From positions 1-42,846 of the forward strand of contig JAUWBN010000008.1 of the NCBI GenBank assembly GCA_030601675.1: a stretch of DNA of 42,846 nt, read 5' to 3'. Of this stretch, positions 1 to 42,846 are shown piece after piece; within the stretch, counting starts at the first letter, position 1; every line of letters starts with the position of its first letter. A model generated the notes under the pieces. It saw only the letters and a program-made list of their open reading frames with translations. It did no database searches and was not told where the DNA came from. A program made the translations under genes and the position numbers. This DNA comes from Hadesarchaea archaeon. Lineage in GTDB: Archaea > Hadarchaeota > Hadarchaeia > Hadarchaeales > Hadarchaeaceae.

Positions 1-65
1 TTCGTGGCGCCGAGCTTTTTAAGTGCATCGTACGCTTTTTGACCAGCTGTTGTGAGCTCTGCCAT
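1..65 (-). CDS. Partial CDS, 5' end of an unidentified protein
   Basis: An ATG at 65 is preceded by a good SD (GAGGTG) and reads MAELTTAGQKAYDALKKLGA before running off the window edge. It begins 4 bp after the nadC stop on the same strand, so it is probably co-transcribed with nadX-nadA-nadC. The visible 21 residues look helical and charged, as at the start of a small winged-helix protein, but that is a weak impression. The family cannot be named from this fragment. Confidence 0.55.
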   Translation of the reverse strand, partial: MAELTTAGQKAYDALKKLGAT

Positions 66-69
66 CGGG

Positions 70-960
70 TCACCTCGATTTTCGTTTCCTTCTGCCAGCG
101 GCGGGCTTGAAACCCTTACTCAAAATTTCTAAATTCATGTCCAAGGCCGGAGCTTTAAACGTCATGTAGCTAGAGCTCACGATATCCACGCCAGTAGCTA
201 CATACCTCGCGACGTTAGCCGGTTCAATGCCTCCCGACGCCTCGATCAAAACCTGATTGCGCAAGCCCACCCGCTTCAACAGCTCAATCGCGCGTTTGAC
301 CCCGGCTGGCGGCACGTTGTCGAACATCACGATATCCACGCCCGAACGAGCTGCCTCAAGCGCGTCCTTCGCGTTGCTCACCTCGATTTCGATTTTCTTC
401 GTAAAGCTAGCTCGCCGCGCCCGCTTAACGGCTTCCTTTACCGAACCGACGAGTTTGACGTGAGGGCTTTTGATCAACACACAATCGTCGAGCCTGAAGC
501 GGTGGGGGTCGCCTCCCCCCACTCTAACCGCACGCTTGTCGAAGCAGCTAAAGCGGGGCAATGTTTTGCGCGTCGCTGCAACGACAATCTTTGGGTTGAC
601 CTTCCTAGCTAGCTCGAGCATCTTCCGCGTAGCCGTTGCCACTCCGCTCATTCGCATGAGCAGGTTGAGAGCCACCCGTTCCGCTGCAAAGACGTTGCGA
701 GCTTGGCCCTCGAGCCGCATCAAAACATCTCCTGCTTTGATCGTTTTTCCCTCTACCTTCGTCGCCTTCGCGTGAACACCTAACTCCTTAAAAGCGAAAG
801 CTGCCTCCTCGACGCCAGCTAGGATGCCCGATTGCTTGGTGACGATTTCAGCTCTAGCGATGGCTCGCGCTGGCACCAGAGCTTCGCTCGTTACGTCCTC
901 AAAGCCTATATCCTCCGCCAACATCTCGCGAATTTTCTCTCTTGCAATCGTGCTAGTCAC
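70..960 (-). CDS. nadC: Nicotinate-nucleotide pyrophosphorylase (quinolinate phosphoribosyltransferase)
   Basis: Converts quinolinate and PRPP to nicotinate mononucleotide, the third step of de novo NAD synthesis in the cytoplasm. Family features seen: N-terminal AEDIGFEDVTSEAL, the basic phosphate-binding ATRKTLPRFSCFDKRAV stretch, GGGDPHRFRLDD, and the barrel-end motif LIEASGGIEP. The start is taken as GTG at 960 because GGGAGG lies 6-7 nt upstream; an upstream ATG at 1011 would add 17 residues lying wholly inside nadA and unlike the family. It overlaps the 3' end of nadA by 8 bp, which suggests translational coupling. Length (296 residues) is normal for the family. Confidence 0.95.
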   Translation of the reverse strand: MTSTIAREKIREMLAEDIGFEDVTSEALVPARAIARAEIVTKQSGILAGVEEAAFAFKELGVHAKATKVEGKTIKAGDVLMRLEGQARNVFAAERVALNLLMRMSGVATATRKMLELARKVNPKIVVAATRKTLPRFSCFDKRAVRVGGGDPHRFRLDDCVLIKSPHVKLVGSVKEAVKRARRASFTKKIEIEVSNAKDALEAARSGVDIVMFDNVPPAGVKRAIELLKRVGLRNQVLIEASGGIEPANVARYVATGVDIVSSSYMTFKAPALDMNLEILSKGFKPAAGRRKRKSR

Positions 961-1885
961 GTGCAGCCCTCCCTGAAATTTCGAGCATGCGTTCGATCGT
1001 GACGCGAGCACGCTTTGCTACCCTCGGCGGCACCCGCACCACATTTTTCTTGTCACGAAGGGCTAGGTAAACCTTTTCAAGCGTGTGCTTTTTCATTTGC
1101 TCGCAGATTGCCGTCTCCAGCGCCGGGATGAACTCCTTCGTTGGGAACTCCCGCCTGAGCCGCTCCACCAACCCGATTTCAGTCGCAATGATAAATCGCT
1201 TCGCTGGCGATGCCTTGGCGCGCACCAACATCTGACTCGTGCTGCAGATGTGCGTTGCGAGCTGCTGAACCTCCGGATCACACTCAGGGTGGGCTAGCAC
1301 CTCCGCATCCGGGTAGCGCTCCTTCAAGAGGCTGATGTCGGCTGGCGTGAACATCTTGTGGACGTAGCAGTATCCGTTCTCAGGGAGGGGGATGATGTGC
1401 TTATCAGAGCGGCGCTGCACGAACCAGGCTAGGTTTCGATCGGGGCCGAATAGCACCGTGTCCTCATCGAGCGCATTCACGACCTGCGGCGAGTTTGCAG
1501 AGGTACACGCGACATCCGATTCCGCCTTCGCTTCAGCTAGGGTGTTAACGTAAAGCACCACGGCCGCATCGGGATATTTTTTCTTTGCCTCGCGCACGGT
1601 GGTCGCTGGCAGCTGTGCGGCCATCGGGCACCTAGCTTCTGGGTCTGGTATCACCACGGTTTTTTCTGGGTTCAGCATTGCTGCCATTTCCGCCATGAAG
1701 TTTACTCCCGCAAAAACAATCAGTTCGGCATCAGCCTTGGCGGAAGTCCTGGCTAAATCCAAAGAATCTCCGATAAAATCGGCTATGAGCTGAACCTCTG
1801 GCCTCTGATAGTTGTGGGCCAGAATCATGGCCTTTTCCTTTTCCTTCAGCTTCTTTATTTTATCTTCAAGATTCTTCGAATTCAT
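953..1885 (-). CDS. nadA: Quinolinate synthase
   Basis: Condenses iminoaspartate with dihydroxyacetone phosphate to quinolinate using a [4Fe-4S] cluster. Recognised by AHNYQRPEVQLIADFIGDSLDLA near the start (shown here in part: AHNYQRPE, DFIGDSL), the GVNFMAEMAAML block, and cysteines in ARCPMA, VACTSAN and AICEQMKK that fit the three cluster ligands. It sits between nadX, which makes its substrate, and nadC, which uses its product. ATG at 1885 is chosen; a GTG at 1894 in frame is the alternative and neither has a clear SD. About 310 residues, as usual for the compact archaeal form. Confidence 0.95.
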   Translation of the reverse strand: MNSKNLEDKIKKLKEKEKAMILAHNYQRPEVQLIADFIGDSLDLARTSAKADAELIVFAGVNFMAEMAAMLNPEKTVVIPDPEARCPMAAQLPATTVREAKKKYPDAAVVLYVNTLAEAKAESDVACTSANSPQVVNALDEDTVLFGPDRNLAWFVQRRSDKHIIPLPENGYCYVHKMFTPADISLLKERYPDAEVLAHPECDPEVQQLATHICSTSQMLVRAKASPAKRFIIATEIGLVERLRREFPTKEFIPALETAICEQMKKHTLEKVYLALRDKKNVVRVPPRVAKRARVTIERMLEISGRAARD

Positions 1886-1939
1886 GGCGACCACTCGGCT
1901 TGTAGAGATACTCCCCCATCTACATTTATTCCTTTTGAA

Positions 1940-2761
1940 CTAGGTCCCGATGCGAACGGCTTCTGTTATACCGCGAAGGGTCCTGATCGCTGAAAGTGCT
2001 GCTAGGTAGCTTGTTTTGGGGGTATCCGGAAATGGCACATTCCGCGCTTCGATAACGAACTCACCAGCTTTGCCACGGACGCGGATTTCGTGGATGTTTC
2101 GATCGAGCGATGGATCAGCGATGATGCGCACCTTGGTCTTGTCGAGGCCTATGCCTGCCAAACTCAGTGTCGCGGCGACGTTCACGCTCTTGGGAAATGC
2201 TTTAACCGCTTCGTGAGCCGAACCCTCGAAGACGACCCGCGGCTCCTTCAATCCAGTTAGGTTGATGCCGCGCTCGCTCAAGTATGCACTATAAATCAAT
2301 GCATCGGGTGGTTTTCGCGTCGTGAGGATCGCCTCTTCGATGCCCCCCACCATTGCTGATTTCACACCATCGATGCCCAACACGGCACCCGACGGGATGT
2401 AAACCCTACGACCGCTTTGCTCGGCTGCACTGCGCACCCCCTCCAACAGCCTCTCGTCCGCAAACGCACCCACGCTCATCACCATGAGATCTTTACCCGA
2501 GCGAAGGACGTCGAGCGAGTACTGCTCTACTGCCAGCTGGGAGGCAGCCTCGATGACCAGGCCCACGGTTTTGTCGGCGTGGATCTCCGCCACACTCCTC
2601 GCTATCTGGGGTTTTGAGCGAAGCTTTTTGGCCAGCGCTTCGGATTTCTCGGGCTTCAGGTCGTAGAGCCAGGCGAGCTCGGCTTCGCCAGCCCGTCCTT
2701 CGTCGATGGCTTGAGCTAACACCGAGCTTATCGCGCCGCAGCCGATGAGAGCTACTTTCAA
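1940..2761 (-). CDS. nadX: L-aspartate dehydrogenase, NAD(P)-dependent
   Basis: Oxidises L-aspartate to iminoaspartate, replacing the oxygen-dependent aspartate oxidase NadB, which suits an anaerobe. The protein opens with a Rossmann fingerprint (KVALIGCGAISSVLA). Other family blocks are VIEAASQLAVEQY, VGAFAD, IPSGAVLGIDGVKSA and FPKSVNVAATLSLAGIG. TTG at 2761 is preferred because GGTGG lies just upstream and the Rossmann strand normally starts at residue 2; TTG 2773 or GTG 2770/2767 would add up to four residues. It is the first gene of the nad set, with 54 bp before nadA. An insertion sequence lies about 57 bp upstream of its start. Confidence 0.92.
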   Translation of the reverse strand: MKVALIGCGAISSVLAQAIDEGRAGEAELAWLYDLKPEKSEALAKKLRSKPQIARSVAEIHADKTVGLVIEAASQLAVEQYSLDVLRSGKDLMVMSVGAFADERLLEGVRSAAEQSGRRVYIPSGAVLGIDGVKSAMVGGIEEAILTTRKPPDALIYSAYLSERGINLTGLKEPRVVFEGSAHEAVKAFPKSVNVAATLSLAGIGLDKTKVRIIADPSLDRNIHEIRVRGKAGEFVIEARNVPFPDTPKTSYLAALSAIRTLRGITEAVRIGT

Positions 2762-2834
2762 TCCCACCACCAACCCGATTTCGACGCGGTGGAGTTAATC
2801 TTTTCCGATGGTTTTAACTTTAGCGGCGGGAAGT

Positions 2835-2854
2835 CCCCTTCCTTCAGGGAGGGG
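2835..2854 (+). repeat. Left-end subterminal hairpin of the IS200/IS605 element
   Basis: Arms CCCCTTCC (2835-2842) and GGGAGGGG (2847-2854) pair over 8 bp with one G-T wobble around a TTCA loop. Such imperfect hairpins are the strand-specific recognition sites of TnpA at the left end. Confidence 0.75.
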
Positions 2855-2939
2855 ATGAGAACCGCCGAATACTTTCGGTGACCGCTCTCCCCGCAAAGTA
2901 TTTAGGTGATTTGGGTGATAATAGATAGTGGGAACCAAA

Positions 2940-3344
2940 ATGAGATACAAGCTCTCTCGCGGAGCGCACTCGGTGTATGCGCTGCACTATCATCTGGTGC
3001 TGGTGACGAAGTATCGGCGGAAGGTGTTCGAGGAGGCGGTGGTCGAGCGGCTGAAAGACATCTTCTACAATATCGGCCAGAAGTTTGGTGTGGAGGTTCT
3101 GATGCAGGAACCAAACAAAGATCACATTCATATTCTGTTCGCGGCGAAACCTACCACCGAGTTGACAAAATTCATCAACGCTCTCAAGGGTGCAAGCGCA
3201 AACCGCCTCTTCCACGAGTTTCCAGAACTCAAGAAAAAGCTTTGGGGTGGGCATCTGTGGAGCCAGAGCTATTGTCTGCTTACGACAGGACAGGTGAGCT
3301 TGGACGTGCTGAAGAAATACGTGGAGTCGCAGGGTGAGCGCTGA
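2940..3344 (+). CDS. tnpA: IS200/IS605 transposase TnpA (Y1 HUH)
   Basis: Catalyses single-strand peel-and-paste transposition of the element. The HUH metal-binding motif is DHIHILF, and the nucleophile tyrosine is in the C-terminal helix LKKYVESQ. The N-terminal YALHYHLVLVTKYRR block is typical. The start is taken at the ATG of MRYKLSRGAH (2940); an ATG-less upstream extension of four residues from 2928 is possible. With about 134 residues it is full length and has no visible frameshift. Its stop overlaps the tnpB start as TGATG. Confidence 0.93.
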   Translation: MRYKLSRGAHSVYALHYHLVLVTKYRRKVFEEAVVERLKDIFYNIGQKFGVEVLMQEPNKDHIHILFAAKPTTELTKFINALKGASANRLFHEFPELKKKLWGGHLWSQSYCLLTTGQVSLDVLKKYVESQGER

Positions 3345-4534
3345 TGCAACTGACCTATCGATACAGGCTCTACCCATCACGGGCGCAGGAACAGAAGCTC
3401 CTTGCCGCTCTCGACTCGTGCAGGTGGCTCTACAACCACTTCTTGGAGCGGCTGAATCGGAAGGAGAACGGCAAAACCCCGCGACGCTACAAGCTTCAGG
3501 CAACGCTACCGAAGCTGAAACGAGAGCGCCCCGAGCTGAAGCAGGTTCACTCGAAAGTCTTGCAGATGGTTCTCCACCAGCTCTACTCGAACCTCCGCGC
3601 CCTCGCCGAGCTGAAGCGAAACGGCAGGAAAGTCGGCAGGCTCCGCTTCAAGGGACGCGGCTGGTTCAAGTCGTTCACCTACAACCAGTCGGGCTTCAAG
3701 ATCATCGAGGGACACGGGAAGCGCAGGGAGCTGCGGCTGTCGAAGATAGGTGAAATTCCAATCGTGCTACACCGCGAGCTAGATGGCGGGGTCAAGCAGG
3801 TTCACATCAAGCGCGAGCGTTCGGGCAAGTGGTTCGCCTGCTTCAGCATCGAGGTTGATGAAACACAGAAAGTCAAGAAAATCTCCAAGCCCGTCGGCAT
3901 AGACCTTGGCATCACACACTATATCGCCGATACCGATGGTAACTTCGTCGAGCACCCGCATAACATCGCCAAGTCTGAGTGGAGACTGAAGCGGGAGCAG
4001 CGCAGACTTTCGAGGAAGAAGCGCGGCTCAAAAAATAGGGTAAAGCAACGTCTCAAGCTGGCACTTGCCCACGAGCGAATCCGCAACCAACGCCTCGACT
4101 TTCTCCATAAGCTCAGTCGGCACTACATCAACAGTCACGACTTCATCGCTGTTGAGGATCTGGGTGTAAAAGAGCTAATTGAGATGGCCCACAACGGAAA
4201 AAATCGTGCGGACGCAGCTTGGGCCACCTTCCTTCATATGCTCACCTACAAGGCCGAGAGAGCTGGCAGGTGGGTCGAGAAGGTTGAGCCGTGGGGGACG
4301 ACGGATAGGTGTTCGAGGTGCGGCGAGGTGGTCGAGAAGCCGCTCTGGGCGAGGGTGCATCGGTGCCCCAAGTGCGGTTTGGAGCTTGACCGCGACCTGA
4401 ATGCCGCACGGAACATCCTTCAAGATGGGCTGAAGAAAATAGGTTGGGAGCCAGCCGAATTCGCGCCTGTGGAGATCGAGCCTCTACCCGCAAGGGCAAG
4501 CGCGGTCATCGAAGCAGGAAGCCCCGCCCTTTAG
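3344..4534 (+). CDS. tnpB: RNA-guided nuclease TnpB of the IS200/IS605 element
   Basis: A 396-residue OrfB-type protein. The N-terminal helix-turn-helix region (YRYRLYPSRAQEQKLL, CRWLYNHFLERL) is followed by a split RuvC fold: first acidic residue in VGIDLGITHYIAD (about residue 186), second in FIAVEDLGVKEL (about residue 270), a CSRCG...HRCPKCG zinc finger, then DRDLNAARNIL with the last catalytic aspartate. All three acidic residues are present, so it is probably active. By family knowledge TnpB uses an omega-RNA made from its own 3' region to cleave next to the element's target motif, which helps the element persist. Its stop codon lies inside the right-end hairpin. Confidence 0.93.
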   Translation: MQLTYRYRLYPSRAQEQKLLAALDSCRWLYNHFLERLNRKENGKTPRRYKLQATLPKLKRERPELKQVHSKVLQMVLHQLYSNLRALAELKRNGRKVGRLRFKGRGWFKSFTYNQSGFKIIEGHGKRRELRLSKIGEIPIVLHRELDGGVKQVHIKRERSGKWFACFSIEVDETQKVKKISKPVGIDLGITHYIADTDGNFVEHPHNIAKSEWRLKREQRRLSRKKRGSKNRVKQRLKLALAHERIRNQRLDFLHKLSRHYINSHDFIAVEDLGVKELIEMAHNGKNRADAAWATFLHMLTYKAERAGRWVEKVEPWGTTDRCSRCGEVVEKPLWARVHRCPKCGLELDRDLNAARNILQDGLKKIGWEPAEFAPVEIEPLPARASAVIEAGSPAL

Positions 4535-4549
4535 GGCGGGGTAGTTCAC
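4400..4549 (+). ncRNA. Possible omega-RNA (reRNA) overlapping the tnpB 3' end
   Basis: Inferred from family knowledge: TnpB guide RNAs come from the last part of tnpB through the right end, and the guide is the flanking host DNA after about 4549. The strong terminal hairpin 4522-4541 fits the scaffold's 3' stem. The 5' limit given here is arbitrary and no transcript evidence is available. Confidence 0.35.
4522..4541 (+). repeat. Right-end hairpin of the IS200/IS605 element
   Basis: Perfect 8-bp stem CCCCGCCC / GGGCGGGG (4522-4529, 4534-4541) with loop TTTA. It contains the TAG stop of tnpB (4532-4534) and is followed by the terminal GTAGTTCAC. Confidence 0.8.
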
Positions 4550-4590
4550 TACGTTGTTCTAGCGGTTGAGTCGTGGGCGGAGGCACAAGA

Positions 4591-6906
4591 ATGATGGAGA
4601 AGGTGGCGGGAGCGGTCGAACGAAGGCCTTACCTCGTTCTGCTATGTGTGCTCTTGGTTAGCGGCTTCATGGCGTACGGCATCACGAAGGTCTCGACAAC
4701 GACCGACTTCGAGGAGTTCCTGCCTCAAGATTACCCATCGGTCAAAGTGATGTCTGAGCTCGAGGACAAATTTGGCGGTGGCCTATCGTTTGAAAGTATT
4801 TTGCTCAAAGCCGACAACGTGACGAAAGCTGACGTTATCAAGGCGATTCTCGAGCTTGAAAATACACTGAGGACGGACCCGAATCTCGAAGGCTATGCTA
4901 CCCAAGTAGTAGCCTACATCGATTACGTGATTCCATATATCGAGAACTATGAGTTCCTGCCCGATCCTCAACTTGAGGCGAGTGTTCAGTATGTATTGAC
5001 CCAACCTGGAGTGGAGAGCCGGGTTTCTGAGCTTCTGGCGGCAGATCAAAAAGCCACCTTAATTAGAGTCTCTATAAACACGGAGCTTCCCAGCGATAAG
5101 CTTTCGGAAATGACCGATGTCTTTCATAATCGTGTAAGTGAGTTCGACGAAAAACATGGGAATCTAACGACAGGTATAACTGGCGAGATCACCCTCCAAA
5201 AAGACATCCAAGGAATGATGGGCAGGGATACAAGCGTCTTAATCCCCGCGGCCATGATCCTTGTAATCCTGATTCTCTTCCTGGTCTTTCGACGGTTTTC
5301 AGACATCTTTATACCTTTTCTGCCAACCGCTTTGGGGGCGATGTGGGTAATCGGGATGCTAGGGTTCCTTGGGATGCAGTTCACAATGATCCACGTTGCG
5401 TTGATACCACTCATCCTTGGCATCGGCATAGCTTATTCAATCCACGTGCTCAACCGGTACTATGAAGAAAGGGGTAGGGGCCTACGCGTCGAAAAGGCCG
5501 TTGTAAAATCTGTCAAGACCGTCGGAGTAGCGGTTTCCCTGTCCGCGATTACAACGATGATAGGTTTCGGTTCATTTTTGATCTCAGATCTACCACCTCT
5601 TCGAGAATTTGGTGTATTTGCCGCGCTTGGAATCCTCTTTACCTTCATCTTGGCCGTGACGCTTTTGCCAGCCTTGCTCCTCATAAGGGACCGGCGAAAG
5701 GTGGGCGAAGTAAAGGCACTGGTGGCTAGACGAGGGAAAAGGGTCGACAAAGCGTTGTCGGCTGCTGCGATAGGGGCTGAGCACCATAGAAGACCGATAA
5801 TATTTGGCGTTGCTTGTATAACGGCAGTTTGTGTATTTTTGGCGCTTGGGGTATCAACGACGATGTCACTCGAGACTTTCATGCCGGGGGATGTCGAATC
5901 CATAGTTACAGCCAATGAAATAGAGGGGTACTTTGGTGGACAATCTTTCATTTTTGTTTTGGTAAAGGGCGACAATGTCACGAGTCCTCAGGGTCTACAG
6001 GCCATGCTTGTCTTGGAGAATTCAATACTTTCTGACGAGAGCAATCTGCAGAGCGGCCTTATTACGGGTTCAACTGGTTTGGCTGGGATGGTTTTACTTG
6101 CTACAAATGGTGTAATGCCACAAACAGAAAATGAGGTTATCGCGGCATTGGAGAACTTAAGGAGGGCCTATCCAACCCAGATGCAAGGACTTTTGACCGA
6201 GGATAACGAAACAACGGTGATTCTCTTTTCAGTGATCGCTAAAACAGACAAAGAGATGGGGGACGCAGCCCGAATAGTCCGAAGTCACGTGGAGGAATCG
6301 ATGGGCGGAGTTCTGGATCTGACCGTCGATGGAGCGCCTGCTGTCAGCGGAGAACCGGTTATCTTCAGCGACATTATGGGTAATCTCGCGCCGAGCATGA
6401 TAAAAACGACAATATTTGCAATACTTCTCTGTTTAATCGTTTTGTGCGTGATTTTCAGGTCTATTTTGATGGGCGCGATTGCGCTCATGCCGATGGTTTT
6501 GATTCTTGGATGGGAACTTGGGACTCTAAGAATCCTAGGATGGCCGCTCGATGTCATGACCATAGGTATATCTGCTTTACTCATAGGCATAGGGATAGAT
6601 CTTTCCATTCACATGACTTATCGCTTCAGGGAGGAGTGGAAGGAACACAAAAGGCCGCCTCAACAATCGATCCGAACCACGGTCATGAATGTGGGGACGG
6701 CTTTGCTTGCAGCCGCTGGGACGACCATGGGGGTCTTCGCCGTGCTCTCGCTCGCGAGGATGCCGATGTTGGGTAGGTTCGGCACCCTTACCGCGCTTGT
6801 GATTTTTTATGCTCTGATAGCCGCGCTCTTCATCCTACCATCAATTTTGGTAGCGTACGCACTTCGTAGGGGGAAAAAGTTGAGTGGTGGGGCCGCCGAG
6901 ATTTGA
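4591..6906 (+). CDS. RND/MMPL-family membrane exporter (HAE3-like)
   Basis: About 771 residues forming two homologous halves. Each half has one N-terminal TM helix (RPYLVLLCVLLVSGF; RPIIFGVACITAVCVF), a large external domain, then five TM helices (from LIPAAMILVILILFLVF; from TTIFAILLCLIVLCVIF). The conserved GIGIAYSIHVLNRYYEE and GIGIDLSIHMTYRFREE segments are the RND/MMPL signature helices that carry proton-relay residues. The substrate is unknown; lipids or hydrophobic compounds are usual for this group. ATG at 4591 is chosen because GGAGG sits 7 nt upstream; a GTG at 4573 lacks this. The coding sequence ends inside the oppositely oriented tRNA-Pro gene, overlapping it by about 20 bp. Confidence 0.9.
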   Translation: MMEKVAGAVERRPYLVLLCVLLVSGFMAYGITKVSTTTDFEEFLPQDYPSVKVMSELEDKFGGGLSFESILLKADNVTKADVIKAILELENTLRTDPNLEGYATQVVAYIDYVIPYIENYEFLPDPQLEASVQYVLTQPGVESRVSELLAADQKATLIRVSINTELPSDKLSEMTDVFHNRVSEFDEKHGNLTTGITGEITLQKDIQGMMGRDTSVLIPAAMILVILILFLVFRRFSDIFIPFLPTALGAMWVIGMLGFLGMQFTMIHVALIPLILGIGIAYSIHVLNRYYEERGRGLRVEKAVVKSVKTVGVAVSLSAITTMIGFGSFLISDLPPLREFGVFAALGILFTFILAVTLLPALLLIRDRRKVGEVKALVARRGKRVDKALSAAAIGAEHHRRPIIFGVACITAVCVFLALGVSTTMSLETFMPGDVESIVTANEIEGYFGGQSFIFVLVKGDNVTSPQGLQAMLVLENSILSDESNLQSGLITGSTGLAGMVLLATNGVMPQTENEVIAALENLRRAYPTQMQGLLTEDNETTVILFSVIAKTDKEMGDAARIVRSHVEESMGGVLDLTVDGAPAVSGEPVIFSDIMGNLAPSMIKTTIFAILLCLIVLCVIFRSILMGAIALMPMVLILGWELGTLRILGWPLDVMTIGISALLIGIGIDLSIHMTYRFREEWKEHKRPPQQSIRTTVMNVGTALLAAAGTTMGVFAVLSLARMPMLGRFGTLTALVIFYALIAALFILPSILVAYALRRGKKLSGGAAEI

Positions 6907-6976
6907 ACTCGGGTTTCCGGCAATTTGGCGTGAAGCCCCCAAGCCGAGAGGCTAGACCAAGCTACCCCACGGCCCC
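6885..6976 (-). tRNA. tRNA-Pro(GGG) with a 14-nt intron
   Basis: Acceptor GGGGCCG pairs with CGGCCCC, discriminator A, CCA encoded. The D-arm is GGGT/GCCT and the T-arm CCGAG-TTCAAAT-CTCGG. The anticodon stem TCGGC/GCCGG encloses 21 nt instead of 7. An intron at 6923-6936 between positions 37 and 38 restores loop TTGGGGT with anticodon GGG. The BHB is relaxed: helix TTGG/CCAA and bulges GG^G and AT^T, with only a 1-bp inner helix. Its 3' end overlaps the convergent MMPL gene; its promoter region would lie at the RuBisCO stop codon. Confidence 0.93.
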
Positions 6977-6998
6977 ACAGAGATTATTGCACGGGGCT

Positions 6999-8288
6999 TT
7001 ATTTGGGCTTAACGTAGCCCCACTTCTCGAGGGCAACCCTGAGTTCCTTTCTTGTTTCAGCATACTCGCCGAGCGAAACGCCTTTCAAAGCTGCATCGAG
7101 CGCCTGTCGGACCGCTGCAGCTCCAGCTCGCCCGCCCAGCGGATGCCCCCAAGTGCCGCCCCCAACTTGGATAACGATGTCTTTTCCGAACATGCTGATG
7201 ATCTCAGGTATCAAACCAGGGTGCAGCCCGCCGGAGGTGACGGGGAAAACTGGCTTGACCCCATCCCACCCTTGGGCGAGGACATGTTTTTTGCCCCTGA
7301 TGTTTCGGCCCGTGATCGCCTTCTGCAGCGCCAACACTTCCTCTCGCGGCGTCTCGAGCTTCCCTATCGCGGTGCCTATGTGGAGCTGGTCGACGCCAAC
7401 CAAGCGAGCGACCTTCGCGACGGTCAGCATAGACATCCCGTGCTCCTGCTTTCGGGTGAAGGCGGCGTGGAATGCGCGGTGAGCGTGGATCGCGAGCCCC
7501 AAGTCTTCGCACTCCTCACGCAGCGATTGAACCCCCGCCCATCCCACCGTCAGGATGTCGACCATCACGTACTCGCCCCCCCGCTCCTTCACGAATTTCG
7601 CACGGCGGAGCATTTCCCGCGTCTCGGCGGTCACGTTGATCAAGTAGCTCTTTCGTCCCCCGATCTCCCGCTCGACTCGGTCACGCAGCTTGAGCGATCG
7701 CGTCACCCTCCGTTCGAACTTGTTGAACCGCTGCCCGGAGAGGTTCTCGTCATCCTTGAGCAGATCGATGCCACCAACCCAGGCCTCGTAGCCCGCTCGG
7801 GCGTGCTCATCGCTGCTCATCCCGACCTTGGGTTTCATCACGGTTGCGGTCAGCGGCCTATCCCTCACCTTGAAGAGCTTTCTGATTCCCTCGATACCAA
7901 ATTTAGGGCCCATGAACGATTTGATGAGCCTTGGTGGCCACCGCACGTCCTCGAGCCTGAGATTACGCACGGCCTTCATCCCGAAGATGTTGCCCGCGAT
8001 CGAGCTGAGCACTTGGGGCATGTTCCCCGCCTCGAAGAGGTCAAGCGGGTAGGCCACCTTCACCCATCGCCCTTTGATTTCGTAGGCCTTCGCCATGAGC
8101 CGCCGCTTTTCGGGCGTCATCGTCGTAAGGGTGGTCCAGGTGCCGATCGAGCTCTCCGAGGCCACGCGCCCCACGGCTTCTCGCATGCTCATGCCGCTCG
8201 CAGGCTCAACTCTAAACAGGACGATCAAGTCCTCGCGCGCGGGCCTGTAGCTCGGGTCGACGAAATCTAAATACCATTCGGTCTTCAT
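6999..8288 (-). CDS. rbcL: Form III ribulose-1,5-bisphosphate carboxylase (archaeal RuBisCO)
   Basis: Carboxylates ribulose bisphosphate to two 3-phosphoglycerates; in archaea form III acts mainly in AMP/nucleoside recycling. Active-site motifs are complete: TVMKPKVG (catalytic lysine), GGIDLLKDDE (carbamylated lysine with metal-binding DE), HAHRAFHAAF, DQLHIGTAIGKLE (loop 6 with its lysine), and PVTSGGLHPG. About 429 residues, family-typical. ATG at 8288 (MKTEWYLDFVD) is preferred; GTG/ATG further up to 8306 is possible, and none has a clear SD. It follows rpoN by 45 bp on the same strand. The partner genes deoA/e2b2 (AMP phosphorylase, R15P isomerase) are not in this window. Confidence 0.95.
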   Translation of the reverse strand: MKTEWYLDFVDPSYRPAREDLIVLFRVEPASGMSMREAVGRVASESSIGTWTTLTTMTPEKRRLMAKAYEIKGRWVKVAYPLDLFEAGNMPQVLSSIAGNIFGMKAVRNLRLEDVRWPPRLIKSFMGPKFGIEGIRKLFKVRDRPLTATVMKPKVGMSSDEHARAGYEAWVGGIDLLKDDENLSGQRFNKFERRVTRSLKLRDRVEREIGGRKSYLINVTAETREMLRRAKFVKERGGEYVMVDILTVGWAGVQSLREECEDLGLAIHAHRAFHAAFTRKQEHGMSMLTVAKVARLVGVDQLHIGTAIGKLETPREEVLALQKAITGRNIRGKKHVLAQGWDGVKPVFPVTSGGLHPGLIPEIISMFGKDIVIQVGGGTWGHPLGGRAGAAAVRQALDAALKGVSLGEYAETRKELRVALEKWGYVKPK

Positions 8289-8333
8289 GTTATCGGACCA
8301 ATTCACAATAGCTTTTCAGGTAAAAATACACGC

Positions 8334-8525
8334 TCAGCGCTTGAACTTCGCTATTTCTTCGGTCAGGTCTATGCTCGTGAGCACCGTGCTCCTGCAGCAG
8401 TAGCGCTTGATCCCCAGCTCATCGAGCACGCGTTTGGGCTCCTCCCCCTTTTTGACGCGCTGCTCGAATTCCTCGTACTTGTCGCCCAGCAGCTTGCCGC
8501 AAGTTATACAACGAATCACCCGCAC
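8334..8525 (-). CDS. rpoN: RNA polymerase subunit N (Rpb10 homologue)
   Basis: Small zinc-binding RNA polymerase subunit used in assembly of the D-L-N-P platform. The 63 residues contain CITCGK near the N-terminus and RYCCRS later, the zinc-binding cysteines of the family, plus the LDELGIKRYCCRS signature. It lies 4 bp after rps9 in the conserved archaeal eL18-uL13-uS9-rpoN operon. Confidence 0.95.
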   Translation of the reverse strand: MRVIRCITCGKLLGDKYEEFEQRVKKGEEPKRVLDELGIKRYCCRSTVLTSIDLTEEIAKFKR

Positions 8526-8529
8526 GCGA

Positions 8530-8928
8530 TCACCTATACGATTTTTGGTAACGGGCCCTAGCTCCAGGACCCCCGGGCTTCTTGGGCTCCTTGAAGCGTA
8601 CGTCGCTCTTCACCAGGGTCCAATCGTGTTGCTTGAAAAGCTCTCGCACCTTGGGGTCACCCGACCACTTGATGAGTCCTCGGGCGATGGCCGTACGAGC
8701 GGCATCAGCCTGTCCCATAAATCCTCCGCCGACAACGTCGACCTCGATATCCACTTGGCGAGCAAGCTCGGGCACCAAAGTTAAGGGTTCGAGGATTTTT
8801 AGACGCGCAAGCTCCGGCTCATAGACATCGAGAGCGCGGTGGTTGATGAATACACACCCCTGACCATCTCTAACCGTAGCGCGAGCGAGCGCGGCCTTCC
8901 GTCTACCAGTTTCGAGCACGATTTTCAT
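8530..8928 (-). CDS. rps9: Ribosomal protein uS9
   Basis: Small-subunit protein whose C-terminal basic tail reaches the P site. The family start (LETGRRKAALARA), the GGGFMGQADAARTAIARGL core and the tail ending ARARYQKSYR are all seen. 132 residues is normal for archaea. It starts with ATG 1 bp after the rpl13 stop, so it is in an operon with rpl13 and rpoN. Confidence 0.97.
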   Translation of the reverse strand: MKIVLETGRRKAALARATVRDGQGCVFINHRALDVYEPELARLKILEPLTLVPELARQVDIEVDVVGGGFMGQADAARTAIARGLIKWSGDPKVRELFKQHDWTLVKSDVRFKEPKKPGGPGARARYQKSYR

Positions 8929-8929
8929 C

Positions 8930-9355
8930 TCAGAACCTCGCTCCTAAGTGTTTGCTGAGGGCCCCGATCCTTATAAAGCGTCGCGTGCCGAGCCGTTCGA
9001 GGCTGGCTTCCGGAAGGGTTTGCATCTCCTTGCCGGCGAGCTCTGGGGGGACTCCAACGTGGGCGCGCAATCGACCGTAGGCCCCCCGCCCACGAGGCCT
9101 GTCAAATGGTAGCATCCTCCTGACCGCCCGGCGTACGAGGTCTTCGGGGCGCTTGAGGTGGAAGGGTCCCTTGCGGGGATTGGTGAGGTTTCGAACCTCA
9201 AGCCAAGCGTCGTAAGCGTCGAAAGTAGCTTTTTTTCTACCGGAAATCACGACCTGCTCGGCGTTCACCACGGTCACGCGCTCGCCCTCGAGTAGGCGTT
9301 TCGCTGCGAAGCTCGCGAGCCTCCCCAAGACCAGATCCTTCCCGTCGATGATCAT
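8930..9355 (-). CDS. rpl13: Ribosomal protein uL13
   Basis: Large-subunit protein; family blocks IDGKDLVLGRLAS, NPRKGPFHLKRPEDL, MLPFDRPRGR and LGTRRFIRIG are present. ATG at 9355 is chosen because archaeal uL13 begins directly with this strand and GGAG lies upstream in the end of rpl18e; GTG at 9364 would add three residues and overlap rpl18e by 4 bp. It sits between rpl18e and rps9. Confidence 0.96.
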   Translation of the reverse strand: MIIDGKDLVLGRLASFAAKRLLEGERVTVVNAEQVVISGRKKATFDAYDAWLEVRNLTNPRKGPFHLKRPEDLVRRAVRRMLPFDRPRGRGAYGRLRAHVGVPPELAGKEMQTLPEASLERLGTRRFIRIGALSKHLGARF

Positions 9356-9360
9356 GTTTC

Positions 9361-9726
9361 TCACTCCATCAGTTTGACGCCCTTGCCGCTCGGGTTTTGC
9401 TCGAGCAATTGTTGGACGGTCAACGCATTGCCGCCAGCGGCCATGATTTTCCGTCTAGCGGCAGCCGAGAACTTGAAGGCAGCGACGGAAATCACGTGGT
9501 TTAGCTTGCCGGCTGCCAGGACCTTGCCGGGCACGACGATGGTGCTCCCCTCGCCCGAATATCGGTTCAGCTCGCTGAGGTTGACTTCAGCCCGAGCTCG
9601 CCTGGACCGCTCGAGCCGCTCCGCTAGGTCGCGCCAGAGTTTTACCCCCTGCTTCTTGCCCGCGGTGCGAAGCTCTCGCACGAGCCTCCGCAGCACGGGG
9701 TTCGTTGGTCCCGTTGGTCTTGGCAT
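9361..9726 (-). CDS. rpl18e: Ribosomal protein eL18
   Basis: Archaeal/eukaryotic-type large-subunit protein, 121 residues. TNPVLRRLVRELR, WRDLAERLERSRR, STIVVPGKVLAAGKL and ALTVQQLLEQNPSGKGVKLME match the family. It is the first gene of the eL18-uL13-uS9-rpoN operon, with tRNA-Leu(UAG) upstream on the same strand. Confidence 0.95.
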   Translation of the reverse strand: MPRPTGPTNPVLRRLVRELRTAGKKQGVKLWRDLAERLERSRRARAEVNLSELNRYSGEGSTIVVPGKVLAAGKLNHVISVAAFKFSAAARRKIMAAGGNALTVQQLLEQNPSGKGVKLME

Positions 9727-9780
9727 CTCGACACCTTGACGATCGACACACTTTCTAGCTTTCTCAAAATAAACCTATGG

Positions 9781-9868
9781 TGGTGCGGGGGGCAGGATTC
9801 GAACCTGCGAACCCCTTCGGGACGAGGCCCTAAACCTCGCGCCTTTAACCTAGCTTGGCTACCCCCGC
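9781..9868 (-). tRNA. tRNA-Leu(UAG), intronless
   Basis: Acceptor GCGGGGG/CCCCCGC, A73 and encoded CCA. Anticodon stem CGAGG/CCTCG holds loop TTTAGGG (anticodon TAG). The long class II variable arm and the T-arm GCAGG-TTCGAAT-CCTGC confirm a leucine tRNA. This is the only tRNA in the window without an intron. Confidence 0.96.
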
Positions 9869-9900
9869 CCGAGTCAGATTTCGTCACCAAAAGATAAAAA

Positions 9901-10113
9901 CTACCACATCTTGCCCGGTTTTTCCCTGCCTAGGGCCTCGCGCTGGGCCATCCGCTCGAAGCGCGCCTGCTTCTTGGCCTGCTTGTAGCAGTTCTTGCAG
10001 TACGATTTTCCCATCGTTCGCTTCGCGCAAGCGCGGTGGAGCTCGGCGCCGCAGTTCGAGCACTTCACGGTAGGTGGCTTGATCGGCTTACCACAGGTTG
10101 GACAATCGACCAC
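9901..10113 (-). CDS. Small double zinc-ribbon protein, function unknown
   Basis: A 70-residue basic protein with cysteine pairs CPTC and CSNC, then HRAC and CKNC, which would bind two zinc ions in a ribbon or treble-clef arrangement. The C-terminal half is lysine/arginine-rich, which is compatible with nucleic-acid binding. GTG at 10113 has a good SD (GGTGAT). It lies between tRNA-Leu and the 4-TM gene pair, all on the minus strand. I do not recognise a named family. Confidence 0.75.
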   Translation of the reverse strand: MVDCPTCGKPIKPPTVKCSNCGAELHRACAKRTMGKSYCKNCYKQAKKQARFERMAQREALGREKPGKMW

Positions 10114-10185
10114 GCAATCACCAAACTAACGTGACCTATCTCAACATGACTAATAAAACAATAGAAAAAAAATAGGGGCTGTTAG

Positions 10186-10626
10186 TTAAAGTCCCCCTGC
10201 AGCGCCCGGCGTCTTTTCCGCCATGTAGACCCTGTAGGACACGAAGAGGGCAAACAAGCCCGCGACGATGGTCAGGTAAATACCCCATCCACCTCCGAAT
10301 GGTTGGCTCAAACTGTATATCGCTGCGATGATGCCGATCAGGCCCCCAAGTGCTCCAGCGCCCGCGTTCACCAACGGTCGAAGGTTTTCGATTCCAGGAA
10401 CTGGAACTATCCTCTTAGTGAGTCCCCAGGTAATGGCCGCGCCCAGAAGGATCAAAAATCCGCCTAACCATGGTGCCCATCCGCCACCTAAAGTCACAGT
10501 CCACACCCCTACTCCTGCGCTGTACCAAGTTCCAATTGCACCTACCCACATTAGGATGCCTGCAATACCCAGAAGTATGTCCAATCGTGCTAGGATGCCC
10601 GCGCCCGTAACCGGTCTTCTTTCCAC
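10186..10626 (-). CDS. Four-TM membrane protein, paralogue of the adjacent upstream gene
   Basis: 146 residues with four predicted TM segments (around LLGIAGILMWVGAIG, WLGGFLILLGAAITW, AGALGGLIGIIAAIY, GIYLTIVAGLFALFVSY). GTG at 10626 is preceded by GGAGGTGA at optimal spacing, and a TATA-like box lies at 10661-10669. It resembles the next gene upstream in layout and in shared segments (PLVNAGAGALG versus PLTNAGVGALG; YLTIVAGLF versus YLTILAGLF). It may be lineage-specific; the function is unknown. Confidence 0.75.
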   Translation of the reverse strand: MERRPVTGAGILARLDILLGIAGILMWVGAIGTWYSAGVGVWTVTLGGGWAPWLGGFLILLGAAITWGLTKRIVPVPGIENLRPLVNAGAGALGGLIGIIAAIYSLSQPFGGGWGIYLTIVAGLFALFVSYRVYMAEKTPGAAGGL

Positions 10627-10660
10627 TTCTTCACCTCCTACAGATTTTTACTCGCTAACC

Positions 10661-10669
10661 CCTTATAAA
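10661..10669 (-). promoter_or_regulatory. TATA-like box upstream of the first 4-TM gene
   Basis: TTTATAAGG on the minus strand, about 36-43 nt before the GTG start with an SD in between, consistent with a leadered archaeal transcript. Confidence 0.5.
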
Positions 10670-10674
10670 CACGC

Positions 10675-11094
10675 TCAACCGCGCCAAGAGACCCTCCGGA
10701 TCGCCGGTTGCTCTAGCCGGTAAAGTCGGTAGGCCACGTAGAGCCCAAACAGGCCCGCGAGGATCGTGAGGTAGAGTCCCCATCCCGGCGAGCCCGGCGC
10801 GACTTCCAGCCCGTAGGTGACCGCCCCGAGAATGCCGAGCAGACTCCCCAGTGCCCCGACCCCGGCGTTCGTTAAGGGCTTCCGCAAGTTTAGTTGCTTG
10901 ATCCCCAGGAACTCGTAGTTCACAAGCGTCCCCAAGAGCAGGAGCAGCCCACCGATAAATGCAGCCACGCCCTGCCAGCTCCCGAGCGCGTTCGCGGATT
11001 GCCCGTCGAAGGTTTGCCACGGTGCAAAGGAGCCGATGAGCATGAGCACGCACGCGATGCCCAACAAGAACTCGGGCTTAACCACCTCGTTCAT
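10675..11094 (-). CDS. Four-TM membrane protein, paralogue of the adjacent downstream gene
   Basis: About 139 residues with four TM helices (LLGIACVLMLIGSFAPW, GVAAFIGGLLLLLGTLV, GALGSLLGILGAVTY, GLYLTILAGLFGLYVAY) and a short basic tail. ATG at 11094 follows GAGGCGA; TTG at 11106 is an in-frame alternative. A T/A-rich CTTTTAAA box lies about 40 nt upstream, near 11133-11142. Clearly homologous to the 10186-10626 product, so the pair arose by tandem duplication. No function can be assigned. Confidence 0.72.
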   Translation of the reverse strand: MNEVVKPEFLLGIACVLMLIGSFAPWQTFDGQSANALGSWQGVAAFIGGLLLLLGTLVNYEFLGIKQLNLRKPLTNAGVGALGSLLGILGAVTYGLEVAPGSPGWGLYLTILAGLFGLYVAYRLYRLEQPAIRRVSWRG

Positions 11095-11149
11095 CACTCG
11101 CCTCAATCCATCCCCTCGCTTAATTGGACGCTGATGTTTAAAAGTTTGG

Positions 11150-11710
11150 TCAGAGTTCTGGTTTCAGCAGCTCCTTGTTCAAGGTCGCGTAGGAATTACC
11201 GCTGGCTTGGTAGAAATTCCGGACGCGCTGGATGTTCATGAATTGACCGTCGAACACGCCCTCGTTTGCATATGCTGCGACCACCTCGCCGATGAAGAGG
11301 GTGTGGTCACCGGTCGTGAGCTGATCCACGAGCTTGCACTCCAAGTGGGCAATGCATTCCTCGATGACCGGCGATTTGACGATTTTTGCGGGTTTGGCTG
11401 TCAACCCAAACTCGGAGAACTTGTCGTGCCCACGCCCAGAGAACCTACCACATTTGTTCGCTTTGTCCAAGATTTCAACGGTTGGGATATTTATCACGAA
11501 CTCGCGAGCGCTCGAGATGAGTTCGTGTGAGTATCGGCGAGGGGCGACGAGGATTCCCGCGAGCGGAGGGTTCATAGAAAGCGGGGTGGCCCAGGCGATC
11601 GTGATTATGTTGGGCTTTTTGGTCGCGGGGTCGATGCAACTGACGAGGACGACAAGCCTAGGATAGATTAGCCTGTATGCTTTCGTGTTCGGCACTTCTA
11701 TTTTTCTCAT
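11150..11710 (-). CDS. Flavin reductase-like FMN-binding protein (flavoredoxin family)
   Basis: 186 residues of the FMN-binding split-barrel fold: YPRLVVLVSCIDPATKKPNI (part), ITIAWATPLSMNPPLAGILV, the REFVINIPT strand, CGRFSGRGHDKF, and the C-terminal GDHTLFIGEVVAA segment typical of flavin reductase/flavoredoxin proteins. It probably binds FMN and carries out electron transfer or flavin reduction in the cytoplasm; the substrate is not predictable. It lies just downstream of the tRNA-Glu gene on the same strand. Confidence 0.85.
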   Translation of the reverse strand: MRKIEVPNTKAYRLIYPRLVVLVSCIDPATKKPNIITIAWATPLSMNPPLAGILVAPRRYSHELISSAREFVINIPTVEILDKANKCGRFSGRGHDKFSEFGLTAKPAKIVKSPVIEECIAHLECKLVDQLTTGDHTLFIGEVVAAYANEGVFDGQFMNIQRVRNFYQASGNSYATLNKELLKPEL

Positions 11711-11724
11711 TTCATCACGTGAGG

Positions 11725-11830
11725 TGCCCCGGGCGGGATTTGAACCCGCGTCGCAGCCTTTCTCCGTCTGGAACTCGAAAGGGCTGTATGATTTCGGCGC
11801 TTATGCTTGACCGTCCTACACCACCGGGGC
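11725..11830 (-). tRNA. tRNA-Glu(UUC) with two introns (D-loop and anticodon loop)
   Basis: Acceptor GCCCCGG/CCGGGGC, A73, no encoded CCA. The T-arm is GCGGG-TTCAAAT-CCCGC. Intron 1 is 15 nt (11793-11807) in the D-loop: helix CGGT/GCCG flanked by 3-nt bulges CA^A and AA^A; removal gives the usual GGTCAATCAT D-arm end. Intron 2 is 16 nt (11760-11775) at 37/38: helix CTTT/GGAG, bulges CG^A and AA^A, inner hairpin GTT-CCA-GAC; removal gives loop CTTTCGA with anticodon TTC and stem CAGCC/GGCTG. Confidence 0.9.
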
Positions 11831-11885
11831 ACGCTATAGTTTTGCTTGACGGGTTAATTAACCGTGCTGTTATTTTGTTGAGAGG

Positions 11886-11984
11886 TGGTGGGCCCGGGGC
11901 GATTCGAACGCCCGACCACCCGGTTATGAGCTTCGCCCAACTAGAAAGTTGTCGGACGCTCTAACCTGGCTGAGCTACGGGCCC
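11886..11984 (-). tRNA. tRNA with anticodon CAU (elongator Met or Ile2), intron at 30/31
   Basis: Acceptor GGGCCCG/CGGGCCC, A73, encoded CCA, D-stem GCTC/GAGC, T-arm GGGCG-TTCGAAT-CGCCC, loop CTCATAA. A 21-nt intron (11932-11952) interrupts the anticodon stem between 30 and 31: outer helix GAG/CTC, helix CGTC/GGCG, bulges CG^A and AA^G, inner hairpin CAACT-TTCT-AGTTG. After splicing the stem is TCCGG/CCGGG. G1-C72 rules out the usual initiator. The GGGCCCG acceptor is common in archaeal tRNA-Ile, so this may be the CAU tRNA that is modified to read AUA. Confidence 0.9.
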
Positions 11985-12068
11985 GCTTCAAATTTTATCG
12001 TGATTGAATAAAACGTTTGCTAAGACAAAATTAAAAGGGGGCCGCGCGAACTATTGCAAGGTGAAGGT

Positions 12069-13055
12069 TTGGCGGCCAAAATTCTGGCTCACGGCGATAC
12101 CGACGGCATATGCTCGGCAGCCTTGGCGAAGGCGCGTTTTCCTGAGGCCGAGGTCTGGTTCACCCGCCCGATAGCCCTGCTGCGCGATCTCAACGAGGTC
12201 GAGCTCGGCACCGCGGTCTTCATCTTAGATATAGCGGTGAGCGAGACCCACAAGGAGGAAATTTTCAAGCGCATGCGTGAGCTGGCGCAAAAGGATGAAA
12301 TCCTTTACATCGACCACCATCCCCTCCCCCCCGACACGTTGAAAAAAGACATCCCGGCGACGCAGTTTGCCCACGAGATAGGAGTGAGCGCTTCGGAAAT
12401 CACCTTTCGATTATTTAAGTCGGACATCAACCCGGACTTGGATCGAGTCGCTCTCTGGGGCGCGATCGCCGACTACTGCGAGGAAACCGAGTTCGTGCGC
12501 GATGGGCTGAGCAAATATGACAGACGGACGATTTACATGGAGGCGGGACTGCTCAGCCAGGCGCTGGGCGAAGCTGGAGGGAACTATCACTACAAGCGCG
12601 ATGTCGTGCTCAAGCTAGCGCAGGGCAACCCCCCGACGGAAATCCAAGAAATAGTCGATCGGGCGCTCAAAGCGACGAAGCGCGAGTGGGAGGTATGGCG
12701 CTACGTCAAGGAGCACGTCACGCGAGAGGGAAACATCGCGATTATTTACGATTTACCGTCGGGAAGCCTAGGGAAGGCAGCACTCTACGCCTTGGGGGTA
12801 ACTGGTGTGGATGTTGGCATTTGTACGCGAAATGACGACGATGAGGTGGACGTGAGCATGCGACGTCGAGCCGGGGCGAAAGTGGATCTGAACGAGATGC
12901 TCCGACACATCACCGCCCGTCTCGGGGGGTCTGGCGGTGGACACGAGGGCGCTGCTGGTGCGACGATCCCAACCAATCTATTCGATACCTTCTTGGAGAC
13001 GCTCAAGAAGGAGATCTCGCCCGTGATAAGCCACGACTTAGCACTCAAGAGATAG
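12069..13055 (+). CDS. DHH-family phosphoesterase (RecJ/NrnA-like)
   Basis: About 328 residues. N-terminal DHH motifs are AHGDTDGICSAA (motif I), FILDIAVS (motif II) and ILYIDHHPLPPDT (the DHH motif itself); the C-terminal DHHA1 domain carries GGSGGGHEGAAGATI, the substrate-handling glycine motif. This family uses Mn2+ to cleave single-stranded nucleic acids, nanoRNA or cyclic dinucleotides; which one cannot be told here. TTG at 12069 is preferred because AAGGTGA lies 4-5 nt upstream; TTG at 12054 has no SD. It is a single gene running toward the cyclodeaminase homologue, which ends 1 bp away (convergent). Confidence 0.88.
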   Translation: MAAKILAHGDTDGICSAALAKARFPEAEVWFTRPIALLRDLNEVELGTAVFILDIAVSETHKEEIFKRMRELAQKDEILYIDHHPLPPDTLKKDIPATQFAHEIGVSASEITFRLFKSDINPDLDRVALWGAIADYCEETEFVRDGLSKYDRRTIYMEAGLLSQALGEAGGNYHYKRDVVLKLAQGNPPTEIQEIVDRALKATKREWEVWRYVKEHVTREGNIAIIYDLPSGSLGKAALYALGVTGVDVGICTRNDDDEVDVSMRRRAGAKVDLNEMLRHITARLGGSGGGHEGAAGATIPTNLFDTFLETLKKEISPVISHDLALKR

Positions 13056-14042
13056 CTAGAGCAGCTCCACCTCGATGCCCTTTCCCGCTTCCCTCGCCTT
13101 CTCGTAGACCACCCAGTCGGTCGCGATGTCCTGGACGGCGAGGCCCGTCGAATCGAAAATCGTTATCTCTTCGTGCGAGGTGCGACCGGGTTTCTTCCCT
13201 GTCACCACCTCTCCGAGATCGGCGTAGATATCACCGCGTGCGATGACGCCTTCCGAAAGGGGGACGTTTACCTCCCCGCCGTGGATGGCCTGTTCCACAT
13301 CATCGACGACAACTTTCGCACGCGTCAAAATTTGCGGGTCGAGTTCCTGCTTGCCCGGGGCATCGGCACCAATCGCGTTGATGTGCATACCCTCCGACAC
13401 CCAGTCGTTCATGAGGATGGGTTTCCTGGCGGGTGTGGTGGTCACAACGACATCTGCACCCTCGACCGCTCTCCCGGTATCTCCAACGGCTTTTACGTTG
13501 ACCCCAAGTTGCTTGCCCATCTCCTCGGCGTACTGTCGTGCCTTTTCTGCAGATATGTCATTGACCCGAACCTCTTCAATGTCGAGCACCTCTTTCAAGG
13601 CGATCAACTGAGTCCTAGCTTGAACCCCAGCCCCAACCATCGCGACGATGTGCGAGTCCCTTCGCGCTAGATACTTCGCCGCGACGGCACCGCCTGCACC
13701 CGTCCGTATGTTGGTGACCCATGTCCCGTCCATGATCGCGAGCGGGGCGCCGGTTTTTGGGTCCAAAAGCACGATGACCGCCATCACCGTGGGTAAGCCA
13801 TGTTTCTTCGGGTTTAGGGGATGTGCGTTGACGATTTTCACCCCGGCCGCGCCCTGCTCCTCCAGGTAGGCGGGCATCACCCTGAAGTCGCCATCGTAGC
13901 GGTCGAAGTAGACGTAGGACTTCGGGGGCATTTGGGCCTTGCCGAGTCCCTTGGCGCGAAATGCACTCTCAACAGCCTCGATCGCCTCGCGCATTGTGAT
14001 TAGCCCTTCGACATCCGCTCGAGAAAGCAAAAGTACCTTCAA
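13056..14042 (-). CDS. Ornithine cyclodeaminase / mu-crystallin family dehydrogenase (alanine dehydrogenase-like)
   Basis: NAD(P)-dependent enzyme of the OCD/mu-crystallin family; archaeal members include alanine dehydrogenases and ornithine cyclodeaminases, and the substrate cannot be settled here. Seen: KIVNAHPLNPKKHGLPTVMA, GTWVTNIRTGAGGAVAAKYLA, the Rossmann GAGVQARTQ, ADVVVTTTPARKPIL, and HINAIGADAPGKQELD. TTG at 14042 (LKVLLLSRADVEGL) is chosen: GGTG is 5 nt upstream, and any longer reading would run through the tRNA-Asn gene. About 328 residues, normal for the family. Confidence 0.88.
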   Translation of the reverse strand: MKVLLLSRADVEGLITMREAIEAVESAFRAKGLGKAQMPPKSYVYFDRYDGDFRVMPAYLEEQGAAGVKIVNAHPLNPKKHGLPTVMAVIVLLDPKTGAPLAIMDGTWVTNIRTGAGGAVAAKYLARRDSHIVAMVGAGVQARTQLIALKEVLDIEEVRVNDISAEKARQYAEEMGKQLGVNVKAVGDTGRAVEGADVVVTTTPARKPILMNDWVSEGMHINAIGADAPGKQELDPQILTRAKVVVDDVEQAIHGGEVNVPLSEGVIARGDIYADLGEVVTGKKPGRTSHEEITIFDSTGLAVQDIATDWVVYEKAREAGKGIEVELL

Positions 14043-14104
14043 GCAAACACCATTAGTCTTTGGGAAACTGATGGCTTGAATTTTTCTGTTCAAAAAAGTC
14101 AAGG

Positions 14105-14253
14105 CGCCGGGGAGAGGACTCGAACCTCTGACCGCCCGGTTGCTGTGCACAAGCATGTCGTCCTCGGTAATTGAGGTTCGTTCTTCATCCATGCTTGGTT
14201 TAACAGCCGGGTACTCTACCTACTGAGCTATCGGGCCCTTACGGTACCCCGGC
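14105..14253 (-). tRNA. tRNA-Asn(GUU) with two introns (positions 8/9 and 37/38)
   Basis: Acceptor GCCGGGG (14247-14253) pairs perfectly with CCCCGGC; G73, no encoded CCA. Intron 1 is 16 nt (14230-14245) between positions 8 and 9: outer GC/GC, helix CGGG/CCCG, bulges GT^A and AT^A. Intron 2 is 60 nt (14141-14200) at 37/38: helix CTGT/ACAG, bulges TA^A and CA^A, with an inner stem CAAGCATG/CATGCTTG. Splicing gives D-stem GCTC/GAGT, anticodon stem CCCGG/CCGGG, loop CTGTTAA and T-arm AGAGG-TTCGAGT-CCTCT. Reading the nearer GGGCCCG as the acceptor fails because it does not pair with the 3' strand. Confidence 0.88.
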
Positions 14254-14266
14254 ATTCCCCGGCATT
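14247..14266 (-). repeat. Tandem 10-bp duplication covering the tRNA-Asn 5' acceptor strand
   Basis: CCCCGGCATT occurs twice back to back (plus strand 14247-14256 and 14257-14266), so the precursor carries a second GCCGGGG immediately before the mature 5' end. Confidence 0.9.
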
Positions 14267-14285
14267 ATGTACTTTTTTAGGAAAC

Positions 14286-14293
14286 TCTATAAA
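14286..14293 (-). promoter_or_regulatory. TATA-like box for tRNA-Asn
   Basis: TTTATAGA on the minus strand, about 33-40 nt before the mature tRNA 5' end. Confidence 0.45.
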
Positions 14294-14372
14294 CTTAGTT
14301 ATCTCATTTGTGAGTCTATACCTGAGGCTTCTACCACTGCCAACTTTTTCCACTAAAAAGAGGAAAAATCGT

Positions 14373-15131
14373 TCACTTGCTGAGATTTTTAAGCCGCCCG
14401 AGCATGAACTCGAGCATTGCCCCAAGGTTCGCCTCGTTATCAAAATCTCTAATTACATCATGAAGTCTTGTTTTTGGACCGTGCGATGAACGTTTTACAT
14501 CTTTAACCATCAGTGGCAGAGCGCGAACGATGTTATCGACTATCGTCACATCCGCCGCCTGCGCCGTTCTCGACATCGGGTTCAGATCGATCGCGATGAC
14601 GCGCTTGCCGAGTTTCTTCAGGGCTTCAGTTCGATTGCCATCCTCGAGCGGGACGAGCACGACGTCCGCAGCCCCTATGCCCCTCCGATCGATTTTCCTG
14701 CGGTCGCTGTATATTTCCTTTATTCGAGTCGAGAATTTTCGCTCGGCTCCAAGTACTTCTTTTGCACCGTGCTTGCGGAGACACTTGGCTATCGCGGCCT
14801 CACGCCTCACCGAGCCGTGAAAGAGGTTGACCTCGATTTTTGCATTTGCGGCCTTCGCCAGCTTCACGATTTCAGCCGGTACGAGCGCGACGACGTTGCC
14901 GTTCACGGAGATTACGGGGTGTTTTGCCAGCAGGAGCATCGCAGCCGCCGCCTCGACGGCGCGTTGGGCATGTTCGGTCGTTTGTTCACCCAAGATATAA
15001 TCGAAGGCCTCTCCCCGGCCGTGTGCCGCCAGTCCCTCTGGCACCACCAAGCCAGCCTTGAACCCTTCGACGAGCCGCTCCCGGGTGCGCAGCGACTCCG
15101 CGCGTGGGTGCCGAGGCGAAACTTTGTCCAT
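14373..15131 (-). CDS. 4-phosphopantoate--beta-alanine ligase (archaeal phosphopantothenate synthetase)
   Basis: Joins 4-phosphopantoate and beta-alanine using ATP, the archaeal replacement for bacterial pantothenate synthetase in CoA synthesis. Diagnostic blocks are HPRAESLRTRERLVEGF, EGLAAHGRGEAFDYILGE, PVISVNGNVVALVP, VNLFHGSVRREAAIA, VPLEDGNRTEAL and IAIDLNPMSRTAQAADVTIVDN (in part). 252 residues is the family length. Together with panB (39425-40282) it gives two CoA-pathway enzymes; the pantoate kinase between them is not in the window. The start is ATG at 15131. Confidence 0.93.
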   Translation of the reverse strand: MDKVSPRHPRAESLRTRERLVEGFKAGLVVPEGLAAHGRGEAFDYILGEQTTEHAQRAVEAAAAMLLLAKHPVISVNGNVVALVPAEIVKLAKAANAKIEVNLFHGSVRREAAIAKCLRKHGAKEVLGAERKFSTRIKEIYSDRRKIDRRGIGAADVVLVPLEDGNRTEALKKLGKRVIAIDLNPMSRTAQAADVTIVDNIVRALPLMVKDVKRSSHGPKTRLHDVIRDFDNEANLGAMLEFMLGRLKNLSK

Positions 15132-15188
15132 AAAATCATCAGCTAATTAGTTCTGGCTCGCTTAAACCTGACTGCAAAAAGCTTTTTT

Positions 15189-15893
15189 GTGAGCCAAGCA
15201 ACTTCAAACCTGATGAACATGCGCTTCCGCTTTATTGCCGTGCTCCCGTTATTCTTGGCCTTGGTTGCGCTGATGATGGCAGGTGGTGCAGGTGGGTACC
15301 TCTTACTCCTCACGGTGGGGTTGGCGGCCGCGACGGCGCTTGTTGCGCTAGCCACGATTTTTCAGTACACGAGGCCTCCAGCTGAGGTCAGGCAGGTCCC
15401 CGTCGAGAATTTCTCCCTCTGGGCGGATGTCGGGGAGCCCGGGGCGGAGCTCCGCCGTCTCAGCTCCGGTGACCTCGAGGCGGCGGTGCGCATAGCTAAC
15501 GCTGACCTCGGTTCCCTCTCCTCCAACGCGGACCTCCTCAACGCCCGTATCTCCCTCCTTTTGGGCAGACCCGAGTTTGTGGAACTCACCCAGGAAAAAT
15601 TTGATGAGCAAACGGGACGCCTCTTGCAGAATCTCCGCACTGCGGTCGGAAAGTTGGGTACTGGGAAGGGGCTCTCCGCGGAAGTGTTGGATCTGATTGA
15701 GCGATGCGCTTCGCGGGCGGATCGAATCGCTAAAAAGCTCTACAGGTTCCAGCGGGGGAAACCGGAGGTTGTTCACATCTACGTGGAGCCCCTGCGTCGG
15801 GCGGCCGAAAAGCTTTCCCGCGACCTAAGGTTTTTTTCCACAAACGTTTCAGACTTTATGAAAGGCAGGTCGACCAAATCCGAAAGTTCTTAG
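15189..15893 (+). CDS. Membrane-anchored protein with helical C-terminal domain, unknown function
   Basis: 234 residues. Two hydrophobic helices near the N-terminus (FIAVLPLFLALVALMMAGG; GYLLLLTVGLAAATALVALA) are followed by a soluble, helical, charged region (about residues 75-234) rich in Arg, Leu and Glu. No catalytic motif is seen. GTG at 15189 is the longest start; ATGs at residues 9 and 11 are alternatives. It ends 10 bp before EF-1alpha on the same strand, so the two may be co-transcribed. Family not recognised. Confidence 0.7.
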   Translation: MSQATSNLMNMRFRFIAVLPLFLALVALMMAGGAGGYLLLLTVGLAAATALVALATIFQYTRPPAEVRQVPVENFSLWADVGEPGAELRRLSSGDLEAAVRIANADLGSLSSNADLLNARISLLLGRPEFVELTQEKFDEQTGRLLQNLRTAVGKLGTGKGLSAEVLDLIERCASRADRIAKKLYRFQRGKPEVVHIYVEPLRRAAEKLSRDLRFFSTNVSDFMKGRSTKSESS

Positions 15894-15903
15894 GAGAGAC
15901 CCC

Positions 15904-17148
15904 ATGGCGAAGCCACACATCAACTTGGTATTTATCGGCCACGTTGACCACGGAAAGTCCACCCTCATCGGCAGACTTCTCGTCGAGCTCGGTGTGATTT
16001 CGGAGAAGGAACTGAGCGAGGAGGCGGGGAGCTTCAAGTTCGCTTGGGTGATGGATCGTGAGAAAGAGGAGCGCGAGCGCGGGCTGACGATTGATGTCGC
16101 CTACCGGAAGCTCGAGACTTCCAAGAATTACATCACGATAATCGACGCTCCAGGGCACCGGGACTTCGTCAAGAACATGATCACCGGTGCGAGTCAGGCT
16201 GATACGGCGGTGCTCGTGGTCGCGGCGGACGACGGCATCATGCCCCAGACCAGGGAGCACGCGGCGCTCGCCTTCACTCTTGGTGTGGGGCAGCTCGTGG
16301 TGACGATAAACAAGATGGACCTCGTGGGTTATGATGAGGCGGCCTACAACAAATTGAGGGACGATTTGGTCGCGCTGCTGGGCGGCATAGGCTATCGCAA
16401 CGCAAGCGAGTTCTTTTACGTGCCGATCTCCGCCTTCCACGGCGAAAACATAACGAAGACCAGCTCGAAAATGCCGTGGTACAAGGGACCGACCGCGCTT
16501 GGGGCGCTGGAGACGTTTACGGAGCCGGAGAAGCCGATCGACAAGCCCCTTCGAATTCCCGTGCAGGATGTCTTTTCGGTCACGGGCGTTGGGACCGTAC
16601 CCATAGGACGGGTTGAAACTGGTGTGTTAAAGGTCGGCGACAGCATCGTGTTCGAGCCCCTCGGGAAGAGCGGTGAGGTCCGCTCGATCGAAATGCACCA
16701 CGAACCAATGCAGCGGGCCGTGCCCGGGGACAACATAGGCTTCAACGTCCGCGGCGTTTCAAAAGCCGATGTGAGGCGGGGAGACGTCGCTGGGCACCCC
16801 GACAAGCCACCCACGGTCGCGAGCGAGTTCACGGCAAAGATCATCGTGCTCGCGGTGCCCACCGAGCTCACCCCGGGTTTCGCGCCGTTATTCCATTGTC
16901 ACGCCGCGCACGTGTCCGGGAGGTTCGAGGAAATCCTCCAGAAGATTGACCCGCGCACGGGGGCAGTTGTGGAGGAAAAACCAAGCGCTCTGCGAAAGGG
17001 CGATGCAGCCCTCGTCCGCGTTGTGCTGAACAAACCCATCGTGATCGAACGCGCCAGCGAGATTCCCGAGCTGAGCAGGTTCGCGGTTCGCCACGGGGGG
17101 CAGACGATTGCGGCGGGGATGTGTGTCGACTTGGTACCGGCGAAGTAA
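15904..17148 (+). CDS. tuf: Translation elongation factor 1-alpha (aEF1A)
   Basis: GTPase that delivers aminoacyl-tRNA to the ribosome. G1 GHVDHGKST, G2 RERGLTIDVAY, G3 DAPGHRDFVKNMITGASQAD (shown in part), G4 TINKMD and G5 PISAFHG are intact. Domain 2 (VQDVFSVTGVGTVPIGRVETG) and domain 3 (HVSGRFEEI, RFAVRHGGQTIAAG) follow. 414 residues is slightly short for archaea and contains the MPQTREHA form of the post-G3 loop. ATG at 15904 has GGAG about 8 nt upstream. The TAA stop lies inside a palindromic element (17144-17163). Confidence 0.96.
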   Translation: MAKPHINLVFIGHVDHGKSTLIGRLLVELGVISEKELSEEAGSFKFAWVMDREKEERERGLTIDVAYRKLETSKNYITIIDAPGHRDFVKNMITGASQADTAVLVVAADDGIMPQTREHAALAFTLGVGQLVVTINKMDLVGYDEAAYNKLRDDLVALLGGIGYRNASEFFYVPISAFHGENITKTSSKMPWYKGPTALGALETFTEPEKPIDKPLRIPVQDVFSVTGVGTVPIGRVETGVLKVGDSIVFEPLGKSGEVRSIEMHHEPMQRAVPGDNIGFNVRGVSKADVRRGDVAGHPDKPPTVASEFTAKIIVLAVPTELTPGFAPLFHCHAAHVSGRFEEILQKIDPRTGAVVEEKPSALRKGDAALVRVVLNKPIVIERASEIPELSRFAVRHGGQTIAAGMCVDLVPAK

Positions 17149-17163
17149 ACAGGGGTGTTTACT
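17144..17163 (+). promoter_or_regulatory. Palindrome AGTAAACA-GGGG-TGTTTACT after EF-1alpha
   Basis: Perfect 8-bp inverted repeat with a GGGG centre. It includes the EF-1alpha stop TAA (17146-17148) and lies 10 bp from the end of convergent nadE. The core ACAGGGGTGT is shared with the elements at 21264-21302 and 25819-25834. It could be an mRNA hairpin, an operator or a terminator-like structure; the sequence does not decide. Confidence 0.7.
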
Positions 17164-17173
17164 GTCTGAACAC

Positions 17174-17986
17174 CTAAAGCTCCGGAATCTCGGCCATGCT
17201 GAGCTTGTGAACCATTCGCCGTTCTCGCCCGATGAAGCGATTTACATCCTCAATCTTCACGCCAGCCGCATCAGCTATTGAATCCGGCTCCAAACCGAGG
17301 TCGAGCCCGGCGTAGATTGCGTCGAGCTTTTCATAGGGGAGGCCGAGTTCTCTTTCGTCGATCTGTCCCCGCCAGAGACCGGCCGATGGCACCTTCTCGA
17401 TTATCCGTTTTGGTACATTCAGGTGTGCGGCGAGCTGTCTAACCTGCGTCTTGTAAAGGCAGCCAAGCGGCATTAGATCGACCGCGCCATCCCCATGCTT
17501 GGTGAAATAGCCCGCGCGGAGTTCGCTCCGGTTGCCGCTCCCAACCACGAGGCGGTTGAGGAGATTTGCGTAATAGTAGAGAATCGTCATTCGCACTCGG
17601 GGTTTGATGTTGGCAGCCGGGATGCGTGCCCCGGCCCTGAAATCGGATAGGTTTTGGCGGATCCCTAATACCGCCGGCGTGATGTCGACCACCCTAAATC
17701 TTATGCCTAACCTGTTCGCGACATCGCGCGCGTCGGCAACATCTCGAGGATCCGTAACTCCCGCCTCGGGCATGCTGACCCCTAACACATCGATTTTGCC
17801 CAAGGCCTTCTTGCACAGGGTGGCCACCACAGATGAGTCCATTCCCCCGCTGAGCCCGATCACCGCACCCTCGGCCCTCGCTTCCCTGATTTTTCGCTTG
17901 ATGAATGCGACGAGCTTGCGCTCCACGACCGGGAGATTTATCTTGAGTGAGCGTTTGATTAACTTCGCGGTGTCCTTTTTGGTCAT
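17174..17986 (-). CDS. nadE: NAD+ synthase (ammonia-dependent type)
   Basis: Adenylates and amidates nicotinate adenine dinucleotide to NAD+. The ATP pyrophosphatase loop SGGMDSSVVATL, the GSGNRSELRAGYFTKHGDGAVDLMPL segment (in part) and the KVPSAGLWRGQIDE segment are diagnostic. No glutaminase domain is present, so ammonia is the nitrogen donor. ATG at 17986 is chosen with AGGTGG 5 nt upstream; GTG at 17995 adds three residues. It is the last gene of the minus-strand aromatic operon, directly behind pheA, an unusual home for a NAD gene. Confidence 0.94.
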   Translation of the reverse strand: MTKKDTAKLIKRSLKINLPVVERKLVAFIKRKIREARAEGAVIGLSGGMDSSVVATLCKKALGKIDVLGVSMPEAGVTDPRDVADARDVANRLGIRFRVVDITPAVLGIRQNLSDFRAGARIPAANIKPRVRMTILYYYANLLNRLVVGSGNRSELRAGYFTKHGDGAVDLMPLGCLYKTQVRQLAAHLNVPKRIIEKVPSAGLWRGQIDERELGLPYEKLDAIYAGLDLGLEPDSIADAAGVKIEDVNRFIGRERRMVHKLSMAEIPEL

Positions 17987-17995
17987 CCGTGCCAC

Positions 17996-18817
17996 CTAGT
18001 ATCGCTTCGGGTATGAGCCGAGCACCTTGAGCATTGCCGTCTTCGGCTTTACGCTGTTGAGTGCTTCGTTGACCTTCGGATCCTCGCGGTGTCCCTCGAA
18101 GTCGATGAAGAATAGATAATCGCCGAGCGCCTTCTTCGACGGGCGGGACTCGATCTTCGTCAAGTTTATGTTACGAACTGCGAACTCGCCCAGGATCTCG
18201 TGGAGGAAACCTGGTCTGTCTTGGGCGGTGTAAAACATGATCGAAGTCTTGTCACAGCCGGTGGGTTTGCTGTCTTCCTTCGCGAGGCAGAAGAAGCGGG
18301 TGATGTTAAGCTCGCCCGACTGGATATCCTCACTAAGCACCTTCAGCCCGTAGATGTCCGCGAGCGCCTTTGGCCCGACCGCCGCCATGTGGGGCTGCTT
18401 GCGCTTGCCAACCTGCTCCGCGGCTTTGGCGGTACTCGTCATCTCGGTGAGTTCCGCTTTTGGTAGGTTCTTTCGCAAGAACTCGCGGCTCTGGGCCAGC
18501 GCTTGAGAATGGGAGAGCACCTGGGTGATCTCCCCGAGCTTCGCTCCCGGCACCCCGAGCAAGGAGTGCGAGATCGGGACGACGACTTCGGCTTGGACTT
18601 TGACATCGATCCACGCGAGCGCATCGAGCGCCTCCCCCACGGAACCCTCCCGCAAGCTCTCGATAGGGATGACGCCCACCTGAACGTCGCCGCGCGCCAC
18701 GGCTTCAGCGACATTCGTGATCATGGGGTAGGGCACCACCTCAATTTTCTCCCCGAACTGGGAGCGCGCGGCCAGCTCGGCGTACGTGCCCCTAGGCCCG
18801 AGGACCCCCACCTTCAT
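17996..18817 (-). CDS. pheA: Prephenate dehydratase
   Basis: Converts prephenate to phenylpyruvate for phenylalanine synthesis. The N-terminal catalytic domain has GPRGTYAELAA, VIPIESLREGSVGEALD and TEMTSTAKAAEQV (with the catalytic threonine in TSTA); a C-terminal ACT domain begins about residue 190 with DRPGFLHEILGEFAVRNINLTKIESRPSKK (shown here in part: FAVRNINLTKIESRP), the usual phenylalanine-feedback site. The start overlaps the tyrA stop by 4 bp (ATGA). 273 residues is normal. Confidence 0.94.
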   Translation of the reverse strand: MKVGVLGPRGTYAELAARSQFGEKIEVVPYPMITNVAEAVARGDVQVGVIPIESLREGSVGEALDALAWIDVKVQAEVVVPISHSLLGVPGAKLGEITQVLSHSQALAQSREFLRKNLPKAELTEMTSTAKAAEQVGKRKQPHMAAVGPKALADIYGLKVLSEDIQSGELNITRFFCLAKEDSKPTGCDKTSIMFYTAQDRPGFLHEILGEFAVRNINLTKIESRPSKKALGDYLFFIDFEGHREDPKVNEALNSVKPKTAMLKVLGSYPKRY

Positions 18818-19674
18818 GTTTTATCACCCTCAAATCGTTCATACACTCTTTTGTAGGCATTTTTGACTTCAGCCGATTTCCATGGGGCTAGGGCCTCCTT
18901 AAAAATCGCCTTGACGCTTTTTGCATCGCCCGCAGAGAATGCGACGTCCAGCGAGCGGCAGGCCTCAAGGAGCGAGCTCCGCACGACCCGCGCGTATCGG
19001 TTGTGCACCTGAAGCTCGCCGTAGAGCTCAGGGTTTCCCGCGAGCACGGCTTTAGCCAGATCGAGTAAGGTCGCGAACATCGGGGTACGGAGCTTCTCCG
19101 CTCGTTTAACGTCCTTCATCGACTTGAGCGCGTCGAGGTAGGCCAGGAGCACGAAGTGAGTCATACACTGAATTATCGCCATCAAATGGTCGTGGTCCTC
19201 CGCTTCCATCTCAGTGACCCGCGCCCCAAGCTCGAGCAGGCGGCGCTTGAGCGCGGCGTAGCGTTTACCGGGCTTCACGGGCACCGCCACGAAATTCTTC
19301 CCCTTGACGCTCGTCGCCCCCGGGCCGAAGAGCGGGTGGAGCGATACGAGCTCGATTTTTGCTTCTATGGTTTGCATGGCCTCGATGACATCGCTCTTCA
19401 CCGAGGCGACATCGGCTAGTAGCGCCCCCCGCTGCACCTGCCAAGCGAGCGATTTGATGGCTTCAGGAGTTTTGGAGATCGGCACGGCGACCAGCACGAG
19501 TTCGGCTTCCGCGGCAGCCTCGGCGACCGATCTGGAGCTCACGCCGAATTCCCTAGCCACCCGCTCGGCCTTGGCGGCGCTGGCGTCCGCGACCACCACC
19601 TCGCCCAAGTTCTGCTTTGCGAAGCCGACCAACCATTGCCCCATCGCGCCCGCGCCGATGACAGCGACCTTCAC
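18814..19674 (-). CDS. tyrA: Prephenate dehydrogenase
   Basis: Oxidatively decarboxylates prephenate to 4-hydroxyphenylpyruvate for tyrosine. Rossmann GAGAMGQWLVGF at the N-terminus, then VPISKTPEAI, ADVASVKSDVIEAM, SLHPLFGPGA and QCMTHFVLLAYLDAL match the TyrA family. About 286 residues, with no fused chorismate mutase. It lies 5 bp after aroE and overlaps pheA by 4 bp. Confidence 0.93.
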   Translation of the reverse strand: MKVAVIGAGAMGQWLVGFAKQNLGEVVVADASAAKAERVAREFGVSSRSVAEAAAEAELVLVAVPISKTPEAIKSLAWQVQRGALLADVASVKSDVIEAMQTIEAKIELVSLHPLFGPGATSVKGKNFVAVPVKPGKRYAALKRRLLELGARVTEMEAEDHDHLMAIIQCMTHFVLLAYLDALKSMKDVKRAEKLRTPMFATLLDLAKAVLAGNPELYGELQVHNRYARVVRSSLLEACRSLDVAFSAGDAKSVKAIFKEALAPWKSAEVKNAYKRVYERFEGDKT

Positions 19675-19679
19675 TTACC

Positions 19680-20531
19680 TTACCCCCTCAACTCCCGTTT
19701 CGCTGCAGCTTCCATAATTTTAATGGGCGCCCGCTTGCCCGTCCAGATCTCGAACGCCAGCGCACCTTGGTGCACGAGCATGCCGAGCCCATCGATGGTC
19801 CGCCCCCCCGCCCGCCTCGCCTCTCGCAGCAGCTTCGTCCGGAGGGGCCCGTAGACGATATCGTAGACGACGAGCCCGCGATGCATCATGCTCGCACTCA
19901 CGAGGGTTTGGTCGGCCTTGGGGGACATACCTACCGATGTGGCGTTGATGAGGACATCTATATTTTTCAAGGCCCCGGTGAGTTCGGCGCGGTTTAGGGA
20001 AGCTACTTCCACCTCTATCCCCAGCTTTTGTTCGATCGTCGACGCTAATGCTTTTGCCCTCGAGACGGTGCGGTTAGCAATAGTGAGCCTCGCGCCTGTC
20101 TTGGATAGGGAGAACGCGATGGCGCGGGCAGCCCCTCCTGCGCCCAAGAGCACCACTTCCTTTTCCCTGACGGAACCAACTTTTTCCTCGAGCGCTCGGA
20201 GGGCGCCCTCCCCGTCGGTGTTGAACCCTATGAGTTTCCCCCGATCGTTCTTGACCGTGTTGACCGCACCTACTAGGCTCGCGGACTCATCGAGCTCATC
20301 GAGTAGACCGACGATGCCGATTTTGTGGGGGGTGGTGATGTTGAAACCTGCTATGTTCAGCGCCCTAATACCTCCGATGGCGTCGGTCAGAAATTGCTTG
20401 GGCACGCGGAGCGCCACGTAGGCACAGTTGAGCCCAAGAGCTCGGAAGGCGGCGTTGTGCATGGGCGGCGAGAGGCTTTGCTCAACTGGGTCGCCTATCA
20501 GCGCGAAGAGTTTGAGCTTTGCTGATTTCAT
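19680..20531 (-). CDS. aroE: Shikimate dehydrogenase
   Basis: Reduces 3-dehydroshikimate to shikimate with NADPH. Seen: GDPVEQSLSPPMHNAAF (substrate binding), GFNITTPHK (catalytic lysine), NTDGEGALRAL, GAGGAARAIAFSL (dinucleotide binding), NATSVGM, and DIVYGPLRTKLLREAR. 283 residues. The ATG overlaps the aroD stop by 4 bp (ATGA), so translation is coupled. Confidence 0.95.
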   Translation of the reverse strand: MKSAKLKLFALIGDPVEQSLSPPMHNAAFRALGLNCAYVALRVPKQFLTDAIGGIRALNIAGFNITTPHKIGIVGLLDELDESASLVGAVNTVKNDRGKLIGFNTDGEGALRALEEKVGSVREKEVVLLGAGGAARAIAFSLSKTGARLTIANRTVSRAKALASTIEQKLGIEVEVASLNRAELTGALKNIDVLINATSVGMSPKADQTLVSASMMHRGLVVYDIVYGPLRTKLLREARRAGGRTIDGLGMLVHQGALAFEIWTGKRAPIKIMEAAAKRELRG

Positions 20532-21259
20532 GGTCGTTTTTCCTCTGGGATTAACTCGTTTAGCAGGCGTTTCATCGTTGCGACATCAAACTGCCCAGGC
20601 GCGGTCGCTTTACCAGCAGCTGCGTAGACTATGGGCGAGCCGAATACTGGCGCAGCGATACGCGTTATCTTGCCCGCGTCACCCATCGCGAAGGCTATGA
20701 TAGGCATTGCTACCTCGTCCTGCACTTGGGCTAGGAAATCGAGAATGCGGAGCGCATCCTCCGTACCCTCAGCAAAAGTCACGATCTTCACGAGGTCGCA
20801 CCCAGCCCCCACCAAACGCTTTGCCATGTCAGTTAGCACCTCGATGGAGGGTGTTAGGGAAAAATCGTGGTGAGTCATCAACACAGCCACACCGGATTTC
20901 TTGGCTTGCGACACCACCCGCTCGCGCAGGGGCTCGGGGGTCGAGAGTTCGATGTCGACGCAGGAAACTCCTTGTGTAATGCCCTGGAGCAGCACCTCGA
21001 TGCGTTTATTTTCATCTCCTCTGAAGCCGCCTCCCTCTCGCTTCGGGCGGTTCGTCAGGATCACCGGCACTTTGACGGGCAGCAGTTTCTCCCAGCCGGC
21101 GGAATCGTGTAGTCCGTCGATGCGAAGCTCGATCAAATCAGCGCCTTGATTGATTGCCCTAGCTACACCTGCGCGCATTGTTTCGATATCTTGGCCGATT
21201 ACCGCACCACAGACGGCAGGCGTTCGCACTTCATGCTTGCCGAGTTTAAGCGTTCCCAC
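20528..21259 (-). CDS. aroD: 3-dehydroquinate dehydratase, type I
   Basis: Dehydrates 3-dehydroquinate to 3-dehydroshikimate through a Schiff-base lysine. Motifs: DLIELRIDGL, VILTNRPKREGG, VDIELSTPE, LMTHHDFSLTPS (catalytic histidine), LVKIVTFAEG (Schiff-base lysine) and MGDAGKITRIAAPVFGSPIVYAA (in part). GTG at 21259; a GGGGTG sequence 8 nt upstream could serve as SD and is part of a palindromic element pair. The 40-bp gap before it is the only sizeable gap inside this operon. Confidence 0.95.
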   Translation of the reverse strand: MGTLKLGKHEVRTPAVCGAVIGQDIETMRAGVARAINQGADLIELRIDGLHDSAGWEKLLPVKVPVILTNRPKREGGGFRGDENKRIEVLLQGITQGVSCVDIELSTPEPLRERVVSQAKKSGVAVLMTHHDFSLTPSIEVLTDMAKRLVGAGCDLVKIVTFAEGTEDALRILDFLAQVQDEVAMPIIAFAMGDAGKITRIAAPVFGSPIVYAAAGKATAPGQFDVATMKRLLNELIPEEKRP

Positions 21260-21263
21260 AGAG

Positions 21264-21302
21264 TTTACACCCCTGTTAATTAGTTGACACCCCTGTCAAC
21301 TA
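21264..21302 (-). promoter_or_regulatory. Two phased palindromes with core ACA-GGGG-TGT before aroD
   Basis: Element A at 21264-21279 (TTAACA-GGGG-TGTAAA on the minus strand, one mismatch in symmetry). Element B at 21281-21302 has perfect 9-bp arms TAGTTGACA / TGTCAACTA around GGGG and includes the stop of the DHQ synthase gene. Their centres are 20 bp apart, two helical turns. The core GGGGTG of element A sits at SD distance from the aroD GTG. Confidence 0.75.
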
Positions 21303-22415
21303 CCTCTCGACGACTGTTTCTTCTACCTTGACGCCGAAGTGTCGCCCGGCCCGCTCGATGTGCAGGAGCACCTCATCGCCGGGCTTGAGCTTCGCCACCG
21401 AGATCGGTTTTCCCTCTTCATCGACTAAGTTTATCGTCTCAGCATTTTGGAGCAGCGTTTTGAATTTTTCTCCCTCGAGTTCGGTCTCGACAAGCAACAG
21501 CGGGCGGCGCTCTATCTTCACTCGCCCCACCACTCCTGTGTGAGCTTCACCCTTAGCGTTGACAATCAGCACCTCATCTCCAGCCCCGAGCTCCGACATG
21601 TATTTCGTCTTCTCCCCGGGCAATCGGATGTAAGCGTGCACCGCTCCGGCGTTCACGCGGAAGGGCCTGGACTCGACGAACTCGCTTGGCAGCGTCTCGG
21701 AGTGCACGAGGAACATGCCCCCCGCTTGGCTCCCCACGAGCATCCCCTCACCCATAGTCATTAGGGAGGTTGTGTCCACGCAGGCCCGGTCGCCCATGCC
21801 CACGGGTCGAACCTCGGTCACCTTTGCCGGGACGAGCTCAAGTTTTTCCGCTGTGAGCTGCTCGAAGGTTTCATACACTTTTCGAATCTCCTTCGCGCCC
21901 TGCTCTCTCGCATCAAGCAGTACACCCGCCACCCCAACCTCGAGGGTTTCAACCGCGACCTTCGCCTCACTTGCATCCTTCACCCCAGCTAGAACCCGGA
22001 CCTCGGCACGCTGAAGTTCTGCGATCAAGTTCTCGAGCGGGATGACCCTCCAATCGGGCGTCACCGCGATGAGGAAGTCGGCAGCCTTCCCCACCCTGAC
22101 TGCCGCGCGCTCGAGTTCCTTGCTTGATATCTCCACGAGTGCGGCGACTTTCTTTCCCTGCTCGCGTAGTTTCTCAATCTGTTTGAGCGCCCGCCCTACT
22201 TCGTCCACGCTTCCGGCGCTCAGTACCACCACGCTCACACCCGGGGCCGGCTCGCTCGCCGCGACGGAGATCGTCCCCAGCTTCAGCACTTCTTGAACAT
22301 CTTCAGGCTTAACTAGGACTGCATTTGCGCTGGCTTCGATGGCAGCTTGGGCAAAGGACTTTCGTTTTTCCCAAGGTTCTTCCCAGTCGGCCCTGACCCA
22401 CAGCAACTTTTGCAA
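21300..22415 (-). CDS. aroB': 3-dehydroquinate synthase II (archaeal, ADH to DHQ)
   Basis: Oxidatively deaminates and cyclises 2-amino-3,7-dideoxyheptulosonate to 3-dehydroquinate with NAD+, replacing bacterial AroB. Family signs: N-terminal LLWVRADWEEPWEKRKSF (in part), VTEVRPVGMGDRACVDT, GEGMLVGSQAGGMFLVHSE (in part), RVNAGAVHAYI, the KTKYMSELGAGDEVLIV segment and IERRPLLLVE. 371 residues. It follows ADH synthase by 6 bp and supplies the substrate for aroD. Confidence 0.94.
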   Translation of the reverse strand: MQKLLWVRADWEEPWEKRKSFAQAAIEASANAVLVKPEDVQEVLKLGTISVAASEPAPGVSVVVLSAGSVDEVGRALKQIEKLREQGKKVAALVEISSKELERAAVRVGKAADFLIAVTPDWRVIPLENLIAELQRAEVRVLAGVKDASEAKVAVETLEVGVAGVLLDAREQGAKEIRKVYETFEQLTAEKLELVPAKVTEVRPVGMGDRACVDTTSLMTMGEGMLVGSQAGGMFLVHSETLPSEFVESRPFRVNAGAVHAYIRLPGEKTKYMSELGAGDEVLIVNAKGEAHTGVVGRVKIERRPLLLVETELEGEKFKTLLQNAETINLVDEEGKPISVAKLKPGDEVLLHIERAGRHFGVKVEETVVER

Positions 22416-22421
22416 TTTCGT

Positions 22422-23222
22422 TCACCGTTTCAGCTCGCGCATCGCCCGATCGACCGAGCCCCTTCCGTGCACGATCCGCGTTAGTGCCCGGGTCATGGCG
22501 GTGGGATTTCGATGCTGGAAGACGTTGCGCCCTATCGAGACTCCTATCGCACCCGCCTTGATCGCCTCGTCCGCCATCTTGAGCACGTCCCGTGGGGTCG
22601 CCATCTTTGGGCCACCAGCGATTACCACCGGCACGGGGCAGCCCCGAACGATCTTTCGGAAGGTGTTGATGTTTCCAGTGTAGACGGTCTTGATTATATC
22701 GGCTCCCAGTTCTGCCCCGACTCGTGCCGCGTGAGCAACTAACTCCGGGTCGTGTCGGTTTTTTATCTTGGGCCCGCGTGGGTACATCATCGCAAAGAGT
22801 GGCAAGCCCCACGCTGCGCAAATCTCAGCAGTGTCGCCAAGCGCTTGGAGTTGTTCCGGCTCGTTCGCCGCTCCCACGTTCACGTGCACCGAGACGGCGT
22901 CCGCACCCAAGCTAATAGCCTCTTCCACGGTGGCCACGGGGACCTTGCTGTGGGGGTCCGGTCCCAGCGAGGTGCTCCCGGAGAGGTGAATGATCAGCCC
23001 GATGTCCTTCCCGTACCCTCGATGCCCCGCGCGAACGATGCCCTTGTGAAGCACTACGGCGTTGGCTCCACCATCAGAAATCTTGTTTATAATCGAAGCC
23101 ATGTCTTCGAGGCCGGCGATTGGTCCCATGCTCAGCCCGTGATCCATGGGTACGATCACCGTCCGCCTCGTTTTTCGGTCGATTATTCGCTCAAGCCTGA
23201 TACGCTTTCCCACCTCAGACAA
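22422..23222 (-). CDS. aroA': 2-amino-3,7-dideoxy-D-threo-hept-6-ulosonate (ADH) synthase
   Basis: Class I aldolase-like enzyme that starts the archaeal aromatic pathway from 6-deoxy-5-ketofructose phosphate and aspartate semialdehyde. Motifs: [19 protein letters not shown] (in part), [52 protein letters not shown] (Schiff-base lysine), VVIAGGPK and [14 protein letters not shown] at 23222 with GGAGGTG 6-7 nt upstream. It is the first gene of a seven-gene minus operon ending at nadE; a TATA-like box is at 23257-23266. The symbol follows common archaeal usage and is not the EPSP synthase gene. Confidence 0.93.
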
Positions 23223-23256
23223 TTACACCACCTCCGTGTGAGATATGCTGCACCCA

Positions 23257-23266
23257 CATTAAAAAG
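23257..23266 (-). promoter_or_regulatory. TATA-like box of the ADH synthase operon
   Basis: CTTTTTAATG on the minus strand, about 35-44 nt upstream of the TTG start at 23222, leaving room for a short leader that contains the SD. Confidence 0.5.
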
Positions 23267-23298
23267 TGTGCCAGAAGGTGTGAATTTATTTGGAGTCT

Positions 23299-23363
23299 GG
23301 GCATGGCTACTTTAGCAATAAAGGCAACCATCGCCATTGCAGCTTGTGACATTTGCCATGCCC
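23299..23363. other. Nested inverted repeat between the divergent aro operons
   Basis: Perfect 9-bp arms GGGCATGGC (23299-23307) and GCCATGCCC (23355-23363) enclose a second pair, GCAAT-AAA-GGC (23315-23325) with GCC-ATTGC (23333-23340). It lies between the two TATA-like boxes and outside both predicted mRNAs. It may be an operator, a small structured RNA gene or part of a short reading frame. The rest of 23223-23432 holds only the two promoters. Confidence 0.5.
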
Positions 23364-23394
23364 TTCACCAGTTACTCCTCCTCGCATCAAACTC

Positions 23395-23403
23395 TATATT
23401 AAA
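23395..23403 (+). promoter_or_regulatory. TATA-like box of the aroA operon
   Basis: TATATTAAA, about 30-38 nt before the ATG at 23433, suggesting a very short or leaderless aroA transcript. Confidence 0.55.
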
Positions 23404-23432
23404 CCTTTCGGAGATTGTGTAGCGGGAACCTC

Positions 23433-24719
23433 ATGGCGTTGTTAAAAGTCAAGCCTTCGAAGCTGGCAGGTGAGGTTAGAGCGCCACCCTCGAAGAGTTA
23501 CACTCACCGCGCGTTCATGATCGCGTTGCTGGCGCGGGGTGAAAGTAAGATCATCAACCCGCTGCTCAGCTCCGATACCGAGGCGACGATCGAAGCGGCA
23601 AAGGCGCTGGGCGCGGAGGTCACCCGAGAGGACGATCTCTGGCGAGTCCTAGGCACCGGGAGCGAGCTCAAACCTCGCGTCGACTTGATAGACGTCCGCA
23701 ACTCGGGCACGACCCTACGTTTGATGAGTGCGATAGCTGCGCTCTCACCCAAGCCCGTGCGCCTGACCGGCGATGAGTCGATTCTCAAGCGCCCGATGGG
23801 TCCCCTCATCGATGCCTTGGCGCAGCTTGGGGCGAAGGCGAGGTGCGAGGGGGCTCAAGGTAGGCCGCCCGTGGTCGTCGGGGGTGGACTGGATGGGGGG
23901 GAGGTCGAGATCACTGGCGCGCTAAGCTCACAGTTCATCTCGGCGCTGTTGCTCGCTTGTCCCCATGCTCGGGATGATGTCGAGCTTCGAGTGACCGAGG
24001 AGTTCCGCTCCAAGCCCTACGTCGAGATCACCCTAGAACTGCTCGATGGGGCGGGGGCGAAGATCAAGCGCAGCCGAGACCTCATGGAGTTTAAAATCCC
24101 GGGCGGGCAAGTTTTCAGAGCAATGGATCTTGAAATCCCCGGCGATTTTTCATCCGCCGCATTCGTGCTCGTAGCAGCTGCGCTAGCGGGGGGCGTCGTG
24201 CGCGTGAGTAATCTCGATGTTCGCAGCGCGCAGGGTGACAAGCGCATCGTCGGCCTGCTTCGGGAGTTCGGGGCTGATGTGAGGGTGAAAGGTAAGGTGG
24301 TTGAAGTTTCGGGTGCCGAGCAGCTCTCAGGCATCGAGGCCGACTGCGGCGATAACCCGGATTTGGTGCCCGCGTTGGCCGTGCTCGGCTCGCTAGCGGA
24401 TGGCAGAACCAGGCTCACGAATATCCCCCACCTTCGCTATAAAGAGACCGATCGCCTGCGCGCGCTCAGGGTTGAGTTGAATAAGCTGGGGGTGCGGGTC
24501 GAGGAGCTGTCGGGCGAACTCCGCATCAAGGGTATGGAGCGACTCAAGGGCGCGAGCCTACACTCCTACGGCGACCATCGAATGGCTATGGCCCTCGCGG
24601 TAGCTGGCTTGGTCGCGCGCGGGGAAACCATTATAGATGGGGCAGAGAGCATTAGCGTGTCCTACCCAAGTTTCGTCGGGGACATGCGGAGGCTCGGGGC
24701 GAAAATGGAGCTGGTCTGA
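23433..24719 (+). CDS. aroA: 3-phosphoshikimate 1-carboxyvinyltransferase (EPSP synthase)
   Basis: Transfers enolpyruvate from PEP to shikimate 3-phosphate. Motifs: [89 protein letters not shown] and [15 protein letters not shown]. About 428 residues. ATG at 23433 is chosen because the mature family begins at about this strand and the TATA-like box is 30 nt upstream. First gene of the plus-strand aro operon; its TGA overlaps the aroC ATG. Confidence 0.96.
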
Positions 24720-25816
24720 TGGCTGGCAACACGTTTGGGGAAAAATTCAGGGTTACAACTTGGGGCGAGAGCCACGGTTCGGCAATCGGCGTGATCGTCG
24801 ATGGGGTTCCCGCGGGCATGCCGCTGAGCGAGGCTGATGTGCAACGCGAGCTCGACCGACGGCGCCCTGGGCAGTCGATCCTTACAACACCACGCAGGGA
24901 ACGTGACCGGGTCGAGATCCTATCAGGGGTTTTCCAAGGCAAGACCCTCGGCACGCCAATCTCTATGCTCGTCCGCAACATCGATGTTGATTCGAGGCCA
25001 TACGAGGCGATTAAAACTAAACTTAGACCCGGTCATGCTGACCTCGCTTACTGGCTCAAGTTCGGCCACGTCGACTACCGTGGAGGAGGGCGGGCGGCGG
25101 CACGAGAGACGGTGGGGCGGGTGGCAGCCGGAGCCATCGCGAAGAAGTTGTTGGCGGCTCACGGCATCGAGATCTTGGGCCACACCGTCGAGGCTGCGGG
25201 CGTTGCCATCGGGCGGGAGGTGAAGCCCGAGGAAATCCGCAAAAATGTCGAACGGAACCCCATGCGGTGCGCCGACCCGAAGGCGGCGGGGCGGATGAAG
25301 AAGGCTGTGCTGCAGGCGAGCGCGGAGGGCGACAGCACCGGCGGAATGGTCGAGGTCCGAGCGCTCAACGTCCAACCCGGTCTGGGCGAGCCTGTGTTCG
25401 ACAAGCTCGATGCGGAGATCGCTAATGCTCTGATGTCGGTGGGCTCGGTCAAGGCGGTCCAGATAGGAGCCGGCTGCAGGGTGGCGCAAATGAGGGGATC
25501 GGAGGCAAATGACCCGATCGTGCTGCGAAGGGGAAAAATTATGACCGAGACCAACAACGCTGGTGGAATTTTGGGCGGCATATCTACGGGCATGCCGATA
25601 GTCGCTCGGATAGCAGTCAAGCCAACTCCCTCGATAACTAAGCCGCAACGGACCGTCGACATCGCTCGAATGAAGGAAGTTGAACTCAAGCTCAAGGGAC
25701 GCTTCGACCCGAACATCTGCCCGCGCATCGTGCCCGTGGCCGAGGCGATGCTGGCGCTGGTGCTCGCGGATCACATGTTGCGTGCCGGAAAAGCCGACCC
25801 AAACCGCTTCAAGTGA
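24719..25816 (+). CDS. aroC: Chorismate synthase
   Basis: Eliminates phosphate from EPSP to give chorismate using reduced FMN. Motifs: [23 protein letters not shown]-type [81 protein letters not shown] and MKPTPSI-type VKPTPSI. 365 residues. TGATG overlap with aroA; followed after 2 nt by a GGGG-centred palindrome, then aroK. Confidence 0.97.
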
Positions 25817-25818
25817 AT

Positions 25819-25834
25819 TTTACAGGGGTGTAAA
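25819..25834 (+). promoter_or_regulatory. Palindrome TTTACA-GGGG-TGTAAA between aroC and aroK
   Basis: Perfect 6-bp inverted repeat around GGGG, starting 2 nt after the aroC stop and ending 5 nt before the aroK GTG. It fills the only gap in this operon. The GGGGTG part is at SD distance from aroK. After the palindrome both this site and the aroD-proximal one continue with a similar TCTG-containing segment. Confidence 0.75.
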
Positions 25835-25839
25835 GTCTG

Positions 25840-26715
25840 GTGAAGCATCGTGGAGCTGCTTCGGCGTGCGGCTCTGCCACCGTCGTCAACGCGATAGCTA
25901 CGGGCAAGGGCGCCGCCTTCGGGGTCGAGCTTCGAGTTCGAGCGAATTGCGAGCTAACCGATAGGCCTGGAGAAATCGTTGGGCGGGTGGACGACCCTTC
26001 TGAAAGCGCTCGGTTGATCGAAATATGTACGCGAAAGGTTCTCGAGCATTTCGAGCTTGAGCGAACCTACGGCGTGCGGGTGGGAACGAGATCAGGGGTT
26101 CCAATCGCAGTTGGTTTATCGAGTAGCTCCGCCGCCGCGAACGCCGCAGTGCTCGCCACCTTTGCGGCGTTGGGGAAAAAACCGAAGCCAAAGCTCGTGC
26201 TGAATCTAGGTATCGATGCGGCGTTTGAGGCTGGCGTCACCATCACCGGTGCATTTGACGATGCAGCGGCTTCATTTTTCGGCTACGGTGTGGTGACGGA
26301 TAACACCAAACGGCGCGTACTTCGACGGTTTAAATTAGACCCCAATCTCGCGGTGCTCATCTACGTGCCACCTACGAAGTTCCACACCTCGAGGATAAAC
26401 ATGGCCCGGATCAAGCCGCTTCGGAGGGGCGTCGAAGTCGCGCACGATCAGGCTATACGCGGGAATGTCTTCGGTGCCCTGACGCTGAATGGGCTACTTT
26501 ACTCGGGCGCGCTCGGTTACGACCCAACGATAGCGCTAGATGCCTTGGCTGCGGGTGCGCTCGCGGCTGGCCTCACGGGCACGGGTCCAGCGGTGGTAGC
26601 AATAGCTAAGCCTGGTAAGGTCGAGGGCATAAAGAGAGTTTGGCGGGGGAGGCCCGGGAGAATAATCGTCACCAAGCCGGCCATCAAGAGCGCACGAATC
26701 GAGGGGAGCCGATGA
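25840..26715 (+). CDS. aroK: Shikimate kinase, archaeal GHMP type
   Basis: Phosphorylates shikimate at position 3. This is the archaeal GHMP-superfamily enzyme, unrelated to bacterial AroK. Seen: early GAASACGSATVVNAIATGKGAAFG (in part), the GHMP phosphate loop GVPIAVGLSSSSAAANA, DAAFEAGVTITGAFDDA and the C-terminal GLTGTGPAVVAIA. 291 residues. GTG at 25840. Its position between aroC and the chorismate mutase fusion makes shikimate, not homoserine or pantoate, the expected substrate. ATGA overlap with the next gene. Confidence 0.92.
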   Translation: MKHRGAASACGSATVVNAIATGKGAAFGVELRVRANCELTDRPGEIVGRVDDPSESARLIEICTRKVLEHFELERTYGVRVGTRSGVPIAVGLSSSSAAANAAVLATFAALGKKPKPKLVLNLGIDAAFEAGVTITGAFDDAAASFFGYGVVTDNTKRRVLRRFKLDPNLAVLIYVPPTKFHTSRINMARIKPLRRGVEVAHDQAIRGNVFGALTLNGLLYSGALGYDPTIALDALAAGALAAGLTGTGPAVVAIAKPGKVEGIKRVWRGRPGRIIVTKPAIKSARIEGSR

Positions 26716-27500
26716 GCGAGAAAAGGCTACAGGTGTTCAGACGGGAGATAGATAAAATTGACGAGCAGGTTGTGGCCTTGCTCGGGCAGCGGCTGAAGCT
26801 CGCCGACGACCTCGTGGTACTTAAACGGAAGCTCAAGCTAGGAATCCGAGACGAGGCCAGGGAACGGGCGGTCGTCAACCGCGCTCGAAAACGGGCGAAG
26901 AGTGCGGGATTGGACCCAGCGTTTATCGAGAGCATGATGCGGTTGGTAATCGCACACATGGCCGGGGCGGAGCGCGAGCGCGTGGGTGGCGCCAAGATGT
27001 GGGCGAAGGTTCAGGGTACGTTCGAGGATTTCCCGGCTCAGCTCAGCGTCGCGCGGACGTTGTTCAAGTATGGGCTCCGCGTGCGGGAGGATGGGGGGAT
27101 AGCATGTGGCGATATCCGGATTCCCGCAGTCCAGATAGCGCGAGAGGCCGGTGTCGATCGGCGCGTGGTCGATGCCACCGCCCGGACGATTTTGAAAAAT
27201 AAGGAGCTGCGCGGGATATTCGAAAACCTCGAGCCCATAGCGTACCTGAAGGGCGTGGCACAGCAGCTCGGACTGGGGGTGATCGAGATCTTGCCGAAGG
27301 ACGCGGCCAAACCCGGCATCATAAGTGAGGTCACGGGTGCCATCTCGCGCTTCGGGATAAGCATCCGTCAGGCGGTTGCGGACGACCCCCACTTCGTCGT
27401 ACAACCGAAGCTCACCCTGATCACCGACGAGCCCGTTCGGGGGAAGGTCATCGAGGCGTTGAGGAAGCTCCCGAGCGTGCAGAGCGTTATCGTTTATTAA
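26712..27500 (+). CDS. Chorismate mutase (AroQ type) fused to an ACT-domain regulator
   Basis: 263 residues. Residues 1-95 form an AroQ chorismate mutase: RREIDKIDEQVVALLGQRLKLADDL (in part), VLKRKLKLGIRDEARE and the third helix IESMMRLVIAHM. From about residue 96 (KMWAKVQGTFEDFPAQLSVA, in part) it matches the archaeal COG2150-type regulator: a region with GIACGDIRIPAVQIAREAGVDRRVVDAT (in part) like a helix-turn-helix, then a C-terminal ACT domain (AAKPGIISEVTGAISRFGISIRQA, in part). The ATG overlaps the aroK stop as ATGA. It probably makes prephenate for pheA/tyrA, with amino-acid feedback through the ACT domain; a DNA-binding role is speculative. Confidence 0.88.
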   Translation: MSEKRLQVFRREIDKIDEQVVALLGQRLKLADDLVVLKRKLKLGIRDEARERAVVNRARKRAKSAGLDPAFIESMMRLVIAHMAGAERERVGGAKMWAKVQGTFEDFPAQLSVARTLFKYGLRVREDGGIACGDIRIPAVQIAREAGVDRRVVDATARTILKNKELRGIFENLEPIAYLKGVAQQLGLGVIEILPKDAAKPGIISEVTGAISRFGISIRQAVADDPHFVVQPKLTLITDEPVRGKVIEALRKLPSVQSVIVY

Positions 27501-27513
27501 ATAGTCCTATAAC

Positions 27514-27804
27514 TCAAAACCTGACGAGCTGCGCATGGGACACGTTTTGAATCCTAAGGACATTTGCACGCTCGATGATGCCGGCCTTGATCGCGTGCCC
27601 AACGATCGAGCCCACGAGGTTTGCTATCGTTGCCTCGCGCAGCGCGGCTATGCACTCCTCGACGTTAGCCTCGACGCCTCGATAAAATGATTCCTTGATC
27701 TCGAGCCTCAGCTTCCCTTGCTTAAATTTCTTTCCGAGCAGCTCTGGGTCGCAGACGATGACGAGCACCTCGCCCTGCGTTCGGATCACCCGGAGAAAAG
27801 GCAA
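27514..27804 (-). CDS. DUF424 family protein
   Basis: 96 residues, matching the small archaeal DUF424 family by VLVIVCDPELLGKKFKQG, FYRGVEANVEECIAALREATIANLVGSIVG (in part) and RIQNVSHAQLVRF. The function is not established. TTG at 27804. It follows aIF2-beta by 3 bp, a neighbourhood that suggests a translation-linked role, though this is inference only. Converges with the chorismate mutase fusion 13 bp away. Confidence 0.8.
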   Translation of the reverse strand: MPFLRVIRTQGEVLVIVCDPELLGKKFKQGKLRLEIKESFYRGVEANVEECIAALREATIANLVGSIVGHAIKAGIIERANVLRIQNVSHAQLVRF

Positions 27805-27807
27805 GGG

Positions 27808-28218
27808 CTAAACGCTCCTCATCGATGCCTTAGCGCCACACGCCTCGCACTGGAGCATGTAGATCCGCCCGCGCCGCTCGAGCCGCGTGTCGGGCTTCCC
27901 GCACTCATGACAGAGCACGAACTCTTCAGCGTAACGTCGAACGCGATTGTTCACGGCGGTATTTGAAAATTTCCCTTGGAAGACGGCTTGGGTTCCCTCG
28001 AGGTTGCCGGCCACCCCAAGCTCTCGGAGGAGGTATTTTATGAGGTGTTCGGGCTCGCGGTTGAGGGCGCTCGCGATGCCCCCGAAGTTCCGGAGGATTG
28101 TGCGGTTCCCAACGATCGACACCTCCGCCTCGGGGATCTGATAGCGGGAGCTCTCGAACACGGCCTTGGGGATTTGCTTGAGGGCGTGGTCGAGCAGTTT
28201 TTCGTAGTTTTCGCTCAT
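27808..28218 (-). CDS. eif2b: Translation initiation factor aIF2 subunit beta
   Basis: Part of the heterotrimeric aIF2 that brings initiator tRNA to the small subunit. 136 residues: central alpha/beta domain with NRTILRNFGGIASALNREPEHL (in part), LRELGVAGNLEG and VNNRVRRYAEEFV; C-terminal zinc ribbon CHECGKPDT...CEACGAKASM. ATGA overlap with the upstream RPA-like gene. Confidence 0.95.
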   Translation of the reverse strand: MSENYEKLLDHALKQIPKAVFESSRYQIPEAEVSIVGNRTILRNFGGIASALNREPEHLIKYLLRELGVAGNLEGTQAVFQGKFSNTAVNNRVRRYAEEFVLCHECGKPDTRLERRGRIYMLQCEACGAKASMRSV

Positions 28219-28961
28219 CCCAATCGCCTGAACCTGCCAACACGGGGCTCGAATATTTCACCGTCCACGATCAGCACGCGGAGAGCATCTTCAATCTCGG
28301 CATGGCTGAGGTCAAGCTCCGCCGCTATGTCCGGGGGTGCTACTCCCTCTCCCTTATCGAGTTTCTCGATCGCGAGGATCGCCCGCTTTTTAATTTCGTC
28401 GGGCACCTGTGGCAACGGGGGTGCCTCCACCTCCTCTATGGTTTCAACGGTTGGTCCCGCCTCTTGGGTCGCCGGGGGGAGCTCTATCTGCAGCTGCCGT
28501 GGCTCAAGCTTTGCCTCTCGCTTCGGCTGCGGTCGTACTCCCTGCGCTAGGGCCAGCCTCCGCGCGCGCAGGATCTCGAGTTCTCGCACGAGTTCCCAGT
28601 TAGGATCTTCGATGCGAAGGATGAACTCGGGCACGAGGTAGATCTCCCCCTCAAACTCCCGCACGCGCCCCGCGACATCGATGAGCTCCCCAACCTTGAA
28701 GCCCGCGAACTCTGGCACACCCTCCCGCCAAGCTCGCAAGCTTATGGTTTCGCTCCCATCGTCGAGGCGGAGCGTGGCGTAACCTTGGTCATCTCTCACA
28801 AATTTATTCACAATCGTTCCCAGCACCCGAGCGCGGGAGATGTGTTGGCCCCAAGGGGTAAGCAAGTAGCTGGGCCCGGTACCCTCAGGCGGGCGGACAT
28901 ATTGACCCCGCACTAGGTCCTCAATTTTGAGCTTATACGCAGTTGAGTGCATGTTTCCCAT
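28215..28961 (-). CDS. RPA32-like single-stranded DNA-binding protein (OB fold + winged helix)
   Basis: About 248 residues. The N-terminal OB-fold spans roughly residues 25-115 (RARVLGTIVNKFVRD, ATLRLDDGSETISLRAW, KVGELIDVAGRVREFEGEIYLVPEFI in parts), as in RPA2/RPA32 proteins. A proline-rich acidic linker follows, then a C-terminal winged helix (DEIKKRAILAIEKLDKGEGV in part, PPDIAAELDLSHAEIEDALRVL in part). It probably binds single-stranded DNA in replication or repair. ATG at 28961 or 28952; the longer open frame upstream would overlap divergent cgi121. Followed by aIF2-beta with 4-bp overlap. Confidence 0.78.
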   Translation of the reverse strand: MGNMHSTAYKLKIEDLVRGQYVRPPEGTGPSYLLTPWGQHISRARVLGTIVNKFVRDDQGYATLRLDDGSETISLRAWREGVPEFAGFKVGELIDVAGRVREFEGEIYLVPEFILRIEDPNWELVRELEILRARRLALAQGVRPQPKREAKLEPRQLQIELPPATQEAGPTVETIEEVEAPPLPQVPDEIKKRAILAIEKLDKGEGVAPPDIAAELDLSHAEIEDALRVLIVDGEIFEPRVGRFRRLG

Positions 28962-29006
28962 AGATATTTCAGGCGAATCCTTAAAGAGCCTTCCGTGGTG
29001 CAGGCC

Positions 29007-29552
29007 ATGTTCGATCTGAGAGGCGTATTCGGTAAGCGTGCCGTGGGCGTGGCCGGGGGAAGAGCTAGCGTGGGTGATGTTGACGAATTCGTGAGGAAGC
29101 TTGCTGAGGTAGACAAAGAAAATCAGACCACCAGCCAAGCGTTCGACGCTTCGAGCATAGCTGGCAAAGAGCACTTAGTACACGCAGCTCGCCTTGCCCT
29201 TATCGCTCATGCCGCGAAAAGGGGCTTCGCTAGCTCGCTGAATATCGAAGCCATCTGTTGGGTGGCCGCGGAGCGACAGATCGCGCGCGCGTTTGAGAAG
29301 GTCGGCGTACAGAAGGGTAGCAGAGACTTGGCAATTCTAGCTTTGGGGGATTCGCGTGCACGGGTAAAGCGGACGTTGATCAACATTTGCCGCGAGTTAG
29401 ACATCGAGCGGAACGATGGTGTGCTCGAGCTGACGCGCGAGAAGGTTCCAAAACTGTGTAAGGTTTTCTCGATATCAAAAGATGAACTGAAAATTGCACC
29501 CATCCAAAAACTCGTGCTCGAGCGGGTAGCACTCTTAGCCCTAGGGAGATAG
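29007..29552 (+). CDS. cgi121: KEOPS complex subunit Cgi121
   Basis: Small KEOPS subunit that binds tRNA 3' ends and helps place t6A at position 37. Recognised by the early GKRAVGVAGGRASVGDVDEFV (in part), the central HAARLALIAHAAKRGFASSLNIEAI (in part) and ICWVAAERQIARAFEKVGV. About 181 residues. ATG at 29007 is chosen because family members start at this strand and upstream codons would overlap the divergent RPA-like promoter; no strong SD is seen. No other KEOPS genes are in the window. Confidence 0.85.
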   Translation: MFDLRGVFGKRAVGVAGGRASVGDVDEFVRKLAEVDKENQTTSQAFDASSIAGKEHLVHAARLALIAHAAKRGFASSLNIEAICWVAAERQIARAFEKVGVQKGSRDLAILALGDSRARVKRTLINICRELDIERNDGVLELTREKVPKLCKVFSISKDELKIAPIQKLVLERVALLALGR

Positions 29553-29555
29553 GCC

Positions 29556-29843
29556 TTACTTGAGGAGCCCTTCGAACCCCTCATCCCTGGCCACCGTCGT
29601 AACTTTTGCACATGTGGGCATGATCGGCTTCTCCGAGGTCACGAGCTTGCCCTCGTCACCGATTGACACGTATTTGGCCTTCAGGGGCTCCTTCGCCTCG
29701 ACCGCGATGCAGAGGAGCTCGGCTTCGGTCCCAGCGTAGGTGTAGTAGTAGTGCTTACCCTGGAAGTTGTGGTAGAACAGCCACCCCTGACCGCGCGCGA
29801 TGTTCGCCACGTCCTCGAGGTCCTTACACCATATTATCTTCAT
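29556..29843 (-). CDS. Conserved-looking hypothetical protein, 95 residues
   Basis: An alpha/beta-looking soluble protein (KIIWCKDLEDVANIARGQGW, in part; HNFQGKHYYYTYAGTEAELLCIAV in part) with an aromatic-rich central strand and no catalytic motif that I recognise. Its ATG overlaps the stop of the PhoU/TrkA-C gene as ATGA, so it belongs to the MgtE-like transport operon and may be an accessory or regulatory subunit. That role is inferred from position only. Confidence 0.65.
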   Translation of the reverse strand: MKIIWCKDLEDVANIARGQGWLFYHNFQGKHYYYTYAGTEAELLCIAVEAKEPLKAKYVSIGDEGKLVTSEKPIMPTCAKVTTVARDEGFEGLLK

Positions 29844-31009
29844 CTCTTCCCCCCCGCGGCTGCCTTCTTCACCTTTTGGACACCGCGCTTAGAACCTCGC
29901 ACGATTAACGAATCGCCAGCACGAATTCGGACGCGCTTGCTCGGATCGAACATGTAGTGCTCGCCTCGCTTTATCATCAGCACGTATGCCCCCATATTCG
30001 TCCAGAGGTTGAGCTTTTTCAAAGATTTGCCCACAAAATCTGAATACATCGTGACATCGGCTTTTCCTATCTGTTCATCGGCCTCAGCCAGAGCTCGGGC
30101 GAACACTGGGTGGAGCTCCATCTTGCGGAGCACGATATCGGCGATCGAATCTGCGGCATCGGAAATCAGCTCCATGCATCGGATTATCTGTAGCAAGCTG
30201 TTAAGCCTCGCAACGTTCCGCTCCTTTTTCGCGGCCTTAAGGGTTGCAAGCCAGAGCTTGTAGGCGAGCTTGTCGAACTTTTCCTCGATCTCCCTGACTT
30301 CCTCGGCTATCTCGTGGGACCCGAGCAGGATTGAGGAGTAGGCCATGTCGACCATCACGCTGCTCAGGTCGCGCATCTCCGCGAGCGCATTTCGGATGAG
30401 GGGCAACTCCTTCCCAGGCATCCAAGCTTCCTTGCGCGCTCCGGCCATCTTACATAGGACTGTGATGCCATCCGGGGGCCCCTTCACGATGAGCGAATCA
30501 CCAGCGCACGCCTCGGTATCCTTGAGAGGGGGAACTATCCATGATTTTCCCCGCTTTATGGCGAAGACCCAGACGCCTATGTTCGACGGCAACCTGAGGT
30601 CGTAAAATCTTTTGCCGACGAGCATCGAATCCTTGCTTACCTCAACCCAAGCGATTTTCTCGTCGGCCATTCGGAGGGCATCGCGTATTACGGGGTGGAT
30701 TTCGATCTCCCTGCGGACCAAATCGGCGATATCACCCGTGGCGTTTGAAATGGCTTCCGCCGCGCCCGCTACCTGTAGGACGCCGGTGATTTTTCGAGCC
30801 TCGCGGACGTTTCGCGTCACCACTACGGCGATCGCCCGGATGTGGTACATAAGCCCGTCCATTCGCGTCTCGAGTTCATGCGCACGGTCCGCAAGTTCAT
30901 CGCTCTCGAAGAGCACCGCCGCGTACGCGAGATCTATCATAAGGTCCGAGACATCTTTCATCTCGGTCAGGAGCTCCCGCACGCTCCTGGGTTTAAACGA
31001 TTTCGCCAT
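29840..31009 (-). CDS. Duplicated PhoU-like/TrkA-C domain protein (COG3273-like)
   Basis: 389 residues made of two repeats of the same two-domain unit. Repeat 1: PhoU-like helices (DVSDLMIDLAYAAVLFESDE, ADLVRREIEIHPVIRDAL) then a TrkA-C/RCK-C domain (MLVGKRFYDLRLPSNIGVWV, AGDSLIVKGPPDG). Repeat 2: PhoU-like (DLSSVMVDMAYSSILLGSHE, ADIVLRKMELHPVFARAL) then TrkA-C (FVGKSLKKLNLWTNMGAYVL, AGDSLIVRGSKRG). RCK-C domains usually bind a ligand that gates transport. Located directly after the two MgtE-like permeases, so it is probably their cytoplasmic regulator. Confidence 0.85.
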   Translation of the reverse strand: MAKSFKPRSVRELLTEMKDVSDLMIDLAYAAVLFESDELADRAHELETRMDGLMYHIRAIAVVVTRNVREARKITGVLQVAGAAEAISNATGDIADLVRREIEIHPVIRDALRMADEKIAWVEVSKDSMLVGKRFYDLRLPSNIGVWVFAIKRGKSWIVPPLKDTEACAGDSLIVKGPPDGITVLCKMAGARKEAWMPGKELPLIRNALAEMRDLSSVMVDMAYSSILLGSHEIAEEVREIEEKFDKLAYKLWLATLKAAKKERNVARLNSLLQIIRCMELISDAADSIADIVLRKMELHPVFARALAEADEQIGKADVTMYSDFVGKSLKKLNLWTNMGAYVLMIKRGEHYMFDPSKRVRIRAGDSLIVRGSKRGVQKVKKAAAGGKR

Positions 31010-31013
31010 GTTC

Positions 31014-31574
31014 CTACACCCCCACTATCTTTATCGCCAACATTAAACACGTTACGCCCAGCACATCGCCGATCGCCGTTACGATGGGTATCACCACGTT
31101 GTCCGGATCCAGGCCTCCCTTGAACGAAACGAATGCCGACGCAATTGTCACGAATATCAGCGCAGCGCTCAACGTCATCCCCGCGATGAAGAATGCAAGC
31201 GCTAGGGAAAACGAACGGGCAACAGGTATCCCAGACGAGTACGCTATCGCGAAAAATAGCGCGCCGAAGAGTGAGAAGATTGCGAAGCTGATGAGCGCCG
31301 AGGCGGACACATTCCCCCGCAACACGCGCTGTCCCCTCAGCCTCGGCTCCAAGGTACCTAGGTGAAGCGCGGAGGTGAGCCTGGCCCCCAAGATGCTCCC
31401 GATATTTCCCCCCATCCCATTTATCGGCGGGATCATCATTAGGATCAGAGGCAGCTCGGCGATTTCCGCGATGCTTGAGTTTAACATGTACCCTGCGGCG
31501 AGCGCTATGAGGATGCAAGTCACGAGAATGGGGTAGCTCTCGAGTACTATCCGTTTGATACCGTAAACAGCCAT
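31014..31574 (-). CDS. MgtE-like divalent cation permease, half-size (second subunit)
   Basis: About 186 residues with five predicted TM helices; matches the MgtE integral-membrane domain by MIPPINGMGGNIGSILGARL and the C-terminal GGLDPDNVVIPIVTAIGDVLG (in part), where the acidic DPDN segment is the ion-path signature. The cytoplasmic N and CBS domains of full MgtE are absent. ATG at 31574 is chosen, 2 bp after the previous gene; the upstream extension to 31610 overlaps that gene. Probably pairs with the 31577-32140 product to form one transporter. Confidence 0.83.
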   Translation of the reverse strand: MAVYGIKRIVLESYPILVTCILIALAAGYMLNSSIAEIAELPLILMMIPPINGMGGNIGSILGARLTSALHLGTLEPRLRGQRVLRGNVSASALISFAIFSLFGALFFAIAYSSGIPVARSFSLALAFFIAGMTLSAALIFVTIASAFVSFKGGLDPDNVVIPIVTAIGDVLGVTCLMLAIKIVGV

Positions 31575-31576
31575 TT

Positions 31577-32140
31577 TTACACCACCAGAAGCACGGCCAA
31601 GTAAATGCAAGCGATGGTCACGAAGTCACCGATTGACGCCATGGTCGGACTTGTTACATTATCCGGGTCCAAGCCGCGCGCGTAGGCTACTATCGCTACG
31701 AATACGGTGAGGAAGGCGAGGATCAAGCCCGAGAGGAAACCTGCAAGGATTGCTATCGCCATGAGTTCGAGCACCCCAATTGTTGAGGCACCCGTCAACA
31801 GATTCATCCCGAATGCGAAGACTCCTATGGTAGCAGAGGCGATCAAGCTGAGGATGAGTGATGATGCTAAGTTAACTTTGACTTCGGTGGACATCTCCAA
31901 GCGGGGCTTGATCAAACCAGCGTTGAGCCCGGTGCCGAGGCGAGAGGCCAGGGCGCCGTTGATGTTACCACGGAGGCCTAGCAAAGCCGGTACCATCACG
32001 ATCAGCCCGGGCATAATGGTCGTGAAGTACTCCTGCATTCCCTCGAACACCTTGCCGGCGCCGAGCTCGATGATGGCGCACAGGAGCAAAATCGATAGCC
32101 CCTGAACCACGATGGCATGAATATTTATTTCGCGGGCCAT
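31577..32140 (-). CDS. MgtE-like divalent cation permease, half-size (first subunit)
   Basis: About 187 residues, five TM helices, with VMVPALLGLRGNINGALASRL and ARGLDPDNVTSPTMASIGDFV (in part), the same two signatures as the neighbouring permease. ATG at 32140 has GGTGG 5 nt upstream; GTG at 32149 is the alternative. First gene of the four-gene operon that continues with the second permease, the PhoU/TrkA-C protein and the 95-residue protein. Likely Mg2+ or another divalent ion, by family. Confidence 0.83.
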   Translation of the reverse strand: MAREINIHAIVVQGLSILLLCAIIELGAGKVFEGMQEYFTTIMPGLIVMVPALLGLRGNINGALASRLGTGLNAGLIKPRLEMSTEVKVNLASSLILSLIASATIGVFAFGMNLLTGASTIGVLELMAIAILAGFLSGLILAFLTVFVAIVAYARGLDPDNVTSPTMASIGDFVTIACIYLAVLLVV

Positions 32141-32218
32141 CACCTCCACCCGAAAGCCCTTGGCTGCTTTCCTATATACCTTTTAAAAGGGCAACTTCGG
32201 TTTTATCGGAATCGTTTA

Positions 32219-32324
32219 TGGTGCGGGGGGCAGGATTCGGACCTGCGAACCCCTTCAGGACCAGATTTCTCATGGTTTAGCCAGCTTGAGTCTGGCGCCT
32301 TTAACCTGGCTTGGCTACCCCCGC
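32219..32324 (-). tRNA. tRNA-Leu(CAA) with an 18-nt intron and C at position 55
   Basis: Acceptor GCGGGGG/CCCCCGC, A73, CCA encoded, long variable arm. An 18-nt intron (32267-32284) at 37/38 has a textbook BHB: stem CCAGA/TCTGG, helix CTCA/TGAG, bulges AG^C and AA^A, inner stem TGG/CCA. Mature loop CTCAAGA gives anticodon CAA. The T-arm is GCAGG-TCCGAAT-CCTGC: position 55, normally T (pseudouridine), is C (base 32240). Otherwise its 3' half is nearly identical to tRNA-Leu(UAG). Confidence 0.93.
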
Positions 32325-32383
32325 AGATGAAAATCTTGAGCCTAAGTTATTAATCGTTTGTACTCAGTTAAAGCGGGGACTCT

Positions 32384-33547
32384 ATGCAAGGGTTCGAGCC
32401 TCGCCGCGCGTTCGAGCACCTCGACAAGCTGGCGTACGAGATAGGCCCCCGCCTAGCTGGGACGCGGGGCGACCGCATGGCATCGGACTACATCCAAAAG
32501 CAGTTCGAGAGCTGCGGGCTGAAAACGCGGGTGCAGGGGTTCAAGTTCGTGCCGAGGGCTGCACGGGTCAAGATTACCGCTTTGCTGTTCGCCTCAGCTT
32601 TCATCTCGCTACTTTTCCTTCCCCCACAGCTCTCGCTCGTCGCGTGGCTCGCGGTCATCGTGATTTGGCGCTCGCTCGGCAAACTCATGCCTAAAGGAGA
32701 GAGTCAAAACATCATCGCCTCAGCGGGGACGAAAAAACCGGAAAGGCGCGTGGCGATAACGGCCCACTACGACTCAGCGCCGTGCATGGCGAGCTATAAG
32801 CTGTACCTCTTCGTGAGGTTTGCGTTTTTACCCGCCCTCATCATCGTCGCCGCTATCGTGGCTGCGAGGGCGCTAGGAGTTTTGCCAGCGTGGGTGATTA
32901 TGTGGAGCGTTCTCGCGATCGTCTTTCTGCCCATCTGCATCGGCATGTTCATCGCCGCCAGCAGCCGACGCGTTTCCCCTGGAGCCAATGATAACGCTTC
33001 GGGTGTCGCGGTCATGCTCGAGGTAGCGCGCGCAATCGCCGAATCCCCGCCCGCAGATGCAGAGTTGACTTTCATCGCATTCGGGGCAGAGGAGCAGGGG
33101 CTCGTGGGCGCGCGTAAGTTCGTGGCGAGCAAGGCGTTGCCGGAGGACACACTCGTGCTTAATTTGGACGGGGTTGGGGTCGGCCCTCACACCTATGTCA
33201 TCGAGGGCAACGGCATCCTCAGGCGGAGGCGAACTTCGCCCCAGCTCAACCAAGTGCTCGCGAACTCCATCAAGGGTGCAGGGTTAAAGCCGAGGCTGTG
33301 GTGGGCCGCGCTCGCCAGGCACGACCACATCCCCTTCCTGCGGGCCAAGATGAGGGCGACTACTTTTACCACCGATGTCGGGGGCAAGGACAGACTGGGT
33401 CGTTTCATCGCGAGGGCGTTCAGGCTGCCAAATGCTCGGGCGCGTGGGTATCGCTACATCCATACGCTTGAGGATACCCCCGAGCGAATCGAGCTCGCGA
33501 ACATCGAGCGGGCTGGGCAGGTGGTGCTCGGAGTCATCAAAACTTAG
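32384..33547 (+). CDS. M28-family zinc aminopeptidase with transmembrane insertions
   Basis: 387 residues. Metal ligands and catalytic residues of the M28 family are visible: AHYDSAP (H128, D130), GANDNASG (bridging D203), GAEEQGL (E236/E237), LNLDGVG (D262) and YIHTLED near the C-terminus (last histidine). Unusually, hydrophobic helices lie at about residues 64-98 and 141-192, before and within the catalytic domain, so the enzyme is probably membrane-embedded with its active site outside or in the membrane plane. ATG at 32384, with a TTATTAAT box about 38 nt upstream. Substrate unknown. Confidence 0.85.
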   Translation: MQGFEPRRAFEHLDKLAYEIGPRLAGTRGDRMASDYIQKQFESCGLKTRVQGFKFVPRAARVKITALLFASAFISLLFLPPQLSLVAWLAVIVIWRSLGKLMPKGESQNIIASAGTKKPERRVAITAHYDSAPCMASYKLYLFVRFAFLPALIIVAAIVAARALGVLPAWVIMWSVLAIVFLPICIGMFIAASSRRVSPGANDNASGVAVMLEVARAIAESPPADAELTFIAFGAEEQGLVGARKFVASKALPEDTLVLNLDGVGVGPHTYVIEGNGILRRRRTSPQLNQVLANSIKGAGLKPRLWWAALARHDHIPFLRAKMRATTFTTDVGGKDRLGRFIARAFRLPNARARGYRYIHTLEDTPERIELANIERAGQVVLGVIKT

Positions 33548-33628
33548 TCGAGGTCCAAATGCTCATTAACAATAAATAGTTATGTTCGCTCTAATGACGT
33601 TGGAGGCGGATGAGCTGGTGGGAAATAG

Positions 33629-34837
33629 ATGGAAATAATTTTTACGATTCTCTTTATTTTGGCGGTGGTATGGGGCATTGGGCTACTTTTTGAAAAATTC
33701 GGCCAACCTCTGATTTTAGGGGAGCTCCTAGCGGGGGTTGTCATCGGCCCTTCCATCTTGGGCATCGTAGGAGAAACGGGGGTTAAGGAGGGCCTCATAG
33801 GGAATCCCATCTTTGAATGGACTTCAGCTCTGGGCATCCTTGCCACGTTAGGGATGTTTTTCCTGATGTTTTACGCAGGCCTAATAACCGATCCAAAAAA
33901 ATTAGGGAAGAGGGTAAAGACTTTTTTCGGAGTGGGGATAGCAGGCACCCTTATACCTCTACTTTTTGGGGGGCTCGTCACTTGGTTCTTTACGCACGAT
34001 TTTTGGATAACGCTAATCGTGGGACTCGCCATCTCGGGCACTTCTCTTGTTACCAAGGTGAGGATACTCGGCGACTTGGGCATCCTCAAATCTAAAGTTG
34101 GGTACACCATGATGGGCGGGGCGATGGTGGACAATATTCTCACGTTCATCATCCTCGCCGTGGTCATCAAGGCAATAACAGTGGGAATAGTGGGTCCTTT
34201 GGACGTGTTGTATACAGTGGCGCTGGTAGTAGCCTTCTTCGGAATCGCGCTGTTCATCGGCTATCGTATCTATCCACGAGTTGGAAAGTTATTCATCCAC
34301 CCGGGGGCGAGAGGCTTCACGTTTGCCCTAGTCATGGGCCTCCTCATCGCTGGCATCGGACAGACGATGGGGCTACACTTCATCATCGGTGCATATCTAG
34401 CGGGCTTATTCGTGCGGGAGGAGTTCGTTGGTGGAGCATTTCGGGATTTGAATCGACGCTTCCAAACTCTTAGCCACGGTTTTCTGGGACCCATATTTAT
34501 CGTGAGCGTGGCTTTCCACGTGAACTTTGGAGTGTTTGAAACTCACACCCTATTCCTGATTGCGCTCATCATAGCGGCGATAGCTGGGAAGGTAATAGGG
34601 GCGGGTGGCGGAGCCTACCTAATGGGGATGAAGAAAAGAGAAGCGCTTACCGTTGGCATAGGGATGAACGGGCGCGGGACGGTGGAACTCGTATTGGCAA
34701 TGGTTGGTCTCGAGATCGGAATCCTTTTAGATGTTCACGTGTCCCTGCTTGTATTCACGGCCTTCGCAACCACCTTCATAACTCCGATAGGATTAAAATA
34801 CATGCTCCGTAAACGCCCAGAAAAGAGAGGTAAGTAA
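33629..34837 (+). CDS. Cation/proton antiporter, Kef/NapA (CPA2) type
   Basis: 402 residues with about 12 TM helices and no C-terminal RCK domain. Early GLLFEKFGQPLILGELLAGVVIGPSILG (in part) is the CPA2 start signature; LAISGTSLVTKVRIL lies at the place of the usual ion-binding unwound helix (here without the ND/DD acid pair, having SLVT), while MVDNILTFIILAV supplies an acidic residue. GMNGRGTVELVLAMVGLE is the conserved C-terminal segment. Probably exchanges Na+ or K+ for H+. ATG at 33629 with GGTGG upstream. Followed by the phosphodiesterase gene. Confidence 0.87.
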   Translation: MEIIFTILFILAVVWGIGLLFEKFGQPLILGELLAGVVIGPSILGIVGETGVKEGLIGNPIFEWTSALGILATLGMFFLMFYAGLITDPKKLGKRVKTFFGVGIAGTLIPLLFGGLVTWFFTHDFWITLIVGLAISGTSLVTKVRILGDLGILKSKVGYTMMGGAMVDNILTFIILAVVIKAITVGIVGPLDVLYTVALVVAFFGIALFIGYRIYPRVGKLFIHPGARGFTFALVMGLLIAGIGQTMGLHFIIGAYLAGLFVREEFVGGAFRDLNRRFQTLSHGFLGPIFIVSVAFHVNFGVFETHTLFLIALIIAAIAGKVIGAGGGAYLMGMKKREALTVGIGMNGRGTVELVLAMVGLEIGILLDVHVSLLVFTAFATTFITPIGLKYMLRKRPEKRGK

Positions 34838-34877
34838 ATCCAAGTTGTCAAATCTATTTGAAACAGGAGGCGATAGA

Positions 34878-35369
34878 ATGAAAATAGGGTTAATGGCCGA
34901 CACCCACGATCGATTGGATGCTGTGGAAAAGGCAGTAGAATTTTTTAATCGGGAACGGGTTGAGCATGTCCTTCACGCGGGGGACTTGGTATCGCCGTTT
35001 GTGGCACCGAAGTTCGCGAAGCTGAGGGCGAAACTGCACTACGTCTGGGGGAACAACGAGGGTGACCGCGGGTTCATACGCGCAAAATTCGGCGAACTCG
35101 GGGTGAAGCCGCTCGGGAACTTTGCGGCGCTGGAGCTGGACGGACGGAGAATAGCGCTGCTGCACGGCACGCACGAGGATATCGTCGAGGCGCTTTCGAA
35201 GTCGGGCTCCTTTGATGTAGTTGTTCGAGGGCACACCCATCGAGCCGAAATTCGTGAGGGAAAAACGCTCCTCGTGAACCCCGGCGAGGTTTGCGGCTAC
35301 CTGAGCGGACGCCAAACGGTCGCCCTGCTCGATTTATCCGAGCTACACGCGGAGATTTTGGGGCTGTAG
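34878..35369 (+). CDS. YfcE/MJ0936-type metallophosphodiesterase
   Basis: About 163 residues. The five metallophosphoesterase motifs are present: MADTHD, HAGDLVSP, GNNEGDR, LLHGTHED and RGHTHRAE, ending with the family's LVNPGEVCGYLSG. Members hydrolyse phosphodiesters such as cyclic nucleotides with Mn2+ or Ni2+; the natural substrate is unknown. ATG at 34878 has GGAGGCGAT at optimal spacing, so the reading from 34845 is rejected as the start. It lies 40 bp after the antiporter, probably the same operon. Confidence 0.92.
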   Translation: MKIGLMADTHDRLDAVEKAVEFFNRERVEHVLHAGDLVSPFVAPKFAKLRAKLHYVWGNNEGDRGFIRAKFGELGVKPLGNFAALELDGRRIALLHGTHEDIVEALSKSGSFDVVVRGHTHRAEIREGKTLLVNPGEVCGYLSGRQTVALLDLSELHAEILGL

Positions 35370-35413
35370 TTCATTATTTTAGTATGCACGGTTAATTCGG
35401 CTTGGGTGGATAA

Positions 35414-36430
35414 TTGATCGAGCTCATCGCGATAGTCGCACTACTCGCCGGTTTTTACGTAGCTTGGAACATCGGCGCAAATGATTCCGCCAATTGCGTG
35501 GGGACAGCGGTCGGCGGACGTATTTTGTCCTATCGCCTCGCGATCGCGATTGTAATATTATTTGTCCTCCTAGGTGCGGTCCTCGAGGGTTGGAAGAACA
35601 TGAAAACCGTGGGGGAAGACATCGTGATTGGGCCGGGCGGTACAAATCCACTTTCGAACGTCCCCCAGGTCGCAATTGCCGCCCTACTCGCCGCCGGCCT
35701 GTGGGTCATGACAGCCACTAGATTGGGCATACCTGTTTCTACCTCCCAGTCCATGGTGGGCGCGGTCATTGGGGCGGGGCTTTTGTTATCTTATGCGCAA
35801 CCGGACGTCATTGAGAGCGTTCAATTCGGCACGCTTGGCATCATCGCTATTTCTTGGATACTAAATCCCATGTTTGCCGCCCTCCTCGCTTTCATCTTAC
35901 TCAAAGCCTTTACCCCACCGTTACGGAGAATAAAGAACATTGTATTGCTCAACCAAGTCCTGATGGTTCTCGTTATCGTGGCTAGCGCGTTTACCGCCTA
36001 CGCTCTCGGCGCCAACGATGTGGGCACATCCACTGGGGTAGTTTATGCGTTTTTTAGGGGAGGCGGACCGGACTTTAGACTCATGTTGTTAATCGGGCTG
36101 TTCGGCGGGGTTGCTTTGGCGGTCGGTGTGGTGACTTACAGCCGCAGGGTGATGCATACGGTGGGTACGGGAATAACCAGGCTCGACGCATTGACCGCGT
36201 TCGCTGCTCAGATGGGGGCTGCTATCACGGTCTGGTCGTTCGTACAATTTCATATACCCGTATCCACAACGCAAGCTATTATTGGCGCAGTAGCTGGGGC
36301 AGGGCTTGTGAAGGGGGCCGCCGCCGTGAGTGGGAGAAAACTCGGCCATATCGGGATAGCTTGGGTCTTGACCCCAGCCATCGCATGCGCGCTTTCGTTC
36401 CTACTCGGGTGGTTGTTCCTGGGGTTATGA
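35414..36430 (+). CDS. pit: Inorganic phosphate transporter, PiT family
   Basis: 338 residues, about 10 TM helices in two homologous halves, each with a PiT signature: NIGANDSANCVGTAVGGR and YALGANDVGTSTGVVYAF. GIPVSTSQSMVGAVIGAG and IPVSTTQAIIGAVAGAG are the matching second motifs. Probably a phosphate/cation symporter. TTG at 35414 with GGGTGGA upstream. Its TGA overlaps the ATG of a 58-residue membrane protein, and a DUF47 gene, the usual PiT partner, converges just downstream. Confidence 0.93.
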   Translation: MIELIAIVALLAGFYVAWNIGANDSANCVGTAVGGRILSYRLAIAIVILFVLLGAVLEGWKNMKTVGEDIVIGPGGTNPLSNVPQVAIAALLAAGLWVMTATRLGIPVSTSQSMVGAVIGAGLLLSYAQPDVIESVQFGTLGIIAISWILNPMFAALLAFILLKAFTPPLRRIKNIVLLNQVLMVLVIVASAFTAYALGANDVGTSTGVVYAFFRGGGPDFRLMLLIGLFGGVALAVGVVTYSRRVMHTVGTGITRLDALTAFAAQMGAAITVWSFVQFHIPVSTTQAIIGAVAGAGLVKGAAAVSGRKLGHIGIAWVLTPAIACALSFLLGWLFLGL

Positions 36431-36603
36431 AAATGGAAACATGGCAAGCCGTCTACATCCTCATCGTGTTTGCAGGTCTGCTGGTTGGGTGGCAGGTCGA
36501 CCCGTACTTGGCCGTTGGGCTGATCTGGGGGCTCATTATTTTATTTGAGGTGCTTAGCCGCCTCAAGAAGCGCGCGGGAAGTGAAATGAAAGCTATGCTC
36601 TAA
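36427..36603 (+). CDS. Small 58-residue membrane protein coupled to the PiT gene
   Basis: Starts MKMETWQAVYILIVFAGLLV, has two hydrophobic segments (AVYILIVFAGLLVGW; LAVGLIWGLIILFEVL) and a basic cytoplasmic tail (SRLKKRAGSEMKAML). The ATG overlaps the PiT stop as ATGA, a strong sign that it is a real, coupled gene. It may be an accessory subunit of the transporter. It overlaps the 3' end of the convergent DUF47 gene by 11 bp. No family recognised. Confidence 0.7.
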   Translation: MKMETWQAVYILIVFAGLLVGWQVDPYLAVGLIWGLIILFEVLSRLKKRAGSEMKAML

Positions 36604-37309
36604 AAGTATACCTAATGATAGATAGTATGTCCCCAACATCCTCGGCACGATCGGAGATGTCGCCAATCCCCCGAATAAGTATGCTCAACTGAATCACGCT
36701 CACGGGGTCCAGCACTTTCTCGTACAAATACATCTCCCCCAATAGACTTTGCTCCACGAGGTCGGTCTTATGCTCCAATTCTTCGACTTCTTCGATTTTT
36801 GCTTTCGCAACATCGATGTCCGATACCAACGAATCAATCGAACCCTGCAGGGCCTCAGCCGTCTGCGTGGCGAGTCCAGCCATTTTAATTAAACCCTCTC
36901 GGATAGCTTTCGCTTTTTTTTGCTTTTTTTCCGCCTTCAGGAGGGCATCGAGAAGTTTCTCCCTTAACAAAATCGCGCGCGTCACCCCTTCGGCTGTGTC
37001 GGCCACGTTGTCGAGCTCCTCTGCCAACCTCGCTAAATCGCCTCGGAATGTCGGCAAAAATGCCCCCTCGCCGAGGCTGCAGGCAAACTTTCTCCTGCCC
37101 CTATCAGCCTTCGTCTCGAGCTCGGTAACCTGCCTACCCAGAGCCTCTGCTTTTTTAAAATTGCGCTCGGAAAAAAGGGCACCCATCATCTCCTCAAACT
37201 TCTTCACGATGTTTACAACATCTTTCGCATTTTTTCGCAGGATCTCGAGCGCTTCCCTTTCCTTCCCCCCACCAATGGGCGAGATCCCGATCATCAGAAT
37301 TTCCCTCAA
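36593..37309 (-). CDS. DUF47 / PhoU-like regulator of phosphate transport (TIGR00153-like)
   Basis: 238 residues, nearly all helical. IVKKFEEMMGALF, VTELETKADRGRRKFACSL (in part), FLPTFRGDLARLAEELDNVADTAEGV (in part) and IRGIGDISDRAEDVGDIL are the family segments; the E/D-x-x-x-D patterns (ELDNVADTAE, DISDRAEDVGD) are the metal-cluster sites of PhoU-like proteins. DUF47 proteins accompany PiT transporters and probably gate them; here the genes are convergent rather than in one operon. TTG at 37309 has AAGGTGA 5 nt upstream. Confidence 0.88.
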   Translation of the reverse strand: MREILMIGISPIGGGKEREALEILRKNAKDVVNIVKKFEEMMGALFSERNFKKAEALGRQVTELETKADRGRRKFACSLGEGAFLPTFRGDLARLAEELDNVADTAEGVTRAILLREKLLDALLKAEKKQKKAKAIREGLIKMAGLATQTAEALQGSIDSLVSDIDVAKAKIEEVEELEHKTDLVEQSLLGEMYLYEKVLDPVSVIQLSILIRGIGDISDRAEDVGDILSIIRYTFRA

Positions 37310-37352
37310 GCTTTCACCTTCCTACGGTATATCGACGCGTCGTTTAAAAACC

Positions 37353-37847
37353 TCATCGTCTGGGCCTCCGAACCAACCTCGAGCCGCACACCTCGCATCG
37401 GGAAGCCGGCGGCGGGTACCTGCGGTCGCATGCGGGGCACACCATCTCCCATCGCAGCACCTCCTTTATCCCCGGCATGGCGATGCGCTGGTAGGGGAGG
37501 CCGAACAAACTCGCCAAATTCTGGATGGCGTAATCGTCGGTCACGAGCTCCGGTTCATCGCCGGCCCGCTTGAGATCCAGAGCAAGCGCGAGCAGCTTGA
37601 CATCCACAGCTGAAACTAGGTCTCCGGTTTGGGCGACCTTCTCCTTGATTTCGTTCAGAGCCCCCCTTGAAGGGCCAACAACCTTTATCTTGCCTGCAGT
37701 CACCGCCGTCTCGAGCTCGAGCTTCGAGCACAGGTCGCGAGCTTCCTTTAACACCTCCTGCACGGTTACCTGTTCCGCTTTGGCCAGCCCAGGTACGAAC
37801 CCCGCAATCACGGCGGAGGTGTCCAAAACATAGACCTTCCGCGACAC
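37353..37847 (-). CDS. nob1: NOB1-like rRNA maturation endonuclease (PIN domain + zinc ribbon)
   Basis: 164 residues. The N-terminal PIN domain has VLDTSAVIAGF (first acidic), the central SAVDVKLLALALDL (second acid pair) and LVTDDYAIQNLASLFGL (third). The C-terminal zinc ribbon is CPACDRRYPPPASRCEVCGS. NOB1 cuts at the 3' end of 16S rRNA in late small-subunit maturation. GTG at 37847, directly adjoining the NAD kinase stop; same operon. Confidence 0.92.
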   Translation of the reverse strand: MSRKVYVLDTSAVIAGFVPGLAKAEQVTVQEVLKEARDLCSKLELETAVTAGKIKVVGPSRGALNEIKEKVAQTGDLVSAVDVKLLALALDLKRAGDEPELVTDDYAIQNLASLFGLPYQRIAMPGIKEVLRWEMVCPACDRRYPPPASRCEVCGSRLVRRPRR

Positions 37848-38648
37848 CTACAGCTTCTCCCTCAGCTTGCGGTAGAACTCGCCCCATCCGAAGAAACGTG
37901 CTGGCTTGTCGGAGCGATAGAACGTAGCTTTTTCCCCAGGTTCAAGTTTGGCCGCAACTTGGCCGTCCACGATCACAAATGCTCCGCGTTCCGATCTGGT
38001 GGGTTCTATCTCGATGCGGCTGTCGATGGGCACTACCAACGGGTTAGGTTTGGGGTGGGATGGGCATATGGGCACAACCACAAAAACCTTGAGGCGCGGG
38101 TCGACCACGGGGCCGCCAGCGGCCAAGGCGTAGGCGGTGCTTCCGGTTGGGGTCGCCACGATAACGCCATCCCCTTGCACGTCCACGGCTACCTTACCGT
38201 CGACGGATACCCTCAACGTAAGGGTCCTCCCATCTTTGGCAGAGCACACCACCGCATCGTTCAGCGCGTCGGGCAATCGTTTACCCGCGGCTTCCCCGAC
38301 CAACCTTTCTCGCTCGACGATCGGCAGCCCCCCCGTGACCAGCATTCGGAGCGCCCGCTGAGCTTCATTTGGCGTGACATCTGCAAGAAAGCCCCTTTCC
38401 CCGAGATTTATACCGAGCATCGGAGTTTCCGGTGCTTGTTGCTGAGCGAATAAAACTGTTCCGTCACCGCCTATCGTAACGATGGCATCCGCCGTTCGAA
38501 GCACCTGCGCCTCCACTCCGCGTTTGCGAAGCTTCTTGGCAAGCCCCCGCTCGAGCAGGATCTCCTCTTTAGCCAAGAGCCTCAGCACCTTTCGCGTGAC
38601 CTCTAAGGCATTCGGGATCTCTAGGCGGGCGACGATTCCTATCCGCAA
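37848..38648 (-). CDS. nadK: NAD kinase
   Basis: Phosphorylates NAD to NADP with ATP or polyphosphate. VTIGGDGTVLFAQQQ carries the catalytic GGDGT; LGINLGERGFLADVTP and PTGSTAYALAAGGPVVDP are the second and third family motifs; ICPSHPKPNPLVV follows. 266 residues. TTG at 38648 with GGTGA upstream. It leads the nadK-nob1 pair. Confidence 0.95.
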   Translation of the reverse strand: MRIGIVARLEIPNALEVTRKVLRLLAKEEILLERGLAKKLRKRGVEAQVLRTADAIVTIGGDGTVLFAQQQAPETPMLGINLGERGFLADVTPNEAQRALRMLVTGGLPIVERERLVGEAAGKRLPDALNDAVVCSAKDGRTLTLRVSVDGKVAVDVQGDGVIVATPTGSTAYALAAGGPVVDPRLKVFVVVPICPSHPKPNPLVVPIDSRIEIEPTRSERGAFVIVDGQVAAKLEPGEKATFYRSDKPARFFGWGEFYRKLREKL

Positions 38649-38699
38649 GTTTTCACCAGCTCAAGTTTTCCCTCCTAGGATTTAACCTTAAGGGCGCAG

Positions 38700-38707
38700 A
38701 TTTTTAA
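38700..38707 (+). promoter_or_regulatory. TATA-like box for aIF5A
   Basis: ATTTTTAA, about 36-43 nt before the GTG at 38743. Confidence 0.5.
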
Positions 38708-38742
38708 GCACACACCCGAAAAAACACTCAAGAGGCGTTTTA

Positions 38743-39135
38743 GTGGCTAGGGAGATGACTGAGATAGGCAAGCTCAAGGAAGGGCGTTTTGTAATCATCG
38801 ACGACGAGCCCTGCCGCATCGTGGGCTTCTCAATTTCGGCGCCCGGGAAACATGGACACGCGAAGGCGAAGGTCGACGCGATCGGCATCTTCGATTCTCA
38901 GAAGCGAAGTATTGTTCGCCCTACCAGCGCCAAGATAGAAGTGCCGATAATCGAGCGGGGCAGCGCCCAAGTGCTCGCGATCATAGCGAACAACGCTCAG
39001 CTCATGGATTTGACGACCTACGAGACATTCGAGCTTCCCATCTCCATGGCCCTCCGCAGTGAGGTCCGCGAGGGCGTCGAGGTCGAGTACACCCAAGTAT
39101 TAGGGCGAAAGAAAATTGAGCGGGTTAAGAGCTAA
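38743..39135 (+). CDS. eif5a: Translation factor aIF5A
   Basis: Relieves ribosome stalling and carries the hypusine (or deoxyhypusine) modification. 130 residues: N-terminal SH3-like domain with the modified lysine in SAPGKHGHAKA (K36), then an OB-like C-terminal domain (YETFELPISMALRSEVREG in part). GTG at 38743; GGAG lies downstream of it, so initiation may be leaderless or use a weak site. It is divergent from nadK and converges on the small histone-like gene. Confidence 0.96.
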   Translation: MAREMTEIGKLKEGRFVIIDDEPCRIVGFSISAPGKHGHAKAKVDAIGIFDSQKRSIVRPTSAKIEVPIIERGSAQVLAIIANNAQLMDLTTYETFELPISMALRSEVREGVEVEYTQVLGRKKIERVKS

Positions 39136-39140
39136 ATAAA

Positions 39141-39182
39141 AAATAAAAAAAAAGTGGTAGCGCTCTTAAATAAGGCTACCAC
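39141..39182 (-). terminator. Hairpin plus T-run after the small histone-like gene
   Basis: On the minus strand, an 8-bp stem GTGGTAGC/GCTACCAC (39154-39161 with 39175-39182) with a 13-nt loop is followed by a run of nine T's and further T-rich sequence. It begins 6 bp after the stop of the 54-residue gene. The hairpin may aid termination; in archaea the T-run alone is usually enough. On the plus strand no T-run follows, so it serves the minus-strand gene. Confidence 0.7.
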
Positions 39183-39188
39183 AAAGAA

Positions 39189-39353
39189 CTAAACATCATA
39201 TCCTCTTAGGGTCTTTCTTCCGTTCGCTTTTGCCCTCTCTGTGGCTCGCTTGCACCTTCTCGATATCAGCGCGTCAAGTTCTTTGAAGAAATCTCCGCTC
39301 GCCCTCATCCCTTTAATCAATCCCCTAACAGCAGACTTCACGATATAAGCCAT
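39189..39353 (-). CDS. Very short histone-fold-like protein (54 residues)
   Basis: Starts MAYIVKSAVRGLIKGMRASG and ends with RATERAKANGRKTLRGYDV. The C-terminal AKANGRKTLRGYDV closely resembles the last helix and tail of archaeal histone-fold/DUF1931-like proteins, while KSAVRGLIKGMRASGDFFKELDALI (in part) would give the first two helices. Excellent SD (GGAGGTGG) 4 nt before the ATG, a TATA-like box at 39396-39403, and a hairpin/T-run terminator: a complete single-gene unit. It may bind DNA or act as a transcription co-factor; that is inference from the fold. Confidence 0.8.
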   Translation of the reverse strand: MAYIVKSAVRGLIKGMRASGDFFKELDALISRRCKRATERAKANGRKTLRGYDV

Positions 39354-39395
39354 TTGTCCACCTCCAATTTGTCGATTTACCTTGAATTTCCGAGG

Positions 39396-39403
39396 TATTT
39401 AAG
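39396..39403 (-). promoter_or_regulatory. TATA-like box of the short histone-like gene
   Basis: CTTAAATA on the minus strand, 43-50 nt upstream of the ATG, leaving a leader of about 20 nt that includes the SD. Confidence 0.6.
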
Positions 39404-39424
39404 CGTAGTTATACCGTGTCCAAC

Positions 39425-40282
39425 TCATCTCCTGCGCCTGAATTCGCCGAGTAGCTTTCGCATCTCCTCGCGCGGCATGTCGTAGCTGTGCTTCAGCGTC
39501 GGGAACTTGCCAGCCTTGACTTCCCGCCTAAAATTCCCCAGCGCCTTCACCACAACATCGTCGAGCTTAGTGTAGCGCTTGACGAATTTCGGCACGCGGG
39601 GGCCGGTCAAACCGAGCAAATCGTGAATCACCAGCACTTGGCCGTCGCAGTAGGGTCCCGCACCGATCCCTATCGTGGGGATTTCTACCTTTTCGGTGAT
39701 GAGCTTCGCCAGTTGCCAGGGGATGCACTCGAGCACCAAGCTAAAGATCCCCGCTTGCTCCAGCCTTCGCGCGTCCTCGAGGATCACGCGAGCGATGGAC
39801 ACGGTCTTGCCGCGGACCCTGAAACCGCCGAACTGATGGACCCACTGGGGGGTCAAACCTACGTGTCCCATTACTGGGATCCCCGCCCTTAGAATCGCCT
39901 CGATTTTGTCGAGGACGCTTCGGCCACCTTCAACCTTCACGGCCTCCGCGCCGCCCTCCTTGAGGAAGCGCCCCGCGTTGCGCACGGCATCCTCGACGCT
40001 GGCTTGGTAGGAGAGAAATGGCATATCACCTATTACTAAAGCTCGCCTCGCCCCCCGCGCCACGGCCTTAGTGTGGTGGAGCATCTCCTCCATCGTCACC
40101 GTGAGGGTGTTCGGGTAGCCTAGGACGACGTTGCTCAACGAGTCGCCGACCAGAATCGCATCTATCCCCACTTCGTCGATCGTCCGGGCAGTGGGGTAAT
40201 CATAGGCCGCGAGCATCACTATCCGCTCGCCTTGCGCCTTCATCTCGCGCAGGGTAGCGGTCGTGACATCGGTTTTCTCCAT
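39425..40282 (-). CDS. panB: 3-methyl-2-oxobutanoate hydroxymethyltransferase (ketopantoate synthesis)
   Basis: Adds a hydroxymethyl group from methylene-tetrahydrofolate/pterin to ketoisovalerate, the first committed step of CoA synthesis. Motifs: IVMLAAYDYPTARTIDE, ILVGDSLSNVVLGY, MPFLSYQASVEDAVRNAGRF (in part), VKVEGG, VMGHVGLTPQWVHQFGGF, GIGAGPYCDGQVLVIHDLLG (in part). About 285 residues. ATG at 40282 with GAGGG 5 nt upstream; GTG at 40294 is an alternative. A GTTAAATAAC TATA-like box is near 40323-40332. The 108 bp between 40295 and 40402 hold only this promoter. Confidence 0.95.
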   Translation of the reverse strand: MEKTDVTTATLREMKAQGERIVMLAAYDYPTARTIDEVGIDAILVGDSLSNVVLGYPNTLTVTMEEMLHHTKAVARGARRALVIGDMPFLSYQASVEDAVRNAGRFLKEGGAEAVKVEGGRSVLDKIEAILRAGIPVMGHVGLTPQWVHQFGGFRVRGKTVSIARVILEDARRLEQAGIFSLVLECIPWQLAKLITEKVEIPTIGIGAGPYCDGQVLVIHDLLGLTGPRVPKFVKRYTKLDDVVVKALGNFRREVKAGKFPTLKHSYDMPREEMRKLLGEFRRRR

Positions 40283-40402
40283 CCCATCCCTCACAACTGA
40301 ATTAGTGTTGATTAGTTTCTTTGTTATTTAACCTATTAGTAAAGCGCACGTACCTGCGCGTGGCTTAATGTACCTTATGTTGTGAAGATCCTGCACGAGG
40401 AG

Positions 40403-41038
40403 CTAAGTCCGAACCGCTGCCACGACTTCACGTGCGGTACGAGTCACGTCTTTTGCTTTGGTAATCGCACTACCGACGATAATTATCGATGCACCTCGCT
40501 TGACAAGCTCGGGCGCTGTTTTGGCCGTTATCCCGCCCGCCACGGCTATCGGTATCCTAACCGACCCGGCCACGGCTTGGAATTGCTTGATTGGGTCGAT
40601 CCCGAGCTTCTGCTGATCTATACCGACGTGTACGCCCAAATAATCGGCCCCGAGACTTTCGACTTGCTTAGCCCTTGCACGGAGATCGGGGACCGCTAAT
40701 AAGTCAACGAGCACTTTGACATCGCGCTTTCGAGCCGCTTTGATCGCTTCAGATATCGTGGCATCGGCTGCAGCTCCAAGCACGCACACCACATCGGCCC
40801 CCGCCTTTGCCGCCAGCTCGACCTCAAGGGCACCGACATCCGCTGTCTTCATGTCCGCAACGATTGTCTTATCGGGGAAAGCGCGTCTCAGTTGTCTGAC
40901 CGCTTCGAGCCCTGCCGCCTTGATTAAGGGGGTACCTGCTTCCACCCACTCAACCCCTCCCCTAACAGCTAGCTTTGCTATCTCTATCGCTTGCCCGATC
41001 TCTACAATATCCAGTGCGACTTGGACGACAGGTTTCAA
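40403..41038 (-). CDS. hxlA: 3-hexulose-6-phosphate synthase (OMP decarboxylase superfamily)
   Basis: Interconverts ribulose 5-phosphate plus formaldehyde with hexulose 6-phosphate; in archaea without the oxidative pentose pathway it supplies ribulose phosphate. VQVALDIVEIGQAIEIA, VEAGTPLIKAAG, IVADMKTADVGALEVELAAKAGAD (in part; the DxKxxD catalytic set), LGVHVGIDQQKLG and VAGGITAKTAPELVKRGA support this over OMP decarboxylase. About 211 residues; no fused isomerase (hxlB). TTG at 41038 with GGTGA 5 nt upstream is preferred to GTG at 41047. KGPDC function is a less likely alternative. Confidence 0.87.
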   Translation of the reverse strand: MKPVVQVALDIVEIGQAIEIAKLAVRGGVEWVEAGTPLIKAAGLEAVRQLRRAFPDKTIVADMKTADVGALEVELAAKAGADVVCVLGAAADATISEAIKAARKRDVKVLVDLLAVPDLRARAKQVESLGADYLGVHVGIDQQKLGIDPIKQFQAVAGSVRIPIAVAGGITAKTAPELVKRGASIIIVGSAITKAKDVTRTAREVVAAVRT

Positions 41039-41105
41039 GCCCCTCACCTATGTAAGAAATGTTTCGGATGTTCTATTTTAAACCTCAATTTGTTACCATT
41101 ATGGA

Positions 41106-42200
41106 TTAGTCCTTCAGTCCTAGCTTCGCGGGTAGATACTCCTTGACAACGTAGCTCAAGCCGTATTTGGAGAAAGCCTGCTGCTCCGCCTTCTTCCCGA
41201 GCTCGAGCATCTTCTTTATCTCTCCCTGCCAGAACTCGGTGTTATAGCGCGGGTCCTTCTGAAGCTGCTTCAGGCGGTTGACATCGAGCTCCCGCAACTT
41301 GTCCGTGGGCAGCTTGTAATCGATGATGTCGCTCGCGGTGACCCCTATGAACTGCGCGTCGGGCACCGCCAGCTCGTGGTTGATGTAGGCGAGCTTCGCG
41401 CTCCCGGAGACGATGACCATGGCGATGTGGAATCCAAATGGGTCACCATCGCAGAAGAGATGGATGGGTAACCCCAGCTCCTCGTGGGCCCGCTTCAGGA
41501 ATCGTCGCGTGGCGCGTGCAGCCTGCCCCTTAAGCCCCACGATGAGCGCGTCGAACTTCTTCCATGCCCCCTCCTGCACGAGGCGGTGGTACATGCCCAT
41601 TGTCTCGATCGCGATCACGCGCTTTGCCTTGCACCGGACGAACTCGACATCGTCTATGGCGGGTGGGATGGTGTACCCTCCTCGCCCCGCCTTCGTCGCA
41701 TCGATGACCACACCGTCTTCGTTGACCACGAGCCGGCCGTAGACCGCAGCGCCATCTTCTTCGGGAGTCAGGCCCAAGTCTTCGCGCTTCAGCCCAAATG
41801 CGGCCTCGAGGTCCTCTATGATGGCGTCGGACTCCCCTTGCTCGTGGAATGGCCCCGCGTCCCAGCCCTCGGCGGTGTAGTACATCTCTCGGAGGGTCGC
41901 GAACTTTTTACTCGTGATGAGCTCCTTGGAGAAATCGGCGGCGCACATTAACTGGGCGAATTTCTTAACTTGCTTCATGCTCCCGGCCGAGCGCACCCCG
42001 TAGCGGGGCCCGAGCACGAAGTAGCGGTTGGTTTCGTCGTAGATGATGTTGGTAGTGCTCCGAGATGGGATCTTGAGCTTTGGGGGGCGGGTGTGCAAGA
42101 TATCCTCAATGACATCCTTGCCAAGGCCAGCTAGCTTCTCGCCCGCCTTCCGCTTATACGCCCGCTCTCGCGCCCTAACTTTCTTCGCCACCCTCGACAC
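41106..42200 (-). CDS. top6A: DNA topoisomerase VI subunit A
   Basis: Catalytic DNA-cleaving subunit (Spo11 homologue) of the type IIB topoisomerase. The N-terminal winged-helix part carries the active tyrosine in [11 protein letters not shown]. The Toprim domain has [15 protein letters not shown] (acidic residue) and [11 protein letters not shown] (DxD metal site). 364 residues, normal length. GTG at 42200 overlaps the end of top6B by 26 bp; GTG at 42191 is possible. Works with the neighbouring B subunit to relax and decatenate DNA. Confidence 0.96.
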
Positions 42201-42846
42201 CAGTTACCTTCTTTAGCAGGGGTTTAATATCGGGCTGTTTCGTTCCCGCCAGGCTCGCCGCCTTGCGGGCGATCACGGGCAGGTACTGCTCGAATACCCC
42301 CGCCCGCTCCTCCTGCTCCTTGATGTGTATCTTCCGGTAAAGGAATCGCCTCAGCTCCCTGGCAACGTCCATGATCGTGCTTCGAATCTCGTTGAAGACC
42401 TCGGGTTCCTCTGCGATCGATTGCTTACCTGCCGAGGTGTAGGGGACGTAGGCCGACACGACGTTGACGAATAGCGTTAGCGGTGCTGACGAGATATCCA
42501 CGCCGTAGCGGCGCCAGTCGATGTTCCGGGCGGCAGAGGTTATCGCGCATCCCCCCTGGTCGAAAATCAGCGGTGCGCGGTTCGCGAATCGGATGAACTC
42601 CATTCCGGCCTCGGCCTCGACTTCCTCGCCCTCGCCCTTCCCTTCCACAGCCTTGCCCGCGCTCCCGCCGTAGGCCACGGCCGCCTCCACGATAAACGGT
42701 AAGCCACCGCGGTACACCTTCGGTGAACGGGTCACGGCATAGACGAACTCCGGCCTCAGGATTTGGCGTAAGCCGTTCTCGATGTCTGCTACCCCAATTG
42801 GCCGTAGGCCGGCGGTGGGTGGGGCCATGAGTTTCACCTGCTTGAA
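42175..42846 (-). CDS. top6B: DNA topoisomerase VI subunit B, partial (C-terminal part)
   Basis: The reading frame is open to the window edge; the visible 223 residues are the C-terminal transducer domain. [22 protein letters not shown] (in part), [28 protein letters not shown] (in part), [22 protein letters not shown] (in part) and [20 protein letters not shown]-like [19 protein letters not shown] are family segments; the VKLMAPP lysine contacts ATP. The GHKL ATPase domain lies beyond 42846. Overlaps the top6A start by 26 bp, so translation is coupled. Confidence 0.95.

Follow-up and report, generated by a model that had tools for sequence, protein, structure and literature searches.

A tRNA-Asn gene with two inserts and a duplicated acceptor strand

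The window, that is the entire 42,846-nucleotide stretch of a Hadesarchaea contig that was analysed here, carries on its minus strand a tRNA-Asn(GUU) gene with two inserts (14253-14105), all of whose exons can be read directly from the sequence in order within 149 bp (Table 1). The genome concerned (G000) comprises 937,688 bases in 35 contigs and is estimated to be 85.6% complete. A split or permuted tRNA is ruled out by the normal order of the exons over so short a distance, and an RNA of another Rfam family by a search of the region that returned tRNA and chance matches only. Further tRNA genes, several of them with introns, lie on the same strand of the window, at 11725-11830 (with an intron around the D-loop), 11889-11984 (intron-bearing tRNA-Met of the elongator type), 6888-6976 and 32222-32324, and a tRNA with a T-loop intron was seen elsewhere in the genome (G000:C13:22199-22252). 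On the plus strand, two adjoining ORFs at 2928-4534 resemble a putative IS200/IS605-type TnpA and TnpB pair, as judged from the sequence by eye.

Table 1. Features of the tRNA-Asn(GUU) locus, in window coordinates.
Feature	Position	Strand	Remark
Archaeal box A TTTATA	14288..14293	-	centre 26.5 nt upstream of the leader copy; predicted transcription start ~14264
Putative leader placeholder strand TGCCGGGG	14257..14264	-	complementary to the 3' acceptor strand and G73 (CCCCGGCG)
Linker AAT	14254..14256	-	3 nt, from leader copy to mature 5' end; 0-4 nt in relatives
Exon 1	14246..14253	-	true 5' acceptor strand GCCGGGG 14253-14247 and T8 14246; 7/7 pairing with 14112-14106
8/9 BHB intron ACCGTAAGGGCCCGAT	14230..14245	-	16 nt; kept in 9 other loci
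Exon 2, positions 9-37	14201..14229	-	D-arm and 5' half of the anticodon arm
Elements of exon 2		-	A9 14229; D-arm 14228-14213; anticodon stem CCCGG 14211-14207; anticodon GTT 14204-14202; A37 14201
Canonical 37/38 intron	14141..14200	-	60 nt; BHB CUGU/ACAG, bulges UAA/CAA
Box C-like AUGAAGA	14182..14188	-	AUGAUGA in G009; AUGAWGA in 24/24 loci
Guide-like CGAACCTC	14173..14180	-	complementary to T-arm positions 50-57 (14128-14121); CGARCCTC in 24/24 loci
Box D-like ACGA	14158..14161	-	CUGA in G033, AUGA in G012 and G020
Exon 3, positions 38-73	14105..14140	-	T-arm and 3' acceptor strand
Elements of exon 3		-	A38 14140; CCGGG 14139-14135; T-arm 14129-14113; 3' acceptor CCCCGGC 14112-14106; G73 14105

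Archaeal bulge-helix-bulge (BHB) motifs were judged by two 3-nt bulges, a 4-bp helix between them and cuts between bulge bases 2 and 3. The 8/9 insert has this geometry, with outer pairs G1C2/G10C11, a central helix C3GGG6/CCCG and bulges cut as GU^A and AU^A, and the 37/38 motif is regular as well, with the anticodon stem as its outer helix and cuts at UA^A and CA^A. A previous sequence-only reading of this DNA had proposed introns at both positions, which is borne out by the structure and by comparison with orthologues, and direct reading confirms the 16-nt BHB that it described at 14245-14230 (GC/GC, CGGG/CCCG, two 3-nt bulges). Excision of these bases joins T8 to A9, as claimed there, and restores a normal tRNA with 7/7 acceptor pairs, T8, A9 and the D-stem, in the layout of 14 intronless orthologues that read GCCGGGG-T-R9-D-arm. 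The annotation trouble predicted for such a gene is real: ARAGORN missed it, and in the covariance-model check the Rfam tRNA model matched only positions 8-63, at 32.6 bits and without the acceptor. A second tRNA-Asn(GUU) gene, which had been named as evidence against the proposal, was not found in the 85.6% complete assembly. The earlier interpretation thus holds for the introns, their positions and the BHB, and no detail of its description that was open to checking proved wrong, but it overlooked the copy of the acceptor strand in the leader and the box C/D-like motifs within the 60-nt intron.

This copy, a second 5' acceptor strand three bases upstream of the mature 5' end, forms together with the real strand an exact 10-nt tandem repeat, AATGCCGGGG-AATGCCGGGG, at 14266-14247 on the minus strand. 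It is absent from the other tRNAs of the genome that have the identical GCCGGGG acceptor.

The 8/9 intron and the leader copy in Hadarchaeota

The tRNA-Asn locus was obtained from 24 of the 28 Hadarchaeota genomes compared, and 10 of these 24 loci carry the 8/9 intron, which is 15-20 nt long. Its bearers belong to the family of the window's genome (G000, G006, G009, G013, G018, G032) and to another family of the same order (G020-G023). Conserved in the BHB are the central helix, the outer GC/GC pairs and the 3-nt bulges, with the same geometry in all nine tRNA-Asn loci tabulated, and the inner helix of the intron shows paired, compensating changes (CC/GG, CTGC/GCAG, CCGC/GCGG). The occurrence of the same intron at nine further loci with such changes indicates that the 8/9 BHB is more than a chance structure. 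T8 follows GCCGGGG invariantly (10/10), while the last intron base before A9 may be T, A, G or C, which identifies the insert as intronic. Several of the 14 orthologues without it have other introns instead, in the D-stem or the T-loop. T-loop introns (about 58/59) were seen in the tRNA-Asn loci L003, L009, L014, L017, L020, L066 and L067 and D-arm introns in L004, L005, L012, L013, L017, L018, L020 and L067; for tRNA-Asn alone, intron sites occur at four places in the phylum.

In all ten tRNA-Asn loci bearing the 8/9 intron, a helix between the leader and the 3' end of the tRNA is possible, with a free energy of -17.4 to -24.4 kcal/mol, and none of the 14 loci without the intron reaches a leader helix better than -7.9 kcal/mol. 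The leaders of G009 (TGGCGCCGG) and G018 (TGGCGCTGGGG) are not plain repeats of the 5' strand; they are complementary to CCGGCGCCA and CCCCGGCGCCA, respectively, through the discriminator and CCA. Judged from these complementarities, the leader element tracks the tRNA 3' end and does not merely repeat the 5' strand. Archaeal transcription starts about 25 nt from the centre of box A. The distance from this centre to the start of the leader copy is 23.5-26.5 nt in all ten intron loci, so that the copy should open the transcript at the predicted start; in intronless genes it is the acceptor itself that follows box A, at 30.5-34.5 nt.

The same association was found outside tRNA-Asn. Among low-scoring tRNA matches in other Hadarchaeota, introns at 9/10 were recognized in tRNA-Lys (G020, G021, G022 and G031), tRNA-Met (G022 and G010) and tRNA-Tyr (G009), and a leader copy accompanies all seven. 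From leader into acceptor, tRNA-Lys of G021 reads CGGGCCC-GGGCCCG-TA and tRNA-Tyr of G009 TGGTCCCGCG-T-CCCGCGG-TA, the Tyr leader being complementary to CGCGGGACCA with pairing that reaches CCA. The predicted spliced products equal the intronless genes (Lys of G031, TGGCTCAG; Met, TAGCTCAG; Tyr, TAACTCAG), and no leader copy is present in the intronless orthologues read (15 loci for Tyr; G000, G003, G006, G010, G017, G018 and G024, i.e. seven, for Lys; G000 for Met).

A mechanical census covered 151 tRNA genes fetched from the 28 incomplete genomes, a selection and not every tRNA, of which 15 have an intron at the junction of acceptor and D-arm and 136 do not. All 15 junction-intron genes can form a leader helix that ends 0-4 nt from the acceptor and reaches -13.3 kcal/mol or better; the best helix at this distance among the 136 others reaches -7.6 kcal/mol, and over their whole 30-nt leaders the best is -13.9 kcal/mol, at a distance of 13 nt. 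With two tRNA-Asn loci outside the census that also have T-loop introns (G013 and G018) and likewise show the leader helix, the co-occurrence is strict: 17/17 junction-intron genes have a leader copy versus 0/136 other tRNA genes read. Relatives and low-scoring genes are over-represented in the sample, so that the census supports the rule without amounting to a complete survey, and the loci are phylogenetically non-independent, though at least four tRNA families are involved. A doubled GGGCCCG acceptor occurred in none of 152 genomes of another archaeal phylum, a weak result given that the pattern search used one acceptor sequence only.

This distribution bears on an alternative that we regard as unlikely, namely that the leader copy is a functionless scar of intron origin, left by a local duplication of the 5' acceptor, and that the 8/9 intron is spliced without it. 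Such a scar would account for the fact that most of the ten tRNA-Asn loci repeat the real strand in tandem almost perfectly, and a single gain followed by joint loss would also yield co-occurrence within one tRNA family. However, the copy accompanies introns of differing sequence in four tRNA families and has been retained in two families of the order despite the divergence of linkers and introns. Moreover, the copies of G009 and G018 are longer complements of the 3' end, CCA included, and the 14 intronless tRNA-Asn genes retain no relict copy.

A proposed placeholder on the 3' acceptor strand

The 8/9 BHB uses the gene's own 5' acceptor strand together with the first two bases of the D-stem and can therefore not coexist with the acceptor stem. 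A BHB at 9/10 likewise draws on bases of the 5' acceptor and the D-stem and so competes with the acceptor stem. We propose that the leader copy acts as a placeholder on the 3' acceptor strand until splicing has taken place. Transcription would start at the spare copy of the acceptor strand, which would form a temporary acceptor stem with the 3' acceptor strand, in many cases extended over the discriminator and CCA, so that the real 5' strand would remain available for the BHB. Once the endonuclease had cut and the exons had been ligated, the D-arm could form, and the real 5' strand, favoured by the D-arm and tertiary contacts, would displace the leader copy, which RNase P would then remove. 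We infer the strand exchange and the order of these events, as well as any checkpoint role that the leader might have against premature maturation.

Partition-function folding at 37 C is in line with such an arrangement. With the native leader, which occupies the 3' strand, the pair probability of the real acceptor stem is at most 0.014; after replacement by an A/U leader, the real acceptor stem reaches 0.83-0.997 and the BHB falls to about 0. When the central BHB helix is imposed, the energetic cost is 0.0-4.0 kcal/mol for the native leader versus 3.7-11.0 kcal/mol for the A/U leader. For G000, G009 and G018, even the native leader does not make the exact BHB the predicted optimum but only lowers its cost, and enzyme binding must therefore help. 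The gain is small for tRNA-Asn of G009 and G018 and for tRNA-Lys of G021 (2.8 kcal/mol native versus 3.7 with the A/U leader), shuffled leaders sometimes match the native one, and the motif of tRNA-Tyr of G009 lacks the outer BHB helix.

The extent of the pairing also touches on a second explanation, in which the leader mainly blocks maturation by covering the discriminator and CCA against RNase P, the CCA-adding enzyme and the synthetase on the unspliced tRNA, any help to the BHB being secondary. Pairing does reach CCA in tRNA-Asn of G009 and G018 and in tRNA-Tyr of G009, and the discriminator in tRNA-Lys of G021 and G022 and tRNA-Met of G022. Yet it ends at G73 with a U-G pair in the window's gene and covers only positions 67-72 in tRNA-Lys of G020 and G031, and we consider a mainly blocking function quite improbable.

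It was further considered whether the upstream copy is the true exon, with an intron of 26 nt (about 14256-14231) that contains the second copy, because the upstream GCCGGGG also pairs 7/7 with CCCCGGC in most tRNA-Asn loci. This very improbable reading was rejected on the evidence of T8 and of positions 6-7. T8 follows the downstream copy in every case and the upstream copy in two only (tRNA-Asn of G018 and tRNA-Tyr of G009), and it cannot derive from the base before A9, which varies. In addition, the upstream copies of tRNA-Asn and tRNA-Tyr of G009 are uncomplementary at positions 6-7 or 7, whereas the downstream copy pairs 7/7 in all loci. A decaying pseudogene or an assembly artefact, with an intact tRNA-Asn gene hidden from an assembly of 35 contigs and 85.6% completeness, has a negligible probability and was rejected, since the gene recurs at 99% identity in the sister MAG G006, all helices are intact and the tRNA-Asn genes of relatives have intact exons at the corresponding places.

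We favour, with a probability of roughly 0.7, a functional tRNA-Asn gene whose precursor would lose two BHB introns, at 8/9 and 37/38, with the leader copy as placeholder on the 3' acceptor strand. The chances are slightly better than even that the wider generalization holds as well, i.e. that junction-intron tRNA genes of Hadarchaeota obligatorily encode a surrogate 5' acceptor strand at the start of the transcript, a leader-encoded folding device and possibly a checkpoint that would have evolved in at least four tRNA families and had not been described before. The literature searched, with most subscription journals outside its reach, contained nothing relevant on Hadarchaeota tRNA introns or acceptor leader copies.

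The 37/38 intron as a possible box C/D guide

The 60-nt intron (14200-14141, minus strand) and its 23 orthologues share a box C-like motif, a guide-like stretch CGAACCUC matching T-arm positions 50-57 and a box D-like motif. Kept in all 24 loci is the arrangement AUGAWGA-RCGARCCUC, with a late box of RYGA- or CUGA-like sequence within a variable stem, and the CGARCCUC element is complementary to the T-arm around C56. Box C/D guides were taken to have a box C RUGAUGA, a box D CUGA and a guide of about 10-12 nt with the target opposite the fifth base upstream of D/D'. By comparison, box C agrees with 6/7 of the consensus in 23 loci, box D is mostly ACGA and CUGA only in G033, with GA always kept, the complementarity to the T-arm spans 8-9 nt, and there is no clear D' box (CUCA/CUCC). 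A match of 8 nt to the T-arm also arises in 5% of shuffled introns, so that the complementarity is weak by itself, and its conservation carries more weight. The Rfam search gave no snoRNA or sRNA family match to the intron, only tRNA and chance matches, which weighs little because a guide need not match any Rfam family.

All 11 genomes with a completeness of at least 90% have aTrm56 (PF01994), the enzyme responsible for Cm56. It is lacking in the nine genomes of the window's genus, the three of genus g7 and the one of g5, i.e. in G000-G008, G012, G014, G018 and G031, and G008 has an aTrm56 fragment bearing stops. Pyrobaculum aerophilum forms Cm56 without Trm56, by means of a box C/D guide system (PMC6313347), and elsewhere the intron of tRNA-Trp serves as a box C/D guide (cited in PMC7994747). 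We put the odds of a guide role for the 37/38 intron of tRNA-Asn at about even. A Trp-like tRNA of the same genome (G000 C6:20210-20261) has a 37/38 intron that contains GGATGATGA, a box C motif.

The splicing endonuclease

One PF01974 protein each was found in the 23 genomes where there was any, with open frames of 176-251 codons. That of the window's genome, the sole EndA found there, has 180 aa with an N- and a C-terminal domain, PF02778 and PF01974 (G000:C6:20512-21054; L095:213-755), and aligns over nearly its whole length with the M. jannaschii EndA (1a79), with no large insertion. The alignment suggests a homotetramer without the loop that is linked to broad specificity. Diversified archaeal introns have been tied to (alpha-beta)2 or loop-bearing endonucleases (PMC4090602, PMC12397907). 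A loop-less EndA fits the regular BHB geometry in tRNA-Asn, tRNA-Lys and tRNA-Met; the tRNA-Tyr motif of G009 fits less well. A diverged second EndA subunit could have been overlooked.

Significance and comparison with known systems

Introns in the body of archaeal tRNAs, including the acceptor and D-arm regions, are already known (PMC12397907, PMC8450103). They pose a folding puzzle, in that the splice motif needs exon bases that the mature tRNA also needs, and the leader copy is a candidate answer. It leads to a rule that can be checked in any archaeal genome, namely that an intron at the acceptor junction implies a leader copy, and it provides an annotation signature for tRNA genes that are now missed. 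Furthermore, an intron-rich tRNA set is linked here to a small EndA that appears to lack the specificity loop usually held responsible for such diversity.

The Hadarchaeota introns resemble the non-canonical BHB introns of Thermoproteales, Thaumarchaeota and Caldiarchaeum in being short, with 3-nt bulges and a 4-bp centre, in occurring several per gene and in being cut, as we presume for Hadarchaeota, by an EndA-type endonuclease (PMC8450103, PMC3293823). They differ in their position at the acceptor/D-arm junction (8/9, 9/10), in the leader acceptor copy present in every case read, and in the single EndA of M. jannaschii size without an extra loop, in contrast to (alpha-beta)2 or loop-bearing enzymes (PMC4090602, PMC12397907). 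With the tRNA-Trp guide intron (cited in PMC7994747), the tRNA-Asn intron shares the 37/38 position, motifs resembling boxes C and D and a candidate guide complementary to the tRNA that contains it; the host here is tRNA-Asn, and the predicted target is the T-loop around C56 instead of positions 34 and 39. The T-loop around C56, the predicted target here, is also that of the Cm56 guide of P. aerophilum, likewise in a lineage that lacks aTrm56 (PMC6313347), whereas the putative guide described here would reside in a tRNA intron and has been retained by relatives with aTrm56 as well. In the split and permuted tRNAs of Nanoarchaeum, Caldivirga and Thermofilum, too, a leader outside the mature tRNA pairs with the precursor and sets up the splice motif (PMC3218864). 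In contrast to these, the Hadarchaeota genes are single transcripts in normal 5'-3' order, and their leader is predicted to pair with the 3' acceptor strand of the mature tRNA instead of a trailer, and to do so outside the BHB.
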